DNA of 64,000 nucleotides from Lacrimispora celerecrescens (GTDB lineage Bacteria > Bacillota > Clostridia > Lachnospirales > Lachnospiraceae): contig NZ_JPME01000013.1 in NCBI RefSeq assembly GCF_000732605.1, positions 1 through 64,000 on the forward strand. The letters run 5' to 3'. A program made the position numbers and the translations under genes. Shown here piece by piece: positions 1 through 64,000 of the stretch. The stretch's first letter is position 1; each line of letters opens with the position of its first letter. Under the pieces are notes generated by a model. The model worked only from the letters and a program-made list of their open reading frames with translations. It was not told where the DNA came from and did no database searches.

Positions 1-19
1 CCGCAATACCACCAGCCAT
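1..19 (-). CDS. Possible start of a further downstream gene (cut by window edge)
   Basis: An ATG lies at 19-17 on the minus strand, one base after the stop codon of the dipeptide epimerase gene, and reads Met-Ala-Gly-Gly-Ile-Ala to the edge. The tight spacing is typical of the next gene in an operon. There is no clear ribosome binding site in the end of the preceding gene, and six codons are too few to identify a product, so this is a placement only. Confidence 0.3.
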
Positions 20-20
20 G

Positions 21-1091
21 TTATTTTAAACCGATAAACCCGAAGCCAGGTTCCTCCGGGAGCACCAGGGTCTTTGTACATTCTGTTCCAATTCCGCCCT
101 CAAAAGGCAGATTGGACAGGGAAAAAGTTGCATCCAGATCCGCTCTGGTTATGTTTCTTACCGCAGCCCCCAGACTGGCAGCGGCAGTAATGCCAATATT
201 TGTTTCCTCCGCCATGCAGCCCAGCATGCATTCGATACCTGCTGTCTCACAGATGGCGTTGATCTTTAATGCTTCCCGGATGCCGCCGCATTTCATCAAC
301 TTGATATTCAGCACATCAATGGCTCTCCGTTTAGCAAGCCGCAGGGCATCCTTTGCGTTAAAGCAGCTTTCGTCGGACATGATAAGGACTTTACTGTTTT
401 TCGTAACATATTCAAGGCCCTCGATATCCGCAGCCTTCACTGGCTGTTCCACCAGTTCGATATCATATTCATTCAGGCGTTCAATAATCTGAAGGGCTTC
501 CTTGGCCGACCATGCCTGATTGGCATCAATGCGGATCTTCACATCCGGCCCAACCGCTTCTCTGATCGCCTTGATCCTGGCTACATCCTCCTTAAGTCCT
601 GTGCCCACCTTAGTCTTAATGGTATCAAAACCATTTCTCACATGAGCTGCAGCCTTTTCCGCCATGATTTCGGGTCCATTGATTCCTACGGTAATGTCGG
701 TTTCTATTGTATTCGAATAGCCGCCCAGCAGCTTGTACACAGGAAGACCGGCCTTTTTTCCCAGGATATCATAGCAGGCAATATCAATGGCAGTCTTTCC
801 GCAGGGTGCATGGGCCGCAGCCCGGTCAAGAATCCAATAAACCTTTTCAATATCCGTAGGATCGGTTCCAAGAAGGGACTGTTCAAAATGCTTAATGCTT
901 TCCACAGTTCCCTCCAGATTTTCTCCTGTTATCAACACACCTGGAGCACCTTCTCCATAACCGCAAAGTCCTTCATCCGTTTCCACCTTTACTACCGCGC
1001 TTATGGCATGGGTAATGGTTCCCAGGGATATATGAAACGGTTCTTTTAATGGTACCTTTACTGTCTTTACATTAATACCTGTAATTTTCAT
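21..1091 (-). CDS. Dipeptide epimerase, enolase superfamily (L-Ala-D/L-Glu epimerase-like)
   Basis: Member of the mandelate racemase/muconate lactonizing enzyme group of the enolase superfamily, most like dipeptide epimerases that invert the second residue of dipeptides such as L-Ala-D-Glu. Residues (numbered from the alternative ATG at 1097): Lys-Thr-Lys catalytic pair at 161-163, metal ligands Asp191, Glu217 and Asp242, and the second catalytic Lys266 in NIKLMK; a DLD motif near 320 is also like dipeptide epimerases. About 356 residues, normal length. GGAGG lies 9 nt before the ATG at 1091 but only 3 nt before the ATG at 1097, so the former is preferred. It follows a peptide ABC transporter, which suggests use of imported peptides, perhaps murein-derived. 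Substrate is inferred. Confidence 0.85.
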   Translation of the reverse strand: MKITGINVKTVKVPLKEPFHISLGTITHAISAVVKVETDEGLCGYGEGAPGVLITGENLEGTVESIKHFEQSLLGTDPTDIEKVYWILDRAAAHAPCGKTAIDIACYDILGKKAGLPVYKLLGGYSNTIETDITVGINGPEIMAEKAAAHVRNGFDTIKTKVGTGLKEDVARIKAIREAVGPDVKIRIDANQAWSAKEALQIIERLNEYDIELVEQPVKAADIEGLEYVTKNSKVLIMSDESCFNAKDALRLAKRRAIDVLNIKLMKCGGIREALKINAICETAGIECMLGCMAEETNIGITAAASLGAAVRNITRADLDATFSLSNLPFEGGIGTECTKTLVLPEEPGFGFIGLK

Positions 1092-1117
1092 GTTCATAAA
1101 CCTCCGTATATACTTTG

Positions 1118-2113
1118 TTATTTATTCCATTCTCCTGCAAAATGACATGCGCAGCAGTGTCCGTTTCCGTAATCCTTCATCTCCGGTGCTTCCTTCCCGC
1201 AAATTTCCCTGGCCATAAAGCACCTGGTATGGAATACGCAGCCGGAAGGCGGATTTGCGGGGCTTGGCAGATCACCTTCCAGGATGATCTTCTCCCTCTT
1301 AGTATGACGGTCCGGCACCGGAATTGCCGATAACAATGCCTTTGTATAGGGATGGAGCGTGTTCTGGTACAAATCAGCTTTATCAGAAATCTCTACCACA
1401 TGTCCCAGGTACATGACAGCAACCCTGTCAGAAATGTGTTTAATGACGCTTAAATCATGGGAAATAAAAATATAAGCCATTCCCATCTGCTTTTGGAGCC
1501 TGCGCAAAAGATTAATTACCTGTGCCTGAATGGATACGTCAAGAGCAGATACCGGCTCATCGCACACCATAAGCTCCGGCCGCAGTACGATAGCTCTTGC
1601 AATGCCGATCCTCTGTCTCTGTCCTCCTGAAAATTCATGGGGATACCTATTATAATATTTTGTGTTAAGTCCCACGATTTCCATGGTTTCCAAAACTCTT
1701 TTTCGTATCTCTTCCCCGCTTGTTTTCCACTGGATTTCCAACGGCTCTGCTATGATATCACCGATGGTCATACGGGGATTTAAGGAGGCATAAGGGTCCT
1801 GGAAAATAATCTGCATTTTGCTTCTGCTCTTTCTCAGTTCCCCACTCCTCAGCTTCATAAAATCCTGGTCCTCAAAGACAATCTCACCCGCCGTAGGTTC
1901 GATCAGCCGAAGCACAGAACGTCCCATGGTGGACTTTCCGCAACCAGACTCCCCTACCACGCCCAGGGTTTCTCCGGGATACAATTGAAAACTTACATCA
2001 TCCACAGCTTTAATATACACCTTTTTCCCTGAGAAGGGGGAAGATTTTGCCGTAAACCATTTTTTTAAATGCTTCACCTCTAACAGAGGCTTTCTCGTCT
2101 CCTGGCTGTCCAT
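1118..2113 (-). CDS. oppF: Oligopeptide/dipeptide ABC transporter ATP-binding protein (OppF/DppF type)
   Basis: One of the two nucleotide-binding subunits that power a peptide importer; cytoplasmic, on the inner face of the membrane. Walker [10 protein letters not shown] at residues 54-62, Q-loop [10 protein letters not shown] near 104-113, signature FSGGQ at 161-165, Walker B with DEP at 185-187, and the cysteine-containing C-terminal extension (oligo_HPY type) found in Opp/Dpp ATPases. The start is taken at 2113 rather than the in-frame ATG at 2131, because the GGAGGAGG ribosome binding site lies between them and the ATG at 2113 overlaps the oppD stop by one base (TAATG), a sign of translational coupling. 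Exact peptide preference cannot be read from the ATPase. Confidence 0.93.
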
Positions 2114-3102
2114 TATACCTCCTCCTTCCATTGTGATTCATATTTAAAACATCGGATCTTCCTGCCGTCTTTTTCCGTAAGTTCCGGCATCCTTTCCCCG
2201 CATATGGGTTTTGCATATTCACACCTTGGACAAAAGGCGCAGCCTTTTGGCATTGAATCGTAGCTCGGAACCATGCCCTTTATGACAGGAAGCTCCTCCA
2301 CCTCACCATCCAGCCTGGGGATACAGTTCATAAGGCCTTCCGTATAGGGGTGCATGGGATGATCAAAGATTTCATCCGTGGTTCCCTGTTCCACGACCTT
2401 TCCCGCATACATGACCATGACATCATCTGCCACTTCGGCGATTACACCCAGGTCATGAGTGATCATCATGATGGAGGCGCCAGTCTTTTGCTTTAATTCA
2501 TTTATCAGATCCAAAATCTGTGCCTGAATCGTGACATCCAGAGCTGTCGTCGGCTCATCACAGATTAAAAGCTCCGGATTGCAGCAAAGAGCCATGGCAA
2601 TCATGACCCGCTGGCGCATGCCTCCGGAAAGCTGGTGAGGGTACTCATCGATCCGCTTTTCCGGTAAAGGAATCTTTACCATGCGAAGCATCTCTATGGC
2701 CTTTTCACGTGCCTGCTGCCTGGATATTCCCGCCTCATGAATGACCAGGGCTTCCATGATCTGCTGTCCTACGGTGAACACAGGATTTAGGGAGGTCATT
2801 GGCTCCTGAAAGATCATGGCAATCTTCCTCCCCCGGATCTTTCTCATCTCATCTGGGGATTTCTCTAAAAGGTTTTCTCCCCGGTAGATAATTTCCCCTC
2901 CTTCAATCCTTCCCGGAGGGGTCTCTAAAAGCTGCATAATGGAAAGGGAGGTAATGCTCTTTCCACATCCTGATTCCCCTACAACTCCCAGGGTTTTTCC
3001 CTGTTCTATGGAAAAGGAAACATCATTCACCGCCTTTACCACGCCTGCATCTGTATAGAAATACGTTTTTAAATTTTTAACTTCAATTAATTTATTATCC
3101 AT
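2113..3102 (-). CDS. oppD: Oligopeptide/dipeptide ABC transporter ATP-binding protein (OppD/DppD type)
   Basis: Second ATPase of the peptide importer, 329 residues. Walker A GESGCGKS at 43-50, Q-loop [10 protein letters not shown] at 99-108, signature LSGGM at 159-163, Walker B LLICDEP at 179-185, and a C-terminal region with a cysteine set ([14 protein letters not shown]) that in Opp/Dpp ATPases may hold an iron-sulfur cluster. An AGGAGG site precedes the ATG. It overlaps the oppF start by one base and follows oppC by 13 bp, so the five transporter genes form one operon in the order A-B-C-D-F. Confidence 0.93.
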
Positions 3103-3115
3103 CGTTACCTCCTAA

Positions 3116-4027
3116 TCAGGCTCTAAGCTTGGGATCCAGGGCATCTCTAAGTCCATCTCCAAAGATATTAAATGCTACGACCGTCACCATAATGGCAATT
3201 CCTGGCACGATGCTGTACACCGGAAGGAAGCTGATAAAAGATTGGGCTGAACTGATCATGTTACCCCAGCTTGGAGTAGGCGGCTGGATACCAAGGCCAA
3301 GAAAGCTTAAGGAAGCCTCATACATGATGGCATTGGGGATTCCCAGGGTCACGAGCACAATCACCGTTGATAAGCAGTTGGGAATCAGGTGCTTTGTAAT
3401 GATCCGGAAGGAGGTTCCGCCGCTGGCCTTGCTGGCTTCCACATACTCCTTTTCCTTCAACTGCATGACAGAGCCTCGGATCAGTCGTGCGGTTCTCACC
3501 CAGGTTAGAAGGCCAAGTGCTATAAACAGGTTCTGAAGGCCCTGACCCATAAAGGTCATAATCGCCATGGCAAAGAGAAGATCCGGAAACGCAGCAAAAA
3601 TCTCCATGATACGGGATATCAGGGTATCCACCGCACCTCCGAAATAACCTGCAATGGCTCCAAGCGTGATTCCGATAACAGATGCAAGGATCTGAGCCAG
3701 AATTCCAATGCTTAAGGATACCCTGGTTCCATAGATCAGACGGGATAAAATATCTCTTCCATATTCATCCGCACCCAGAAGATGCTTGGATGAGGGCGGT
3801 GCCAGAACCGAGGCATAATCCTGGTAAGTTGGATCATAAGGACTTACAACAGGCGCAAACAGGGCCAGTAAAACCAGGAAAAGGATCACTCCCAGGCAGA
3901 ATAAGGCCGCCTTATTCTTTTTAAGCCTCTTAAAGCTGTCCTTATAATAGCTGGAATATTCCATCTCACCATTCAGGAGCTGTTCTTCAAATTTCTTCTG
4001 CTTTGTAAAAATACTTAATATCTTCAT
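3116..4027 (-). CDS. oppC: Peptide ABC transporter permease (OppC/DppC type)
   Basis: Membrane subunit of the peptide importer, 303 residues. A charged N-terminus of about 35 residues precedes the first membrane helix (AALFCLGVILFLVLLALFAP). The OppC/DppC N-terminal motif DPTYQDYASVLAPPSSKHLLG follows, then five further helices and the EAA-type loop (EYVEASKASGG, near 195-205) that docks onto the ATPases. Its ATG overlaps the oppB stop (TGATG). Pairs with OppB to form the channel. Confidence 0.93.
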   Translation of the reverse strand: MKILSIFTKQKKFEEQLLNGEMEYSSYYKDSFKRLKKNKAALFCLGVILFLVLLALFAPVVSPYDPTYQDYASVLAPPSSKHLLGADEYGRDILSRLIYGTRVSLSIGILAQILASVIGITLGAIAGYFGGAVDTLISRIMEIFAAFPDLLFAMAIMTFMGQGLQNLFIALGLLTWVRTARLIRGSVMQLKEKEYVEASKASGGTSFRIITKHLIPNCLSTVIVLVTLGIPNAIMYEASLSFLGLGIQPPTPSWGNMISSAQSFISFLPVYSIVPGIAIMVTVVAFNIFGDGLRDALDPKLRA

Positions 4028-4959
4028 CAGTTCGCTCCTTTCCCGTAGCGGATTCTTGGATCAATAAATGCATAAGAAATATCCACCAGCAGATTTACGA
4101 TTACAAATACGAATGCAATATACATCACGGTCCCTTCCAAAAGCGGCAGGTCACGGTTTGACATGGAATCTACCGCCAGCTTCCCGATTCCGGGTATGGA
4201 AAAAACCCTTTCAATTAACATAGAGCCTGTCAGCATGTTTCCAAGCTCTGTACCAACCAGCGTGATGATAGGAATCATGGCATTTTTCAGGGCATGCTTC
4301 ATAATGACCAGACCTTCCTTTACTCCCTTTGCCCTTGCGGTTCTGATATAATCCTGCTTGATCACGTCAAGCATGCTGGTACGGGTGATACGTGCGATGC
4401 TTCCTGCATAGCGCGTGCCCAGTGCAATACTTGGAAGGATAAAAAATACAGGTCCCTCAAAACCGGAGATGGGAAGTAAGTCCAGCTTCAGCCCGAAAAT
4501 GATCTGAAGAATGATGGCTATCCAGAATGACGGTGCAGACACTCCGACAATGGAAATGGTCATGAGCACCGAATCGATCCATTTACCCCGGTTAATTGCA
4601 GCGGCCATACCACAGGCCACCCCAAGGACGACAGCAAATAAAAAGGACATGGAGGCCAGCTTTACAGTTACCATAAAGCAGCGCACCAGGGCCGTTATCA
4701 CTACCTCTTTTGTAAAATAAGACTTGCCAAAATCCAGATGGATGGCACCCTTTAAAAAATTCAAATATTGCTGGGGCAGGGACACATCAAGCCCAAGCTC
4801 ATGACGTACCCTGGCAATGGTCTGCGCATCTGCCCGCTTTTCAAGCATTAACTCCACAGGGTCTCCCGGTACGACCTGGAGAAGAATAAAAGTAATAAGA
4901 CTTATCCCAAACAATACTAACAGCGTCTGGAACAGTCTTTTTGAAATATATTGAAACAT
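4027..4959 (-). CDS. oppB: Peptide ABC transporter permease (OppB/DppB type)
   Basis: Membrane subunit, 310 residues, starting with the family pattern of an N-terminal helix (LFQTLLVLFGISLITFILLQ) followed by VVPGDPVE. The ATPase-docking loop DYIRTARAKGVKEG lies near residues 199-212. The ribosome binding site AAGGGGAA falls immediately after a terminator hairpin that separates it from oppA, so a fraction of transcripts from the oppA promoter should read on into this gene. Confidence 0.93.
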   Translation of the reverse strand: MFQYISKRLFQTLLVLFGISLITFILLQVVPGDPVELMLEKRADAQTIARVRHELGLDVSLPQQYLNFLKGAIHLDFGKSYFTKEVVITALVRCFMVTVKLASMSFLFAVVLGVACGMAAAINRGKWIDSVLMTISIVGVSAPSFWIAIILQIIFGLKLDLLPISGFEGPVFFILPSIALGTRYAGSIARITRTSMLDVIKQDYIRTARAKGVKEGLVIMKHALKNAMIPIITLVGTELGNMLTGSMLIERVFSIPGIGKLAVDSMSNRDLPLLEGTVMYIAFVFVIVNLLVDISYAFIDPRIRYGKGAN

Positions 4960-4977
4960 ATGGTTCCCCTTTTTCTT

Positions 4978-5006
4978 ATAAAAAGGGAGTGGAAAACCAC
5001 TCCCTT
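4978..5006 (-). terminator. Intrinsic terminator between oppA and oppB
   Basis: Ten-base-pair perfect stem AAGGGAGTGG / CCACTCCCTT with a four-base loop, followed on the minus strand by a T-run (TTTTTAT). It sits 21 bp after the oppA stop and before the oppB ribosome binding site. This arrangement usually gives partial termination, so more binding protein than permease is made. Confidence 0.85.
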
Positions 5007-5027
5007 AGGTCACGTACTCCAATTGCA

Positions 5028-6656
5028 TTATTGTTGGAAATCAGCGTTTGCGTAAAAGTTCCGGAATGTTGAATCCATGACAAGTCCTGTAATCTTTGGG
5101 TTTAAAAGATAACATTTAGATTCATTGTAAATAGGTGCAATTGCATAATCCTCTCTTGAAAGAATGTGTTCAGCCTTTACATAAATTTCCTGGCGCTCTG
5201 CTTCATCCGAGGTCTGCACACCAGCTTCCATCAGCTTCTTAAATTCCTCATTATGCCAGAAGCTTGAAGAGCGGTCTGTGCGGGAATCACTCACCGGATA
5301 CAGCATACTGTCCGGATCGTTGTAATCCACATACCAGTTGCCCACTCCGGCATCTACGCCGCCGGATTTTCTCATATCAGACCATGCCGCTGAATCAACC
5401 TGTTCAATCGTAACGTTAATGCCTGCTGCCTTAGCCTGCTCCTGGAATGCGGTGGCAATTGGGATAGAGGTGGCATATTTTGTGTTTACCGTAAGCCGGA
5501 GGTCATATCCATTTGCATATCCTGCCTCTGCAAGAAGAGCCTTTGCGCCCTCTGGATCGTAAGCAAATTCCTCCAGGGAATCATCATGTCCGATGATGCC
5601 GGCCGGAATAAAGGAGCTTGAAGGCTTTGCAGTGCCGTGGAAAATACTCTCACAAATCGCCTGTCTGTTGATGGACATGGAAATGGCCTGTCTTATTTTA
5701 GGATCGGAAACAGACTTAACATTAAAGGTCATGTAATATCCGCCGATCGGCTGGAACATATGCATCTGATCTTTTAATTTTGGATCTGCCTGATAAACCG
5801 GATACATGTTTGTCTCCACATCCACGTAATCGATATTTCCCTTCTGGTATTCCAGAACCTGAGTATTGGCATCCTCAATGAACTTATAGCTTACACCGTC
5901 AAGCTTAGGGACATTGCCGTAGTAGCCGTCAAATTTTGAAATCTCCACGCCCACGCCCGGGGTATAGCTGTCAAACTTAAATGGGCCGGTACCGATCAGT
6001 TCTGTCTTTCCCCAGTTATCCCCTGCCGCTTCACAGGCCTCTGCAGGATATATCCCACAGTATGGAGTGGATAAAACAGAAACAAACGGAGTATAGACCT
6101 CTGACAACGTAATGGTAAAATGAGTATCATCAATGACTTTGATTCCGGTCAGTTCATTGGCAGAACCGTCTGCCAGGGCTTCATAGCCTTCCACCTTTTC
6201 CAAAAGGCTTCCCATGCTCTGCTTTTTTACAACCCTTTCAAGAGAGTACTTCACATCAGAGCTTTTTAAAGTCTCCCCGTTATGGAATTTCACTCCGTCG
6301 ATCAGTTCAAAGGAATAGGTAAGCATATCATCGGACAGCTCCGGCTCCTTAGCCAAAAGCGTTGGAACCACCTTTCCTCCGTCCTGGGTCGTAAGAAGGG
6401 ATTCCACCACATTATCCGTAACCTTCATGATCAGGCTGTATGTATATTGCTGCATATCATATGCAACCTGGGGATCCACTGCCGCTACACGGAGGATCTT
6501 TGCTCCTGTGTTTTCAGCCGCTGCATCGGAGCCTGCCGCAGCCGTTGTTTCAGATGTTGTTGGGGAAGGGCCTGAAGAACTGCCGCAGGCGGATAATGCA
6601 GCCGCCATAGAAACAGCCAAACCCAGCGAAATAAGTTTTTTGATGGTTTTTTTCAT
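5028..6656 (-). CDS. oppA: Peptide ABC transporter substrate-binding lipoprotein (family 5)
   Basis: Extracytoplasmic solute-binding protein of family 5 (OppA/DppA), 542 residues. The N-terminus is a lipoprotein signal with lipobox LSAC, acylated Cys24, followed by a Ser/Thr/Ala-rich linker to about residue 50. Family 5 features include the segment TYSFELIDGVKFHNGETLKSSDV near 115-135 and the TGPFKFDSY segment. It is the first gene of the operon, with a promoter about 60 bp upstream and AGGAGAGG as ribosome binding site. Downstream coupling to a dipeptide epimerase suggests peptides rather than nickel or sugars as ligand; this is inference. Confidence 0.92.
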   Translation of the reverse strand: MKKTIKKLISLGLAVSMAAALSACGSSSGPSPTTSETTAAAGSDAAAENTGAKILRVAAVDPQVAYDMQQYTYSLIMKVTDNVVESLLTTQDGGKVVPTLLAKEPELSDDMLTYSFELIDGVKFHNGETLKSSDVKYSLERVVKKQSMGSLLEKVEGYEALADGSANELTGIKVIDDTHFTITLSEVYTPFVSVLSTPYCGIYPAEACEAAGDNWGKTELIGTGPFKFDSYTPGVGVEISKFDGYYGNVPKLDGVSYKFIEDANTQVLEYQKGNIDYVDVETNMYPVYQADPKLKDQMHMFQPIGGYYMTFNVKSVSDPKIRQAISMSINRQAICESIFHGTAKPSSSFIPAGIIGHDDSLEEFAYDPEGAKALLAEAGYANGYDLRLTVNTKYATSIPIATAFQEQAKAAGINVTIEQVDSAAWSDMRKSGGVDAGVGNWYVDYNDPDSMLYPVSDSRTDRSSSFWHNEEFKKLMEAGVQTSDEAERQEIYVKAEHILSREDYAIAPIYNESKCYLLNPKITGLVMDSTFRNFYANADFQQ

Positions 6657-6714
6657 AATTCCTCTCCTCTTAAAGTGTATAATTATGTATCATTCTGCAT
6701 GAAGTGCTTTCTTC

Positions 6715-6743
6715 AGTTTACTGACGCCACATGTATTTGTCAA
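6715..6743 (-). promoter_or_regulatory. Sigma-A type promoter of the peptide transporter operon
   Basis: TTGACA (-35, at 6743-6738) and TAAACT (-10, at 6720-6715) are separated by exactly 17 bp on the minus strand. The start of transcription would fall near 6708, giving a leader of about 50 nt before oppA. Confidence 0.75.
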
Positions 6744-6836
6744 TATTCTGCGGTATGCCAATAATGTATAATTATAATTCCTTAGTGTTATACCTATGCA
6801 AAAAGCCGGCTTATATCTTCCTATAACATAAGAAAA

Positions 6837-6880
6837 GGCCGTTGCCTTCTCCCCGATTCCTCAGTGACAAAGCAGCGGCC
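6837..6880 (-). terminator. Intrinsic terminator after secDF
   Basis: Inverted repeat GGCCGCTGC / GCAACGGCC (one mismatch) around a loop of about 26 nt, followed by TTTTCTTAT on the minus strand, starting 24 bp after the secDF stop. Confidence 0.75.
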
Positions 6881-6903
6881 CTTACAGGCTTAATAATCGC
6901 TTT

Positions 6904-9075
6904 TTACTTTTTAACTATTACTTTTTTCTTTTCCCACATAGCCCAGAGCGTACCTGCCACGCAAATGGAGGAGTAGCATCCGGTAATGATACCAAAGAAC
7001 ATCGGAAGTGAGAACTCTAAAATAGATCCGATTTGGAAGTAAACTGAAGCTGCCAGAATGATCAGCACGCAGATACCCGTTGTACAGGACGTATTGATGG
7101 ATCTTCCAAGGGTTTGGGTTGTACTGATATTTACCAGCTCGTCCACCGGCATTTTCGAATCCTTCTTTCTGTTTTCACGGATCCGGTCATAGATAACGAT
7201 GGTATCATTGATGGAATAACCAATGATCGTTAGGACTACCGCCACAAAGGCATCGTTTAACGGAATCTGGAACAACACGAATACAAAGAACACCACAACA
7301 ACATCATGGACCAGTGCAATCATTGCAGTAACTCCAGCCGGAAGACCGGATATAGAAGAGAACCGGATCCAAACATATACAACAATGAAAAGCAGAGACA
7401 GTAAAATGGCTACCACTGCGTTCTTCATTGCCTTTGCTCCGATATAAGGCTCAACTACATAGGTCTCAGACAGCTTTGCATCTACCTTTTCGGAGGTACT
7501 GTTGATGGCATCCGTTACCTTTTTCTGGTCTTCCGGAGACATACCCGAATTGCCAGCAAGTGTAACGGAAAGTCTCTTAAGTCCGGTCATGTTGTCTTCC
7601 TTGATCTGAACCGTCACAGGCCGGTTTGTTTCCCTTTCAATAGCAGCCTGAATCTTACCTGTATCCGCTTCGTCTGATACGGAATAGCTTAATACCGCAC
7701 CTCCGGTAAACTGGGTATCCAGCTTTACTCCAAAAATGAAGCAGCCTACAATTCCGGAAAGGATCACCACTCCGGAGATAATTCCAAATATATACTTCTT
7801 CTGATAGAACGGTATAATTTTTTTATCTTTTCTGATCCGGAACCATTTCGCATCATTCCATGGAGCATTCTGAATCATGGATAATAAAAGATGCTTAGAA
7901 ACGGAAACCCCCACTAAGAGATTCACGATCATACCGATCAATAACGTGTAACCAAAGCTCAGCATGGTGCCTGAACCTAAAAACATCAGGATGATTGCAA
8001 CAATGGCTGTTGTTACATTACCATCTAGAACAGATGAGAAAGCATTTTTATATCCGGCCAATACTGCACCTTTCACAGAAATACCCTTTTTAAGCTCATC
8101 CGAAATTCGCTCTGAAATAATGATATTCGTATCCACTGCCATACCTATGGTCAGGATAATACCGGCAATACCTGGAAGGGTAAGGGTATACTGCGGAATA
8201 GAGACGGCAAGCATCTGCAGAACTGTCTGCAACACCAGAGTAACACAGGCAACAGCGCCTGGCAGCTTGTAAAATACCAGCATGAATAAGCAGATCACTA
8301 AAAATGCAGCAATTCCTGCATACACCATAATTGATAAAGCATTGTTACCAAGAGAAGGGCTTATGGTGGAGAAATTGGTGGTCTTAAGGGAAAATGGCAG
8401 AGATCCTGCATTGATCTTTTCAGCCAGGTTCTTTGCATCATCATAATCCTGCATTCCTGTAATAACTGCCTGACCGCCTGAAATCTTAGTCTGTACGGTC
8501 GGGCTTGAGATCAGATCCTGATCCATGTAAATGCTCATCCGTTTTCCGATCAACTTTCCAGTCGCTTCTTCAAACAGCCTGGAGCCTTCTGCGTTAAAGC
8601 TAAGAGCTACCTGATAGCTCTTGATCCCGTTGTTATTTGCGGTCTCAGGGGCTGCGCTCTGTACATCTTTTCCCTGGATCAGCACATTACCATCAGGATC
8701 GCGGAATGTAAGCTCAGCCATTTCTCCTAATTCTGCAATGGCTTCTTCCGGATTAAAATTGGTCTCTCCGGATTTCCATGGGAAGCGGACGATGATATAT
8801 CCACCGTTTTTATCCACGGTAACCTCACGGTCAACGATATTCTGGTTATCCATACGGGTCTCTATGACCTGTCTGGCTGTATCAAGTTCCTTTTCTGATG
8901 GGGTGCGGTCAAGACCCTGGGGCTCAAATACTGCCTCCACTCCTCCGCGGATGTCGATGCCGTAGCGCATTTCACGTACGCCCTTAATACTGCTTCCGGC
9001 CCCGAATGCCGCAACATAAATGAGAGCCGCAATTACTATTAATATTGCAGCAAGCATTTTCTTACCTGGCTTCAT
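6904..9075 (-). CDS. secDF: Protein translocase subunits SecD and SecF, fused (SecDF)
   Basis: Accessory membrane motor of the Sec translocon, using ion flow to pull exported proteins outward. The 723-residue product joins SecD (about 1-410) and SecF (about 425-723). The SecD half has one N-terminal helix, the first periplasmic region with MRYGIDIRGGVEAVF, and a five-helix block with GMAVDTNIIISERI. The SecF half has its own first helix, the FTGG motif (DTQFTGGAVL), and GYSINDTIVIYDRIRE. The fused form is common in Firmicutes. It follows a small membrane protein gene by 26 bp and ends in an intrinsic terminator. Confidence 0.95.
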   Translation of the reverse strand: MKPGKKMLAAILIVIAALIYVAAFGAGSSIKGVREMRYGIDIRGGVEAVFEPQGLDRTPSEKELDTARQVIETRMDNQNIVDREVTVDKNGGYIIVRFPWKSGETNFNPEEAIAELGEMAELTFRDPDGNVLIQGKDVQSAAPETANNNGIKSYQVALSFNAEGSRLFEEATGKLIGKRMSIYMDQDLISSPTVQTKISGGQAVITGMQDYDDAKNLAEKINAGSLPFSLKTTNFSTISPSLGNNALSIMVYAGIAAFLVICLFMLVFYKLPGAVACVTLVLQTVLQMLAVSIPQYTLTLPGIAGIILTIGMAVDTNIIISERISDELKKGISVKGAVLAGYKNAFSSVLDGNVTTAIVAIILMFLGSGTMLSFGYTLLIGMIVNLLVGVSVSKHLLLSMIQNAPWNDAKWFRIRKDKKIIPFYQKKYIFGIISGVVILSGIVGCFIFGVKLDTQFTGGAVLSYSVSDEADTGKIQAAIERETNRPVTVQIKEDNMTGLKRLSVTLAGNSGMSPEDQKKVTDAINSTSEKVDAKLSETYVVEPYIGAKAMKNAVVAILLSLLFIVVYVWIRFSSISGLPAGVTAMIALVHDVVVVFFVFVLFQIPLNDAFVAVVLTIIGYSINDTIVIYDRIRENRKKDSKMPVDELVNISTTQTLGRSINTSCTTGICVLIILAASVYFQIGSILEFSLPMFFGIITGCYSSICVAGTLWAMWEKKKVIVKK

Positions 9076-9101
9076 AGGTTATCCTCTTTTCTTATTAATA
9101 T

Positions 9102-9521
9102 TTAAATACTTTTTAAAATTCCTGTCCTTACTCCTTTCTCACCATCCGAATCATGGATGTACCTGATCAGATATTTTCTGCCAGTATACCCTTCCTTCAT
9201 CAACATGGTTCGTTCCGACCATAAAATAAGCGGGACAAACAGGAAAAATCCCCTGACCGCCAAATACTTTAATGGTGAGATCCCGATTAAGTACCTGCTC
9301 CAGGCATCAACCAAAGTTTCACCTGCAGCCTCTTCCTCTAAGGCTCCCGGAAATTCAGCAAACGCATCTTTCTTTTTCGGATGAGCATATCCCTTTTGCA
9401 GGGCTTGTCCAGGAATCCAGTCCATGCCCAGCACATTCAGTTCTCCAAAAAATAAGGCAATACAACATAATAGTGCCAGTATCCGGCTGACAGACCTGGT
9501 TTTCTTTACCTGGTATTTCAA
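9102..9521 (-). CDS. Small membrane protein of unknown function upstream of secDF
   Basis: 139 residues with two likely membrane segments (about 14-33, ILALLCCIALFFGELNVLG, and 85-101, YLAVRGFFLFVPLILW). The region between them (about 45-80) is acidic and probably lies outside the cell. The gene starts with TTG; AGGAGG lies 7 nt upstream and supports this start. It is 26 bp upstream of secDF in the same direction, so it is probably co-transcribed. I do not recognise the family; the position next to secDF hints at an envelope role but does not prove one. Confidence 0.65.
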   Translation of the reverse strand: MKYQVKKTRSVSRILALLCCIALFFGELNVLGMDWIPGQALQKGYAHPKKKDAFAEFPGALEEEAAGETLVDAWSRYLIGISPLKYLAVRGFFLFVPLILWSERTMLMKEGYTGRKYLIRYIHDSDGEKGVRTGILKSI

Positions 9522-9654
9522 TGGTGCTCCTCCTGCGGCAGCCGCATGATAAAAAACGTAATAATCGGATGATATCCTGTTGCATTGTACTACAATTTGT
9601 TACGAAACACAACCCTGGTCTTATGGAAAATGCCATATTCATGGTGTGGTTTGT

Positions 9655-10230
9655 TCATCTCAGAATTTTTTTCAGAATATGTTCCAGCGAGCTCTTTTCT
9701 TCCTCAGTAAGCGGAGAGAAAATACTGTCATTCTCCCTCTTCCAATCTCTCATATGTTCTTTGGCCGATTCGTATCCTTTACCGGTCAATATAATCTTTA
9801 TGTCTTTTCCTTCATCCGGCTTCCGGATGATGCAGCCCTTTTTCTCCAGCTTTTGCAAAACTTTTTCCAGTTCCTTAAAATGCAGACCGGAATTTTCCTT
9901 AAGCTCCTTTTGGGTCAGGCCACCTTTTTCTGCCAATGCTGCTACTATATATAGCCTGGCCGCTTTCCCGCCCTGCTTCCCGGCTTTCCGCTCAGGCAGC
10001 AGATGGCAGCCGTTCTTACAAAGGCGCATCAGCCTGATTTCAGACTGGATATCTTTCCATTCATCAGCCTCAGGATCTATAGATGGTTCCTTTTTTTCTT
10101 CTTTTTCCTTCTTCTCTTCCTTTATTCTCTTTGCCGCCAAAGCTTTTCCCTTTCCGCAGTGGGGATCGATTAAAGAACAATGTCTTTTGCAGTATGGGCA
10201 GTGTTCTTGTGCAAGTATCTCATTTTTCAT
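9655..10230 (-). CDS. MarR-like winged-helix regulator with N-terminal cysteine cluster
   Basis: 191-residue predicted DNA-binding protein. Residues about 10-26 hold CPYCKRHCSLIDPHC, a probable zinc knuckle, followed by a very basic/acidic linker rich in Lys and Glu (about 27-55). A second cysteine pair (LCKNGC) follows near 70. The C-terminal half has a winged-helix fold of the MarR kind (LTQKELKENSGLHFKELEKVLQKLEKKGCI). The start at 10230 is chosen because GGAGG lies about 8 nt upstream; the longer reading frame from 10281 has no such site. It is transcribed away from the GyrI-like gene, with their promoters in the shared gap. Ligand and targets unknown. Confidence 0.75.
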   Translation of the reverse strand: MKNEILAQEHCPYCKRHCSLIDPHCGKGKALAAKRIKEEKKEKEEKKEPSIDPEADEWKDIQSEIRLMRLCKNGCHLLPERKAGKQGGKAARLYIVAALAEKGGLTQKELKENSGLHFKELEKVLQKLEKKGCIIRKPDEGKDIKIILTGKGYESAKEHMRDWKRENDSIFSPLTEEEKSSLEHILKKILR

Positions 10231-10426
10231 TTTTGTTCCTCCATTGGTACCATTCGATACTGTTATTATATTTTTCTGCACGGGTTATTTCAAGCTATTT
10301 TTTTGATAATCCATACTTACACGAACGGAAATTGAAATTGCCGGTTACCAGGATATTCTGGTTTTCTCCTCTGCGGTTGGCCATGCGGTATCCATTGGTA
10401 AAAATGTACAACATTTAAATGTTCAG

Positions 10427-10455
10427 TTGCATTTCATTTTATATCATTGTACTGT
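10427..10455 (+). promoter_or_regulatory. Probable promoter of the GyrI-like gene
   Basis: TTGCAT (10427-10432) and TACTGT (10450-10455) with 17-bp spacing. The -10 is imperfect, which fits a regulated promoter. Confidence 0.5.
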
Positions 10456-10460
10456 AAAAA

Positions 10461-10472
10461 AGGACCGGTCCT
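10461..10472. promoter_or_regulatory. 12-bp perfect palindrome at the transcription start
   Basis: AGGACCGGTCCT is a perfect palindrome starting 6 bp after the proposed -10 box, so it overlaps the expected transcription start of the GyrI-like gene. This is a typical position for a repressor operator. The divergent MarR-like regulator is the nearest candidate to bind it, but that is inference. Confidence 0.45.
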
Positions 10473-10496
10473 AATACAAGGAAAGAAGGAAATACA

Positions 10497-10964
10497 ATGA
10501 TTTTAAAAATAGAACAGATTACTCCCTGCTCCATGGCTTATATCAGGCATACCGGCCCTTACGGTCCGGACAATATAGTGATCATGGAACGCTTAAAACA
10601 CTGGGCAAAGTCCAGGGATTTAATGAACAGTCATTCCGTCATTTTGGGTATCGCCCAGGATAATCCGCAGATTATACCGCCCGAAATGTGCCGGTATGAT
10701 GCCTGTATTCTCCTGCCTGACGGATACTCTGGCGGAGACTCTGCCATGGAAGAGGATGTTCACGTTGGCGGCCTCACAGGGGGCAAGTATGGGGTTTTTA
10801 CCATAGACCACACAGCCGAGGCGGTTAAGCAGGCCTGGGAAGAAGTTTTTCGGCAGCTTTTTGCAGAAAGATATATTCCTGATTCTTCACGTCCGATTTT
10901 AGAGCGCTATAAGGCTGAGCTGATCGAGCGGCACCTTTGTGAAATTTGTATCCCAGTACTATAA
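10497..10964 (+). CDS. GyrI-like/effector-binding domain protein
   Basis: 155 residues covering a stand-alone GyrI-like (SbmC, AraC effector-binding) domain. This two-fold SHS2 fold binds small hydrophobic or cationic molecules and can act as a drug-binding or gyrase-protecting protein. Supporting segments are the start ILKIEQITPCSMAYIRHTGPY, the central RYDACILLPDG, and GGLTGGKYGVFTIDHTAE followed by a helix with AWEEVFRQLF. There is no DNA-binding domain. GAAGGAA lies upstream of the ATG. It faces the MarR-like gene across a 266-bp gap with a promoter and a palindrome. The function in this organism is not known. Confidence 0.8.
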   Translation: MILKIEQITPCSMAYIRHTGPYGPDNIVIMERLKHWAKSRDLMNSHSVILGIAQDNPQIIPPEMCRYDACILLPDGYSGGDSAMEEDVHVGGLTGGKYGVFTIDHTAEAVKQAWEEVFRQLFAERYIPDSSRPILERYKAELIERHLCEICIPVL

Positions 10965-11020
10965 ATCCTGATTGAAGGTCCGGCAGCCGATGGACTTAAA
11001 AACCTAAATTAGGAAATAAA

Positions 11021-11052
11021 AAAAAGGGCGAAGCCTGAAAAAGGCTTCGCCC
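11021..11052 (-). terminator. Intrinsic terminator after the transaldolase gene (bidirectional stem)
   Basis: Perfect 10-bp stem GGGCGAAGCC / GGCTTCGCCC with a 7-nt loop, followed by eight Ts on the minus strand. It closes the sugar operon and lies between two convergent genes, so it may also stop transcription from the plus-strand GyrI-like gene, although the T-run is weak on that side. Confidence 0.88.
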
Positions 11053-11068
11053 TAAACTACTTTACTGG

Positions 11069-11722
11069 CTATTCACCAAATACTGTTTTATAATCCGCCT
11101 TAAATTTCTCAATTCCCTGATCGGTCAGCGGGTGCTTTACCATCTGTACCAGTACGCTGTAAGGTACGGTAGCAATGTCGGCTCCTGCCTTTGCACAGTC
11201 AATAACATGGATCGGGTTGCGGACGCTGGCTGCAATGATCTCTGTCTCAATTCCGTGCTCCTTAAAAATATCCATGATGTCACAGATCAAATCAATACCT
11301 GGCATGGAGATGTCATCCAGACGGCCTAAAAATGGAGAAACATAGGTCGCGCCTGCGCGGGCAGCCAAAAGTGCCTGAGCGGCAGAAAACACCAGTGTCA
11401 CATTGGTCCTTATTCCTTCTGCAGTCAATACTTTAACGGCTTTTAGTCCTTCCACGGTCATAGGGATCTTTACAACCATATTGGGATGAATCGCTGCAAT
11501 CTCACGGCCTTCTGCGATCATGCCTTCTGCATCCTCGGTTGTCGCTTTCACTTCTCCGCTGATGGGTCCGTCTACAATGGATGTGATTTCTTTGATGACT
11601 TCAACGAAATCCCGGCCTTCTTTGGCAATCAGGGAAGGATTCGTGGTAACACCGCAGATGATGCCCATATCGTTTGCTTTCTTTACGTCTTCCGTATTTG
11701 CTGTATCGATAAAAAATCTCAT
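11069..11722 (-). CDS. Transaldolase/fructose-6-phosphate aldolase-like protein
   Basis: 217-residue member of the short transaldolase group (TalC/FSA), class I aldolases that move or cleave three-carbon units on sugar phosphates. The Schiff-base lysine is Lys85 in MVVKIPMT; the N-terminal [20 protein letters not shown] and [16 protein letters not shown] segments are characteristic. Full length. Whether it acts as transaldolase or as fructose-6-phosphate aldolase cannot be decided by eye. It is the last gene of an operon holding a ribose-type transporter, split transketolase and an RpiB-like isomerase, so a non-oxidative pentose phosphate role is likely. Confidence 0.9.
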
Positions 11723-11756
11723 GGCAATTCTCCTTAAATGTTATATTTATTCGTAA

Positions 11757-12131
11757 CTAGCCAACTTTGCAAAATTCAATCTTCTCTCCATTCGGTCCCT
11801 GAAAAAGAAAGAAACGATTGGGGAGAGGCGCAAACATCTGGTTGGATTCTATTCCGTCGGATAAAAGTTTATGTCCCTGGGCCACGATTTCCTCGTATGC
11901 TTCATCCAGGTTTTCGCAGGTTAAAGCAATGTGGTCGATGTTTCCGATGGGCTTAATCTCCTGGCGTCTGGGATAGTATTCAATGACACAGGTTCCGCAC
12001 TGCAGCATTCCCCGGATTCCTCCATCCACCAGTCTGGTAAATCCCAGATTCTCATAGAAAGCTACGGTTGCTTCCGGCTCATCCGTGGGAATTGCCACAT
12101 GGGCAACTCCCGATGGTTTATTTTTCAGCAT
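11757..12131 (-). CDS. VOC (glyoxalase/bleomycin-resistance fold) family protein
   Basis: 124 residues with the two beta-alpha-beta-beta-beta units of the vicinal oxygen chelate fold: VAHVAIPTDEPEATVAFYENLGF at about 9-31 and IDHIALTCENLDEAYEEIVAQGH at about 65-87, ending FFLFQGPNGEKIEFCKVG. His11, His67 and the C-terminal Glu are candidate metal ligands. It lies between the RpiB-like and transaldolase genes in the same direction with small gaps. A glyoxalase or sugar-phosphate epimerase/isomerase role is possible, but the substrate is not evident. Confidence 0.8.
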   Translation of the reverse strand: MLKNKPSGVAHVAIPTDEPEATVAFYENLGFTRLVDGGIRGMLQCGTCVIEYYPRRQEIKPIGNIDHIALTCENLDEAYEEIVAQGHKLLSDGIESNQMFAPLPNRFFLFQGPNGEKIEFCKVG

Positions 12132-12141
12132 AAGGAACCTC

Positions 12142-12780
12142 CTATGCCAGCAGGCTCTTTACATATTCAGCAATGGATTCATCCTTGCAGTTTGCGAAGA
12201 ACAGCTCGCTGAATTTCTCGCCGCCAACGGCTCCCTTTACCAGTTCCTGGTCAAGTCCCTTTAAGCAGGTCAGGATGTCCTTTAAGGTATGTTCTCTTAC
12301 CACATCTAAGATTTTCTTATTTCTCTGCTCTGGAATGGCTCTCTCTCTTGGATAGCCCTGTCCGCTCTCTTCAGAGAATAATTTTTCAAATGTATATTCC
12401 AGATTCAGCTCTGCACCCCAGCCAAAGCCCTTTGCAAATGGCATTGCGATCGCATTGCCGTCGTTGATCTGTGCAAACATATAGCCGTCGCTTGGGTCAC
12501 ACACATGACCGCAGATCACGCCCGGGAAGCTGTTTAATGCCAGCATGGCACCTTCGCCGGTTCCGCATCCGGTTATTACATAATCTGCTGCGCCGGAGTT
12601 TAAAAGAATGGCTGCCAGGATTCCGTTCTGTACATAAGTCAGGGAATTGCTGTCCTCTGCGGAATACATGCCATAGTTATCCACTGTATAACCCTTTGTA
12701 TCTGCAACCTTCTTTAAGCTGTTGTAAATCATTCCGTTTTTAGCCGCCTGGCTGTTCTCATTAATTAATGCGATTCTCAT
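12142..12780 (-). CDS. RpiB/LacA/LacB family sugar-phosphate isomerase
   Basis: 212 residues. The N-terminal 150 match the RpiB/LacAB family of aldose-ketose isomerases, with the active-site segment GCGTGEGAMLALNSFPGV at about 71-88 (Cys72 in the catalytic-base position) and GHVCDPSDGYMFAQINDGNAIAMP. A C-terminal extension of about 60 residues is longer than in ribose-5-phosphate isomerase B. The ATG overlaps the preceding transketolase stop by four bases (ATGA). The sugar phosphate is not known; pentose or hexose phosphates such as allose-6-phosphate are possible. Confidence 0.85.
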   Translation of the reverse strand: MRIALINENSQAAKNGMIYNSLKKVADTKGYTVDNYGMYSAEDSNSLTYVQNGILAAILLNSGAADYVITGCGTGEGAMLALNSFPGVICGHVCDPSDGYMFAQINDGNAIAMPFAKGFGWGAELNLEYTFEKLFSEESGQGYPRERAIPEQRNKKILDVVREHTLKDILTCLKGLDQELVKGAVGGEKFSELFFANCKDESIAEYVKSLLA

Positions 12781-13712
12781 GCTTCCAACACTCCTTTTAT
12801 CTGATTATATACTTGTTTCTCACTCAGTCCGTATTCCTCTAAAAGCTCTTCCGGTTTTCCAGACTGGCCGAACCGGTCCTGTACACCGATCTTCTTAAAT
12901 GTTACGTTACACTTGTTTTCCAGAAGAACATCACCAACTGCATCTCCAAGACCGCCGATGACGCTGTGTTCCTCCACGGTTATCACATTCTTACACTTCT
13001 CAGCATATTTCAATATGCATTCCCTGTCAATAGGCTTAATGGTATGCATATTAACAACAGTGACAGATTTTCCTTCTGCTTCCAGCTTCTTTGCACATTC
13101 CAGTACGGTAGATACCATGATGCCGCAAGCAAATATCACTGCATCCGTACCTTCTTTTAATACGTTTGCCTTTCCTATTACAAAGGGCATATCCTCTTCA
13201 AACACCGGGCTTGGAAGTCTTGCCAGGCGAAGATAGGCAGGTCCCTGCATTTCTGCAACTGCCTTTACGGCACGGTGGGTCTCGCTGGCATCACAGGGAA
13301 CAACCACGGTCATGCCGGGGATTACCCGCATAAGCGCCATATCTTCAATGGCCTGGTGGCTTCCGCCGTCCTCGCCAAGTGTAATTCCGGAATGGGTCAT
13401 ACCCAGCTTAACATTAAAATTAGGGTAAGCAACCCCATTTCTTACCTGCTCGTAAGCACGTCCGGCACCAAATATGGCAAAGGTACTGCAGAAAGGTATG
13501 TATCCCATGGTGGAAAGGCCTGCGCTCATATCAACCATGTTTGCTTCTGCAATTCCTGCATTAAAAAACCGCTCCGGGAATTTTTCTGCAAAGGTCGCAG
13601 TCATGGTGGCATGTGCCAGATCCGCATCCATTACAACAACTTTCTCATTTGCCTCGCCAAGTTCAGCAAGTGCCTCACCATATGCCACTCTAATTGCTTT
13701 CATTTCACTCAT
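12777..13712 (-). CDS. Transketolase, C-terminal subunit
   Basis: 311 residues covering the pyrimidine-binding and C-terminal domains of transketolase; together with the adjacent N-terminal subunit it makes one thiamine diphosphate enzyme that moves two-carbon ketol units. It shows VVMDADLAHATMTATFAEKFPERFFNAGIAEANMVDMSAGLS, with the conserved Glu of GIAEANM, then HSGITLGEDGGSHQAIEDMALMR. The gap to the N-terminal half is 4 bp. Split transketolases of this kind are common in clostridia and archaea and often sit in sugar operons, as here. Confidence 0.92.
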   Translation of the reverse strand: MSEMKAIRVAYGEALAELGEANEKVVVMDADLAHATMTATFAEKFPERFFNAGIAEANMVDMSAGLSTMGYIPFCSTFAIFGAGRAYEQVRNGVAYPNFNVKLGMTHSGITLGEDGGSHQAIEDMALMRVIPGMTVVVPCDASETHRAVKAVAEMQGPAYLRLARLPSPVFEEDMPFVIGKANVLKEGTDAVIFACGIMVSTVLECAKKLEAEGKSVTVVNMHTIKPIDRECILKYAEKCKNVITVEEHSVIGGLGDAVGDVLLENKCNVTFKKIGVQDRFGQSGKPEELLEEYGLSEKQVYNQIKGVLEA

Positions 13713-13716
13713 GTCA

Positions 13717-14532
13717 TTAACCCTCCAGTTCCTTTAATGCCTGCTGTCTTTCTGCTTCACTTGGTGCCTTACCGTGCCAGCCTACCTGGTTTTCCATAAA
13801 GGAAACGCCTTTTCCTTTTACGGTGTGTGCCAGGATGCATTTTGGCTTTCCTTCCATGGTGCTGATGGAGTATGCTGCCAGCACTTCTTCCAGATTGTTT
13901 CCGTCCGGAAGTTCCAGTACATTAAATCCAAATGCTTTGAATTTGGAAGATAAATCACCGAGAGACATAACCTGATCATTGGATCCGTCGATCTGAAGGC
14001 CGTTGTTATCTATGATGATGGTGAGATTATCCAGATGGTAGTTGGCTGCTGCCATGCATGCCTCCCAAACCTGTCCCTCCTGAAGTTCTCCATCTCCAAG
14101 TAAGGTAAATACTTTTGTATCCTTGTTCTGGGCTTTTGCTCCAAGTGCCATTCCTACCGCAATGGAGATTCCCTGTCCCAAAGATCCGGTGGAAGCATCG
14201 ATTCCGGGAACCTTTTTCGCATCCGGATGTCCCTGAAGAATGCTGTGGAGCTGACGGAAGTTCTTGAACTCTGCTTTGTCAAAAAAGCCCATCTCACCTA
14301 ATACCGCATAATAGCAGGGAGCTGCATGTCCCTTGCTCAGTACAAAGCGGTCCCGGTCCTCATTGTCCGGATCTTTTGGATCTACCCGCATCTGTGTATA
14401 AAACAGTGCTGCCATCAGCTCTACGGCTGATAAAGAACCGCCTGGATGACCGCTGGCTGCATCAGCTGTCATATTAATAATATCCTTACGGATATCCTTG
14501 CATTTCCCTTTTAATTCCACAATATCCATCAT
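13717..14532 (-). CDS. Transketolase, N-terminal (TPP-binding) subunit
   Basis: 271 residues, the thiamine diphosphate pyrophosphate-binding half. The TPP motif runs from GDGELQEGQVWEA at about 149 to NNGLQIDG. It also has ASGHPGGSLSAVELMAALF at about 26-44 and KGHAAPCYYAVL, both conserved in transketolases. GGAGG lies 9 nt before the first of two tandem ATGs. It follows the permease gene by about 30 bp. Confidence 0.92.
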   Translation of the reverse strand: MMDIVELKGKCKDIRKDIINMTADAASGHPGGSLSAVELMAALFYTQMRVDPKDPDNEDRDRFVLSKGHAAPCYYAVLGEMGFFDKAEFKNFRQLHSILQGHPDAKKVPGIDASTGSLGQGISIAVGMALGAKAQNKDTKVFTLLGDGELQEGQVWEACMAAANYHLDNLTIIIDNNGLQIDGSNDQVMSLGDLSSKFKAFGFNVLELPDGNNLEEVLAAYSISTMEGKPKCILAHTVKGKGVSFMENQVGWHGKAPSEAERQQALKELEG

Positions 14533-14563
14533 GTTCTTATGCCTCCGTCTAAATTATGTAATA

Positions 14564-15571
14564 TTACTTTTTGAGGGAACCTCTCTTTTTTAAGTAATCC
14601 ACGTATACCGCACCAAGGATTACGCATCCCTTTACTACAAACTGCCAGTAGCTGCTTATCTTAAGTAAGTTCATACCGTTATTAAGAACACCGATAATCA
14701 GCACGCCGATCACGGTTCCGCCCATTGTACCAATACCGCCGTTAAAGCTGGTACCGCCAAGTACGGAAGCTGCGATTGCATCACGTTCAAAGCCTTCTCC
14801 TACGGATGGCTGACCGGAATACAGTCTTGCTGCCAGAACCACACCGGCCAAGGCTGCCATCACACCACTGATGATAAATACCCTTACCTGAATCCATTTG
14901 GTATCGACACCTGCGTACTTGGCTGCTTCCTTGTTTCCGCCGGTGGCATAGACATGACGTCCAAAGGAGGTACGGTTCATAATGAAATAAAGAATTACAA
15001 ATGCAACGATTACAAATACAACCGGAATAGGGATTCCAAGGAAGCTTCCTACTCCCATGTTGTTGAATGTTTCGTTATTGGACTGTGCGGGCTGACCGCC
15101 TGTTAATATGTAGCTGACACCTCGTACGATAATCTGCATGGATAAGGTTACGATAAATGGCGGCAGGGTTGTGTGGGAAATAACATAACCATTGAAAAGG
15201 CCGATGACCGCACCGAATAATAAGGGGATCAGAAAGCAAAGAACTACCGGCAGTCCCGCATTCCCGCAGCGTACGGCAATAACACCGGCAGCCGCTACAA
15301 CGGAACCAACGGATAAGTCAATGCCGCCGCAGATCAGTACGCATGTGATACCGAATGCGATAAAACCATTGACACATACCTGACGCAATACGCTGAGCAG
15401 GTTATTTTTAACAAGAAAGGTATCGGTTGTAATCGATAAAATAATACACAGGAATACCAACGCGATCATGGCCGCCATGTTGCGTTTCAGCCAGATCATA
15501 AAGGGATTGGTGTTCCAGAGGCTTGGTGCTTGTATCTCAGATGTCTCTGATTGGTTCTTCTTGCTTAACAT
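14564..15571 (-). CDS. Ribose-type sugar ABC transporter permease (RbsC family)
   Basis: 335 residues, 8-10 membrane helices, of the CUT2 (ribose/galactose/xylose) branch. Family marks are GIDLSVGSVVAAAGVIAV at about 85-102, GRHVYATGGNKEAAKYAGV and the final block DAIAASVLGGTSFNGGIGTMGGTVIGVLIIGVLNNGMNLL. The coding sequence overlaps the ATPase gene by 7 bp. One permease gene is enough because CUT2 permeases dimerise. The exact sugar is unknown. Confidence 0.92.
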   Translation of the reverse strand: MLSKKNQSETSEIQAPSLWNTNPFMIWLKRNMAAMIALVFLCIILSITTDTFLVKNNLLSVLRQVCVNGFIAFGITCVLICGGIDLSVGSVVAAAGVIAVRCGNAGLPVVLCFLIPLLFGAVIGLFNGYVISHTTLPPFIVTLSMQIIVRGVSYILTGGQPAQSNNETFNNMGVGSFLGIPIPVVFVIVAFVILYFIMNRTSFGRHVYATGGNKEAAKYAGVDTKWIQVRVFIISGVMAALAGVVLAARLYSGQPSVGEGFERDAIAASVLGGTSFNGGIGTMGGTVIGVLIIGVLNNGMNLLKISSYWQFVVKGCVILGAVYVDYLKKRGSLKK

Positions 15572-17073
15572 GTTGTATGTTCTCCTCCCACTGCAAATGA
15601 CATGATCTTTTCCTGTGTAGCTTCCGTCTCCTGCTGGTCTAAGATTCCGGCCAGATGTCCTTCCCTCATGATAGCAACCCGGCTGGAGTTATTAATGATC
15701 TCCGGAAGTTCGGAAGAGATCATGATAATGGAAACTCCTTCACTGGCCAGGCTGTGCATCAGCTTATATATTTCTGCCTTTGCGCCTACGTCGATTCCTC
15801 GGGTCGGCTCGTCCAGAATAAGTACTTTCGGCTTTGCTGCCAGCCATTTGGATATAACGATCTTTTGCTGGTTACCGCCGGAAAGCTCTCCTGCCGTCTG
15901 TTCCACGGAGGCCATCTTAATAGAAAGCTTCTGCTTGAACTCATCTACAATATTCGATTCCTTTTTCTTGTCCACTCGTAACTGATGTATAAATTCAGAA
16001 AGCACCTGAAATGTCAGATTGGTTGCAATGCTATGGCCAAGGAAAAGCCCCTGCTCCTTACGCTCTTCCGGCACCAGTGCGATGCCTGCATTCATTGCAT
16101 CCTTGGGCTTACTGATGGTAAGCTTTTTCCCTTCCAGCCAGATTTCTCCTGACTGAATGCTGTCAATGCCGAATAACGCCAGTGCCAGCTCGGTACGCCC
16201 CGCTCCTACCAATCCTGAGAATCCAAGTATTTCCCCTTTTCTCAATGTAAAACTGATATCAAATACCTTATCTGTTGTTAAATGTTTCACTTCCATGATG
16301 ACGTCCCCGCCGATGACACGTTTGTTTCCATACATGTTGTTAAATTCACGGCCTACCATCATGCTGATTAATTCATTTTCTGTTGTTTCTTTTGTATCTC
16401 TGGTTCCTATAAACTTACCGTCACGGAGTACCGTTACCGAATCACAGACCTTAAAGGTCTCTTCCATACGATGTGAGATGTAGATCATCGCTACTCCGGC
16501 TTTTTTTAAACGGTCGATCTGTGCAAACAGATTGTCTGTTTCGCTTTTTGACAAAGATGCTGTGGGTTCGTCCAGAATCAGGATTTTTGCCCCTTCATTT
16601 ACTGCTCTTGCAATTTCTATCATCTGCTGCTGTGCTACGGATAACCCCCGAATCAGCATCCCAGCATCCAGATCCAGTCCCAGCGCATCAAGAGCTTTCT
16701 GCGCCTCATGTTTCATTTTCCGGTAATCCACCAGCTTCAAATGGTTTTTGGGTTCCCGGCCAAGAAAAATATTTTCTGCAATTGTCATCTCAGGTATGTT
16801 GGTGATTTCCTGATGGATAAAGCTGACACCATACTTGCGGGCATCGTCTACGGTCTTTATGGAAGCTTCCTTCCCGTCCATGTAGACAGTGCCCGAATCA
16901 GCACTGAAAATTCCGCCAAGTATTTTCATCAAGGTGGATTTTCCTGCGCCATTCTCTCCCATAAGAGCCCGGACTTCTCCGGGCTTTATGGAAATACTGA
17001 CTCCGTCAAGTACTACATTGCGACCAAACGCTTTGGTAATATCTTTCATTTCAAAAACATATTCATTTGACAT
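15565..17073 (-). CDS. Ribose-type sugar ABC transporter ATPase (RbsA family, two NBDs)
   Basis: About 502 residues with two fused nucleotide-binding domains, as in RbsA/MglA. The first domain has Walker A GENGAGKST and signature LSVAQQQ with Walker B ILILDEPTASLS; the second has signature LSGGNQQK and VLILDEPTRGIDVGAK, while its Walker A is degenerate (GLVGAGRTE), as usual for this family. The start is set at 17073, where AGGAG lies 10 nt upstream; the in-frame ATG at 17097 has no such site. Located directly after the binding-protein gene. Confidence 0.93.
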   Translation of the reverse strand: MSNEYVFEMKDITKAFGRNVVLDGVSISIKPGEVRALMGENGAGKSTLMKILGGIFSADSGTVYMDGKEASIKTVDDARKYGVSFIHQEITNIPEMTIAENIFLGREPKNHLKLVDYRKMKHEAQKALDALGLDLDAGMLIRGLSVAQQQMIEIARAVNEGAKILILDEPTASLSKSETDNLFAQIDRLKKAGVAMIYISHRMEETFKVCDSVTVLRDGKFIGTRDTKETTENELISMMVGREFNNMYGNKRVIGGDVIMEVKHLTTDKVFDISFTLRKGEILGFSGLVGAGRTELALALFGIDSIQSGEIWLEGKKLTISKPKDAMNAGIALVPEERKEQGLFLGHSIATNLTFQVLSEFIHQLRVDKKKESNIVDEFKQKLSIKMASVEQTAGELSGGNQQKIVISKWLAAKPKVLILDEPTRGIDVGAKAEIYKLMHSLASEGVSIIMISSELPEIINNSSRVAIMREGHLAGILDQQETEATQEKIMSFAVGGEHTTC

Positions 17074-17125
17074 GTTTTTAACACTCCTGTTCTGCATTCT
17101 TCGCTACGGGTCAACACTTTACGGA

Positions 17126-18115
17126 TTACTGATCTACGTTCTCTCCTGTAATGATAGACATTGGTACAACTACCTTCTCTTCAATGGTCTGTCCGGACAG
17201 AAGACGATAAGCTGTTTCGATACAGGTTGTACCGATTCCAGCTGGATCCTGTGCTGCAGATGCTATCATTTCACCGGCACGGATAAAGCCTTTTCCTTCA
17301 TCAGAACCGTCTACGGAAACAACCTTGGTTGCATCTAAGCGGCCTGCTTCTTTAAGAGCTGCGATAGCACCGCGTGCTGTCGGATCATTGATGGTGAATA
17401 CACCATCGATAACTGGGTTTGCGTTGATAAAGTCTACCATGATCGGCTGAGAATAATCGGATTTTGGTTTCTCAACGTCTTTGGTCTGAATGATTTCAAT
17501 GTCTGGATACTTCTTTAATTCTTCTTCAAAACCGAACTGACGATCATAGCAAACTTCTGTGGTACTATATGTAATTTCTACTACTTTTCCTTTACCGCCT
17601 AAAGAGTCTGCCAGAGCCTGTGCACACAGTTTTCCGGCTTCTTTATTATCAGATACAACGGTACACTGAACCAGTTCCGGATTCTTTACTGAAGTATTGA
17701 ATGCAATGACAGGTATGTCAGCTTCCTTGCATGCTTCCAGAGTCGCACGTACTCCTTCAGAGTTGATCGCGGAAATACAGATAACGTCACAGCCCTGGTT
17801 GATCATATCTGCTACGTCATTCATCTGCTTATTCTGGTCACCGCCGGCATCCTGAATGATCAGTTCATCCTTTGATCCGCTAAGAGCTGCCTGCATGGCA
17901 TCCTTAATCTGGATAAAGAACACATTGGTTAAATCCGGTGCAGAAACACCGATCTTAATCGGCTCTCTGGTATCTTCTGCTTTCGCTGCGGTTGTTTCAG
18001 TACCGGAGCTTGCTACTGTGGTTTCCTTTACATCGGTTTCCTTTGCAGTGGAACCGCAGGCACTTAATGACAAGGCCATCATGGCTGATAATACAATTGC
18101 AGTAACTTTTCTCAT
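17126..18115 (-). CDS. Ribose-type sugar-binding lipoprotein (RbsB family)
   Basis: 329 residues, periplasmic-binding-protein-like domain of the ribose/galactose group (peripla_BP_4). Lipobox LSAC with Cys20, an Ala/Thr/Glu-rich linker to about 48, then IKIGVSAPDLTNVFFIQIKDAM, QNKQMNDVADMINQGCDVICISA (ribose-site region) and DGVFTINDPTARGAIAALKEAG. First gene of the operon that carries the ATPase, permease, transketolase halves, isomerase and aldolase. GAGGTGG is the ribosome binding site. No terminator was seen between this gene and the ATPase, unlike the other binding-protein genes in the window. Confidence 0.92.
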   Translation of the reverse strand: MRKVTAIVLSAMMALSLSACGSTAKETDVKETTVASSGTETTAAKAEDTREPIKIGVSAPDLTNVFFIQIKDAMQAALSGSKDELIIQDAGGDQNKQMNDVADMINQGCDVICISAINSEGVRATLEACKEADIPVIAFNTSVKNPELVQCTVVSDNKEAGKLCAQALADSLGGKGKVVEITYSTTEVCYDRQFGFEEELKKYPDIEIIQTKDVEKPKSDYSQPIMVDFINANPVIDGVFTINDPTARGAIAALKEAGRLDATKVVSVDGSDEGKGFIRAGEMIASAAQDPAGIGTTCIETAYRLLSGQTIEEKVVVPMSIITGENVDQ

Positions 18116-18210
18116 AATAATCCACCTCTCAACATTTTTTCATTCTTTTGTAGCATACTTTGATTTGTTTTTGTTTTTATACCCTAGTTTTTGTTACATA
18201 TGTTTAAACC

Positions 18211-18225
18211 ATTGTATGATATCAT
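18211..18225. promoter_or_regulatory. Candidate GntR operator in the leader of the sugar operon
   Basis: ATTGTATGATATCAT differs at one base from the ATTGTATGACATCAT at the gntR promoter (19224-19210 on the minus strand). It lies about 50-65 nt inside the predicted transcript. Confidence 0.55.
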
Positions 18226-18261
18226 TCTCTATTGCGTTCCCGGGTTTGCATTTTTGTCTGC

Positions 18262-18273
18262 TGTCATACAATA
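18262..18273. promoter_or_regulatory. Candidate GntR operator at the transcription start of the sugar operon
   Basis: Minus-strand ATATTGTATGACA shares the ATTGTATGACA core with the gntR promoter site. It begins about 11 bp after the -10 box, where bound repressor would block initiation. A weaker TGTATGACA occurs at 18349-18357, upstream of the -35 box. Confidence 0.55.
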
Positions 18274-18283
18274 TCGCAACTAA

Positions 18284-18312
18284 ATAATACATTTTTTATC
18301 GAATTTTGTCAA
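18284..18312 (-). promoter_or_regulatory. Strong sigma-A promoter of the sugar operon
   Basis: TTGACA (18312-18307) and TATTAT (18289-18284) with 17-bp spacing on the minus strand, 170 bp before the binding-protein gene. Such a strong promoter implies control by a repressor, matching the flanking GntR-type motifs. The rest of the 350-bp gap holds those motifs and the gntR terminator. Confidence 0.8.
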
Positions 18313-18414
18313 TAGGAATTTTAAAATTATGCAAAACTAACAAAAGACTGTCATACACTTCCCTGCTCAAATTGTATTACATCCTTACCATTTTCTGGAA
18401 ATTCCCATAAAAAA

Positions 18415-18451
18415 GGCAGCAGAACGATCTTTATCCATTCGTTCTGCTGCC
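18415..18451. terminator. Bidirectional terminator after gntR
   Basis: 13-bp perfect stem GGCAGCAGAACGA / TCGTTCTGCTGCC with an 11-nt loop, followed by TTTTTT on the minus strand and TTTTTTT on the plus strand. It separates gntR from the sugar operon promoter. Confidence 0.9.
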
Positions 18452-18465
18452 TTTTTTTCTACCTC

Positions 18466-19161
18466 TTACCGCTTAATGATAACATTCAAATCCGTGTTGA
18501 TCAGAGAGATATGCCTCTTTGCATAAAGCTCCGATACCTCTTCATCCCGCGCTTTTAAAGCTTCTACAATATTATGATGGGCTCTTATGGCATTCTGTGC
18601 ATTTTGCGGGACCTGGAATGTCTTTAACCGGAAGTCCCGGATGCATTCATCAATCTTTCTGCTCATAAAAATCAGCATCTTATTTTTACTGGCTTCTACG
18701 ATCTGCCGGTGGAGTTTCTCATCATATTTTGCCATTCCGGCAATGTCCTCTTCCTCTACTGCACGGATAAACCGGAAATGGATTCGTTCAATATGCTCAA
18801 GCTCCGCATCAGTAGCCCGCTTTGCTACGATCCTTGCACATAAGGGTTCTACGGCACTTCGTACCTCGATATAATCTTTTAATTCCACTTCATTTTTTAG
18901 GAACCATTCTGCCAGTTCTTCCTGCCCTAACTCTTTTTTACTGACTAGAAATGCTCCCCGTCCAGGTTTGATTTCTACCAGGCCCCGGGCCTCTAGAATA
19001 CGGAACGCTTCTCTGACTGTACCACGACCCACCGTCAGCTTCTCACACCATTCTTTTTCCGTAGGCAATTTTTGCCCGACTTCTATTCCGTCTGCTGCAG
19101 CAAATTCCTTCATACTGTTTACCACCTGCTGCACGATTGGAATTCTAGAAACCTCTTCCAT
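18466..19161 (-). CDS. GntR family regulator, FadR/FCD subfamily
   Basis: 231 residues: N-terminal winged helix (about 8-75) with KLPTEKEWCEKLTVGRGTVREAFRILEARGLVEIKPGRG, and a C-terminal FCD ligand-binding domain (about 85-220) with EVRSAVEPLCARIVAKRATD and metal-site histidines in DEKLHRQIVEAS and RAHHNIVEALKARD. Such regulators usually respond to sugar acids or other carboxylates, often binding them through a metal. It lies directly upstream of the sugar operon in the same direction, and the same sequence motif lies at both promoters, so local control and autoregulation are likely. GGGAG is the ribosome binding site. Confidence 0.92.
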   Translation of the reverse strand: MEEVSRIPIVQQVVNSMKEFAAADGIEVGQKLPTEKEWCEKLTVGRGTVREAFRILEARGLVEIKPGRGAFLVSKKELGQEELAEWFLKNEVELKDYIEVRSAVEPLCARIVAKRATDAELEHIERIHFRFIRAVEEEDIAGMAKYDEKLHRQIVEASKNKMLIFMSRKIDECIRDFRLKTFQVPQNAQNAIRAHHNIVEALKARDEEVSELYAKRHISLINTDLNVIIKR

Positions 19162-19209
19162 TTATTCACACTCCCTCTTCTTTAAATTCATCTTTCGTAT
19201 AAATATTCC

Positions 19210-19253
19210 ATGATGTCATACAATCATTGTATCACATTTGATGAAAACTGCAA
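19210..19253 (-). promoter_or_regulatory. gntR promoter with overlapping operator
   Basis: TTGCAG (19253-19248) and TACAAT (19231-19226), 16-bp spacing, minus strand, with TGTGA just before the -10. The -10 is part of the inverted repeat ATACAATCATTGTAT (19218-19232), and the ATTGTATGACATCAT motif spans 19224-19210. Binding there would cover the -10 and start, as expected for autoregulation. Confidence 0.65.
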
Positions 19254-19322
19254 ACATAAACATGATTTTTCTATTTTTTTCATACCCATCAGACAATCCA
19301 GGGGCTTATCCACTGCATAAAA

Positions 19323-19365
19323 AAGGCCAAAGCAGAGACTTGAAAAAGCCTGCTGCTTTAGCCTT
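19323..19365 (-). terminator. Intrinsic terminator after the alpha-mannosidase gene
   Basis: 13-bp stem AAGGCTAAAGCAG / CTGCTTTGGCCTT (one G-T pair) with a 17-nt loop and TTTTTTAT on the minus strand, 9 bp after the stop codon. It ends the CUT1 transporter/mannosidase operon. Confidence 0.9.
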
Positions 19366-19373
19366 AAAAAGAA

Positions 19374-22300
19374 TTACCGGAATGTAACCTTCCATGTTTT
19401 GATTTCGTAAGGATGAATTACAAAGGAAGCCGTTCTGTCCTGATAAGTTACTTCTGCCTCATCCTCTTCCAGCATGCTGCATTCCATGATTCTCTGAATG
19501 TCCATGCCAAAGGTCATATTCCCGCTGGTCCGTCTGTTGTTTGTCTCATAAAAGCGAAGAATGAGTTCATTCCCCTTTTGTGACTGCTTCACAACCTCAA
19601 TAACAACGTTATCGGCATCTGCTTTTACCAGAGAAAATGCTCCGGGCAGCTGCCCGCCATCGTTCTCTTTTACAAGGGCAGTCATTGGATTATTCATGGC
19701 ATAAGCCTTTTGTATTGTTTTTGCCGTTTTCCAGTCGCCCTTGTGAGGATAAATGGAAAATACAAAGCTGTGGTGCTCCTTATCTGCATCCGGGTTTGGA
19801 TAGGTTGCCGATTTTAACATGGAGATTCCGATTTCACCGTCATGAACATGACAGCCGTACTTACAGTCATTGATCATGCTGACTCCATAATCATCCTCTG
19901 AAACATCGATCCACTTATGCATGCATACCTCAAATTTTGCATAATCCCACATGGTATTGTAATGGGTTTTCCTCTTTACATTACCATACTGAATCTCAAA
20001 TGTAGCTTCATCCGTATGGATATCAACCGGGAGAATCGATTTTAAGAAGATATGATTTTCCTTCCAGTCGATTTCATTGCGTATGATGATTTCCGGGCTG
20101 TTGTATAGCAAGGAAATGTACTGCTCAATGACGGAATCCAGATATCTTCTCTTTACACAAATGGTAGCGCGTACCGGGCCGTTTTCCACAAGTTCCATAC
20201 TGCTTACGTCCGTAATCTCCCAGGACTTTTCTACATAATAGTTGTTTACATCCCAGGCGTCATAGTTGTGGGGTCTGTCTTCATAGGTCATAAGCACGTT
20301 GGCATGCCTGTTTTCTTTCAGCACTTCCCGTTCATTCTGCTTATCATATATCGAAGAAATCTGTCCGTTTTCATGGAAGGTCACGCAGATCAACTCATTC
20401 TCTAAATGCCTCTCATCTGCTCTTAAGCCGGTATCACAGCTTCCTTCCCGCAGCTCAAAGGTCTTATAGCCCTTGGAGGGAACTTCAGAAGCACAAAACA
20501 GCCAGGTGCCATCTTCTGCCTTCTGCGCAGGAACCAGGACCTCTCCATCCATAACCGCTAAGTTATCCATATGCTCCGGAGCCTTGAAGGATATGGCTCC
20601 CTCTCCTAAAAAGCTGTTAGGATTAAATATCACCAGATTATCTTTATGGGCAGACACATGCTCTAAAACACTGGAAAGGGCATGTTCCACCAGATCCCTG
20701 CCGGTTTTTCCGATTGCTTCATATTCCTTCTTGGAATCCTCATATACCTCTTTAATGGAGGACCCCGGAAGAATATCATGGAACTGGTTTCTTAAGATCA
20801 CTTCCCATGCATCCTTAATGGTCTCCTTAGGATAAGGATTCTGGTTTAATACGCCATCTAACATGGAGTAAAATTCTGCATTCTCAAATAAAAATTCTGA
20901 TTTCCGGTTGAACTTTTTATTTCTTGCCATAGAAGTATAGGTACCCCTGTGGTATTCTAAGTATAATTCTCCGACCCAGGAAGGCAGATATTTTTTTCCT
21001 CTTACTTCTTTATCCAGCTTTTCAAAAAATGCCTTAGACGTACTCATCACAGTCCTTGGGCTGCCTGGTATGCCCTTTTGAAGTCTCCGTTGGTTTTCCA
21101 GCATATCTTTGGTAGGGCCGCCTCCACCGTCGCCATAGCCAAAGGACATTAAGACCTCATCATTTAAATATTTCTGGCTGTATCTGGCCCAGGCACCTTT
21201 TACCTGAGAAGGGTTTATGTATGCGTTATAGGTAGTAAAATGCTCGGTTTCTGTTCCACCTTCCTCAGCGGCCTTATTATAATCCCGGCTAGGGCTGAAG
21301 TGGGTTAGAATTCTGGTTCCGTCAATTCCTTCCCATTCAAAGGTGTCATAGGGCATTTTATTGAATTCATTCCAGCTGATTTTCGTAGTCATAAAATATT
21401 TGATGCCGCATTTTTTCATGATCTGAGGCAGGGCCGCGGAATATCCGAACACATCGGGAAGCCATAAGATCTCATTATCTTTCCCAAATTCTTCCCGGAA
21501 AAATTCCTTGCCATGAAGGAACTGGCGCACAAGAGACTCCCCGGAGGAGAGATTGCAGTCTGCTTCCACAAACATGCCGCCTTCTGTCTCCCATCTTCCT
21601 TCTGCAACACGTTTCTGTATCTCTTCGTATACCTCAGGAGCATGTTTCTTAACATATTTATAAAGCTGAGGCTGGCTTGACATGAAGATATATTCCGGAT
21701 ACTCTTTCATCAGCTCCAGTACCGTGGAAAAGCTTCTTACCGCCTTATCCTCCGTTACCGCAAGGGTCCATAACCAGGCTACGTCAATGTGGGTATGGCC
21801 CACACAATAAATCGTTTCTTTGCTGTTTCCGCTATATTTATCATAGAATTCTTCCTTCATGTATTGCCGGGCTCTTCTCAGGCTTTCATAATATTCTTCC
21901 GAATATTCTTTTCTTAAGTCCAGAAGATTTAAGGATTCATTCACTGCATGAATGATGGAGAGATAGGCACTGTCACTGTCAGGGAGAAGCCTTGCGACCT
22001 GATAAGGAACGGAAATATCATAATAATACTGCTCTGTTTCTCTATCCAGCACCTTTAACTTGGAATCCATAACAAGCTTAAAATTCCGATCCCCGGTAAA
22101 TGCGGATAAAACGATCCTAAACGTCTCACCTGACTCCGCTTTTTCCGTCAGCAGGACCTCCCTGTGATTGACGTCAAGCCCCTGACGTCTGACGCCATTG
22201 ACGTAAATGGTAAACTGAGGATTCGTGGCATCCCACACCCCTTCTCTTCCGGTTTTTAACTCATACTCCACACATTGATCCTTAAACTCCTCAGGAATGG

Positions 22301-22514
22301 TAATAACTGTTTCAAACCAGAAATATTCTCTGTGGCCGCCCCACAGCTCAGCACTAGTAAGTTCCTCCCAGTCATCGGTATGCAGATCCTGGACATTTAA
22401 AAATCGTTCCCTGGATTTTAACATCCGGTAACTGGTAACCGGAACTTCTTTCACATAAATCAGACTCTTAAGATCTTCCACCAATTTTCCAATCCGTTCT
22501 TTGATCAGTATCAT
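19374..22514 (-). CDS. Alpha-mannosidase, glycoside hydrolase family 38
   Basis: 1046 residues; cuts alpha-mannosides by a retaining mechanism with a zinc ion. The catalytic domain has GHTHIDVAWLW at 239-249 (His242 and Asp244 as zinc ligands) and WLPDVFGYSAALPQI, with Asp354 as probable nucleophile. The middle alpha-helical domain and the C-terminal beta domains follow. There is no signal peptide, so it is cytoplasmic and acts on imported oligosaccharides. The start at 22514 is chosen because AAGGAGGA lies just before it; a longer frame from 22535 would include that site. Last gene of the CUT1 operon, overlapping no neighbour. Confidence 0.93.
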   Translation of the reverse strand: MILIKERIGKLVEDLKSLIYVKEVPVTSYRMLKSRERFLNVQDLHTDDWEELTSAELWGGHREYFWFETVITIPEEFKDQCVEYELKTGREGVWDATNPQFTIYVNGVRRQGLDVNHREVLLTEKAESGETFRIVLSAFTGDRNFKLVMDSKLKVLDRETEQYYYDISVPYQVARLLPDSDSAYLSIIHAVNESLNLLDLRKEYSEEYYESLRRARQYMKEEFYDKYSGNSKETIYCVGHTHIDVAWLWTLAVTEDKAVRSFSTVLELMKEYPEYIFMSSQPQLYKYVKKHAPEVYEEIQKRVAEGRWETEGGMFVEADCNLSSGESLVRQFLHGKEFFREEFGKDNEILWLPDVFGYSAALPQIMKKCGIKYFMTTKISWNEFNKMPYDTFEWEGIDGTRILTHFSPSRDYNKAAEEGGTETEHFTTYNAYINPSQVKGAWARYSQKYLNDEVLMSFGYGDGGGGPTKDMLENQRRLQKGIPGSPRTVMSTSKAFFEKLDKEVRGKKYLPSWVGELYLEYHRGTYTSMARNKKFNRKSEFLFENAEFYSMLDGVLNQNPYPKETIKDAWEVILRNQFHDILPGSSIKEVYEDSKKEYEAIGKTGRDLVEHALSSVLEHVSAHKDNLVIFNPNSFLGEGAISFKAPEHMDNLAVMDGEVLVPAQKAEDGTWLFCASEVPSKGYKTFELREGSCDTGLRADERHLENELICVTFHENGQISSIYDKQNEREVLKENRHANVLMTYEDRPHNYDAWDVNNYYVEKSWEITDVSSMELVENGPVRATICVKRRYLDSVIEQYISLLYNSPEIIIRNEIDWKENHIFLKSILPVDIHTDEATFEIQYGNVKRKTHYNTMWDYAKFEVCMHKWIDVSEDDYGVSMINDCKYGCHVHDGEIGISMLKSATYPNPDADKEHHSFVFSIYPHKGDWKTAKTIQKAYAMNNPMTALVKENDGGQLPGAFSLVKADADNVVIEVVKQSQKGNELILRFYETNNRRTSGNMTFGMDIQRIMECSMLEEDEAEVTYQDRTASFVIHPYEIKTWKVTFR

Positions 22515-22534
22515 TGTAGTCTCCTCCTTTTGCA

Positions 22535-23356
22535 TCAGCCTTTGGCTGCGCCGGCCATATTAAAGCCCTTTGACATATAATTTTGTGACAAAATATAAAG
22601 TAAAATAGAAGGAATGGCATAGACGGCCGAGTAAGCGGCCAACTGTCCATATATTATCATACCATGCTGTCCGAAAAATTGATATAGAGTAACAGAAGCC
22701 GGTAATTTATTTAAAGTCTGCAGCAGGATATAGGGTATAAAAAAGTTGCCCCAGCTCCCTGAAAAGGTAAAGATAAAAACCACACAGATCCCAGGAAACA
22801 TTAAGGGAGCGATGATTTTCCGAATGCTTGCCAATGTGGACGCACCATCTACCCAGGCCGCCTCCTCCAGTTCTATGGGGACATTGTCCATAAAATTTTT
22901 CATAAGCCAGATCCCATAAGGCATGGAAGTTGCCGTCAGGAATAAAATGAGGCCCAAAGTCTTGTCATACAGGCCTATGGTTAAGAACATCTTATATACC
23001 GGAACCATGACTGCTGTTATGGGAAGGGAGGTCATAAATAAAATCGTATATAAAAACAGACTTTTATAACGAAGTTCATATCTTGACAGGGGATAGGCTG
23101 CCAGGCCTGCAAATAATACCACCAAAACCGACTGTCCAAAGGAGATGAGCAGTCCGTTGGCAAATGCCCTCTGATTGGTCTGGCTGGACAGGATCACCTT
23201 GTAATTATCAAGGGTCCACTGGGTGGGCATTTTCACCGCCTGAGATGCGTTGCCGTCAAAGGAGGCCAGCAGGATCCAAAGCAGGGGAAGGACAAATATA
23301 ATCGCTAATAAGGTCAGCACCACATAGGGCACCGTTTTTCTGAATTTCCAATACAT
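22535..23356 (-). CDS. CUT1 sugar ABC transporter permease (MalG type)
   Basis: 273 residues, six membrane helices, with the EAA loop EEAAWVDGASTLASIRKIIAPLMFPG at about 158-183. The N-terminal helix is followed by the MalG-type periplasmic segment and KMPTQWTLDNYKVIL. It follows the MalF-type gene by 12 bp. The ATPase that powers it is not encoded in the operon; many Firmicute CUT1 systems share one MsmX-type ATPase made elsewhere. Confidence 0.92.
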   Translation of the reverse strand: MYWKFRKTVPYVVLTLLAIIFVLPLLWILLASFDGNASQAVKMPTQWTLDNYKVILSSQTNQRAFANGLLISFGQSVLVVLFAGLAAYPLSRYELRYKSLFLYTILFMTSLPITAVMVPVYKMFLTIGLYDKTLGLILFLTATSMPYGIWLMKNFMDNVPIELEEAAWVDGASTLASIRKIIAPLMFPGICVVFIFTFSGSWGNFFIPYILLQTLNKLPASVTLYQFFGQHGMIIYGQLAAYSAVYAIPSILLYILSQNYMSKGFNMAGAAKG

Positions 23357-23368
23357 GAAGCACCTCCT

Positions 23369-24247
23369 CTAGTCTTTTCTCATGACTCTTGTATAAAAAA
23401 CACTAAGCACAATCCCGATCACTAGCAGAATCATGGAAATAGCCGTACCGTATCCCAGCTGCTGGGAAATAAATGCCTGCCGGTACATAAAGATGGGTAA
23501 GGTCAGGGTTTTGGTTCCAGGTCCCCCGCCTGTCATCATGTAGATTAACCCAAATACGCCAAGGGTGGATAAGGTATTCAGCATGGTATTTGTGGCTATG
23601 GTGTTCTTAATGCAGGGAAGAATAATCCTTAACATGGTCTGAAAAGGGCCTGCCCCATCCACCTTTGCCGCTTCCTCAATATCCGCAGGCACCCCATCTA
23701 AGGCTGACTGAAAGTTCATCATGGAAAATGCAGTTCCATGCCAGATGTTTGCCAGAATAACCGTTGCCATGGGAATGGCAAACAGGAATTCCACAGTGGG
23801 AAGATGAAAAAAGGAAAAGATCTGGTTTAAGGTACCTTCATCTCCAAAAAAGGTGCTGCAGCATAAGGCCACGACCACCTCAGGCATGATCCAGCCTGCC
23901 AGAAATACAGGACCTACGATCCCCCGGAAAATCCTGTTTCTGTTCCTCATGTTAAGGGCAATGAGAAAACCCAGTACCTGCTGCCCGATCAGGCTTCCAA
24001 GGAGAAAAACAAGGGTGTTGACAATGCTGATGCGTACGGTGCGGTCCTTAAACATGCTGACATAATTGGACAGGCCGATAAATTTAAGCTGTTTTGCATT
24101 CTCCCCTGATAGAGCCAGGTTTGTAAAAGAATAATAAACGGTCAATAAAATCGGCATCACAAAAAATATAAGCAAAAGGACCATAGAGGGCAGAATTAAT
24201 ACTGATTTTCTTGCTTCCGCAAAAAGCCGGCTGCTTTTTTTATTCAT
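23369..24247 (-). CDS. CUT1 sugar ABC transporter permease (MalF type)
   Basis: 292 residues with six predicted helices and the EAA loop DIEEAAKVDGAGPFQTMLRIILPCI at about 186-210. N-terminal cytoplasmic stretch, then helix SVLILPSMVLLLIFFVMPILL. It is separated from the binding-protein gene by about 200 bp holding a terminator and a repeated hairpin element, which supplies purine-rich AGAGGAAACC close to the ATG. Confidence 0.92.
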   Translation of the reverse strand: MNKKSSRLFAEARKSVLILPSMVLLLIFFVMPILLTVYYSFTNLALSGENAKQLKFIGLSNYVSMFKDRTVRISIVNTLVFLLGSLIGQQVLGFLIALNMRNRNRIFRGIVGPVFLAGWIMPEVVVALCCSTFFGDEGTLNQIFSFFHLPTVEFLFAIPMATVILANIWHGTAFSMMNFQSALDGVPADIEEAAKVDGAGPFQTMLRIILPCIKNTIATNTMLNTLSTLGVFGLIYMMTGGGPGTKTLTLPIFMYRQAFISQQLGYGTAISMILLVIGIVLSVFYTRVMRKD

Positions 24248-24248
24248 G

Positions 24249-24369
24249 GTTTCCTCTTTTCTGCCCTGTTTCTAAGGGCATATAGGTATCCCTGTAAGGG
24301 GTTTCCTCTTTTCTGCCCTGCTTCTAAGGGCATATAGGTATAAGGGCATATAGGTATCCCTGTAAGGGG
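24249..24369 (-). repeat. Two tandem copies plus a partial copy of a hairpin-purine element
   Basis: A 52-bp unit at 24249-24300 is repeated at 24301-24340, and its second half recurs at 24341-24362. The core TAAGGGCATATAGGTA occurs three times (24273, 24325, 24341). On the minus strand each full unit reads ATACCTATATGCCC, a 9-nt loop, GGGCAGAAAAGAGGAAAC: a TGCCC/GGGCA hairpin followed by a purine tail. The last unit abuts the MalF-type permease start. The same element occurs elsewhere in this window (44425-44521, 52331-52386, 57921-57960). Confidence 0.8.
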
Positions 24370-24381
24370 CTTCCTCCGTTT

Positions 24382-24432
24382 GGATAAAAACAGGGAGAGC
24401 CAGGTGCTTTGCTATTGCACGTTAGCCCTCCC
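24382..24432 (-). terminator. Intrinsic terminator between binding protein and permease
   Basis: Minus-strand stem GGGAG...GC...GTGC pairing with GCAC...GC...CTCCC (some unpaired bases), loop of about 9 nt, then TGTTTTTATCC. It starts 18 bp after the binding-protein stop and should reduce read-through into the permease genes. Confidence 0.7.
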
Positions 24433-24449
24433 CTTTAATTCCTGAACGT

Positions 24450-25871
24450 TTATTTTGTCACGGTATTATCTGCGCCAACGCTGTTCGTCACATCTGATTT
24501 ATACTGCGCCATAGCATCCTCCGGGCTCGTTCCTGATACAACTGACTCCACCATGGTCTGTATATGGGTGGTAACCGTTGAATACTGGCTGTTTCTGGGC
24601 CTGTAGAAAGCGCCGGATAAAAAGCCTGTGCATTTTTCCATAAAGGGCTGGGAAGCGTATGTGGGATCGGCTGCAATATCAGTTCTGGTTGCAATATTTC
24701 CCTGGGCAATGATGGTATCTAAATAAATATCATAGCTCATACAGTGCTTGATAAAGTCCATGGACGCATCCTTCTGATCGGAAAGCTGGGGAATGGATAA
24801 GGCCCAGCCGCCTGACATGGTGATGCTTCCCGGTTTCTGCCCCTCAGAGGTAGGCATGGCTGCGATGCCAAGTTTATCCTTGTATTCCGGCCATGGAGCA
24901 GATCCTGTTTCCTTGTAATTTCCTGTCATCCAGTATCCGTCTAAGGAAATGGCAAGCTTGCCGCCCGGTAAGTATTCTCTGGAAGCAATGTTTCCTGCTT
25001 CTCCGTTTAATACCTTGGACAGGGAAGGCCCATATCCGTCCTTATATATGGTATTGATAAAATTTAAGGATTTTAAAATATTTTCGCTGGATGCGATCCA
25101 TTTGTCATTTTCATCTAAAAGCTGTTCACCTGTTCCGTAAAGAAGCATCTCATAGGTCTGCATAGAGGTGGCCTCGCCGCTGGCTACTCCTGAATTGCAC
25201 CAGAAAGGTACCACATCCGGGCATTTCTCCTTAATGACCTTACAGGTATCCAGGATCTCCTGCCATGTTTTTGGCTGCCACTCCGTATCTAAGCCGGCTG
25301 CCTTAAATATGTCTTTGTTATACCACAATCCGCGGGTATCGGTACAGTAAGGGATCCCGTACACACTTCCGTCACTGTATGTAACCCCATCCACCAGCGG
25401 TCCGTAGAACGTTCCGTCATTCCACTCCTTATAATCCTTTAAGTAGCCAGAAAGATCGGTAAGATAGCCGGCTGCCACGTCAGAGGGAAGCTGGAATGTA
25501 TCTTCGCAGACAATGTCCGGAGCCGTATCCGCTGACTGAAGTGCCAGCGCCACTTTTGCAAAATAATCTCCTTCTGAAGCAGTAATGGGGGCAATGTCTA
25601 GTTCAATGGAATCCTTTTTATCATAGGTCTCATACGCATGCTCAAACCAGTTCTTTAAGGCATCGCTTCCACCATCCCGGAAGGTAATGGAAATTTTCGT
25701 CTTTCCGCCTGTGCCAGGGGTTTCCGCTGTTTTTCCGGTTTCCCCGGAACCTGCTTCTGTTTTTCCCTGGGCTGTTGCCTCCGTCTTTGCCCCGGAGCCC
25801 TGACATGCTGCCAGGGAAAGAACCATGGTTGATGCAAGCACCGCTGCTGCAACTTTCTTCATTTTCTTCAT
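24450..25871 (-). CDS. CUT1 sugar-binding lipoprotein (family 1)
   Basis: 473 residues; lipobox LAAC with Cys23, a Gly/Thr/Glu-rich linker to about 60, then a family 1 solute-binding fold: IDLDIAPI-like core, SADTAPDIVCEDTFQLPSDVAAGYLTDLS, GVTYSDGSVYGIPYCTDTRGLWYNKDIFKAAGL and the C-terminal GGWALSIPQ segment. The start at 25871 follows GGGAGGG; the longer frame from 25907 lacks a site. The cytoplasmic GH38 enzyme at the end of the operon suggests alpha-mannosides or N-glycan fragments as ligand, by inference. Confidence 0.92.
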   Translation of the reverse strand: MKKMKKVAAAVLASTMVLSLAACQGSGAKTEATAQGKTEAGSGETGKTAETPGTGGKTKISITFRDGGSDALKNWFEHAYETYDKKDSIELDIAPITASEGDYFAKVALALQSADTAPDIVCEDTFQLPSDVAAGYLTDLSGYLKDYKEWNDGTFYGPLVDGVTYSDGSVYGIPYCTDTRGLWYNKDIFKAAGLDTEWQPKTWQEILDTCKVIKEKCPDVVPFWCNSGVASGEATSMQTYEMLLYGTGEQLLDENDKWIASSENILKSLNFINTIYKDGYGPSLSKVLNGEAGNIASREYLPGGKLAISLDGYWMTGNYKETGSAPWPEYKDKLGIAAMPTSEGQKPGSITMSGGWALSIPQLSDQKDASMDFIKHCMSYDIYLDTIIAQGNIATRTDIAADPTYASQPFMEKCTGFLSGAFYRPRNSQYSTVTTHIQTMVESVVSGTSPEDAMAQYKSDVTNSVGADNTVTK

Positions 25872-25894
25872 AAAACCCTCCCATCTCTTATTCT

Positions 25895-25915
25895 CTTCCC
25901 AGACCACCTGGGAAG
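25895..25915 (-). other. Leader hairpin before the sugar-binding lipoprotein
   Basis: Perfect 8-bp inverted repeat CTTCCCAG / CTGGGAAG with a 5-nt loop in the predicted 5' leader. There is no T-run, so it is not a terminator; it may stabilise the message. Confidence 0.5.
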
Positions 25916-25952
25916 AAACGTATACCTGTAGGTATTTTTATTGGTTAAGAAA

Positions 25953-25997
25953 ATGATAGCATAAGTCGGTTTTAGAGAATATTCTAAAATTTTAGAA
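25953..25997 (-). promoter_or_regulatory. Probable activator-dependent promoter with 16-bp palindrome
   Basis: Minus strand TGCTATCAT gives an extended -10 (TATCAT at 25958-25953), with no good -35 box. The perfect palindrome TTCTAAAATTTTAGAA (25982-25997) is centred about 43 bp upstream of the expected start, where an activator replacing the -35 contact would bind. The AraC-type response regulator encoded just upstream is the natural candidate. Confidence 0.5.
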
Positions 25998-26023
25998 AAG
26001 GGGTACAATTTTAACCTTTCCGT

Positions 26024-27283
26024 CTACCTTTCCAAAATAGCGCTCCTGATGTCCCCCTGAAGCCTTTTGGAAACTTCCTCCGGTGTGATGGCCTTGTTTC
26101 CGAAAAAATCGGTTAGATTCCCTGCTATCCCGTCTGATATGATAAACCATGTGGTATAGGCATTTTTTAAAATGCTCTGATTCCTTTCCCGTTCCACAAA
26201 CTCATCCGGAAGGCCTCTTACCCGTCCAGGATTTACCTTTACATCCGTTCTTACGGAAAGGCAGTAAGTATTTTCGTAATAGTTTTTTATCACCTCACTG
26301 GATGTAAGATAATCCAGCAGTTTTATGGATTCTTTTATGTTTGCCGTTACCGTAATCCCGATGTTGTCTCCCTGCAGCAGATAAGTCTGTTTTTGGATAT
26401 AAGGGATTTCCGCGATTTTATACTTACACTTCCTGTCCGAGTTCTCTAATATGGACATGGAGCTTAGCTCTGCAATGGCAATCTTTACATATCCCTTGGA
26501 AAATGCCTTCATTAACTCCTTCTGATTCCAGTTGATCACATCCTGGTCTATGATCCCCTCATCTCTCATGTTGTCAAGCATTTCATAAAGCTTCATGCAG
26601 TTTTCCGAATCCAGGCTCCGAAGGGTTCCTCCGGCTGAATAGATCATCTGCAGAAAACTGGAAGTAATATCCTCTTTATTCTTCATGGCTATGCCGAAAT
26701 TATAGGTGCCAAGGGTGCTGGTTTCCCTGCACAGCTTATAAAGTTCTTCCATCGTATCCGGTATGACGGCGTTATGCTTCTTCAAATGATCCTCATTATA
26801 AAATACCACATAGGGGTTGCTGGTAAAGGGAACGGAATAGCAGATGCCGTTTACCACCGTGCTGCTGTATGCATTCTTTAAATACAAAGAAGCCCTGTCC
26901 GTTGTCATATAGTCGGACAAATCCCGAAGGATCCCCATGGACTCAAGGGCAGGTGTCATGACGTTTTCACAAATGATTAAATCAGGTAGGTTGTTCTGGT
27001 CCTTATCAATGCACAGCTGCTTTTGAAAGCCGGACTGAGAGACGTACTGGATCTTAATCTCCGGGTTCCCAGGCATTTCGGAATATTCATCCGCAAGCTG
27101 CTTTAAGGATTCACCGCTTCCATCCTCCTCGCAGACAGCCATAATCACAAGCTTGTCCCTTTTTTTCTCCTCAGCTGCCACCACATTGGATTCCCTGTAA
27201 TATTTACAGATCACGCTGATCAGTAAAAAGGAAAACAGCAGCCATAAACCGATCAGAAGTCTTTGCACGGTCCTGTTCATCAT
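26024..27283 (-). CDS. Membrane-anchored extracellular solute-binding protein linked to the two-component system
   Basis: 419 residues. One N-terminal membrane helix (about 7-26) without a convincing lipobox (SVIC), so probably a signal anchor. The rest is a family 1 solute-binding fold: QLADEYSEMPGNPEIKIQYVSQS, DLIICENVMTPALESMGILRDLSDY, NGICYSVPFTSNPYVVFYNEDHLKKHN. It is only 1 bp downstream of the response regulator gene, so it belongs to that operon rather than to the transporter. A sensor-partner role, presenting sugar to the histidine kinase, is inferred from position. Confidence 0.8.
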   Translation of the reverse strand: MMNRTVQRLLIGLWLLFSFLLISVICKYYRESNVVAAEEKKRDKLVIMAVCEEDGSGESLKQLADEYSEMPGNPEIKIQYVSQSGFQKQLCIDKDQNNLPDLIICENVMTPALESMGILRDLSDYMTTDRASLYLKNAYSSTVVNGICYSVPFTSNPYVVFYNEDHLKKHNAVIPDTMEELYKLCRETSTLGTYNFGIAMKNKEDITSSFLQMIYSAGGTLRSLDSENCMKLYEMLDNMRDEGIIDQDVINWNQKELMKAFSKGYVKIAIAELSSMSILENSDRKCKYKIAEIPYIQKQTYLLQGDNIGITVTANIKESIKLLDYLTSSEVIKNYYENTYCLSVRTDVKVNPGRVRGLPDEFVERERNQSILKNAYTTWFIISDGIAGNLTDFFGNKAITPEEVSKRLQGDIRSAILER

Positions 27284-27284
27284 C

Positions 27285-28796
27285 TTAAAACACCTTTCTA
27301 TAGTCTGAGGGCGATACTCCCATAATGGAACGAAACACCTTATTAAAATATTTTGTATCTTTATACCCCACCATTTCTGCTACCTCATGGATCTTATAAT
27401 TGCCGGTTGCCAATAGCTTCTTTGCAACACTGACACGAAACTCCCCTAAAAAGGTACTAAAGTTAATCCCCATTTCCCTGGTAAACAGCTTGCTTAAATA
27501 TTCCGGTGTAATCCCCACCAGACCGGCCGCATCGGAAAGTGAGATTTCCTTATCATAATTCTGCCTTATGAATTCTATTACATTTAAAATCATGCCATTG
27601 CCGGTTAAGGCTTCCTGTTCTCTGTCATCTGCAACCATATCAATAATCTTCCAGTAATTGTTCAGAAAGATCTCCCTGATTCCGGTTTTCATCATATCGT
27701 TTAACAGGTACTGGTACAGAGCTTCAATGTCTTTGTTTTCCATCAGATCCCTTGCAGTGTTTAAAGCAGCCATGACAAAACGGACGGTATGGTTTTTAAT
27801 CACCTTGGGCTCTTCCCTGCTTTGAATGACTGTTTTCTCAAATTTCCTGGCGTTTTTTCTGATTCCCTCCTTGTTTCCATTTCTTATGTCCCTTTTTACT
27901 CCGCGCTCTAAATATTCCGGATATTCCACCCTTTCAAAGGACAGATTCTGGGTCAGCTCCCTGTCAATGATGCACTGGTCCTGAAATACAAAGGAATAAG
28001 AAAGATATTCCTGCATCTGCTTTAACGTATCTTTAAGACCGGAAAGACTTAAAAGTTCCTCGTAGCTGATGAGGAATTCTCCCTTCTCCTTTAAATCCTT
28101 CAGTATCTGAGTCTTAAATATGTTCTTTAAGTACCTGGCGTTCTGACCGTCTGAGATCATGACAAGGATTTGCTTTTCATAGGGAAGCTTAAAGATGAAA
28201 AATCCTGTGAGGCAGATTGCATCCAGGCTGTCTTTCAGCACTTCCGCCATCTGGTTCGTCGTATCCTCAAGAATGCTTTCCGATTGGATCAGAAACATGG
28301 AAATGACCTGATCCTTTTGCTTTCGTATCTTTTCAGCAAGTTGTTTTTGAATGACTTCCTGATCGCCTCCGTCTCCTGTCAGGATGGAAAACAGCAGCTG
28401 CTCCGCAGAAACCTGCTCCACCTTGTTCTTTGATAACTTTTTCTCCACCGTACCAAGGACCTCTATAATGTCCTCCACATCCAGAGGTTTTAACAAATAT
28501 TCAGCTACGGATAATTGTATGGCGCGCTGGGCATATTCAAACTCCGAATACCCGGTAAGCAGGACCGCCGCCGTCATAATCCCAGCTTCCCTGATCTTGT
28601 GGATCATGGTCAATCCATCCATCTTTGGCATGTTGATATCCGTTATAACGACATCCGGAAGTAAGGATAACACCTTTTCGAACCCCGCTTCCCCATCGCT
28701 TTCCCCTGCAACCACTTCATGTGACGTATACTTTTCAATGATTTTTATAATCCCGTTCCTGGTGTTTGGTTCATCTTCCACAATTACTACTCTCAT
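27285..28796 (-). CDS. Response regulator with AraC-type DNA-binding domain (YesN type)
   Basis: 503 residues. Receiver domain 1-120 with acidic pair Glu7-Asp8, phosphoacceptor Asp53 in VVITDINMPKMDG and the conserved Lys in LLKPLD. A long middle region (about 130-390) typical of YesN-like regulators follows, then two helix-turn-helix motifs of AraC type at about 400-503 (ISLSDAAGLVGITPEYLSKLFTREMGINFSTFL and KIHEVAEMVGYKDTKYFNKVFRSIMGVSPSDYR). Partner of the YesM-type kinase encoded 19 bp upstream. It probably activates the CUT1/mannosidase operon. Confidence 0.93.
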   Translation of the reverse strand: MRVVIVEDEPNTRNGIIKIIEKYTSHEVVAGESDGEAGFEKVLSLLPDVVITDINMPKMDGLTMIHKIREAGIMTAAVLLTGYSEFEYAQRAIQLSVAEYLLKPLDVEDIIEVLGTVEKKLSKNKVEQVSAEQLLFSILTGDGGDQEVIQKQLAEKIRKQKDQVISMFLIQSESILEDTTNQMAEVLKDSLDAICLTGFFIFKLPYEKQILVMISDGQNARYLKNIFKTQILKDLKEKGEFLISYEELLSLSGLKDTLKQMQEYLSYSFVFQDQCIIDRELTQNLSFERVEYPEYLERGVKRDIRNGNKEGIRKNARKFEKTVIQSREEPKVIKNHTVRFVMAALNTARDLMENKDIEALYQYLLNDMMKTGIREIFLNNYWKIIDMVADDREQEALTGNGMILNVIEFIRQNYDKEISLSDAAGLVGITPEYLSKLFTREMGINFSTFLGEFRVSVAKKLLATGNYKIHEVAEMVGYKDTKYFNKVFRSIMGVSPSDYRKVF

Positions 28797-28815
28797 ACCG
28801 GCAAATATCCCCCTT

Positions 28816-30642
28816 CTATTCTTCGAATAAAATTTCAGCTGTTATTCTGGTTCCCCTGTCATTCGATTCAATAAAGAAATATCCGTCTTCTCCATAATAA
28901 TATTTAATCCTCATTATCACATTCCGCGCCCCGATACTCCCCTCCATTGCGCCGCTTAAATAATCGTAGTGGTTCAGTTCCCTGACCAGCTCCTCCTCCA
29001 TGCCTTTTCCATTGTCCTCAACGAAAATCACAAGATGCCTATCCCCCTTTCTTTTAATGGATACCGTGATCATATCCTGTCCCGTATTGCCTGGAAATCC
29101 GTGAATGATGGCATTTTCAATGAGGGGCTGGAACAGCAGCTTGTGCATTTTTAAATCCAGAACCTCCTCCTCCACATCCATGATACAGTGGAAGGAAAAA
29201 GAAAACCTTTGCTGCTGTAGAAAAATATACTGTTTTAAATATTCGATCTCACTTCGGACACTTACCACACCATTGCTTTTATGTACGCTGTAGCGCAGGA
29301 TATTTCCAAGATTTTTAAGCATTCTGCTAATTAAAAACTGTTCATTTTCTATGGCGATCCAGTTGATGGCATCCAGGGTATTATACAGAAAATGAGGATT
29401 GATCTGCGCTTCCAAAGCCTTTAATTCCGCATTTTTCTCACGGAGCAGGGCTTCCTTTTCAATCTTTCCCGACTGGTCGATCTTCTGTACCATGTGATTG
29501 AAATGTCTTGCGATCTTCCCAAACTCATCTTGCCAGGTATGCTCGATCTGAACCGTATAATCTCCCTTATAGGCTCTGTCCATGGCAGAGGTGATTTTTT
29601 CTACCCGGACCTGTAAGGAACCTGCAAACCGGATCATAATCAGAATGCTGGTGATGATAATCAGTATAGTAAGGAGGATGATCACCTCAAAGATGTATTT
29701 AAAGTCCTTTAGAAGCTCTCTGTTATCCCGAAGACTGACCAGTACAAACTGGTTTTTCAGTACAGGCTTAGTATATATGCTGTAGAATCCGGTATTCATG
29801 ATCTGATGGGCCTCCACGGCCTGCCGGATCTTCGACTCGGTCTTAGAAAACCGCTTCTCTCCGCCATCGGCCCATTCATCAAAGATGCCTGTCCCAATTA
29901 AGTCTATACGGGTACTGGATACGATGTTTCCGTTTGCATCACAAAGGAAGGAGACATTGATCCCATTATCGTCTTCCTGGGAATAAGTTTCCCGTATGTT
30001 GGTTTCGTCAAGACAGATCAGAATGCTTCCCACCGTTCCCTGCCTGTAATTATTAATATCTGCAATCCGGTGCCCCAAATAGACGATATTTCTTTTTGTT
30101 CCGTTTGCCTGCTCACGGTTTACCACATGGGAATAAACGGTCTGGGTATTATGAAAGGTCTCATCTGTTACATCCAGCCAGCTTCTGTCCTTTTCCGGAA
30201 AGCAGAAGCTGTCCATGGCATTGTTGGTAATGGAATCATACAGGATGCATTCCTTTTTCAGCGTTACCACAGCAATTCCCAATATTTCCGGATGAAGATA
30301 AGAGATATTTTCCAGATCATCTTCCAGCTGCTTCTTTAACAGATAATAATTCCTGGAATCCCATACATTCAGCTTTTCCAGCTTTAGAGCATACTCGTTC
30401 TCTGTATAAATGGACATGATGATGCTGTCGTATTCCGAGAAAAAGTCCTCCAGCCCTTTCTGTGACAATTTCATATTGCTTTCCACCAGAATGCCTGTCT
30501 GCTTTTTTAAGGTATTAGCCGCTATAATACAGGTTAGGATTTCAATTGCCATGACAGGAATGATTGAGACGAAAAGCAGGATGATCAATGTCTTTTTAGC
30601 AATTCCACATCCTCTGTATCTGTTTACCAAATATTTGATCAA
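28816..30642 (-). CDS. Sensor histidine kinase (YesM type)
   Basis: 608 residues. Two membrane helices (about 18-42 and 317-340) enclose an extracellular sensor domain, followed by a HAMP domain (about 341-395). The kinase core has phosphoacceptor His417 in QINPHFLYNTLDAI and an ATPase domain with QPLIENAIIHG and EDNGKGM. The gene starts with TTG at 30642, 7-8 nt after GGGGGG. First gene of a kinase/regulator/binding-protein operon next to a sugar transporter, the usual arrangement for carbohydrate-sensing systems of this class. Confidence 0.92.
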   Translation of the reverse strand: MIKYLVNRYRGCGIAKKTLIILLFVSIIPVMAIEILTCIIAANTLKKQTGILVESNMKLSQKGLEDFFSEYDSIIMSIYTENEYALKLEKLNVWDSRNYYLLKKQLEDDLENISYLHPEILGIAVVTLKKECILYDSITNNAMDSFCFPEKDRSWLDVTDETFHNTQTVYSHVVNREQANGTKRNIVYLGHRIADINNYRQGTVGSILICLDETNIRETYSQEDDNGINVSFLCDANGNIVSSTRIDLIGTGIFDEWADGGEKRFSKTESKIRQAVEAHQIMNTGFYSIYTKPVLKNQFVLVSLRDNRELLKDFKYIFEVIILLTILIIITSILIMIRFAGSLQVRVEKITSAMDRAYKGDYTVQIEHTWQDEFGKIARHFNHMVQKIDQSGKIEKEALLREKNAELKALEAQINPHFLYNTLDAINWIAIENEQFLISRMLKNLGNILRYSVHKSNGVVSVRSEIEYLKQYIFLQQQRFSFSFHCIMDVEEEVLDLKMHKLLFQPLIENAIIHGFPGNTGQDMITVSIKRKGDRHLVIFVEDNGKGMEEELVRELNHYDYLSGAMEGSIGARNVIMRIKYYYGEDGYFFIESNDRGTRITAEILFEE

Positions 30643-30691
30643 GTATTATCCCCCCTTTGTTAAATTCTTCCAATTTCCTATTCATTTTTGT

Positions 30692-30697
30692 ATTATA
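30692..30697 (-). promoter_or_regulatory. Probable -10 box of the kinase operon
   Basis: TATAAT preceded by TGT (extended -10) on the minus strand, about 50 bp before the kinase gene. The -35 region has only TATTGT or TTGTTA at less good spacing. Confidence 0.45.
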
Positions 30698-30745
30698 ACA
30701 TAATTTATATATAACAATAGGATTTTCAGGCGGTAGGCATAAAAA

Positions 30746-30822
30746 AACTTATGAATGAAAATTATATCAGAGTCTTGCTGACTGAGGCAGCCGATTCCTG
30801 TTATAATCTTCATCCATAAGTT
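30746..30822 (-). terminator. Intrinsic terminator after cooS
   Basis: Long stem of about 20 bp (AACTTATGGATGAA paired with TTCATTCATAAGTT and then ATTATA with TATAAT) around a loop of roughly 35 nt, followed by TTTTTTTAT on the minus strand. It starts 10 bp after the cooS stop. Confidence 0.85.
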
Positions 30823-30831
30823 AGGGATCAA

Positions 30832-32244
30832 TTATGAAAGACCCATTTTCTGTCTTTTTTTCATTATATGAGCTTCAATATCATTCGCTACCTGTACCGG
30901 ATCATCTCCTAACGCTACTTTCCCGCCTGTCAGTCCCTCTACGTCTTCCGTAAGCAATTTTACAAGCTTTGGTGCGCCGGTGATAAAGGGAGTGGGAGAA
31001 AGATGGGTATAGGCGCCGTATGCTATGGCAAATAAGCCATCTATGGTGGCCTTCTGTTCCATCCACTCCGGTGCAGTCACTGCAATGGGAAGATCTGAAA
31101 TGTCGGCATCTAAGTGGTCGGCTAAGGCTGTTACAAGCATGGAAATCCTTCCTGTATCCGTACAGGTTCCAAAGCTTAACACAGGAGGGATCCCCAGGGC
31201 TTTACACACTCCCCGCAATCCTTCTCCTGCCTGATCGATGGCATCCAAATTGCACATTCCTGCAACCTCTAAGCCATGGTTTCCGCAGCCCCCTGCAACT
31301 ACAAGGATGTCTTTTTTAATCAGCTCTTTTGTTAAATTCACCGTATTCCAATCCTGGGGACCATTTCTCAAAGTCGAGCAGTTTGCCAAAGCGACAATTC
31401 CTTTTAACTGACCTTTTGCAATTACATCTACCAGGTTATTTAAATCATTCCCGATTGCTCCTAAAACTGCTTCTGTAGAAAATCCGGCAATGGCTTTTTG
31501 TTTGTACTTCGGAACCATTGGCTTGATTTGTTTATGCCTTTTCTTAAAGTTCTCGATGGCAACGTGAATGCACGTTTCCGCCATTTCCTCCGCCTTCTTC
31601 GGATAATATGGCATCTTATGTTCCGTGCCGGGAACACCGATAATCGTGCTGACGCTTACCAGCGCAACCTGATACTTTTCTGCATATTGATCAATGGCAG
31701 GCGGTGAGCAGTTCTCTTCCATTACAAATGCGTCCACCGTTCCTGTTGCCAAAAATGGTTCAATGGATAACCAGTTACCCATAAGGCCCACAAACACATC
31801 ATCCATTTCAAATCTTTGCAGTAATTCCTGCCCGGTCTCAATGGAACCTACAATATGGATTCCTTTTGCACCGGCCTGTCTGGCCATATCCTGAAACTCC
31901 TGCATTCTTGCCTTCTGCAAAGCAGCGACCCCAATCCATGGCTGATGTCCATTAAATGCAATGTTCACATAATCAGGATCCATAATTCCTAGATCCACAT
32001 CCACTTCATGAGGCATCGGCGTTCCGAATAAAATATCCTGGGTCATTTCCAGGCCTATTTGCGCAGTATAAATTGTAGACAAACCTAAGCGCAGGGCTTT
32101 TGTTGCCAAGGAAACATAATCACCATCTACATTGGTAAGACAGCTTGCAATGCTGTTCTGCACTTCATGTTCAACGCCTGAAGGGTAAATGTGTAAGTCA
32201 TCCCATATCTTTTTCCGTTTTTTCGGTGCAAAGACTTCCACCAT
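30832..32244 (-). pseudogene. cooS: Carbon monoxide dehydrogenase CooS, C-terminal part after frameshift
   Basis: 470 residues matching the body of nickel-iron CO dehydrogenase, which oxidises CO to CO2. Visible active-site segments are FNGHQPW (His ligand region), MEENCSPPAID, ANCSTLRNG, GGCGNHGLEVAGMC, FGTCTDTGR and PEWMEQKATIDG. The ATG used here overlaps the stop of the N-terminal fragment by one base and has no ribosome binding site. Reading back in this frame gives Glu-His-Ser-Val before Met-Val-Glu-Val-Phe-Ala-Pro, the natural continuation of the upstream fragment, so this is one gene broken by a one-base deletion near 32255/32256. Together the parts give about 636 residues, the normal CooS length. 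Confidence 0.85.
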
Positions 32245-32744
32245 TACACTATGTTCATCAGGCTTATCTTCATCTCCCGGTCAAGAAACTCAGCCAGGCA
32301 GACAGCCATCTGATTCACATCCTGATTGGTGTTGATCCCGGTTAATTCACACATCCACTTTAATTTTTTGGTATCTGTAATCTGGAACATGGTATTGCCC
32401 TTTCCAGTTTCCTTTAAGGTCCGAAAGGCTTCGTAGGCATGATGGGCATAGGTGGCTGCTCCCATAATATTTCTCATGAGAAGATTTCTCATTGCCATGG
32501 CATCGGGGCCAATACCGCAAACACCTTTTTCCGGTCCTTTTTGTTCATTGATTCTGCAAGGTCCATTGGTACATAATTGACAGCTTAATCCCTGCAGGCA
32601 AAATTTGCATCGTATTTTTTCCTGCTCATCCCATCTGGAAAATACGCTTGATAATCCGTCATCTCTTATCCTAACCAGCATCTCTTCCACGGAGTCATGG
32701 TAGCTTACCCGACCTTCTGTTTTTTCTAAAACCGTCTCTGGCAT
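32244..32744 (-). pseudogene. cooS: Carbon monoxide dehydrogenase CooS, N-terminal part before frameshift
   Basis: 166 residues from the ATG at 32744, which has GGAGG 6 nt upstream; the TTG at 32756 is less likely. It carries the cysteine set for clusters D and B (IRCKFCLQGLSCQLCTNGPCRI, about residues 35-56, and a CGIG segment). The frame ends soon after with Leu-Met-Asn-Ile-Val-stop; adding one G after ATG at about 32256 would read on into the C-terminal part. No acetyl-CoA synthase or CooF/CooC genes are nearby. The fragment alone cannot be an active enzyme. Confidence 0.85.
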
Positions 32745-32804
32745 AATTACCTCCAATAAAATATTATTCCGTCAGTAGTATGCCAAATTTTAGTAACTCT
32801 ATTC

Positions 32805-33428
32805 TCACCCTCCCAGAGTCACATCCTGTTTGGAATACCATTCAATCGCATCGTATACGTGCTGGGGTGTAAAATCCGGCCAGTAATCATCGATGACATA
32901 CATATCCGAATAAACGGACTGTACCGGCAAGAATCCGGACAGTCTTCTGCGGCCTCCCCACCGAATCACCAGATCGATCCTGGATACATCGGCCGTTTTT
33001 AATTTAGGACCTATGGCTCCGTCCTGAAGCCCCAGATCCCACTCCCAGCTGTAATTGACCAGAAAGTTGATCTTCATTCCCCCATTGCCGAACTGGTGTC
33101 TGTTGGTATATGGTTTCAGCTCCTCCGGAAACATGGCTGACGTTGTTTTTCCCAGAACCAAAAGCTCGGCATCTTCCTTTGACAGTTCCTCCACGGCTTT
33201 TACGCACGCCTTTGAAAAGGCTTCCCTTTGGATTGAGGGACGCTTTGTATTGTCTACGGTAAAGCCGTAAAAGGTCATTTCATTAATTCCCAGTTTTCTG
33301 CAAAGGTGATAAAGGACCATTCCAGGGGATATTCCATTGTCATACCCCGCCTCTTTTTCCATTCCTTTTCCAAGGGCCCAGCGGCGGTTGCCGTCTGGTA
33401 TGATCCCGATGTGCTTTGGAATTCTCAT
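32805..33428 (-). CDS. Undecaprenyl diphosphate synthase-like cis-prenyltransferase (divergent)
   Basis: 207 residues, shorter than the usual 240-250. It keeps the substrate loop GIIPDGNRRWA (catalytic Asp at about residue 12) and a clear version of the C-terminal signature: DLVIRWGGRRRLSGFLPVQSVYSDMYVIDDYWPDF. Compared with E. coli UppS, Glu198 is replaced by Arg and the metal ligand Glu213 by Asp, while Arg194, Arg200 and Ser202 are kept. It is therefore probably not the housekeeping enzyme making the cell-wall lipid carrier. It lies between cooS and the CoA-disulfide-reductase gene, with a terminator before it. Substrate and chain length unknown. Confidence 0.75.
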   Translation of the reverse strand: MRIPKHIGIIPDGNRRWALGKGMEKEAGYDNGISPGMVLYHLCRKLGINEMTFYGFTVDNTKRPSIQREAFSKACVKAVEELSKEDAELLVLGKTTSAMFPEELKPYTNRHQFGNGGMKINFLVNYSWEWDLGLQDGAIGPKLKTADVSRIDLVIRWGGRRRLSGFLPVQSVYSDMYVIDDYWPDFTPQHVYDAIEWYSKQDVTLGG

Positions 33429-33546
33429 ATACGTTCCTCCATTATTCCTGCTATATTTGAATTATATAGAAAGTATAGCCAATTTTTTCTCTTCCATAAT
33501 TCTTACACTGGTAAATCATCTTAGACAGGAAATTCATGCAACATAT

Positions 33547-33587
33547 AAAAACAGACGGTATACCCTTCTTCCAAGGGCATACCGTCT
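33547..33587 (-). terminator. Intrinsic terminator of the cystine operon
   Basis: Stem AGACGGTAT.CCCTT / AAGGG.ATACCGTCT (one mismatch, 5-nt loop) followed by GTTTTTAT on the minus strand, 17 bp after the stop of the reductase gene. Confidence 0.88.
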
Positions 33588-33603
33588 ATCTCCATACATG
33601 CTT

Positions 33604-35301
33604 TTACAGAAAATTATATTCCGTTAGTATCTTCTCCCGTCCCGTAGTCATATCCGTAAAATATTCATAATAGCTGATTCCCAGGAATGAACCAGAAATG
33701 TTGATTACGTTATCAAAACCACGGCCCTTTAACGCCATAACGGCATTATAGCTTCTCTGACTGGTCCTGCAGTGTAAGTATACCGGCCTGTCATTAGGAA
33801 TCTCCGATATACGCTGTCTCAGTTCACCTAACGGGATATTCAAAGCTCCAATGAGATGACCCATCTCAAACTCGTCCCGGCCTCTCACATCGATAATACA
33901 GGCTTTGCTCTCCACTAACTCCCGTACTTGACTTACATGAACCTGTTTCACGGCTCCGTGCAGGACATTAAGCGCCACCAGTGCAGACAAATTAACCACA
34001 TCTCTTGCTGTGCCAAATACTGGTGAGTAACAGAGTTCCAGTCCCTTTAAATCCTCCAGTGTTCCATTCATGGCAATTAGGGTTGCGATAACGTCGATTC
34101 GTTTGTCTACATTCCCTTTGCCGATGGCCTGGGCTCCCAGGATCCTACCTGTAGGTACTTCGAATACAAGCTTAAAGTGCATGGGTGAACTGCCGGGCAT
34201 TAAGCCTACCTTATCCATGGTCATGGTGTAGACAGAATCGCAGGGTATATTATTTTCTTTTGCGGTTTTCTCATTAAGTCCTGTGGCCGCAGCGTTCAAA
34301 TCAAACAGTCTGACAGCGCAGGAGCCAATGACTCCGTTATTCCTGGTGGACATGCCATACATGGCATCAGCGGCTGCTCTTGCCTGGCGCAGAGCCGGAC
34401 CGGCTAATGGGAGCTTGGTTGGTTTGTGGGTAAGACGTTGGTAAACCTCAATGGCATCACCCACTGCATAGATATGCGGATCGCTGGTACGGTAATCTGC
34501 TGACACCTTAATTGCACCGGTCTCACCGATTTCCAGACCGGCCTGCTTTGCCAGCTCTGTCTCAGGCAGTACGCCAATGGAGAGCACCACTGCATCGCAG
34601 GGTAACTCCCTGCCTGAGTTTAAGATTACCTTATCCTCAGTGATGGCCTTAACACCGTCACCCACAGCCAGTTCCACGCCCTGATCATAAAGCTCTTTTT
34701 GCAGGATCTGGCTCATATCATAGTCAAATGGTGCCATGATCTGGCCGGCAGCCTCTGCCACAGCTACCTGCTTTCCTGTTGATTTTAAATTTTCTGCTAC
34801 CTCAAGGCCGATAAAGCCGCCTCCGATTACAACCACACTGCGGATTTCCTCTCTGGCAACATATTGATCCAGTTTTGCAATATCATCCACATTGCGCACG
34901 GTAAACACATGAGGGAGAGATACTCCCTCGATTGACTTAGGGCGGATCGGATAGGATCCTGGCGAAAGAACCAGTTCATCATATGATTCTTCATATTCCT
35001 GACCGGATACGCTGTCTTTAATTCGTATTTTCCTAAGAGTGCGGTCAATGCCGCACACCTCGCTGTTAACACGCACCTCGATATCGTAGGAATTCTTAAA
35101 CCCCTCAGGCGTCATCAGCACCAGATAGTCCTTGTCCTCCACGGTCCTGCTTAAATAATAGGGGAGTGAACAGTTGGAAAAGGATACATGCTCTCCCCGC
35201 TCAAATATGGTTATGGATGCATCTGCATCCAGACGCCTGATTCTGGCTGCGGCGGACGCACCGCCGGCAACACCTCCCACAATAAGAACACGTTTGCCCA
35301 T
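33604..35301 (-). CDS. CoA-disulfide reductase-like flavoprotein with C-terminal rhodanese domain
   Basis: 565 residues in three parts. An FAD/NAD(P)H pyridine-nucleotide disulfide reductase core (1-about 330) begins with the dinucleotide motif GGVAGGASAAAR and has the single redox Cys44 in SFSNCSLPYYL, as in CoA disulfide reductases. A dimerisation domain follows (about 330-450). The rhodanese domain (about 460-555) has active-site Cys511 in LHCRTSQRS. Such fusions reduce CoA disulfides, polysulfides or persulfides. An ATG at 35301 with AAAGGA 9 nt upstream is preferred over the in-frame GTG at 35307. It sits last in an operon with a cystine transporter and a cysteine lyase, so it probably handles the sulfane sulfur they release. 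Confidence 0.88.
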   Translation of the reverse strand: MGKRVLIVGGVAGGASAAARIRRLDADASITIFERGEHVSFSNCSLPYYLSRTVEDKDYLVLMTPEGFKNSYDIEVRVNSEVCGIDRTLRKIRIKDSVSGQEYEESYDELVLSPGSYPIRPKSIEGVSLPHVFTVRNVDDIAKLDQYVAREEIRSVVVIGGGFIGLEVAENLKSTGKQVAVAEAAGQIMAPFDYDMSQILQKELYDQGVELAVGDGVKAITEDKVILNSGRELPCDAVVLSIGVLPETELAKQAGLEIGETGAIKVSADYRTSDPHIYAVGDAIEVYQRLTHKPTKLPLAGPALRQARAAADAMYGMSTRNNGVIGSCAVRLFDLNAAATGLNEKTAKENNIPCDSVYTMTMDKVGLMPGSSPMHFKLVFEVPTGRILGAQAIGKGNVDKRIDVIATLIAMNGTLEDLKGLELCYSPVFGTARDVVNLSALVALNVLHGAVKQVHVSQVRELVESKACIIDVRGRDEFEMGHLIGALNIPLGELRQRISEIPNDRPVYLHCRTSQRSYNAVMALKGRGFDNVINISGSFLGISYYEYFTDMTTGREKILTEYNFL

Positions 35302-35331
35302 ATTCACACATCCTTTGTCAATTATTTTTTA

Positions 35332-36717
35332 TTATTCGCCTTTTGCTGAAGATGGCTTCTTTTCTAAGTTCAGCGAATTGTCATTGTATACTTTCATGTC
35401 AATATTATTGGTTAGTTTTGCAGCAACTAAACCAGTTACCATACCATCGCTTACATTCAGGGCAGTTCTGGCCATGTCGATCACAGGCTCAATTCCTACC
35501 AACAGACCTGCGATACCAACCGGGAGCCCAAGTGCGGATAACACGGTGATACCTGCAAAGGTTGCGCCGCCGCCAACTCCGGCGATACCAATGGAAGCAA
35601 ACGTGATGACAACTACCATCAGAATAAAGAAGGAAGGTGTAATCGGCTGGCCCACAGCAGGAGCCACCATGATTACCAGCATGGCAGGATAAATAGCCGC
35701 GCATCCGTTCTGTCCGATGGAGGTACTAAGGGAACCGGCCAGGTTGGAAACTCCATTATCCACCCCCATCTCATCGGTCAGAGTTCTGATGGTCAGTGGC
35801 AGGGTTCCTGCACTGGTACGGGAAGTAAATGCAAATACCAAAGTTGTCATGGCCTTCTTAAAATAGGTAAGCGGGCTGATTCCAACTACAGCCAGTATCA
35901 GTCCATGAATGATGAACATGATAAATATAGCGGTATAAGAAGCTAGAACAAAAGTTACAAGCCGCAGGATACTGGTGTAGTCACTTCCAGCAATGGTCTT
36001 GGTCATCAATGAGAAGATGCCGAATGGCGTCAGCATAATAATCATCATGACCACTTCCACCACCAGGGTGTTTAGTGAATTCATTATTTTACCGAAAAAC
36101 TCCGCCTGTTCCGGGGCATAAGTCCGTACCCCGATTACTCCGATTCCAAGAAGTGCTGCAAAGAGTACCACGGAAAGGGTTGCATTGCTTCCCTGTCCGG
36201 TCATGGCATAGATAGGGTTTGAAGGAATGATATCAATAATGGTATCTTCAATGGAAAGACCCTCCTTGGCCTTCTCTTCCAGCTGAGTAGTCTTTTTGCT
36301 CTCGGCTTCTCCAATCTCCAGTCCCTCAGCGCTGACGCCAAATGCGGAAGCAGTGACACCACCTACCACTGCTGAAACTGCTGCCGTGGATAGTAGGATT
36401 ACCAGTACAAGAGCAGTAATCTTACCAAGGTTCTTGCCTGACTTCTGGTTAATGATAGCACACACGATGGATACAAAAATCAGCGGGATAACCATCATTT
36501 TCAAAAGCTTGGTATAAGCAGTGCCCACCAGGCTGATCCAGCGCAGGCTCTCAGAAACTGCTGCATCGTCTGCCACTGTCTTTAAAATCGCTCCAAATAT
36601 AATACCGCCGAACAAACCGGCTACTACACGTACATTAAAAGATTTGCCTTTTTTCTGCAATACAAACAGAACACCCAGATAGATTAAAAAACAGATTACA
36701 CTAATAGAAACAGCCAT
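35332..36717 (-). CDS. Dicarboxylate/amino acid:cation symporter, cystine type (TcyP-like)
   Basis: 461 residues with eight membrane helices and two re-entrant loops of the DAACS family. Family marks are VMIIIMLTPFGIFSLMTKT, the substrate region TSRTSAGTLPLTIRTL (about 302-317), SLSTSIGQNGCAAIYPA, and a C-terminal segment. The N-terminus and long loop with the EEKAKEGLSIEDTIIDIIPSNPIYAM segment resemble the sodium-dependent cystine transporter TcyP. The gene starts right at the end of the lyase gene (no gap). Cystine as substrate is supported by the neighbouring cysteine-breaking enzyme. Confidence 0.88.
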   Translation of the reverse strand: MAVSISVICFLIYLGVLFVLQKKGKSFNVRVVAGLFGGIIFGAILKTVADDAAVSESLRWISLVGTAYTKLLKMMVIPLIFVSIVCAIINQKSGKNLGKITALVLVILLSTAAVSAVVGGVTASAFGVSAEGLEIGEAESKKTTQLEEKAKEGLSIEDTIIDIIPSNPIYAMTGQGSNATLSVVLFAALLGIGVIGVRTYAPEQAEFFGKIMNSLNTLVVEVVMMIIMLTPFGIFSLMTKTIAGSDYTSILRLVTFVLASYTAIFIMFIIHGLILAVVGISPLTYFKKAMTTLVFAFTSRTSAGTLPLTIRTLTDEMGVDNGVSNLAGSLSTSIGQNGCAAIYPAMLVIMVAPAVGQPITPSFFILMVVVITFASIGIAGVGGGATFAGITVLSALGLPVGIAGLLVGIEPVIDMARTALNVSDGMVTGLVAAKLTNNIDMKVYNDNSLNLEKKPSSAKGE

Positions 36718-37911
36718 TTATTCCCCCACCTTTTCTTTGATATTTTTAATAATGCTCTCAACAGCAGTTACAACATTCTTTGAATCTGTAGCCAGGTTAA
36801 TCCGGATAAATCCGTGTGCCATGAGGCTGAACCATTCCCCAACGTCGCAGGCAAGACGGCACTTGTTCTGGATAAAGCCGGCAGTCTCTTCCCCGGTCAG
36901 ATAGCCCCTTAAGTCAATCCAGGACAGATAGGTTCCTTCAAGGGGGGTAACAATGATCTCTGGAAGCTCCCTTGCAAACTCCTGCTTCATATAATTGTAA
37001 TTGTGAATAATCAGTTTCTTTACATTTTCCAGCCATTCTTCCCCACCCCGGAAAGCGGCCTCCACGCCTACAAGACCCATAAGGTTTGTTTCCGCTGAAC
37101 CAATGCCTTTGATGTATGCATCATAGGATTCCATCAATTGCTTGTCGAATATGATGACATGGGAGTGAATCAGACCGGCCAGGTTAAATGTCTTGGAACC
37201 TGCATTCAAGGTAATCAGAATATTCTTATACTTACCATCCCCTACCAGTGCGGAGGATACAAACTTCTTCCCCTCATAAGTAAAATCCTGATGAATCTCA
37301 TCGGAAACCACCAATACCCCATGTCTCTGGCAGATGTCAAACATGGAATCCAGCTCCTCCTCTGACCATACCCGGCTTACAGGGTTATGGGGGGAGCATA
37401 AGATAAACATCTCTACCTTGTTGTCCACGATTTCCTTCTCAAACTTTTCAAAATTCAAAGTGTAATAACCGTCGCTATTATCAAGTTCACAGGTTACCAG
37501 CTTTCTGCCGGTGTTCAGTACGGCATCATAAAATGGGTAGTATACAGGTGGGCAGATAATTACGGACGCTTCTTCTTTCGTATATGCCCTTACAGCCGCA
37601 TACAGGGATCCCACAACCCCGGTTGCAAACCTTACATGTTCCCTTGCAAGTTCTACATTATGATGCTTCTTCTGCCATGCAAAGAAAGAATCATAATATG
37701 CCCCCTCTACCGTACCATAGCCAAACACTCCGTGCTCCACACGCTTCACCAGCGCCTCCCTTACTGCTGCAGGTGACTGGATCTCCATATCAGCAACCCA
37801 AAGCGGAAGTAAGTCTGCATCTCCAAAAATCTCCTGAAGTGAGTCCCACTTTAATGTACCTGTCCCCCGTCGTTCCACACAATTTTCCCTACAGAACTTC
37901 TCAATGTCCAT
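36718..37911 (-). CDS. PLP-dependent cysteine/cystathionine beta-lyase (MalY/PatB type)
   Basis: 397 residues, fold type I aminotransferase-like enzyme. PLP lysine is Lys240 in NAGSKTFNLAGL; Asp204 in SDEIHQDF holds the PLP ring; WVADMEIQSPAAV near 38-50 is typical of MalY/PatB. These lyases release sulfide, pyruvate and ammonia from cysteine, or homocysteine from cystathionine. The start at 37911 fits the family N-terminus (MDIEKFCRENCVERRGTG) and an upstream AAGGATGG; the longer frame from 37965 is not supported. First gene of the operon after a near-perfect promoter. Confidence 0.9.
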   Translation of the reverse strand: MDIEKFCRENCVERRGTGTLKWDSLQEIFGDADLLPLWVADMEIQSPAAVREALVKRVEHGVFGYGTVEGAYYDSFFAWQKKHHNVELAREHVRFATGVVGSLYAAVRAYTKEEASVIICPPVYYPFYDAVLNTGRKLVTCELDNSDGYYTLNFEKFEKEIVDNKVEMFILCSPHNPVSRVWSEEELDSMFDICQRHGVLVVSDEIHQDFTYEGKKFVSSALVGDGKYKNILITLNAGSKTFNLAGLIHSHVIIFDKQLMESYDAYIKGIGSAETNLMGLVGVEAAFRGGEEWLENVKKLIIHNYNYMKQEFARELPEIIVTPLEGTYLSWIDLRGYLTGEETAGFIQNKCRLACDVGEWFSLMAHGFIRINLATDSKNVVTAVESIIKNIKEKVGE

Positions 37912-37971
37912 GAAAAATACCATCCTTCTTCTAGTATAAGCTAAATGCTGCAAAATATTGTTCACTAACTG

Positions 37972-38013
37972 AACTATATTATAAAATACTTAGTATATAT
38001 TGTCAATATAGTT
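37972..38013 (-). promoter_or_regulatory. Consensus promoter of the cystine operon with flanking inverted repeats
   Basis: TTGACA (38006-38001) and TATAAT (37983-37978), 17-bp spacing, minus strand: a perfect sigma-A consensus. The inverted repeat AACTATATT (37972-37980) / AATATAGTT (38005-38013) overlaps both boxes, and a second one, ATACT-T-AGTAT, lies between them. A third ACTATATT is present at about 38089. These are good operator candidates for the divergent MarR protein. Confidence 0.75.
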
Positions 38014-38119
38014 TTAATATAATTTTTATAATTAGGGCAATTTACACATAAAATATTAATATTTATTATTTATAGTTAATTTGCTTTACTATATTTTCAG
38101 TTTTGTTTGAAATAATATA

Positions 38120-38148
38120 TTGAAGCCCTATTCTTAATATGGTACTAT
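38120..38148 (+). promoter_or_regulatory. Probable promoter of the MarR gene
   Basis: TTGAAG (38120-38125) and TACTAT (38143-38148), 17-bp spacing, about 35 bp before the MarR start codon. Medium match only. Confidence 0.5.
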
Positions 38149-38188
38149 TACATGTACAGATATCATCAATTGGAACAGGAGCATCTAT

Positions 38189-38671
38189 ATGAGTCATATT
38201 TCAGATATAAACAACGCGTATCAAAAGTTGAATGCACGTGCAGATACATTGTATGAATTTATCATTTTATATCACAACTACATCTATGCCCATCACACAT
38301 ATGAGAATGAAAACTTTAACATGATGGAAATACATACCCTTACCTATATTGACGACTCCCCAGGGATTACTGCCACTGAGCTGTCAAAGATATGGCACAA
38401 AAGCAAAAGTGCCATTTCCCAGGTCATCAAAAAGCTGGTTGACTCCGGATACATAGAAAAGCGCTATAAGGAGAATAATGAAAAGTCCGTATGCCTGTAC
38501 GTAACAGAAAAGGGACAGAGACTTTCCTCGGTACACAAAGCTTACGATGTGGCTGACATCACACAGACCACCTCCTATCTGATTGAACAGTGCGGGGAAT
38601 CAGATCTGGACGCATTTTACCGGATTATAGAGAAGTATAATGAACTTTTAAAATCTGATTTGGAATCGTAG
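38189..38671 (+). CDS. MarR family transcriptional regulator
   Basis: 160 residues with a MarR winged helix: TYIDDSPGITATELSKIWHKSKSAISQVIKKLVDSGYIEKRYKENNEKSVCLYVTEKG at about 51-108, flanked by dimerisation helices. AGGAG is 7 nt before the ATG. It is divergent from the cystine/cysteine operon, whose promoter carries inverted repeats on both boxes, so repression of that operon is the likely job. Several MarR proteins respond to thiol or persulfide stress through cysteines; here the notable Cys residues are Cys104 in SVCLYV and Cys133 in EQCGES, so a redox mechanism is possible but unproven. Confidence 0.9.
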   Translation: MSHISDINNAYQKLNARADTLYEFIILYHNYIYAHHTYENENFNMMEIHTLTYIDDSPGITATELSKIWHKSKSAISQVIKKLVDSGYIEKRYKENNEKSVCLYVTEKGQRLSSVHKAYDVADITQTTSYLIEQCGESDLDAFYRIIEKYNELLKSDLES

Positions 38672-38689
38672 TAAGAACAGCAAAAAGGC

Positions 38690-38733
38690 TGCATAATCCA
38701 GACCGTTTGGTCCGATTGAGCAGCTTTTTTTCT
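38690..38733 (+). terminator. Terminator after the MarR gene
   Basis: AAAGGCTGC pairs imperfectly with GCAGCTTTTTTT around an inner GACC/GGTC hairpin, with a T-run on the plus strand, about 20 bp after the stop. Confidence 0.65.
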
Positions 38734-38748
38734 ATCCTTTGACGCCCA

Positions 38749-38793
38749 AAGGGGCCGTGTACCAAATTGCCGGTACCACAACCCCTTTTGAGT
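38749..38793. other. Inverted repeat downstream of ppdK
   Basis: CAAAGGGG...CCCCTTTTG with an inner GTGTACC/GGTACCAC pairing, between the convergent MarR and ppdK genes. No T-run on either strand, so termination is uncertain. Confidence 0.4.
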
Positions 38794-38845
38794 TTCATAT
38801 ATTGATATATATAATTATTTAAATCGTTTCGACTTCTAAAGCTCC

Positions 38846-41470
38846 TTAATTGTTCAAGGCTGCCTGTGCTGCTGCCAGTTTTGCAATCGGCACACGGAAT
38901 GGAGAACAGGATACATAATCCAGACCAATCTTATGGCAGAACTCTACGGAAGAAGGATCTCCGCCGTGCTCGCCGCAGATACCAACATGCATTTCCGGAC
39001 GAACGCCCTTGCCTAACTTGATTGCTGTTTCCATAAGCTTGCCTACACCGGTCTGATCCAGTTTTGCAAATGGGTCATTCTCGAAGATCTTGGTGTCATA
39101 GTAAGCATTTAAGAACTTGCCTGCATCGTCACGGGAGAAGCCATAAGTCATCTGAGTTAAGTCATTGGTTCCGAAGCAGAAGAATTCTGCCTCTTTGGCA
39201 ATGTCATCAGCGGTCAGGCATGCTCTTGGGATCTCGATCATGGTACCTACTTCATATTTTAAGTTGCTTCCTGCTGCAGCGATCTCTGCGTCAGCAGTTT
39301 CAACTACGATCTTTTTAACAAACTTTAATTCCTTCTCATCACAGATCAGCGGAATCATGATTTCCGGGCAAACGTTCCAGTCAGAATGTGCCTTCTGAAC
39401 GTTGATGGCTGCACGGATTACTGCCTTTGTCTGCATCTTTGCGATCTCAGGATAGGTTACTGTCAGACGGCAACCACGATGTCCCATCATTGGGTTGAAC
39501 TCGTGTAAGGAATCGATGATGCTCTTGATCTGAGCAACTGTCTTGCCCTGTGTATCTGCCAGCTTCTTAATGTCGTCTTCCTCTGTTGGAACAAACTCAT
39601 GCAGAGGCGGATCTAAGAAACGGATGGTAACAGGATTGCCTTCCAATGCTTCATAAAGCTTTTCAAAGTCATCCTGCTGTACAGGAAGGATCTTCTCTAA
39701 AGCAGCTTCTCTCTCTGCAACGGTATCGGAGCAGATCATCTCGCGGAATGCGTCGATTCTGTCTCCTTCAAAGAACATATGCTCGGTACGGCAAAGGCCG
39801 ATTCCTTCTGCGCCCAGTTCTCTTGCTTTTCTTGCATCAGCAGGAGTATCAGCATTGGTTCTTACTTTCAGTCTTCTATACTTATCTGCCCATGCCATGA
39901 TTCTACCAAATTCACCGATAATGGCTGCGTCTACTGTCGGAATGATTCCGTCATAGATCTTTCCGGTAGATCCATCAAGGGATAAGAAGTCTCCTTCATG
40001 ATATTCCTTGCCTGACAGGACAAATTTCTTGTTCTCTTCATCCATAATGATTTCGGAACAGCCGGATACACAGCATGTACCCATTCCGCGTGCAACAACT
40101 GCTGCATGAGAAGTCATACCGCCGCGTACGGTTAAGATACCCTGAGCGGCCTTCATTCCTTCAATATCTTCCGGAGAGGTCTCAAGACGAACCAGAACAA
40201 CCTTCTCGCCTCTTTCATGCCATGCTTTTGCTTCGTCTGCTGTAAATACGATCTTACCGCATGCAGCTCCCGGAGATGCTGCCAGAGCCTTTCCAATCGG
40301 TTCTGTCTTTTTTAATGCATCTGTATCAAACTGAGGATGGAGTAAAGTATCCAAGTTTCTTGGATCGATCATCTTAACTGCCTTCTCCTCTGAAATCATG
40401 CCTTCATCAACCAGATCACAAGCAATCTTTAAAGCAGCCTTTGCTGTTCTCTTGCCGTTACGGGTCTGAAGCATGTAAAGTGTTCTATCTTCAATGGTAA
40501 ATTCCATATCCTGCATATCTCTGTAATGATCTTCCAGCTTATTGCAGATTCCTACGAACTGCTCATATGCTTCCGGCATAACTTCCTTTAACTGATCGAT
40601 CTTCTGCGGTGTACGGATACCTGCAACTACGTCCTCGCCCTGTGCGTTCATTAAGAATTCACCCATAAGGTGTTTCTCGCCGGTTGCTGGGTCACGTGTA
40701 AATGCAACACCGGTACCGGAGGTCTCGCCCATGTTTCCGAACGCCATCATCTGCACGTTAACAGCAGTACCCCAGGAATATGGAATATCGTTGTCGCGGC
40801 GGTATACGTTTGCTCTTGGGTTGTTCCAGGAACGGAAAACAGCCTTGATTGCTTCCATCAGCTGTAACTTAGGATCTGCCGGGAAATCTGCTCCGATCTT
40901 TTCCTTATATTCAGCCTGGAACTGTTTTGCAAGCTCCTTTAAATCATCAGCAGTTAAATCTACGTCCTCTGTGATTCCTTTTTCTTCCTTCATCTTATCG
41001 ATAAGCTCTTCAAAGAACTTTTTGCCTACCTCCATAACGACGTCGGAGAACATCTGGATAAATCTACGGTAACAATCCCATGCCCAACGGGGATTACCGG
41101 ATTTTGCAGCCAGAACTTCCACTACCTCTTCATTTAAACCAAGGTTTAAGATGGTATCCATCATACCTGGCATGGATGCTCTTGCACCAGAACGAACAGA
41201 AACCAGAAGAGGATTTTCCTTATCGCCGAACTTCTTTCCGGTGATCTCTTCCATCTTAGTGATGTGTTCCATAATCTGGTCCATGATCTCATCGTTAATC
41301 TTCTCGCCGTCCTCATAATACTGAGTACAAGCCTCTGTTGTTATGGTAAATCCCTGGGGAACCGGAAGACCTAAATTTGTCATCTCTGCCAAATTGGCTC
41401 CTTTTCCACCTAACAGGTTTTTCATGCTTGCATTACCTTCGGTAAACAAATAAACCCATTTTCTTGCCAT
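38846..41470 (-). CDS. ppdK: Pyruvate, phosphate dikinase
   Basis: 874 residues; converts pyruvate, ATP and phosphate to and from phosphoenolpyruvate, AMP and pyrophosphate. In many anaerobes it works in the glycolytic direction with pyrophosphate. Three domains are visible: ATP-grasp from LLGGKGANLAEMTNLGLPVPQGFT near 20-43; the phosphohistidine domain with catalytic His in GGMTSHAAVVARGMGTCC (about 450-467); and the C-terminal PEP/pyruvate TIM barrel with GLCRTEHMFF and catalytic Cys in HVGICGEHGG. Full length. Transcribed alone from its own promoter, with GAGGAGG before the ATG. Confidence 0.96.
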   Translation of the reverse strand: MARKWVYLFTEGNASMKNLLGGKGANLAEMTNLGLPVPQGFTITTEACTQYYEDGEKINDEIMDQIMEHITKMEEITGKKFGDKENPLLVSVRSGARASMPGMMDTILNLGLNEEVVEVLAAKSGNPRWAWDCYRRFIQMFSDVVMEVGKKFFEELIDKMKEEKGITEDVDLTADDLKELAKQFQAEYKEKIGADFPADPKLQLMEAIKAVFRSWNNPRANVYRRDNDIPYSWGTAVNVQMMAFGNMGETSGTGVAFTRDPATGEKHLMGEFLMNAQGEDVVAGIRTPQKIDQLKEVMPEAYEQFVGICNKLEDHYRDMQDMEFTIEDRTLYMLQTRNGKRTAKAALKIACDLVDEGMISEEKAVKMIDPRNLDTLLHPQFDTDALKKTEPIGKALAASPGAACGKIVFTADEAKAWHERGEKVVLVRLETSPEDIEGMKAAQGILTVRGGMTSHAAVVARGMGTCCVSGCSEIIMDEENKKFVLSGKEYHEGDFLSLDGSTGKIYDGIIPTVDAAIIGEFGRIMAWADKYRRLKVRTNADTPADARKARELGAEGIGLCRTEHMFFEGDRIDAFREMICSDTVAEREAALEKILPVQQDDFEKLYEALEGNPVTIRFLDPPLHEFVPTEEDDIKKLADTQGKTVAQIKSIIDSLHEFNPMMGHRGCRLTVTYPEIAKMQTKAVIRAAINVQKAHSDWNVCPEIMIPLICDEKELKFVKKIVVETADAEIAAAGSNLKYEVGTMIEIPRACLTADDIAKEAEFFCFGTNDLTQMTYGFSRDDAGKFLNAYYDTKIFENDPFAKLDQTGVGKLMETAIKLGKGVRPEMHVGICGEHGGDPSSVEFCHKIGLDYVSCSPFRVPIAKLAAAQAALNN

Positions 41471-41523
41471 AAGTAAATTTCCTCCTCAAATTGTGTTGGT
41501 TGTCCAACTCTTCTGCCGGATTC

Positions 41524-41546
41524 ATTTGCAGAAAAGCCCTGCAAAT
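41524..41546 (-). other. Inverted repeat at the ppdK transcript start
   Basis: Perfect 8-bp repeat ATTTGCAG / CTGCAAAT with a 7-nt loop, next to the -10 box and spanning the expected transcription start. It could form a 5'-end hairpin that protects the message, or be an operator. Confidence 0.5.
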
Positions 41547-41574
41547 ATTATAGCATAATTCAAACGCTAGTAAA
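41547..41574 (-). promoter_or_regulatory. ppdK promoter
   Basis: TTTACT (41574-41569) and TATAAT (41552-41547), 16-bp spacing on the minus strand, with TGC just before the -10 (extended -10). Leader of about 70 nt. Confidence 0.75.
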
Positions 41575-41659
41575 GGGGGTTTTTTTAATTATTGGCAAAA
41601 ATTAGCTCTTTTTTCGATACAATTACCTTGAAAGTACTTCCATAGTCAGTCATTTTCCG

Positions 41660-41682
41660 ATATACGATTTTAGTTCGTATAT
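41660..41682. other. Inverted repeat downstream of the MATE gene
   Basis: Perfect 8-bp repeat ATATACGA / TCGTATAT with a 7-nt loop, 7 bp after the MATE stop. No T-run follows on the minus strand, so it may be a weak terminator or a binding site. Confidence 0.4.
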
Positions 41683-41688
41683 GCGAAT

Positions 41689-43005
41689 CTAGGTGTTCTT
41701 TTTTTCTTTCAGCAACACCAGGCAGAGTCCCAACGTTAAAAATTCTGCCGCCGGCATAACGGCCCAAATTCCATTTACTCCCAATGCCATTGGAAGGATA
41801 AATACCAGGATGCTGCTTAATACAAGTCCCCGCATCAGGCAGATGAACAAGGCTTTTCCCGGACTTAATACCGACTGGAACCAGGTGCTGAACAAGATAT
41901 TAAATCCCATGGGAAGAAATGACAGGAAATATATCCTGACAGCAGGAACCGACATGGCTAAAATATCATCCGCAGGCTTTACAAAGGCCTCTGTTACCAG
42001 AGCCGGGAAAAACATACCCAATCCCACAAACAGCATACCGGCAAAGCAAACGGTCAATTCTCCCATACGGCGTGTTTCCTTTAACCTCTCCTTTTTCCCG
42101 GCCCCATAATTTATGGCCAGAATGGGTTGGGAGGCCTGGGAGATACCATTATTAATAGAAGCTACGATCAAAGCGCTGTTGGATATGATACCATACACCA
42201 CCACTCCAAGATCACCAACGTAAGCCAAAAGCTGGCGGTTAAATAAAAACATGACGATTCCACTGCATGTCTCTAATAGGAAGCTGGAAAGGCCGTTTAC
42301 CACGATTTCCCCAGCTTTTCTCCATTTGAAGCCAAGGGCAATTTTTAAGGAACTTCCCTTTGAAAATAAATGGGTAATCAGAATGCCAAGGGTCAGGCAG
42401 GAACCGATTACAGTGGCCACTGCTGCTCCTGCCATACCCATATTCATAGGAAAGATGAAAATATAATCCAGGATCACATTGGTAACACCGCCTGTAATCA
42501 CGGCGGCCATGGCCATTTTAGGAGCTCTGTCATTTCTCACAAAGGCTTGCAGGAAAGAAGAAAGCAGAAATACTGGCGCTCCCCATACCAGGATTCTTCC
42601 GTATTCCCTGACATAAAGATCCATGGTTTCATTTCTCCCCAGAAACTTTGTCACAGGATCAAACAGCAGATGCCCTGCTGTCACATAGAACACTCCGGCA
42701 ACAGCCGCCATGCAGAGTGCAGCCGTAAAATATTCCCTGGCCCCATGCTCATCTCCCTTTCCCTTGGAAATGGATAAAAGCACGCCTCCGCCTACGCCAA
42801 ACAACAGGCCGGTTCCGAAAAACAGACTGTATAAGGGCAGAAGAAGGTTTAAGGCAGCAATGCCGATGGCACCGACTCCCCGTCCGATCATCAGGGTGTC
42901 CGCCAATATATATATGGAAGTAACCAGAGTGGCACTGATGGATGGCATCAGATACCTTAAAAATAATTTTTTCACCGGATCTTCCAGTAGATTTGCCTTT
43001 TTCAT
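41689..43005 (-). CDS. MATE family efflux transporter
   Basis: 438 residues with about 12 membrane helices in two homologous halves. N-terminal LEDPVKKLFLRYLMPSISATLVTSIYILADTLMIGRGVGAIGIAALNLLLPLY matches the DinF/NorM-like MATE pattern. The second half starts near 232 with NGLSSFLLETCSGIVMFLFNRQL. Exports drugs or metabolites against sodium or protons; the substrate is not predictable. The start at 43005 follows AAGGAGG. It is transcribed alone, divergent from the BMP lipoprotein gene. Confidence 0.92.
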   Translation of the reverse strand: MKKANLLEDPVKKLFLRYLMPSISATLVTSIYILADTLMIGRGVGAIGIAALNLLLPLYSLFFGTGLLFGVGGGVLLSISKGKGDEHGAREYFTAALCMAAVAGVFYVTAGHLLFDPVTKFLGRNETMDLYVREYGRILVWGAPVFLLSSFLQAFVRNDRAPKMAMAAVITGGVTNVILDYIFIFPMNMGMAGAAVATVIGSCLTLGILITHLFSKGSSLKIALGFKWRKAGEIVVNGLSSFLLETCSGIVMFLFNRQLLAYVGDLGVVVYGIISNSALIVASINNGISQASQPILAINYGAGKKERLKETRRMGELTVCFAGMLFVGLGMFFPALVTEAFVKPADDILAMSVPAVRIYFLSFLPMGFNILFSTWFQSVLSPGKALFICLMRGLVLSSILVFILPMALGVNGIWAVMPAAEFLTLGLCLVLLKEKKNT

Positions 43006-43033
43006 AAATATCCTCCTTTTCAAATCTTTTAAC

Positions 43034-43061
43034 AGTGTATCATTTTTCTTTTAAATAACAA
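43034..43061 (-). promoter_or_regulatory. Probable MATE promoter
   Basis: TTGTTA (43061-43056) and TACACT (43039-43034), 16-bp spacing, with TGA before the -10 box on the minus strand. Confidence 0.5.
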
Positions 43062-43078
43062 GCAAAATCAGAGAATAT

Positions 43079-43111
43079 CCTTTTATTGTAAAAGGTTAAG
43101 TAATATATTAC
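43079..43111. promoter_or_regulatory. Two palindromes between divergent promoters
   Basis: CCTTTTATTGTAAAAGG (7-bp arms) and the perfect 12-bp palindrome GTAATATATTAC (43100-43111) lie between the MATE and BMP promoters. Either could be an operator. No regulator gene is adjacent. Confidence 0.4.
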
Positions 43112-43164
43112 ATAAAATGCTCGATTGTTTTTTGATTTTTTCTGTAAAATAACACCAAATGAGA

Positions 43165-43193
43165 TTGTTTCCAGAGCGAAAATGTGATACATT
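43165..43193 (+). promoter_or_regulatory. Promoter of the BMP-family transporter operon
   Basis: TTGTTT (43165-43170) and TACATT (43188-43193), 17-bp spacing, with TGA before the -10. Confidence 0.6.
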
Positions 43194-43240
43194 AGTGGTA
43201 TCTCTGAAAATTAATCAAAAACAGGAGGAAAAACAAGATT

Positions 43241-44404
43241 ATGAAAAAGAGAGCATTAGCATTAGCAATGGCAGTCATGATGACTGCAGCATTAAGCGGA
43301 TGTGGATCTTCCAATCAAGGCGGCGCTACTACAGCTGCACCGGAAACCACAACTGCAGCTGAAAAGGCGGCAGAAACCACAGCCGCAGCTTCAGAAAAAT
43401 CTGACAACGGGTATGAGCTTGCATTGGTTACAGACTTAGGAACCATTGACGATAAGTCCTTTAACCAGGGTGCTTGGGAAGGCATGAAGAAGTATGCGGA
43501 AGAAAACAAAATTTCTTACAAGTACTACCAGCCACAGGAAGGTACCACGGATTCCTATCTTGAGACCATCGGCCTTGCCATCGAAGGCGGCGCCAAATTA
43601 GTTGTTTGCCCAGGATTTTTATTTGAAGAGCCTGTATTCCTTGCTCAGGATCAGTACAAGGATGTTCATTTCATCCTCCTCGATGGCGAACCTCACAATG
43701 GTGATTATTCAGAATTCAGAACAGAGGCTAATGTAATGCCGATCCTCTTCCAGGAAGACGAGCCTGGATTCTTAGCAGGCTATGCAGCAGTGAAAGACGG
43801 CTATACAAAGCTTGGCTTCTTAGGCGGTATGGCAGTTCCTGCAGTTATCCGTTATGGCTACGGATTTGCAGAAGGTGCTGACGTTGCAGCTAAGGAAATG
43901 GGAATCGACAGCGTAGAAATTATGTACAACTACACAGGTGCATTTGCCGCTACACCAGAAGCACAGTCTATGGCAGCTTCCTGGTACCAGAACGGAACTG
44001 AAGTAATCTTCGGTTGCGGTGGCGCAGTTGGTAACTCCGTTATGGCTGCTGCTGAAGAAAAAGGCACAAAGGTTATCGGCGTTGACGTTGACCAGAGCTT
44101 TGAATCCAACACCGTTATCACCTCAGCTATGAAAGAGCTGTCCGTATCCGTTTACGATGGAGTAAAGGCATTCTATGACAATTCTTTCCCAGGCGGAAAA
44201 ACCAGCATCTTCTCAGCAAAGAACAATGGTATCGGACTTCCAATGGAAACTTCCAAATTTACCAAGTTCACACAGCAGGATTATGATGGTATCTTTGCTC
44301 AGTTAAAAGACGGTAAGATCGAACTTGTTCAGCCTTCTCAGGATAACAACAATCCTACGGTTGACTTAAAGCTTGAAAAGACAAAAATTAACTTTGTAGA
44401 ATAA
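43241..44404 (+). CDS. BMP family substrate-binding lipoprotein
   Basis: 387 residues. Lipobox LSGC with Cys21, then an Ala/Thr/Glu linker to about 60. The body matches the BMP/PnrA (Med) family, which binds purine nucleosides or related compounds: ELALVTDLGTIDDKSFNQGAWEGMKKYAEEN at about 64-94, and IFGCGGAVGNSVMAAAEEKGTKVIGVDVDQS with the ribose-binding Asp in VDVDQ. Followed by two repeat elements and a terminator before the ATPase gene. Nucleoside uptake is inferred from family and neighbours. Confidence 0.92.
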   Translation: MKKRALALAMAVMMTAALSGCGSSNQGGATTAAPETTTAAEKAAETTAAASEKSDNGYELALVTDLGTIDDKSFNQGAWEGMKKYAEENKISYKYYQPQEGTTDSYLETIGLAIEGGAKLVVCPGFLFEEPVFLAQDQYKDVHFILLDGEPHNGDYSEFRTEANVMPILFQEDEPGFLAGYAAVKDGYTKLGFLGGMAVPAVIRYGYGFAEGADVAAKEMGIDSVEIMYNYTGAFAATPEAQSMAASWYQNGTEVIFGCGGAVGNSVMAAAEEKGTKVIGVDVDQSFESNTVITSAMKELSVSVYDGVKAFYDNSFPGGKTSIFSAKNNGIGLPMETSKFTKFTQQDYDGIFAQLKDGKIELVQPSQDNNNPTVDLKLEKTKINFVE

Positions 44405-44424
44405 CCTGCAAAAGAAGCGCCCTT

Positions 44425-44521
44425 CGGGCATACCTTTAAGCCCAAATAGCGTGGGCTAGAAAGCGGAACGCCTTCAGGCATACCTATATGCCCAAATAAC
44501 ATGGGCTAGAAAGTGGAAAGG
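44425..44521 (+). repeat. Two copies of the hairpin-purine element
   Basis: Copy 1 has AGCCC-AAATAGCGT-GGGCT (44439-44457), then AGAAAGCGGAA. Copy 2 has GCCC-AAATAACAT-GGGC (44490-44506), then TAGAAAGTGGAAAGGAG. Each is preceded by GGCATACCTWTA; in copy 1 the upstream GGGC could also pair with the same GCCC, giving mutually exclusive hairpins. On the plus strand, the same sense as the adjacent genes. Confidence 0.8.
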
Positions 44522-44580
44522 AGATGCCGTTTGATTCACCAGTCAGAACAGACCTGGTCTCTTACGGCATCTCTTTTTTA
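44521..44580 (+). terminator. Intrinsic terminator between BMP lipoprotein and ATPase genes
   Basis: Outer stem GAGATGCCGT / ACGGCATCTC (10 bp, perfect), inner ACCAG/CTGGT hairpin, then TTTTTTA. Expected to limit read-through into the ATPase and permease genes. Confidence 0.88.
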
Positions 44581-44661
44581 TTTCTCATAAAAGCAGAAAA
44601 ATACCAAGGTGTATTTTATTAACCAGGTCCCATAGATAGGTACCGAATTAAGGGGGATTTT

Positions 44662-46197
44662 ATGGACTACATTATTGAGATGCTTCACATCACAAAAGAA
44701 TTTCCAGGTATCATAGCCAATGATGACATCACTCTTCAATTAAAGAAAGGCGAGATACTTGCTCTGCTTGGTGAAAACGGCGCGGGAAAATCCACGCTCA
44801 TGAGTGTCTTATTCGGCCTGTACCAGCCGGAAAAAGGCGTCATTAAGGTCAGAGGCAACGAAGAAAAAATAACCGGGCCTCTGGATGCCAATGCTCTGGG
44901 TATTGGCATGGTTCATCAGCATTTTAAGCTGGTGGAAAATTTTACCGTACTTCAGAATATTGTTCTGGGCATTGAAACGACGAAACGCGGGTTTTTAAAG
45001 ATGGATGATGCCCGCAAAAAAGTTATGGATTTAAGCGAGAAATACAAATTATTCGTGGACCCGGATGCGATTATATCGGACATTACCGTTGGAATGCAGC
45101 AAAGGGTCGAGATTTTGAAAATGCTTTATCGCGACAACGAAATCATGATTTTTGACGAACCCACTGCGGTTCTTACACCTCAGGAAATTGACGAACTGAT
45201 GCAGATCATGAAAGATCTGGTAAAGGAAGGCAAATCCATCCTGTTTATCACCCACAAGCTCAATGAAATCAAGGCGGTTGCGGACCGCTGTTCTGTCCTG
45301 CGCCGCGGTAAATATATTGGAACGGTAGAGGTAGCAGAAACAACACCTGAAGAAATGTCAGAGATGATGGTCGGCCGGAAGGTAAATCTGACCGTTGAAA
45401 AGAATCCTTCCAAGCCCGGAGATGTTGTGCTGGAAGTAAAGGATCTTTCCGTGGAGGCCAAAAGAGAAGGCCAGACAAAGAAAATGGTTCATGATGTCTC
45501 ATTCAAGGTTAAAAGAGGTGAGATCGTTTGTATTGCCGGCATCGACGGCAACGGCCAGACAGAGCTTATTCATGCCATTACCGGCATTTCCGATATGAGC
45601 ACCGGTACCGTTACCATCAATGGGGAAGACGTGACGAAAAAGAGCATCCGTTACAAAAACACCCATGGTCTGTCCCACATACCGGAGGACCGCCATAAAC
45701 ACGGTCTTGTCCTGGATTATAACCTGGCCTATAACCTGGTTCTTCAGCAGTATTTTGAAAAGGAATTCCAAAGCAGTACTTTCTTAAAAAATGACAAGAT
45801 CTATGAATATGCGGAAAAACTGATCCAGGATTATGATATAAGAAGCAGTGAAGGCTCCTATACCACAGCCCGCAGTATGTCCGGTGGAAACCAGCAAAAG
45901 GCCATCGTTGCAAGAGAGATCTCCAAAGCTCCCGATATTCTTCTGGCCGTTCAGCCCACCCGTGGCTTAGACGTGGGTGCCATTGAATACATTCACCGCC
46001 AGCTGATAAAGCAAAGAGATGCAGGAGCAGCCATTCTCTTAGTATCCCTGGAGTTAGATGAAGTCATGAATTTAAGCGACCGGATTCTGGTTATGTTTGA
46101 AGGCGGAATCGTAGCCGACTTAAACCCCAAGAACGTTACCGTTCAGGAATTGGGTCTTTATATGGCAGGCGCAAAGAAAGAAGGTGGCAGATCATGA
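44662..46197 (+). CDS. BMP-linked ABC transporter ATPase (two NBDs; nucleoside type)
   Basis: 511 residues with two fused nucleotide-binding domains. Domain 1: Walker A GENGAGKST at about 38-46, Walker B MIFDEPTAVLTPQEI. Domain 2 (about 256 onward): degenerate Walker A GIDGNGQTE, HIPEDRHKHGLVLD, signature MSGGNQQK, and Walker B LLAVQPTRGLDVGA, where the usual Asp-Glu is Val-Gln, a normal change in this family. Like NupA/YufO of nucleoside importers. The stop overlaps the next gene by four bases. Confidence 0.93.
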   Translation: MDYIIEMLHITKEFPGIIANDDITLQLKKGEILALLGENGAGKSTLMSVLFGLYQPEKGVIKVRGNEEKITGPLDANALGIGMVHQHFKLVENFTVLQNIVLGIETTKRGFLKMDDARKKVMDLSEKYKLFVDPDAIISDITVGMQQRVEILKMLYRDNEIMIFDEPTAVLTPQEIDELMQIMKDLVKEGKSILFITHKLNEIKAVADRCSVLRRGKYIGTVEVAETTPEEMSEMMVGRKVNLTVEKNPSKPGDVVLEVKDLSVEAKREGQTKKMVHDVSFKVKRGEIVCIAGIDGNGQTELIHAITGISDMSTGTVTINGEDVTKKSIRYKNTHGLSHIPEDRHKHGLVLDYNLAYNLVLQQYFEKEFQSSTFLKNDKIYEYAEKLIQDYDIRSSEGSYTTARSMSGGNQQKAIVAREISKAPDILLAVQPTRGLDVGAIEYIHRQLIKQRDAGAAILLVSLELDEVMNLSDRILVMFEGGIVADLNPKNVTVQELGLYMAGAKKEGGRS

Positions 46198-47303
46198 AAC
46201 CGAAACAGATAAAAGACCATACAGGAATTCTTTCTTCCATTTTTGCCATTGTGCTTGGATTGATCGTAGGCCTGATCATTCTGTTCCTCTGCAATCCAAA
46301 GCAGGCGCTTCCCGGATTCGCAACAATTTTATCAGGAGCATTTACTCATGGCGCAAAGGGTGTTGGACAGGTATTTTATTATGCAACACCTATCATTCTC
46401 ACTGGTCTTTCCGTGGGATTTGCCTTTAAGACAGGGCTTTTTAACATCGGAACTCCCGGTCAGTTTATCATGGGCGGGTTTGGTGCTGTCTATGTGGGAA
46501 TCCTCTGGACGTCCTTAGGTCCGGCTCACTGGATTGTGGCCCTTCTTGCCAGCGTCATCTTAGGTGCAGTGTGGGGCCTTGTACCAGGACTTTTAAAAGC
46601 TTATTTTAACGTAAATGAAGTAATTGCCTCCATTATGATGAACTACATCGGCATGTATCTGGTAAACTGGATTGTAAAAAGCTATAAACCCTTATTTAAT
46701 AACCTTCGTAATGAATCACGGAATGTGGCTGCAACAGCCAACATCCCGAAGATGGGACTTGATAAGATATTCCCAGGTTCCAGTGTTAACGGCGGAATTC
46801 TCATTGCAATCCTTACGGTAATTGTGATTTGGCTCCTTCTGAACAAGACAACCTTTGGTTATGAATTAAAGGCTGTTGGCTTTAACCGGGATGCCAGCAA
46901 ATATGCCGGTATCAATGAAAAAAAGAGTATTATTTTATCCATGGTTATCGCAGGAGCCATTGCAGGACTGGCAGGAGGACTTCTGTATCTGGCTGGTACC
47001 GGTAAGCACATTGAAATCAAGGATGTGCTGGCATCGGAAGGTTTTACCGGCATTTCCGTTGCATTGCTGGGCTTAAGCAACCCAATCGGTGTTCTCTTCT
47101 CCGGTATCTTTATCGCATACTTAACAGCCGGGGGATTTTACTTGCAGCTGTTTGAATTTTCTACGGAAATCATTGATATTATCGTTGCAGTTATTATTTA
47201 CTTCAGCGCATTTGCCCTTATGGTTAAGATCATTCTTTCTAAAATCCACAAGCAGAAAGGCGAAAAAGCAGAAGCAGCTAAGGAAGGAGGAACGAAATCA
47301 TGA
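46194..47303 (+). CDS. BMP-linked ABC transporter permease 1 (nucleoside type)
   Basis: 369 residues, about 10 helices, BPD_transp_2 family. It shows TPIILTGLSVGFAFKTGLFNIGTPGQFIMGGFGAVYVG, NEVIASIMMNYIGMYLVNWIV and GYELKAVGFNRDASKYAGINEKK, all typical of YufP/NupB permeases. Overlaps both neighbours by four bases (ATGA), which signals tight translational coupling. Confidence 0.93.
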   Translation: MKPKQIKDHTGILSSIFAIVLGLIVGLIILFLCNPKQALPGFATILSGAFTHGAKGVGQVFYYATPIILTGLSVGFAFKTGLFNIGTPGQFIMGGFGAVYVGILWTSLGPAHWIVALLASVILGAVWGLVPGLLKAYFNVNEVIASIMMNYIGMYLVNWIVKSYKPLFNNLRNESRNVAATANIPKMGLDKIFPGSSVNGGILIAILTVIVIWLLLNKTTFGYELKAVGFNRDASKYAGINEKKSIILSMVIAGAIAGLAGGLLYLAGTGKHIEIKDVLASEGFTGISVALLGLSNPIGVLFSGIFIAYLTAGGFYLQLFEFSTEIIDIIVAVIIYFSAFALMVKIILSKIHKQKGEKAEAAKEGGTKS

Positions 47304-48253
47304 GTGTAGTTTATTTCATTTTTCAGCAGACCATGTATTTCATGATTCCTCTCATGATCGTAGCTTTGGGAGCCATGTTCTCTGAGCGAAGCGGAATCAT
47401 AAACATTGCTTTGGAAGGAATCATGACAATGGGAGCCTTTACCGGTATCCTGTTCATTCATTTTACAGGCGGCTCCATGAACGGCCAGTTCCAGCTCATC
47501 GTTGCGGTGCTGATCTCCATGGTAACCGGTATGGTATTTTCCCTGTTCCACGCCTACGCTTCCATTAACATGAAGTCCAATCAGGTAATCAGCGGTACGG
47601 CATTAAACATGTTCGCTCCCGCATTTGCCATATTCGTTGCCCGTGTCATTCAGGGAGTACAGCAGGTTCAGTTTAACAATACCTTCCGTATTACCTCCGT
47701 TCCGTTTTTAGGAAAGATACCGTTTTTCGGTCCTCTCCTATTCCAAAACGCTTATATTACCACTTATATCGGCATTGCAATCTTTTTGCTTTCAACCATT
47801 GTACTTTATAAAACCCGGTTTGGTTTAAGGCTTAGGTCCTGCGGCGAGCATCCCCAGGCAGCCGATTCCGCCGGTATTAACGTATACCGGATGCAATATG
47901 CAGGCGTTATGATCTCAGGCGCTCTTGGCGGACTTGGAGGACTTGTTTTTGTGGTTCCTACCTCCACCAATTTTAACGCAGACGTAGCCGGATACGGTTT
48001 CCTGGCTCTGGCTGTTTTGATCTTCGGCCAGTGGAAACCGGTCAATATCATGCTTGCCTCCCTTTTCTTCGGGCTTATGAAGGCTATCGCATCCGCTTAT
48101 TCCGGTATCCCGTTCTTAAGCTCATTGGGCATTCCAAGCTACTTCTATAAAATGGTGCCTTATATCATCACCTTGATCGTACTAATCTTTACTTCAAGAA
48201 ACTCTCAGGCTCCAAAGGCAGAGGGTATTCCTTACGATAAGGGGCAGAGATAA
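47300..48253 (+). CDS. BMP-linked ABC transporter permease 2 (nucleoside type)
   Basis: 317 residues, partner permease of the YufQ/NupC type. Marks are ERSGIINIALEGIMTMGAFTGI at about 29-50, NQVISGTALNMFAPAFAIFVAR and GLRLRSCGEHPQAADSAGINVYRMQYAGVMISGALGGLGG. Last gene of the operon, followed by a strong terminator. Confidence 0.93.
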   Translation: MSVVYFIFQQTMYFMIPLMIVALGAMFSERSGIINIALEGIMTMGAFTGILFIHFTGGSMNGQFQLIVAVLISMVTGMVFSLFHAYASINMKSNQVISGTALNMFAPAFAIFVARVIQGVQQVQFNNTFRITSVPFLGKIPFFGPLLFQNAYITTYIGIAIFLLSTIVLYKTRFGLRLRSCGEHPQAADSAGINVYRMQYAGVMISGALGGLGGLVFVVPTSTNFNADVAGYGFLALAVLIFGQWKPVNIMLASLFFGLMKAIASAYSGIPFLSSLGIPSYFYKMVPYIITLIVLIFTSRNSQAPKAEGIPYDKGQR

Positions 48254-48280
48254 AAAAGTAATATGTAGTATTGTGAGATA

Positions 48281-48324
48281 AAAAAGAAGGAGAAAGAGGC
48301 AAATGCCTCTTTCTCCTTCTTTTT
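48281..48324. terminator. Very stable bidirectional terminator
   Basis: 20-bp perfect stem (from AAAAAGAAGGAGAAAGAGGC) with loop AAAT. The A-rich and T-rich ends of the stem give the U-tract in both directions. It serves the BMP operon (plus) and glyS (minus), which converge here. Confidence 0.92.
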
Positions 48325-48365
48325 AAGTTCTACGAACTATATCTGTTTTATTAAAACGATCATAA

Positions 48366-49754
48366 TTAGAAACGGAATTTATCCTCAAAATAGCTCTTCA
48401 GCTCTGCAATAGGAACTCTTACCTGATCCATGGTATCACGGTCACGGACGGTTACTGCGAAATCTTCCTCTGAATCAAAATCATAGGTAACGCAGAATGG
48501 AGTACCAATCTCATCCTGTCTTCTATAACGCTTTCCGATGTTGCCTCTGTCATCGAATTCGCAGTTATAGTATTTGCAAAGCTCTGCATATACTTTTTCT
48601 GCGCCTTCATTCAGCTTCTTGGAAAGAGGCAGAACGCCGATCTTAACAGGTGCAATGGCCGGATGGAAATGAAGTACGGTACGTACATCTCCTTCTGCAA
48701 TCTCTTCTTCGTCGTATGCGGCACAAAGGAATGCAAGGGTTACACGGTCGGCTCCCAGAGATGGCTCCACTACATAGGGAATGTAACGCTCTTTCTTTTC
48801 ATCATCAAAATATGTCATATCCTGTCCGGAAGTATTCTGGTGCTGGTTTAAGTCGTAATCGGTTCTGTCTGCGATTCCCCATAACTCGCCCCATCCGAAT
48901 GGGAACAGGAATTCAATGTCAGAGGTTGCCTTGCTGTAGAAAGAAAGCTCTTCTTTCTCATGATCTCTGACACGCATCTCGTCTTCTTTGATGCCCAGAG
49001 TCTGCAGCCAGTTGATGCAGAATTCTTTCCAGTATGCAAACCATTCCAGGTCTGTATCAGGCTCACAGAAAAACTCCAGCTCCATCTGCTCAAATTCCCT
49101 GGTACGGAAGGTGAAGTTTCCTGGGGTGATCTCGTTACGGAAGGACTTTCCGACCTGTCCGATTCCGAATGGAATTTTCTTACGGGAGGTTCTTTGTACG
49201 TTTTTAAAGTTTACGAAAATACCCTGAGCTGTCTCTGGTCTTAAGTATACGGTATTTTTGGCATCTTCAGTTACTCCCTGGAAGGTTTTAAACATCAGGT
49301 TAAACTGACGGATATCTGTGAAATCATGCTTGCCGCAGCTTGGGCAGCAGATGTTCTTCTCATCGATATAGCTCTTCATCTCTTCCTGGGACCAGGCGTC
49401 AACTGAACCTTCGATGGTGATATTGTTTTCTGCCATATAGTCTTCAATCAATTTATCTGCACGGAAACGCTCCTTACATGCCTTGCAGTCCATCAGCGGG
49501 TCGGAAAAACCGCCTAAATGTCCGGAAGCAACCCAGGTCTGGGAGTTCATCAGGATGGCACAGTCTACGCCTACGTTATACGGGCTTTCCTGTATGAATT
49601 TCTGCCACCATGCTTTTTTTACATTGTTCTTTAGTTCCACACCTAAGTTGCCGTAATCCCAGGTATTTGCAAGGCCGCCGTAAATTTCGGAGCCAGGATA
49701 TACAAATCCTCTTGATTTTGCAAGTCCCACAATCTTTTCCATTGTCTTTTCCAT
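48366..49754 (-). CDS. glyS: Glycyl-tRNA synthetase (dimeric class II type)
   Basis: 462 residues, charges tRNA-Gly. Class II motifs: motif 1 near [24 protein letters not shown]; motif 2 [30 protein letters not shown] at about 203-232; motif 3 [19 protein letters not shown]-terminal anticodon domain from about 365 with [11 protein letters not shown]. The zinc-like insert has CKACKERF and CCPSCGKHD. Single-chain alpha2 form rather than the bacterial GlyQ/GlyS pair. GAGAGG lies 8 nt before the ATG. No T-box was seen in the 14-bp gap, so it is probably read through from upstream genes. Confidence 0.95.
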
Positions 49755-49768
49755 GATCTTAACCTCTC

Positions 49769-50398
49769 TTATTTAAAAATGATGTAATTTTTCCCTTTTG
49801 CTGTCTGAACGGTATAGTGATCCTTTATAGATACATTCTTGGATGTAAATAAAAGTTTTCCTTGGGTTTGTATTGTCACCGGTTGGGGGGTCTCTACGAC
49901 GATGGCAAAACAGTCTCCTTTGTTGGATAATGCTTTTTTTTCTGCTAGTTTTCCATCGGAGGCTTTTTTAAAGGTGACTCCTTCTGACTCACTCTGTTCC
50001 AGGATATCGGACACACGGGTCACGGTAATGGAATCTACCTGGTTTACTTTATCCTCGTATTGGGAAGTAAAACCTGCTAAGTCACTTCCTGATGCATAAC
50101 GGAAGACCATCTTGGCATTTCCGTTTTCTAAAGTGCAGGAATCCAGGGTTACCGATCCTTGACCATGGGTCTCGTTATATCCGGTAACAGCTTCTTCCAG
50201 ATAGGCTTTTAATTCATCTGCACGATAGTAATCTTGTTGTGTGTAGGTTTCTACCGTGGCGGTCTGAAGGGCTCCTTCTTCTGTTATATATATTCTGCTG
50301 CTCTCCGTATTCATGGTGCCGCCTCCGCTTCTGCCTAAGCAGCCCGTTAACATTCCGGCGGCTAGAAAGGCAGCCAGAAAGGCTTTCTTTTTTTTCAT
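49769..50398 (-). CDS. Lipoprotein of unknown function
   Basis: 209 residues. Lipobox LTGC with Cys20. The mature part has a helix-rich first half ([23 protein letters not shown]) and a beta-rich second half (LTFTSK-type strands, ending [13 protein letters not shown]). I do not recognise the family. The start at 50398 follows GGAGGG by 7 nt; the longer frame runs into the tandem repeat array and is rejected. Between recO and glyS, co-directional with both. Confidence 0.7.
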
Positions 50399-50461
50399 AC
50401 TTTTCCCTCCTGCTTTGAAATTGGGGGTGGCGGATTGGGGGAGTTGCAGTGAAGATCGCGG

Positions 50462-50600
50462 AGCAGACCGTGAAGCGCGGTGCAACCCGTGAAGCCGCAG
50501 TGCAGCCCGTGAAGCCGCAGTGCAGCCCGTGAAGCCGCAGTGCAGCCCGTGAAGCCGCAGTGCAGCCCGTGAAGCCGCAGTGCAGCCCGTGAAGCCTGTG
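50462..50600. repeat. 20-bp tandem repeat array
   Basis: Unit TGCAGCCCGTGAAGCCGCAG is exact at 50501, 50521, 50541 and 50561, with one change at 50481, a partial unit at 50581 and a degenerate unit at 50462-50480. The unit matches the 5' joint plus first arm of the structured element that follows, so the array probably grew by slippage from it. There are no spacers, so this is not CRISPR. Confidence 0.9.
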
Positions 50601-50712
50601 GCTTCACGGGCTCACGGGCATTCGCCCTATGAATCAGGGCACGAGAAAATTTTCTTATGTGCAAGCACAACGAAAATTTTCTCGTACCCTGATTCGCACT
50701 GCTCATTGCATT
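50576..50712. repeat. Structured intergenic element, copy 1
   Basis: Outer pair GCAGTGC (50577-50583) / GCACTGC (50696-50702). Hairpin 1: GCCCGTGAAGCC / GGCTTCACGGGC (12 bp, 3-nt loop). Joint CACGGGCATTCGCCCTAT. Hairpin 2: 24-nt arms 50631-50654 and 50672-50695, one mismatch, with apical loop TTATGTGCAAGCACAAC. Then GCACTGCTCATTGC. It lies between recO and the lipoprotein gene. Confidence 0.85.
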
Positions 50713-50739
50713 CTTGAACATTATACCAAACCCCACCTG

Positions 50740-51387
50740 TCATTTCAATAGTTTCCATCCAGTCATGGTGTGTAAAATCTCTAGCGAATGGAAATTTTTG
50801 TCCACATAACGTTTTTTATTAATTTCCACGCAGCGAATAAATTCCTCCAACACTGGTTCTGTAAGCGTAAAGGTATATAGGTGTTCTGCAGGTGAAACAA
50901 TTACATATTCCCACGCATAACTTGCTGAATCACTGACAGGGCAGGGTGGGGTTTCTGTGTATTCTCCGTTTAACACCATTGCTTTTAGTTCAAAAATCCT
51001 TTGAACCAGCTCATTTTTCAGGGCTGGTTTTAAGAGCGCCCGTATGGACTGGTAAAGTAGCTTTAGAAGACCTGTACCGTCCATATTCTCCCTGGCGTAA
51101 TAATCTGCCAGTTCCAGGAAATAGGAACCGTAGCAGGTTCCTTCCACATCCAGGGACAATTCATCAAAATAATTGGTGATCTCCGCCGACCTAAGAGTAT
51201 AGGAATCCCTTCCCTCATACAGGGAAAACTGCCCGAAGGCAAAGGGGCGGCTTACCGCCATAAGCGGATTGCCTGGTCTTCTGGCCCCTCTGGCAAATGC
51301 GATGATCTTTCCTCTTTCCCTGGTGAGTATTACAAGGCGCTTATCCATTTCTCCAACCGGGGATACCCTTATTACCATCCCCGTCAT
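50740..51387 (-). CDS. recO: DNA repair protein RecO
   Basis: About 215 residues. RecO helps RecF/RecR load RecA and anneals single strands. The N-terminal OB fold has TGMVIRVSPVGEMDKRLVILTRERGKIIAFARGARRPGNPLMAVSRPFAFGQF, followed by a helical domain. The C-terminal zinc-finger cysteines found in many RecO proteins are not present. The start is ambiguous: an ATG at 51387 has GGAAG about 8 nt upstream, while the in-frame TTG at 51405 has a poorly spaced site. Between era and the lipoprotein/glyS genes; era-recO-glyS is a common order in this group of bacteria. Confidence 0.88.
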   Translation of the reverse strand: MTGMVIRVSPVGEMDKRLVILTRERGKIIAFARGARRPGNPLMAVSRPFAFGQFSLYEGRDSYTLRSAEITNYFDELSLDVEGTCYGSYFLELADYYARENMDGTGLLKLLYQSIRALLKPALKNELVQRIFELKAMVLNGEYTETPPCPVSDSASYAWEYVIVSPAEHLYTFTLTEPVLEEFIRCVEINKKRYVDKNFHSLEILHTMTGWKLLK

Positions 51388-51420
51388 GGTCTCAACTTCC
51401 CTCAATTCCTACCACCACTT

Positions 51421-52326
51421 TTAAATGTCTTTTTCATTATATCCATAATTTTTCATATACAGCTCACTGTCACGCCATTCTTTCCGTACCTTGACCCAAA
51501 GCTGTAAATTTACCTTTGTATCCATCAGAGCTTCTATTTCCCTGCGGGCAGAACTTCCGATCTTTTTAAGCATGGAACCGCCTTTTCCAATGATGATCCC
51601 CTTGTGGGATTCCCGCTCACAGATAATTTCGGCTTCAATGTCCATGATGCCGTTATCCCGCTCCTTCATCTTTTCAATTGTTACAGCGATTCCGTGGGGA
51701 ATCTCATCATTTAAAAGACGAAGGGCTTTTTCCCTGATAAGCTCCGCCGAAATCTGTCGCATGGGCTGGTCTGTTACCGTATCCTCATCATAATACTGGG
51801 GGCCCTTTGGAAGATATTTATAGATAAGCTTCAGCATCAGATCCGTATTTTTGTCTTTCAAAGCGGAAACAGGCACGATCTCAGCAAACTGGCAGACATC
51901 CTTATACGTGTCTATAAAGGTCAGGATTTCCTCCTGGTTTTTCACTGTATCAATTTTATTAATAACAAGGATTACAGGAGTTTTCACTTGGCTTAGCTGC
52001 TCTGCAATATGCTGCTCGCCGGCTCCAATGTAGGTAGTCGGTTCTACCAGCCATAGCACTACATCGACTTCTTTTAAGGTGCGCTCCGCGACGCTTACCA
52101 TATATTCTCCCAGCTTGTTCTTTGCCTTATGAATTCCGGGGGTATCAAGGAAAATGATCTGTCCTCTCTCATCCGTATACACGGTCTGGATCCGGTTTCT
52201 GGTTGTCTGGGGCTTATCGGAAGTTATAGCAATCTTCTGGCCGATGAGATGGTTCATCAGGGTAGACTTTCCAACATTGGGACGTCCGATCAGGGTAACA
52301 AAGCCTGATTTATAGTTGTTTTCCAT
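51421..52326 (-). CDS. era: GTPase Era
   Basis: 301 residues; binds 16S rRNA and helps mature the 30S subunit. GTPase motifs: G1 GRPNVGKS at 14-21, G3 DTPG at 61-64, G4 NKID in LVINKIDTV near 122-125, and switch I TTRNRI at 41-46. The C-terminal KH domain has IIGKGGSMLKKIGS with the GKGG loop. The ribosome binding site is in the purine tail of a hairpin element directly upstream. Confidence 0.96.
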   Translation of the reverse strand: MENNYKSGFVTLIGRPNVGKSTLMNHLIGQKIAITSDKPQTTRNRIQTVYTDERGQIIFLDTPGIHKAKNKLGEYMVSVAERTLKEVDVVLWLVEPTTYIGAGEQHIAEQLSQVKTPVILVINKIDTVKNQEEILTFIDTYKDVCQFAEIVPVSALKDKNTDLMLKLIYKYLPKGPQYYDEDTVTDQPMRQISAELIREKALRLLNDEIPHGIAVTIEKMKERDNGIMDIEAEIICERESHKGIIIGKGGSMLKKIGSSARREIEALMDTKVNLQLWVKVRKEWRDSELYMKNYGYNEKDI

Positions 52327-52330
52327 ATAG

Positions 52331-52386
52331 GGGTTTCCTTTCCTCTTTCGTGTCCACGTTTTTGGACATAAAGGTTTGCCTGTGAG
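52331..52386 (-). repeat. Hairpin-purine element upstream of era
   Basis: Minus strand: CAGGCAAACCTTTA, then TGTCC-AAAAACGT-GGACA hairpin (52351-52368), then CGAAAGAGGAAAGG, which serves as the era ribosome binding site. The stem is TGTCC/GGACA where other copies have TGCCC/GGGCA, a compensated change. Confidence 0.8.
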
Positions 52387-52394
52387 GCTTTGTA

Positions 52395-55319
52395 TTATGA
52401 GTGGAATAAGTTCTTGGTTTCTCCAAACAGATCCTTATCCACTTCGATTTTTTCTTCATTTCCAATGACGCAGAGACTTCCTGTATCCAAAACAGCTTTC
52501 ACAAGAGAGGCCAGACAGCGGATATCTTCCTGAGTGGCTGTTAATACCTCTTCCCGCTCTTTTTCCATCATTTCCTTGTCAACTCCGGATAAATAGGCGG
52601 ATAGGCCGCGGTTTCCTCTGGTAGACGGAGGGAACGGTACGTCCATGTCGCTGATGGTACCGATGACATACTTTGTCATATCCCGGTCTGTTGCCTGAAA
52701 GCTCTCTAAATAATCCACGACTCCGTCATAGATACGATTTGTTTCTCTTACGTTTGGATCCCGGTAGGAGGTAAAGTACCCTTCACCTGAACGGCCGAAT
52801 CCGCTCATGCAGCCATAGGCTCCGCCTTTTACTCTTAAATTGATCCACAGGTAATCATAGCTTAAAATAACTTTTAATATTTTAAGAGCACCGGTATATT
52901 CCTGGCCGCTGCCCGCAAAGGTTCCGCATCTGGCCACATAATTGACCTGAGAAGCCGTGCTGAAGCCTTCGTTCCTGTTTCCTTTTAAAAAAGTGAAGGG
53001 ATAACATTTTCCTTCTCCTTCAGGCAATAGGTCTGTGAGCTTCTTAAGAGAATCAGGAAGCAGCTTATATCCTTCTTCATCTGCCGTATAGCTGACCAGC
53101 ATGTTTTGGGAGGTGAAAAGTTTTTCCATGACCGCTTTTAAGCGGGCAATGATTTCCTTCTTGTGAGTAGGATATTCCTTTTCCAGGTTTTCTAAAAATT
53201 CATAGTATCCGATTCCGCCGGTCAAATCGTTAAAGGAAGAGGTGGCAGAAAAGTAAGAAGTAGCCCTGGCCACTGCTGCCGAATGGCAGGAACCTTCTAA
53301 CTTCATTCTGGCTCTTGACCTGGTTTCACTGATGACTTCGCCTACCCGCTTTTCATCATCTAATATAGAGCGGGTCAGAATCTCACCAAGAATCGAGAAA
53401 CCAAAGTCTAACTTCTCATAAAGCACCCTGGCACTTGCCATGAAAAAGCCTTTAAATTCACCCTTATTTTTTAAGTCAGGATAAGAGGATACGCTAAAGC
53501 TGACACCGCCGCTGTTTAAATGAATCTCACTGGTTAAGTCCCCATAGGAGAAGTTTTCTGTATTTACATAGCCTAGCAAAGATTTTAAAAATCCAACGTA
53601 AGGCAGATCCTCGACAGGAACTGCGGAAGTATCGAATAAAACTTTTAAATACCCGATTCCAGAAGTAAACATCTCATGATGGATCACCTTGATGCCATGG
53701 GCCGATTTTTCTTCCCATATGATTTCCTCTGCTTCCCTGCTAATATCTTCTCTCGTAAGCATAGGAATCTTCTCCAGCATCTCCTGTGGAGATGGGGTTT
53801 CCTGGTATTCTTTTAGAGCGCGGGTCTGTTCTGCCAGTTCCCGAAGTTCTTCTTCTGAAAGGGAGGCTTTGTATGCGGCAAGCTTCTTAGCTTCCTTCTC
53901 ATCTTCCATCGCCGTTAAGTTCTTTTTGGGACTTACGGTTAAGACGGCCTCAAAAGGATTATCTAAAAGGTATTCCTTGATGAGCTGCTCAAAATATCCG
54001 TCATCCACTACCTTTTTCAAATAATCAAAGGTCTCCTGATATTCTAAGTGCATCATGGGGTCTCCGTCATAGAGCCAGCTGTCCATGCATTGAAGCCCAT
54101 ACATCAGGCCCTTTGGCGCGGAACCGTAATCTGCCTCCCGATAACGGAATTCGTAGTAGTTCATTCCTGCTTTCAGGCTCTTCCTGTTGATTCCCTCATC
54201 TGCAAGCTTTCTTAAGGTACCTTTTACAACAGCGAGGAATTCCCCTCTCTGCTCCTTGTTTGCATTTTTAGCAATGACGGTAAAATAGGGCTGAAGAATA
54301 CCGCTGTCATATCCGCCTAAAATGTCCTGGCCAATCCCAGCATCAATAAGAGCCTGCTTTAAGGGCGCGCCCGGCGCATCCAAAAGGGTGTATTCCAGGA
54401 TCTGGAAAGCAATATATAGCCTGGAATCTAAGTCTGTCCCCACGGCTGTACTGACGGAAAGATAGGTGGCATTTTCTTCGGACTCTCCTTCGGTTATGGA
54501 ATAGAAAGTCTCTCCCTCCACCGGGTTTAAAAAAGGTTCCTGTCTTGGGATTCTGGAATCAATGGTTATCTCATCGTATTGGCTTAAGTATTCTTTATCA
54601 AGCCATACGAGTTTTTCTTCCATATCCATATCACCATAGAGGTAAATATAGCTGTTTGAAGGATGGTAATATCTCTTATGAAAGGCCAGAAAATCTTCAT
54701 AGGTCAGGTCCGGAATAAAGGCAGGATCTCCGCCTGATTCCTGACCGTAGCAGTTATCCGGGAAAAGAGTTTTCCTGGTGTAACGGTCCAGCACTTCCTC
54801 CGGGGAAGAAAATGCTCCCTTCATCTCATTATATACCACTCCATTGTATATCAAATCGGATTCCGGGCTTTCCAGTTCATAATGCCAGCCCTCTTGCATG
54901 AATATCTTCGGTTCTTTGTAAATATTGGGGTGGAGTACTGCATCCAGGTACACGTTCATTAAGTTCTGAAAATCTTTGTCATTGCAGCTGGCTACCGGGT
55001 ATACGGTTTTATCCGGGTAGGTCATTGCGTTTAAAAACGTATTGAGTGAGCCTTTTACTAACTCTACAAACGGATCTTTCACCGGGAACTTATCGGAACC
55101 GCAGAGTACGCTGTGCTCCAGGATATGAGCAACTCCGGTGCTGTCTGACGGCGGGGTACGGAATCCAATGGAAAATACTTTGTTCTCATCATCACAGGAT
55201 ACGAGGAATAGCCTGGCACCGCTTTTTTTATGGCGGAGCACACATCCGGATGCATTGATCTCTTTTATTGCCTTTTCTTCTACAACCTCATAGGCTGCAA
55301 GGTTTTTAAACTGATTCAT
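52395..55319 (-). CDS. M16C family zinc metallopeptidase (presequence-protease/insulinase type)
   Basis: 974 residues. The inverted zinc motif HILEH at 65-69 lies in the first of four pitrilysin-like domains, with the downstream Glu ligand likely in NEMKGAF near 165. The internal M16C linker (about 470-520) with the segment TALKEYQETPSP is present. No signal peptide, so it is cytoplasmic; such enzymes break down unfolded peptides. There is an element-containing gap on both sides. Full length. Confidence 0.92.
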   Translation of the reverse strand: MNQFKNLAAYEVVEEKAIKEINASGCVLRHKKSGARLFLVSCDDENKVFSIGFRTPPSDSTGVAHILEHSVLCGSDKFPVKDPFVELVKGSLNTFLNAMTYPDKTVYPVASCNDKDFQNLMNVYLDAVLHPNIYKEPKIFMQEGWHYELESPESDLIYNGVVYNEMKGAFSSPEEVLDRYTRKTLFPDNCYGQESGGDPAFIPDLTYEDFLAFHKRYYHPSNSYIYLYGDMDMEEKLVWLDKEYLSQYDEITIDSRIPRQEPFLNPVEGETFYSITEGESEENATYLSVSTAVGTDLDSRLYIAFQILEYTLLDAPGAPLKQALIDAGIGQDILGGYDSGILQPYFTVIAKNANKEQRGEFLAVVKGTLRKLADEGINRKSLKAGMNYYEFRYREADYGSAPKGLMYGLQCMDSWLYDGDPMMHLEYQETFDYLKKVVDDGYFEQLIKEYLLDNPFEAVLTVSPKKNLTAMEDEKEAKKLAAYKASLSEEELRELAEQTRALKEYQETPSPQEMLEKIPMLTREDISREAEEIIWEEKSAHGIKVIHHEMFTSGIGYLKVLFDTSAVPVEDLPYVGFLKSLLGYVNTENFSYGDLTSEIHLNSGGVSFSVSSYPDLKNKGEFKGFFMASARVLYEKLDFGFSILGEILTRSILDDEKRVGEVISETRSRARMKLEGSCHSAAVARATSYFSATSSFNDLTGGIGYYEFLENLEKEYPTHKKEIIARLKAVMEKLFTSQNMLVSYTADEEGYKLLPDSLKKLTDLLPEGEGKCYPFTFLKGNRNEGFSTASQVNYVARCGTFAGSGQEYTGALKILKVILSYDYLWINLRVKGGAYGCMSGFGRSGEGYFTSYRDPNVRETNRIYDGVVDYLESFQATDRDMTKYVIGTISDMDVPFPPSTRGNRGLSAYLSGVDKEMMEKEREEVLTATQEDIRCLASLVKAVLDTGSLCVIGNEEKIEVDKDLFGETKNLFHS

Positions 55320-55361
55320 TCTGCGTTTTTTCCTCCTGCATGTTCTTATTATACGTGAGTT

Positions 55362-55495
55362 CGCAGTGCGGCAAGCGATTCTGGAAGATTCGCTTGCCCA
55401 CGAGCATTCGCCCTATGAAATAGGCCATGATAAGATTTACTTATGTGCAAGCACAACGTAAATCTTCTCCTGTCCTATTTCGCACTGCTCATTGC
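55362..55495. repeat. Structured intergenic element, copy 2
   Basis: Outer pair GCAGTGC (55363-55369) / GCACTGC (55482-55488). Hairpin 1: GGCAAGCGA / TCGCTTGCC. Joint CACGAGCATTCGCCCTAT. Hairpin 2: GAAATAGG/CCTATTTC and AAGATTTAC/GTAAATCTT around the apical loop TTATGTGCAAGCACAAC, identical to copy 1. The stems differ from copy 1 but remain paired. Located between the YdcF-type gene and the M16C peptidase gene. Confidence 0.85.
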
Positions 55496-55505
55496 TAGCG
55501 TGTAA

Positions 55506-56330
55506 TTACATATTGCCCACTAATTTGTCTTTTAATATGGCTGCGCACTCTCTGACGCAAAAGTGTACGAAAAGAATGGGGTCAGATCCACAGGATATGC
55601 CATAGATATCCGGTATTCCCCATTTTTTTCCAATCTGCAGCGCTCGAAATACATGAAAATCACTGGTGAGGACACCAATTTTAATGGGTTTATCCGGCAC
55701 CTCTTCAAATGTTCCCGGCTCCATGAAAATTGGTTGATCCTGACGGCGGGCTTTCCTTTCCGCCTGATCTTCTTCAATGGCTACACGGCTGTATGCAATA
55801 TTCTCAACCGTGCTGGTTGAACGGGTCTCTAAGATCAGCTGTTCTTCTTTTACTCCGTTAAAGACCAGATAGTCCCGCATGGCTGCGGCTTCACTGACGG
55901 GTTCATCATCACCCTGGCCGCCGGACAGCACAAGAATCGTAGAAGGATTGTCATCTAAGTACTCCATGGCTTTATCCAGCCGCTTTTTTAAGGATTTGCT
56001 GATTCCTGTTTCCTTTACTCTGGCACCCAGCACAATGACATAGTCCAGGTTCGAAGTATCCCGGGCAGCAACTCCCGTAAATACCAGGATTTCCACCATC
56101 AGGAATACCAGAATTCCGGTACAGCACATGGTAATCACTGATACCGGAATCCATAAGGGGACCTTATCCTTATGTTTTACATAGGCTTCCCAGCCCACCG
56201 GCAGCAATATGCATATGGCAGCAAATACAAGCCATATAAAAGAAAGTGATGTGGTCAGACCTGAATAAAGAACGATCACAACATAATAAATAATGCAGGA
56301 AACGGCCATCAGCCAAAGTATTAACGCCAT
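55506..56330 (-). CDS. YdcF/SanA family membrane protein (DUF218)
   Basis: 274 residues. Three membrane helices (about 2-22, 27-47 and 58-83) precede a DUF218 domain at about 95-265 with DYVIVLGARVKETGISKSLKKRLDKAMEYL, LVLSGGQGDDEPVSEAAAMRDYL, ETRSTSTVENIAYS and VLTSDFHVFRALQI. Members are implicated in cell-envelope processes such as antibiotic barrier; the exact reaction is not established. GGAGG is just before the ATG. Confidence 0.88.
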   Translation of the reverse strand: MALILWLMAVSCIIYYVVIVLYSGLTTSLSFIWLVFAAICILLPVGWEAYVKHKDKVPLWIPVSVITMCCTGILVFLMVEILVFTGVAARDTSNLDYVIVLGARVKETGISKSLKKRLDKAMEYLDDNPSTILVLSGGQGDDEPVSEAAAMRDYLVFNGVKEEQLILETRSTSTVENIAYSRVAIEEDQAERKARRQDQPIFMEPGTFEEVPDKPIKIGVLTSDFHVFRALQIGKKWGIPDIYGISCGSDPILFVHFCVRECAAILKDKLVGNM

Positions 56331-56455
56331 ATGCCAGCCTCCATTCTACACGTTTTAAAACCAGGTAAATTCTGGGCATAATTCTTTTATAGCATACCAC
56401 AATATAGGAATTTCTACAACTATCACTAAAATTATAACAAAATCAAGTATGGATA

Positions 56456-56506
56456 AAAAGGCGGCCGGCAAAAGAAAACCAGTCCCTGTCTCCTTTTGCC
56501 AGCCGC
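56456..56506 (-). terminator. Intrinsic terminator after trpB2
   Basis: 14-bp stem GCGGCTGGCAAAAG / CTTTTGCCGGCCGC with one mismatch, 18-nt loop, followed by CTTTTTAT on the minus strand. Confidence 0.88.
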
Positions 56507-56529
56507 TCTCATCTCTTATATAAGGTGTT

Positions 56530-57915
56530 TTATTCCATATTTCCCGGAAATCTTGGAATTCCGTCAAATCCGGCCTTCAGATCATCATCGGTCGGGATGT
56601 AGTCTGTCATCACTCCGTCATGGAATTTTTCATAAGCCATCATATCAAAATATCCTGTGCCTGTAAGGCCAAAGAGGATCGTCTTCTCTTCTCCTGTCTC
56701 TTTGCATTTCAAAGCCTCATCAATCGCCGCTTTAATCGCATGACTGCTTTCCGGTGCCGGAAGTATTCCTTCGACTCTGGCAAATTGTTCCGCTGCCTCA
56801 AATACAGCCGTCTGCTCGACAGAACGCGCTTCCATGTATCCGTCATGATAAAGCTGCGACAAGGTGGAACTCATCCCATGATACCGCAGGCCTCCTGCAT
56901 GATTTGCTGATGGGATAAACCCACTTCCTAGAGTATACATTTTAGCCAGCGGACATACCATTCCAGTATCGCAAAAATCATAAGCAAAAATGCCTCGTGT
57001 CAGGCTAGGGCAGGATGCAGGTTCTACCGCGATAAACTGGTAATCTGCTTCACCTCTGAGTTTTTCACCCATAAACGGTGATATCAGACCCCCAAGATTG
57101 GAACCGCCGCCTGCACAACCGATGATTATATCAGGCTTGATTCCGTATTTATCCATTGCGGTCTTGGCTTCCATTCCGATCACGGACTGGTGAAGCAGTA
57201 CCTGGTTTAAAACGCTTCCAAGTACATACCGATACCCTTCTGTATGTGTTGCCACTTCCACTGCCTCAGAAATGGCACAGCCCAGACTTCCTGTGGTTCC
57301 AGGATGCTCAGCCAGGATTTTCCTTCCTACTTCTGTTGTCTCAGAAGGAGATGGGGTCACGCTTGCCCCATAGGTACGCATTACTTCTCTGCGGAAAGGT
57401 TTTTGCTCATAGGAACACTTAACCATATAGACCCTGCAGTCCAAGTCCAGATAAGAGCATGCCATGGAAAGGGCTGTACCCCATTGCCCTGCCCCGGTCT
57501 CAGTAGTCACACCCTTTAACCCTTGTTCCTTTGCGTAATAGGCCTGTGCAATAGCAGAATTCAGCTTATGGCTTCCGCTTGTATTATTGCCTTCAAATTT
57601 GTAATAAATCTTAGCCGGAGTCTTAAGCTTCTCTTCCAGGCAGTATGCTCTTACTAACGGAGCCGGACGGTACATTTTATAAAAATCACGGATTTTTTCC
57701 GGAATTTCTATAAAACGATTCTCATTATCCAGCTCTTGTTTTACCAGTTCCTTGCAAAATACAGTTCCTAGCTCCTCCTCAGACATTGGCTGTAAGGTTC
57801 CGGGGTTTAGAAGGGGAGCCGGCTTATTCTTCATGTCGGCACGAACATTGTACCACTCTCTTGGCATCTCGCTTTCTTCCAGATAGATTTTGTAGGGAAT
57901 CTTGTTTTCACTCAT
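56530..57915 (-). CDS. trpB: Tryptophan synthase beta chain-like protein, TrpB2 type
   Basis: 461 residues, longer than the 400-residue TrpB1, with the N-terminal extension typical of TrpB2 (IPYKIYLEESEMPREWYNVRADM). PLP lysine Lys117 in SGSHKLNS, catalytic Glu138 in TTETGAGQWG, and the Gly-rich phosphate loop in GCAGGGSNLGG. TrpB2 joins indole and serine (or O-phosphoserine) without TrpA; no trpA is nearby. A tryptophan T-box leader controls it. AAAGGAG, from a hairpin-purine element, is the ribosome binding site. Confidence 0.92.
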   Translation of the reverse strand: MSENKIPYKIYLEESEMPREWYNVRADMKNKPAPLLNPGTLQPMSEEELGTVFCKELVKQELDNENRFIEIPEKIRDFYKMYRPAPLVRAYCLEEKLKTPAKIYYKFEGNNTSGSHKLNSAIAQAYYAKEQGLKGVTTETGAGQWGTALSMACSYLDLDCRVYMVKCSYEQKPFRREVMRTYGASVTPSPSETTEVGRKILAEHPGTTGSLGCAISEAVEVATHTEGYRYVLGSVLNQVLLHQSVIGMEAKTAMDKYGIKPDIIIGCAGGGSNLGGLISPFMGEKLRGEADYQFIAVEPASCPSLTRGIFAYDFCDTGMVCPLAKMYTLGSGFIPSANHAGGLRYHGMSSTLSQLYHDGYMEARSVEQTAVFEAAEQFARVEGILPAPESSHAIKAAIDEALKCKETGEEKTILFGLTGTGYFDMMAYEKFHDGVMTDYIPTDDDLKAGFDGIPRFPGNME

Positions 57916-57920
57916 GCAAA

Positions 57921-57960
57921 AATCTCCTTTCCTCTTTCCTGCCCATGATTTTTGGGCATC
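57921..57960 (-). repeat. Hairpin-purine element upstream of trpB2
   Basis: Minus strand: TGCCC-AAAAATCAT-GGGCA hairpin (57940-57958) followed by GGAAAGAGGAAAGGAG, which is the trpB2 ribosome binding site. The upstream part (CCGGAGAGA) lacks the ATACC segment of other copies. It lies after the T-box terminator. Confidence 0.75.
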
Positions 57961-57986
57961 TCTCCGGGATAAGTAGATTTTTAAAA

Positions 57987-58265
57987 TAAAAAATACTCTT
58001 ATCCCTCACAATAAATTATTGCAGGGACAAGAGTATGTAACGTCATAACTCCTGCGGTGCCACCCGGCTTGATGCATCTGGTGCATCCTCTCACGCATAC
58101 TGACATATGCTGACTTTCTTAACGGAGTTTACTCTCCGGCTCACCTACTTACCATTCAGTTTGCCCTCAGAAGCCCATTCCCAACTGCCTTTCCCTGCCG
58201 CAATTCCACCGCCTGCGGCTCTCTGTGTGGTAAGTACAATGGTACTTGCTCTTCCTCATAGGTTT
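57987..58265 (-). promoter_or_regulatory. Tryptophan T-box leader (riboswitch) of trpB2
   Basis: The conserved T-box GGGTGGCACCGCAGGAGTT lies at 58065-58047. Stem I starts near 58258 with GAGGAAGAGCAAGTA; the specifier loop GAA-UGG-UAAGTAGG places codon UGG (Trp) at 58154-58152. The terminator stem ATACTCTTGTCCCT / AGGGATAAGAGTAT at 58036-57993 ends in TTTTTTATTTT. Uncharged tRNA-Trp should pair with UGG and the T-box bulge and allow read-through into trpB2. Confidence 0.93.
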
Positions 58266-58271
58266 AAAAAA

Positions 58272-58300
58272 ACTCTAACACGGGAAATGTTAATTGTCAA
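58272..58300 (-). promoter_or_regulatory. Promoter of the T-box/trpB2 unit
   Basis: TTGACA (58300-58295) and TAGAGT (58277-58272), 17-bp spacing on the minus strand, just before stem I. Confidence 0.7.
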
Positions 58301-58345
58301 TATTTTATTGACTATAAATAATGGTTTTTAGCTAACCTTATTTAT

Positions 58346-59071
58346 TCAGAGTACTTTAGCAATCAGCTGGATAAGATTAAAATATTTTCCGCCCTCGGCC
58401 TCCATCATTATGATATCCTCCGCAACAACGGGATGATTCCCAGTCAGCCATTCATTCCACGCCTGTCTGCAACAGGCCATTTCACGGCTATCTACCATTT
58501 CAATGCCCTTTGCTTTCTTCCATAAATCCCTCCACCACTCAAGAGAGTGCAAGGTTCTTTCCATCTCGCTATTCCAGAATGGTATCATTTCATCGGGAAC
58601 ATTATCCCCAAATTCGTATTTTAATCCGGGAATCGCTACGGCGATATAGCCGCCCTTTTTCACAAAAGGAATAAGTGATGGGAGCATTTCTGCCGTATCG
58701 CCGAAATAATGGTAGGCGTCTACGGAGAACAACAAGTCAAAATATCCGTTTGCAAAAGGCAGTCCTTTTGTCGCATCTGAAGAAATCGGAACGGCCTTAT
58801 CATCAATCCCGATCGATTGAAAGCGCTCATAGTTTTCAGTTGGCGGAATCCAAAGGTCGGCGGCAAAAACGGACGCGCCATATTTTTTCACCAACAAAAG
58901 CGTAGAAAGACCGCACCCACATCCTAGGTCAAGGACTCGCATATGTTCATTGATGTTTAGGTGCGACGATAATTCCTCTGATAACCGCATGGCATTTGGC
59001 CCCATCATAGCGGCTTTCAAGTACTGAACATTTTTATCATCCGTAATAAACTGGTTTGTAAATGTATCCAT
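58346..59071 (-). CDS. SAM-dependent methyltransferase (class I)
   Basis: 241 residues from the ATG at 59071, where AAAGGAAG gives a site; the in-frame ATG at 59101 has none. Rossmann motif I VLDLGCGCGLSTLLL at about 45-59, an acidic residue after the second strand (FAADLWIP), and YFDLLFSVDAYHYFG near 113-127. The rest looks like small-molecule methyltransferases of the type-11 group. Substrate unknown. It is transcribed alone, between the U32 terminator and the trpB2 promoter. Confidence 0.85.
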   Translation of the reverse strand: MDTFTNQFITDDKNVQYLKAAMMGPNAMRLSEELSSHLNINEHMRVLDLGCGCGLSTLLLVKKYGASVFAADLWIPPTENYERFQSIGIDDKAVPISSDATKGLPFANGYFDLLFSVDAYHYFGDTAEMLPSLIPFVKKGGYIAVAIPGLKYEFGDNVPDEMIPFWNSEMERTLHSLEWWRDLWKKAKGIEMVDSREMACCRQAWNEWLTGNHPVVAEDIIMMEAEGGKYFNLIQLIAKVL

Positions 59072-59161
59072 GATATTCTTCCTTTCTTCAAGTTTTGCCA
59101 TTTTGATATTGAAAATTTGTAAAAACTTCTTTCAATTTCATTGGTCTGATTTCCTTAATGC

Positions 59162-59197
59162 AAAAGGCAGCTTATTTAAAAAACAAGCTGCCTTTTT
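59162..59197. terminator. Bidirectional terminator after the U32 peptidase gene
   Basis: 12-bp stem AAAAGGCAGCTT / AAGCTGCCTTTT with a loop of about 12 nt, 33 bp after the U32 stop on the minus strand. Confidence 0.85.
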
Positions 59198-59229
59198 GCT
59201 ATGTGGGTTGCCTATATAAGCGCGGCCAA

Positions 59230-60456
59230 TCAGGCCTTGCAGCGCAAAATATCATATTCCTGCGGCACATCTCCCTCAAGTTCTATATACAGCACCTGCT
59301 TGGAATGAGGAGCGCTTTCCTGGGAGTTTCCTTCTTCATCATAGATGGCTTTAACAAGAACTTCTAAGTTCCTGCCATCAGGCTTCATCACCTCAATGGT
59401 GTCTCCCACGGAAAACTTGTTCTTCTGCGTGGTACGGGCAAATCCTCTCTCATCGATTGACTCAATAGTTCCCAGATACGTATAGTTTTTCACATAAGTG
59501 TTATTGTCATAAATTTGTGTGGTTGAATCAGGCTTACTAAAATAAAAGCCGGTGGTAAATTCCCGGTAAGTGCACTTACCGATTTCAGAGCGGTACCACT
59601 TCATATTGGCCCGGTATATTTCAGGGTCCTTATTATAATCATCAATGGCTTTCCGGTAAGTTCTGGCTACGGTCGCTACGTAAAGAGCGGTTTTCATTCG
59701 GCCTTCGATCTTAAAGCTGTCGATCCCTGCTTCCATCATTTCCGGGATGTATTCGATCATGCATAAATCCTTGGAATTGAAGATGTAGGTTCCTCGTTCA
59801 TTTTCATAGACCGGCATATATTCGCCAGGACGCTGTTCCTCAACAATGGAATACTTCCAGCGGCATGGATGGGTACAGGCTCCCTGATTGGCATCTCTTC
59901 CTGCCATAAAATTGCTTAATAGGCACCGTCCGGAATAGGAAATACACATCGCTCCGTGGATAAAGCTTTCGATCTCCATATCCTCCGGAATCTGGCTGCG
60001 TATTTCTTTAATCTCTGCAAGAGAAAGCTCCCTGGCGGAAACAACCCGTTTGGCTCCAAGCTGGTGCCAGAACAGATAAGTTCCGTAATTGGTGTTGTTG
60101 GCCTGTGTGCTGATATGGATCTCTAAATCCGGCATGATGCGCTTTGCAATAGCAAATACGCCAGGATCTGAGATAATCAAGGCGTCAAGGCCTGTATCCT
60201 TTAATTCTTTAAAATATTCCTCTACTCCGCTTAAGTCATCATTATGTGCCAGAATGTTGGCCGTAACATAGACCTTTCCCCCTCTTTCATGGGCAAAGAC
60301 AATCCCTTCCCGGATCTCTTCCATTGTAAAATTCTTTGCTTTGGCGCGGAGGCCAAAGGCTTCTCCACCGATATAGACAGCGTCTGCGCCGTAAACTACC
60401 GCAGTTTTAAGTACTTCCAGGCTGCCTGCCGGAATCAAAAGTTCGGTCTTTCTCAT
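59230..60456 (-). CDS. U32 family peptidase
   Basis: 408 residues, like B. subtilis YrrO. TIM-barrel N-terminal part with KTAVVYGADAVYIGGEAFGLRAKAKNF at about 17-43 and the U32 signature ESFIHGAMCISYSGRCLLSNFMAGRDANQGACTHPCRWKY near 164-203, with the cysteines that in relatives bind iron-sulfur. The C-terminal beta domain begins near 320. Some U32 proteins are now known to modify RNA rather than cut proteins. It is last in the DUF1292-fur-rnj-mltG-yrrM-U32 series. Confidence 0.9.
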   Translation of the reverse strand: MRKTELLIPAGSLEVLKTAVVYGADAVYIGGEAFGLRAKAKNFTMEEIREGIVFAHERGGKVYVTANILAHNDDLSGVEEYFKELKDTGLDALIISDPGVFAIAKRIMPDLEIHISTQANNTNYGTYLFWHQLGAKRVVSARELSLAEIKEIRSQIPEDMEIESFIHGAMCISYSGRCLLSNFMAGRDANQGACTHPCRWKYSIVEEQRPGEYMPVYENERGTYIFNSKDLCMIEYIPEMMEAGIDSFKIEGRMKTALYVATVARTYRKAIDDYNKDPEIYRANMKWYRSEIGKCTYREFTTGFYFSKPDSTTQIYDNNTYVKNYTYLGTIESIDERGFARTTQKNKFSVGDTIEVMKPDGRNLEVLVKAIYDEEGNSQESAPHSKQVLYIELEGDVPQEYDILRCKA

Positions 60457-60557
60457 GAAAATCCTTTCTTATGTCCATATTGAAAGAAGTCCGACTCGCC
60501 TGACGGCTCGTCGAACGACTAATTTGCTAAGTGTCATATTTATAAATTTCAGGCCCA

Positions 60558-61199
60558 TCAGTGCAGAATGCTGACGGTAATTCCATCCCCGATTGGTACA
60601 ATGGTCGTTGTAAGCCGCTCTGAGTGTTTTAGTTCATATAAGTAATCCCGCATCCGCCCGTGAATGGTCCGGTTGCGTCGCTCCACCGCATAGCGGGATT
60701 CTATGATATCCCCATCCTGAAGGACATTATCAGAAATCAACATCCCGCCGGGGGCCATAAGTTCTAAAATCCTTGGCAGCCATAAAAGATACTGTCCTTT
60801 GGCTGCATCCATGAAAACAAGGTCAAAGGGGCGGTCAAGCCCCTTTAATATCTCCTGTGCGTCTCCTTCAAGCAAGGTAATCCGTCCTGTCTCTCCGGCC
60901 TCTTTAAAATTTTCTTTGGCCTCTGGAATCCTTTTTTCATATTTCTCTATGGTGGTAATATGGCAGTCAGACGGCATGACCTCGGCCATTAAAAGAGTAG
61001 AGTACCCCACCGCCGTTCCAACCTCAAGGATAGCCTTTGGCCTCATGGCAGCCGTCATTGTCTGAAGAAATGCAGCAGTCTCTTCCCTGATGATCGGGAC
61101 GCCTTCCTGTCTTGCCTTTTTTCCGATCTTTGAAAGGAGCGGGCTTCTGTCTGGTTCCAGAGACTTTATATAATCCGTAATCCTATCGTTTACAATCAT
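60558..61199 (-). CDS. Class I SAM-dependent O-methyltransferase (YrrM type)
   Basis: 213 residues of the catechol O-methyltransferase-like (methyltransf_3) family. Motif I ILEVGTAVGYSTLLMAEVMP at about 77-96, acidic motif TTIEKYEKRIPEAKENF, and DLVFMDAAKGQYLLWLP with the metal-binding Asp-Ala-Ala. Relatives include tRNA methyltransferase TrmR of B. subtilis (YrrM), so a tRNA target is plausible. The start overlaps the MltG-like stop by four bases. Confidence 0.9.
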   Translation of the reverse strand: MIVNDRITDYIKSLEPDRSPLLSKIGKKARQEGVPIIREETAAFLQTMTAAMRPKAILEVGTAVGYSTLLMAEVMPSDCHITTIEKYEKRIPEAKENFKEAGETGRITLLEGDAQEILKGLDRPFDLVFMDAAKGQYLLWLPRILELMAPGGMLISDNVLQDGDIIESRYAVERRNRTIHGRMRDYLYELKHSERLTTTIVPIGDGITVSILH

Positions 61200-61591
61200 T
61201 TTTTATCTTCCTTTTCCCCTGTATTCTCATTCATTATCTGAAGGATTTCTTTGGAGGTCATGGAAGTGTTAAAGGTATAGTCTCCCGGTTTTACCTTATA
61301 AGCAAAAAATTCCGCCTGTATGATAAAGGAATATTCATTGGATATCAGACCATCGTCCTTTAAAAGCTTTGCCGCCTGGGACACAGATGTACCTTTGTTA
61401 ATGGTTATCTCCTTGTTCCGTCCCGGCTCTGCTTCCATTGCAGAAGCATAGAATATTTCATGGCCGAACTCATATCCTCTGGTGACTCCCTCGTAAAGGA
61501 GAAGAATCACCAGGGCAAGGATAATAAGCCTGCTCGAAATCGCAATGACTGCTCCAGTTATTTTATTAATCTCTTTCGTTGCACGGCTCAT
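61196..61591 (-). CDS. Short MltG-like protein (YceG N-terminal region only)
   Basis: 131 residues. One N-terminal membrane helix (about 14-38), then the LysM-like subdomain of endolytic transglycosylase MltG: ITINKGTSVSQAAKLLKDDGLISNEYSFIIQAEFF...VKPGDYTFNTSMTSKEILQIM. It ends there; the roughly 200-residue catalytic domain with the active-site Glu is missing and is not found in the surrounding sequence. It occupies the same place as mltG (yrrL) in B. subtilis, between rnj and yrrM here. It may be a non-catalytic binding partner rather than an enzyme. Confidence 0.8.
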   Translation of the reverse strand: MSRATKEINKITGAVIAISSRLIILALVILLLYEGVTRGYEFGHEIFYASAMEAEPGRNKEITINKGTSVSQAAKLLKDDGLISNEYSFIIQAEFFAYKVKPGDYTFNTSMTSKEILQIMNENTGEKEDKK

Positions 61592-61612
61592 ATCCTGCTC
61601 CTTTCCCCAGTA

Positions 61613-62698
61613 CTATACTTCCATAATGATAGGCAGAATCATAGGATTCCGTTTCATCCGCTTCCATAAAAAGTCGCTTAAGCTGTCGCGTATCACATTC
61701 TTAATCTTACCCCAGTCATTGACATGGCGGTCCAGGCAGTCAGCGACCGCGTCATTGACAACGTTCCTGGCCTCTTCCATTAAATCCTCTGACTCACGCA
61801 CATAAACAAATCCTCTGGATACAATATCCGGACCTGCCAAAAGCTGATTGGAATATTTCTCTAAAGTCAGAACCACCACGATAATTCCGTTCTGAGCCAG
61901 ATTCTGTCTGTCTCTTAATACGATATTTCCTACATCTCCAACACCAAGACCATCTACCAGGATTCCTCCTGCCTGAACATGATCCACGATCTTCCAGGAT
62001 TCCTGTCCCAGTTCTACCACATCGCCGGAGGACATGATAATTACATTCTCCTTTGGGGTTCCCATCGCCTGAACCAGATTTTTCTGGGCCATGATATGAC
62101 GGTATTCACCGTGTACCGGAATGGCGTATTTGGGGCGGACCAGAGCATACATCAACTTGATTTCCTCCTGGCATGCATGTCCCGATACATGAGTGTCATC
62201 GCTGATTACCTCTGCTCCCTTCATAGAGAGCTCGTTAATGACCTTGGAAACAGCTTTTTCATTGCCAGGAATCGGATGGGAGCTTAAAATTATCACATCG
62301 GTTGGCTTAATGGAAATCTTTTTATGGGTGCTGCTTGCCATTCGGGAAAGTGCAGCCATGGATTCTCCCTGGCTTCCGGTGGTGATGAGCACAGTCTGCT
62401 CATCAGGATAATTTTTTAACTGGTCTATTTCAATGAGAGTTCCATCCGGAATATTGATATAGCCAAGCTCACTGGCCGTACCGATCACATTGACCATACT
62501 GCGGCCTTCTACCACTACCTTACGGCCATACTTGGCCGCGGAATTGATGACCTGCTGTACCCGGTCCACGTTGGAGGCAAAGGTGGCTACAATGATGCGG
62601 TTATTCTTATGATCTGCAAAAATATTATCAAAGGTTTTTCCAACGGTCTTCTCCGAAGGGGTGAACCCTGCTCTTGTCGCATTGGTGCTGTCACACAT
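61613..62698 (-). pseudogene. rnj: Ribonuclease J, C-terminal part after frameshift
   Basis: 361 residues: the second part of the metallo-beta-lactamase domain and the beta-CASP domain. The ATG at 62698 overlaps the TGA of the upstream part by one base and has no ribosome binding site. The sequence opens with Met-Cys-Asp-Ser-Thr-Asn-Ala, in intact RNase J always internal and preceded by Gly-Val-Leu-Ala-Leu. HPIPGNEKAVSKVINEL, DDTHVSGHACQEEIKLMYALVRPKYAIPVHGEYRH and a C-terminal domain follow. With the first part it makes about 554 residues, the normal length. Confidence 0.88.
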
Positions 62699-63279
62699 CA
62701 GGCCAGAACGCCCTTTTTGCCCAACTCGGCAAAACGCTCTAAGTCAGCCGGTTCGCCAAATACCGGAGTATAGTCAATCTTAAAATCGCCTGTATGCAAA
62801 ATCACGCCGGCCGGAGAAAAAATGGCAAGGGCGGAGGCATCGGCGATGCTGTGGTTTGTCTTGATAAATTCAATACGGAAACAGCCTAAATTAACGGACT
62901 GTCCGTGCTTGATCACCTTTCTCTTGGTGTTTTTCAGTAAATTATGTTCTTTCAGTTTGTTCTCGATCAGGGCAATGGTAAGCTTTGTTCCGTATACCGG
63001 CACATTGATATCTCTTAGAATATAAGGAAGAGCGCCGATATGATCCTCGTGGCCATGGGTAATAACAAATCCCTTTACTTTATCAATGTTCTGTTTTAAA
63101 TAAGAGACATCCGGTATTACCAGATCGATCCCAAGCATATCATCCGTTGGGAATGCCAGTCCGCAGTCCACAATGATGATGCTGTCTTCACATTCAAAAG
63201 CAGTGATATTCATACCGATCTGCTCCATTCCGCCTAAAGGAATGATTTTAACTTTCGCGTTGCTGTCTTGTTTTTTCAA
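62698..63279 (-). pseudogene. rnj: Ribonuclease J, N-terminal part before frameshift
   Basis: 193 residues: beginning of the metallo-beta-lactamase domain with IIPLGGMEQIGMNITAFE, the zinc motif THGHEDHIGALPYIL at about 75-89 and HTGDFKIDYTP. It ends Gly-Val-Leu-Ala-stop; adding one C to the GCCTG at 62702-62700 would give Gly-Val-Leu-Ala-Leu-Met-Cys-Asp and restore the frame. RNase J degrades and matures RNA from the 5' end in Firmicutes lacking RNase E, so a real break would be serious. Confidence 0.88.
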
Positions 63280-63294
63280 TATTTTACCTCCATC

Positions 63295-63762
63295 TTATGA
63301 TTTTCCGTCCTGTTCTTCTTCCATTGCCTCCCGGCATTCCCTGCAATACCCGTGCAGCTTCACTTCATGATCGGTCACAAGAAAACCTGTCCTGTCAAGA
63401 AGGGCCTGCTCCAGCGTATCCAGTAAATCGCCTTGAAAGGAAAATACGTTTCCGCATCGGTTGCAAATCGCGTGGTGGTGGTGATGTCTGGACTCACGAT
63501 CTAAGCCCCCTAATTCATAGCGGGCAAATCCGTCATCAAAACTGACCTTGTCAATCACTGATAAATCTACCAGTACCTGCACAGTCCTGTAAATCGTGGC
63601 AAGCCCAATCTCCGGGCACTTCTGCCTGGCCAGATCATAGATCTCTTCCGCAGTCAGATGCTGCCCGGGGCGCTCTGCCATGAGCTCCAGTACCAGCATG
63701 CGCTGGTTGGTCACCTTGAGTCCTTTCTCTCGAAGCATATTTTTAAAAATTTCCTGTTTCAT
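63295..63762 (-). CDS. Fur family transcriptional regulator
   Basis: 155 residues. Winged helix at about 1-80 (GLKVTNQRMLVLELMAERPGQHLTAEEIYDLARQKCPEIGLATIYRTVQVL), then a dimer domain with SRHHHHHAICNRCGNV and structural-zinc cysteines in CNRCG and YCRECRE. Fur, PerR and Zur cannot be told apart with confidence; it is of the Fur/PerR kind. It is 15 bp upstream of rnj in the same direction. Confidence 0.9.
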   Translation of the reverse strand: MKQEIFKNMLREKGLKVTNQRMLVLELMAERPGQHLTAEEIYDLARQKCPEIGLATIYRTVQVLVDLSVIDKVSFDDGFARYELGGLDRESRHHHHHAICNRCGNVFSFQGDLLDTLEQALLDRTGFLVTDHEVKLHGYCRECREAMEEEQDGKS

Positions 63763-63794
63763 TAACAGTCCCTCAATTACTCACCAACATTTTC

Positions 63795-64000
63795 TTAAAT
63801 TTGAATATCCACATCTGCTCCGTCCAGCAGTTCGGAAAATATCTTAAATAAATAATCTATCTCGTTATCATCCTCTACAAACTCATACAAAGCCTGGCTG
63901 TCTTCCTGCTTTGATAAATCCTTTAAGATGTAACATTCCCCTTCGTCATCGTCATCTGCCGCATCAGTTACCAGCAGATAATTCATCCCATTAATTCTGG
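63795..64000 (-). CDS. DUF1292 family protein (YrzB type), N-terminus beyond window
   Basis: The C-terminal 68 residues are in the window. The frame continues without a stop past the ATG at 63986 to the edge (Arg-Ile-Asn-Gly before Met-Asn-Tyr-Leu), and DUF1292 proteins read RINGMNYLLV at this point, so the true start lies outside. Acidic small protein with LVTDAADDDDEGECYILKD and ALYEFVEDDNE. Function unknown. B. subtilis has yrzB in the same neighbourhood as mltG/yrrM/U32 genes. Confidence 0.85.
   Translation of the reverse strand, partial: RINGMNYLLVTDAADDDDEGECYILKDLSKQEDSQALYEFVEDDNEIDYLFKIFSELLDGADVDIQI

What the first reader, a model, noticed from the sequence alone, without database searches (positions are those of the whole stretch)
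50576..50712. Two-copy structured element with covarying stems and a conserved apical loop (copies at 50576-50712 and 55362-55495)
Two unlinked gaps carry the same design: outer pair GCAGTGC/GCACTGC, hairpin 1, a conserved joint (CACGRGCATTCGCCCTAT), hairpin 2 with identical apical loop TTATGTGCAAGCACAAC, and conserved 3' end GCACTGCTCATTGC. Hairpin 1 is GCCCGTGAAGCC/GGCTTCACGGGC in one and GGCAAGCGA/TCGCTTGCC in the other; hairpin 2 arms also differ (GAATCAGGG versus GAAATAGG) yet both stay paired. Constant joints and loop with changing but compensated stems is the mark of selected structure, either RNA or a DNA hairpin used by a transposase. I do not recognise a named family. No transposase is nearby.
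Basis: seen in the sequence. Interest (0 to 1): 0.78.

Follow-up and report, generated by a model that had tools for sequence, protein, structure and literature searches.

The report
Mobile-type hairpin repeat beside promoters
Two odd folded sequences in this bacterium are copies of a dispersed repeat found in many genera of its family; it often sits right behind promoters as the likely start of messenger RNA, and its paired arms seem to be kept matching partly by DNA copying slips rather than by selection alone.

Summary
Both gaps hold one ~140-nt element that folds into a closing stem plus three hairpins. The genome has 18 strong and three weak copies. The covariance model finds the family in 25 of 25 same-genus genomes and in 119 of 299 genomes of the same family (one per genus).

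The biological strand is probably the reverse of the one read. On that strand the element starts about 3 nt after a -10 box at 54 of 96 positions, and its long arm ends in a strand-fixed C-YY-G (CUUG-type) loop. Window copy 2 is an insertion: empty in 18 of 25 same-genus genomes.

No Rfam family matches the window at its cut-off. The nearest is Clostridiales-1 (RF01699), below threshold.

The covariation alone does not prove selection on structure. Wobble pairs are about as rare as A.C mismatches, unlike 6S RNA, and hairpin-1 loops flip to their exact reverse complement between orthologs (3 of 18 at 2.1% divergence). That is a mark of template-switch copying in DNA.

Best reading: a MITE-like structured repeat that became part of mRNA 5' regions. 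Transcription, mobiliser and function are inferred.

The parts
50575..50716 (-). copy 1, whole element (sense = minus strand); between recO and a predicted lipoprotein gene
   Evidence: CM R1, 163.8 bits; RecO by Pfam, lipoprotein by eye only; the position is shared with 5 other species of the high-copy clade
50577..50583 (.). copy 1 closing stem, one side; pairs with 50696-50702
50696..50702 (.). copy 1 closing stem, other side
50584..50612 (.). copy 1 hairpin 1 (variable arms; 3-nt loop at 50597-50599; this loop flips orientation in some ortholog groups of the family)
50616..50627 (.). copy 1 small hairpin, sense GGGC-GAAT-GCCC
50631..50695 (.). copy 1 hairpin 2; conserved apical part at 50655-50671 (sense loop type C-YY-G)
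50703..50716 (-). copy 1 conserved 5' leader (sense), probable transcript start (inferred)
50720..50725 (-). -10 box TATAAT preceded by TG, 3 nt before the element in sense
50743..50748 (-). -35-like TTGAAA, 17-nt spacing; overlaps the end of recO; kept in 6 of 6 aligned species
   Evidence: the only promoter-like site found in 50380-50800, 11 of 12 matches
50463..50596 (.). 20-bp x 6.8 tandem array built from the element's 3' end (sense)
   Evidence: family-wide pattern
55361..55502 (-). copy 2, whole element (sense = minus strand); between a DUF218 gene and an M16/PreP-type peptidase gene; no promoter-like site found beside it
   Evidence: CM R1, 146.8 bits; Pfam; insertion against 18 empty orthologous sites
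55370..55398 (.). copy 2 hairpin 1
55441..55457 (.). copy 2 apical part of hairpin 2, identical to copy 1
55363..55369 (.). copy 2 closing stem; pairs with 55482-55488
55482..55488 (.). copy 2 closing stem, other side

Best explanation
A short, non-coding, MITE-like dispersed repeat of Lachnospiraceae. SHOWN: it occurs at unrelated loci in many genera; copy 2 and the trpS copy differ from empty orthologous sites; it sits about 3 nt after a -10 box at just over half of the positions examined, and mostly upstream of a co-directional gene; at trpS the promoter also stands at sites without the element; its 3' end, not its 5' end, is often repeated nearby; its hairpins are sometimes lost, leaving the leader as a scar. 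SUPPORTED: the arms stay complementary partly through palindrome-directed template switching in DNA (loop flips, no wobble excess), with constraint on joints, apex and probably on pairing. INFERRED: the empty sites are the older state; it is transcribed as the first ~140 nt of the downstream mRNA (or between cistrons), where a stable capped fold would mainly affect mRNA stability or translation; it was moved in trans by an unidentified enzyme with a preference for AT-rich or melted sites such as -10 boxes.
For: Copies and spread. Fold and covariation. Empty sites: copy 2 absent in 18 of 25, present in 7 of 25 (stop-to-start distance 34-36 nt v 187-189). trpS copy: present in 6 of 24, altered in 1, absent in 17, of which 16 keep TTGACA/TACAAT. 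-10 box (one mismatch allowed) 0-8 nt before the start: 17 of 28, 15 of 29, 22 of 39, against mean counts of 1.6, 2.2, 4.5 in shifted windows; the offset is exactly 3 nt in 15, 12 and 11 of these; 26 of the 54 also have a -35-like site. Copy 1 has an 11-of-12 promoter match, the only one in its gap. Downstream gene co-directional: 19 of 21 own copies, 25 of 28 in other genera. Loop: 95 of 106 and 51 of 58 rows C-YY-G, none seen of the opposite type, 11 and 7 unresolved. 3' duplication 25 of 97, 5' 0 of 97, shuffled 0 of 97. A terminator-like site within 60 nt after the element: 0 of 96 positions by a strict rule, and none in either gap. Loop flips: 15 of 106 differing ortholog pairs, reverse-only 2, complement-only 1; 3 of 18 between two species at 2.1% flank divergence. 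GU test with 6S control. Scars. Template switching is described as homogenising arms and inverting spacers, and as maintaining RNA hairpins (PMC8604942 and PMC8794818, abstracts read).
Against: No mobilising enzyme was found, and none was searched for as a protein family. Target duplications are weak: same-locus flank match 5.32 v 4.90 in the clade (70 of 2000 permutations reach it), 4.39 v 4.39 in other genera; in G130/G293/G252 5.36 v 4.58 (0 of 2000), but the only strong cases are three G130 loci. 42 of 96 positions have no -10 box, and copy 2 has no promoter-like site. A cruder first gene call on a mixed set gave the downstream gene co-directional in 51 of 66. Loop reverse complements are almost as common across unrelated loci (12% of differing pairs) as within ortholog groups (14%), so that comparison alone shows no enrichment. 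Half-changed pairs outnumber double changes between orthologs (551 v 321), as point mutation plus selection would also give. Small-hairpin loop and unpaired apical columns diverge 7-8%, close to the stems. No expression data.
Confidence: 0.6

Rival explanations
1. A cis-regulatory leader RNA (riboswitch-, protein- or attenuation-type) copied in front of many genes and kept by selection for regulation.
For: Co-directional downstream gene 19 of 21 and 25 of 28; preferred -10 spacing; strand-fixed loop; apical stem and joints slowest to change; the recO-lipoprotein and cdaR-ftsE positions hold the best match in 5 and 11 of 17 low-copy genomes of the genus and recur in one of 29 other-genus loci each.
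Against: The downstream genes looked at share no theme (Trp/Tyr-type tRNA synthetase, FtsW/RodA type, PreP-type peptidase, CbiC, M18 peptidase, histidine kinase, DnaB_2, sugar-binding protein and others). No terminator-like platform. At one locus the hairpins are lost in all four species fetched, in three different forms. Very few G.U pairs.
Confidence: 0.15
2. A purely DNA-level hairpin or cruciform element recognised by a transposase or recombinase (REP/IS200-IS605-like logic); transcription is incidental.
For: Pairing shows no consistent strand bias and is nearly all Watson-Crick; dispersed copies and empty sites; polar 3' duplications.
Against: No inverted apical loop was seen although hairpin-1 loops invert; -10 boxes at a preferred spacing and gene orientation are unexplained. 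No enzyme tied to it (none searched for).
Confidence: 0.15
3. A stand-alone trans-acting small RNA family, as Rfam types Clostridiales-1.
For: -10 box right at the 5' end in 54 of 96; many copies per genome; sub-threshold full-length match to RF01699, typed sRNA.
Against: No terminator-like site within 60 nt after the element in 96 positions or in either window gap; often short distances to the next start codon.
Confidence: 0.08

Closest known systems
Clostridiales-1 RNA (Rfam RF01699; Weinberg et al. 2010, PMC2864571, table passage read)
   Same: Closing stem with several hairpins, a long arm capped by GCUUGC, a last hairpin with GGAG/GGAA-like internal loops (by eye, some genera), dispersed copies in Lachnospiraceae; 4 of 17 family loci examined, window copy 2 among them, match it over positions 1-166 of 166 at 33.7-36 bits (the L107 alignment has many non-standard pairs, and L054 showed but not).
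   Different: Below the 48-bit cut-off; no match at E <= 0.001 in the window's genome; a larger element with TGATG.../...CATCA terminal repeats and target duplications; R1 scores its 30 loci at 22.3 bits at most.
BOX elements of Streptococcus pneumoniae (PMC3049150, passages read)
   Same: Short intergenic structured repeats with a part present in variable number (boxB), found in 5' and 3' extensions of transcripts.
   Different: No sequence relation was tested; BOX is over-represented between convergent genes there, this one lies mostly upstream of co-directional genes; the repeated part here is the 3' end.
Correia-type MITEs (PMC10969869 and PMC3049150, passages read)
   Same: Short non-coding repeats, mostly just upstream of genes, tied to sigma-70-like promoters.
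   Different: Correia elements have 26-bp inverted repeats and carry promoters; here the clear terminal pairing is the 7-bp stem, and at trpS the promoter is also present at sites without the element.
Template-switch-maintained hairpins (PMC8794818, PMC8604942, abstracts read)
   Same: Compensatory multi-base change, arm homogenisation and spacer inversion.
   Different: Those studies treat RNA genes and yeast coding DNA; here the signal recurs over dispersed copies of one bacterial element.

Membership tests
Clostridiales-1 (RF01699) | covariance-model score at or above 48 bits | tested here: not met
   No gathering match in the window; no match at E <= 0.001 in G000 (stricter filters); best sub-threshold 36 bits, in 4 of 17 loci
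Clostridiales-1 (RF01699) | closing stem with GCUUGC-capped long arm and further hairpins | tested here: met
   Single-sequence folds and full-length sub-threshold alignment
Clostridiales-1 (RF01699) | TGATG/CATCA ends (as seen at its loci here) | tested here: not met
   Ends differ; read by eye
MITE | short, non-coding, dispersed, with empty orthologous sites | tested here: met
MITE | terminal inverted repeats | tested here: inconclusive
   7-bp closing stem only; outer short repeat seen by eye in single copies
MITE | target-site duplication | tested here: inconclusive
   weak in the clade (70 of 2000), none in other genera, three G130 loci strong
MITE | related autonomous element with a transposase | not tested
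   No transposase family search was run; 21 extra places of a 5'-end motif (the list is capped) look like truncated copies, scars or chance matches; reading frames around them were not analysed
REP / RAYT or IS200/IS605 derivative | Y1 (HUH) transposase and its hairpin-guide rules | not tested
   no search made
Riboswitch or other metabolite-sensing leader | consistent functional theme of downstream genes | tested here: not met
   downstream genes of 13 own copies and one other-genus copy among the proteins scanned
Structured RNA evolving under RNA pairing rules | G.U excess over A.C on the sense strand | tested here: not met
   no consistent excess (2.3 v 1.2%, 1.4 v 2.0%), 6S RNA as control (17.2% v 0.4%)

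The most novel reading that the evidence does not exclude
A mobile structured element that targets transcription bubbles: it enters single-stranded DNA exposed at -10 boxes of working promoters (and at other AT-rich or melted sites such as T-runs and stop-codon surroundings), thereby becoming the new 5' end of the host mRNA, and afterwards keeps its fold through template-switch copying of its own palindromes rather than by base-pair selection alone. Clostridiales-1 would belong to the same wider superfamily.
Probability: 0.2. Interest if true: 0.85.

Novelty: new variant of a known kind. Interest (0 to 1): 0.6.

Why it matters
Covariation is the standard proof of a functional RNA. Here is a widespread bacterial family in which very strong covariation comes with marks of a DNA copying mechanism (no wobble excess, exact loop inversions between near-identical species), so the usual test can be misled, and genomes with about 20 copies offer replicate loci for measuring that process. 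It also links a curated 'small RNA' (Clostridiales-1), whose loci look like transposable repeats, with an uncharted relative that supplies the probable 5' end of many mRNAs, cell-division and translation genes among them, across many genera of one bacterial family.

Tried and rejected
Named Rfam family: none at gathering threshold in the window; the sub-threshold microRNA rows I take as long-hairpin chance matches. Leader peptide: a short frame opens at the conserved ATG in sense, but its following codons vary between copies, so it was dropped. G.U strand bias as a way to find the RNA strand: no consistent bias; the first count used a structure derived from one strand and was redone on both. 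Target duplications as a general rule: not supported. Autonomous element for this family: 21 extra 5'-end places examined (20 fetched, one) look like truncated copies, deletion scars or chance matches. Autonomous element for Clostridiales-1: two pairs of its terminal repeat were listed as reading frames and, by eye, enclose host genes and no transposase; a third fetched stretch (L480) was not examined. Paper searches for this family or for Lachnospiraceae hairpin repeats gave nothing relevant in the titles and abstracts listed (one search gave only Weinberg et al. 2010; open-access library only). Rows set aside: opposite-strand matches; gapped loops; L012 (no end motif; it appears to lie in coding sequence); 4 of 30 Clostridiales-1 loci at contig edges; L289 left out because it is the same place as L109, but both are counted (24 of 96 distinct). 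L008 lacked the end motif and was kept from then on. The row list is capped, so copies below its cut were not seen and ortholog groups may be incomplete. Rows of the fitted alignments A4 and A5 are not independent (A4 holds the tandem units of L191). Organism handles: G001, G022 and G018 were matched to named records by equal contig length; the genus name Lacrimispora and the gene names trpS, cdaR, ftsE and groEL are recalled from the sequences, Pfam giving only the broader families.

Full report
What is there. Both gaps hold the same ~140-nt element. The first motif scan found 16 places in the genome, 15 of them family members. A covariance model from those 15 (R1) finds 18 strong and three weak copies in the genome, matches in 25 of 25 same-genus genomes, 119 of 299 genomes of the same family drawn one per genus, and 12 of 291 drawn from the class, of which 5 lie outside the family at 38-67 bits. 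The large searches use stricter filters and cap the candidates scored per genome, so they are lower bounds.

Covariation. On 58 members 90.9% of pair cells are standard pairs (shuffled 62.1%), 46 of 50 pairs have two-sided changes, and the covariation score is 0.693 (shuffled 0.171, slid 0.123 or less) (that alignment was fitted to the model). The unfitted own-genome alignment has 28 of 50. The structure claim holds.

Which strand. Some of the 42 without a -10 box follow a stop codon closely, and a few follow a T-run (by eye). The next gene downstream is co-directional in 19 of 21 own copies and 25 of 28 in other genera; an earlier, cruder gene call on a mixed set gave 51 of 66. The apical loop is C-YY-G in 95 of 106 and 51 of 58 rows; none of the opposite orientation was seen, 11 and 7 rows were not resolved. 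Window copy 1 has TTGAAA-17-TATAAT, the only promoter-like site in its gap (11 of 12 matches), kept in 6 of 6 aligned species, with the -35 overlapping the end of recO. Copy 2 follows a stop codon and has no promoter-like site. No terminator-like site was found in either gap, nor within 60 nt after the element at any of 96 positions by a strict rule.

Mobility. 18 of 20 copies of the window's genome share their place with at least one other species of the high-copy clade. Copy 2 is absent from 18 of 25 same-genus genomes, where 34-36 nt separate the stop codon from the peptidase start, and present in 7, with 187-189 nt (alignment of one empty site). At trpS the element is present in 6 of 24, altered in 1 and absent in 17; 16 of those 17 have the promoter TTGACA/TACAAT just upstream of the insertion point, so the promoter does not depend on the element (the seventeenth shows unrelated upstream sequence, and one genome has no trpS match). 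Other genera have copies at loci of their own. Two positions look ancient: the recO-lipoprotein site (window copy 1) and the cdaR-ftsE site hold the best match in 5 and 11 of 17 low-copy genomes of the genus, and recur in one of 29 other-genus loci each. Target duplications are not established.

A polar oddity. Part of the last 45 nt of the element (sense) recurs within 250 nt downstream at 25 of 97 loci; the first 45 nt do not recur upstream (0 of 97), nor does a shuffled control (0 of 97) (L109 and L289 are one place, so 24 of 96).

DNA or RNA evolution? In 6S RNA of 30 genera of the family, folded on its sense strand, G.U pairs are 17.2% and A.C 0.4%. In this family, on pairs common to folds of both strands, they are 2.3% and 1.2% (58 diverse members) and 1.4% and 2.0% (105 near members); on the sense fold alone 2.3% v 1.2% and 3.8% v 1.7%. 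Between orthologs, hairpin-1 loops differ in 106 of 169 pairs; 15 of the 106 are exact reverse complements, 2 are plain reversals and 1 a plain complement. Two species with 2.1% flank divergence show 3 full flips in 18 ortholog pairs. Against this, loops of unrelated copies are reverse complements almost as often (12% of differing pairs v 14%), so the case rests on the close pair and the reversal controls. Double Watson-Crick changes grow with divergence (1.0% of pairs at 2.1% flank divergence, 6.4-10.3% at 10-15%), while half-changed pairs rise from 4.8% to 6.4-13.4%. Template switching is described as homogenising arms and inverting the spacer (PMC8604942, abstract) and as making and maintaining RNA hairpins (PMC8794818, abstract and start of the introduction). 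Constraint is still visible: apical stem 1.5%, joints 3.0%, closing stem 4.2%, small-hairpin stem 5.5%, leader 6.0%, against 9-10% in the two large stems and 41.6% in the hairpin-1 loop; but the small-hairpin loop (7.4%) and unpaired apical columns (8.0%) are close to the stems. The hairpins are dispensable at some sites: at one locus four species keep the leader but have lost hairpins, in three different forms, and the window genome has a leader-only scar after a probable groEL (orthology and gene name by eye).

Known families. Rfam has no gathering match in the window. Clostridiales-1 (RF01699) matches 4 of 17 loci examined, window copy 2 among them, over its whole length at 33.7-36 bits against a cut-off of 48, each time on the sense strand proposed here. 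Its own search finds 129 of 299 family genomes over the cut-off but no match in the window's genome, and R1 scores 30 of its loci at 22.3 bits at most. I treat the two as likely relatives, not as one family. Weinberg et al. 2010 list Clostridiales-1 with 'y' for RNA and 'n' in the next two columns, from Clostridiales and human gut (table passage only; that the first 'n' means not cis-regulatory is recalled).

Mechanism, with limits. I take it as a MITE-like structured repeat that landed beside promoters and gene ends and now forms mRNA leaders or intercistronic segments. A stable fold at the very 5' end would most simply change mRNA decay or translation; that step, transcription itself and the enzyme that moved it are inference.

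Noticed in passing
L192-L221 (RF01699 loci): Clostridiales-1 'sRNA' loci look like a transposable repeat: TGATG.../...CATCA inverted ends and flanking A/T-rich direct repeats; same-locus flank match 5.85 v 4.81 shuffled (0 of 2000) in 26 of the 30 loci (4 at contig edges left out).
   Followed up: partly
L191, R1 matches 1142-2121 (G008): An element followed by at least seven near-identical 140-bp units holding its 3' half but not its 5' arm.
   Followed up: partly
L387, L390, L396, L397: One locus where four species keep the element's 5' leader but have lost hairpins, in three different forms (L390 and L397 alike).
   Followed up: partly
L261, L264, L266, L278 (G130): A 12-16-nt motif (AAATTATGGTTTA type) on both sides of nearly identical copies, with further shared sequence beyond, as if the mobile unit were longer there.
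   Followed up: no
L295, L298, L299 (G252): A GGCC-rich short palindromic sequence runs directly into the -10 box of three copies, suggesting a second repeat family nested upstream.
   Followed up: no
window 44421-44518: Two-copy 50-bp tandem repeat.
   Followed up: no
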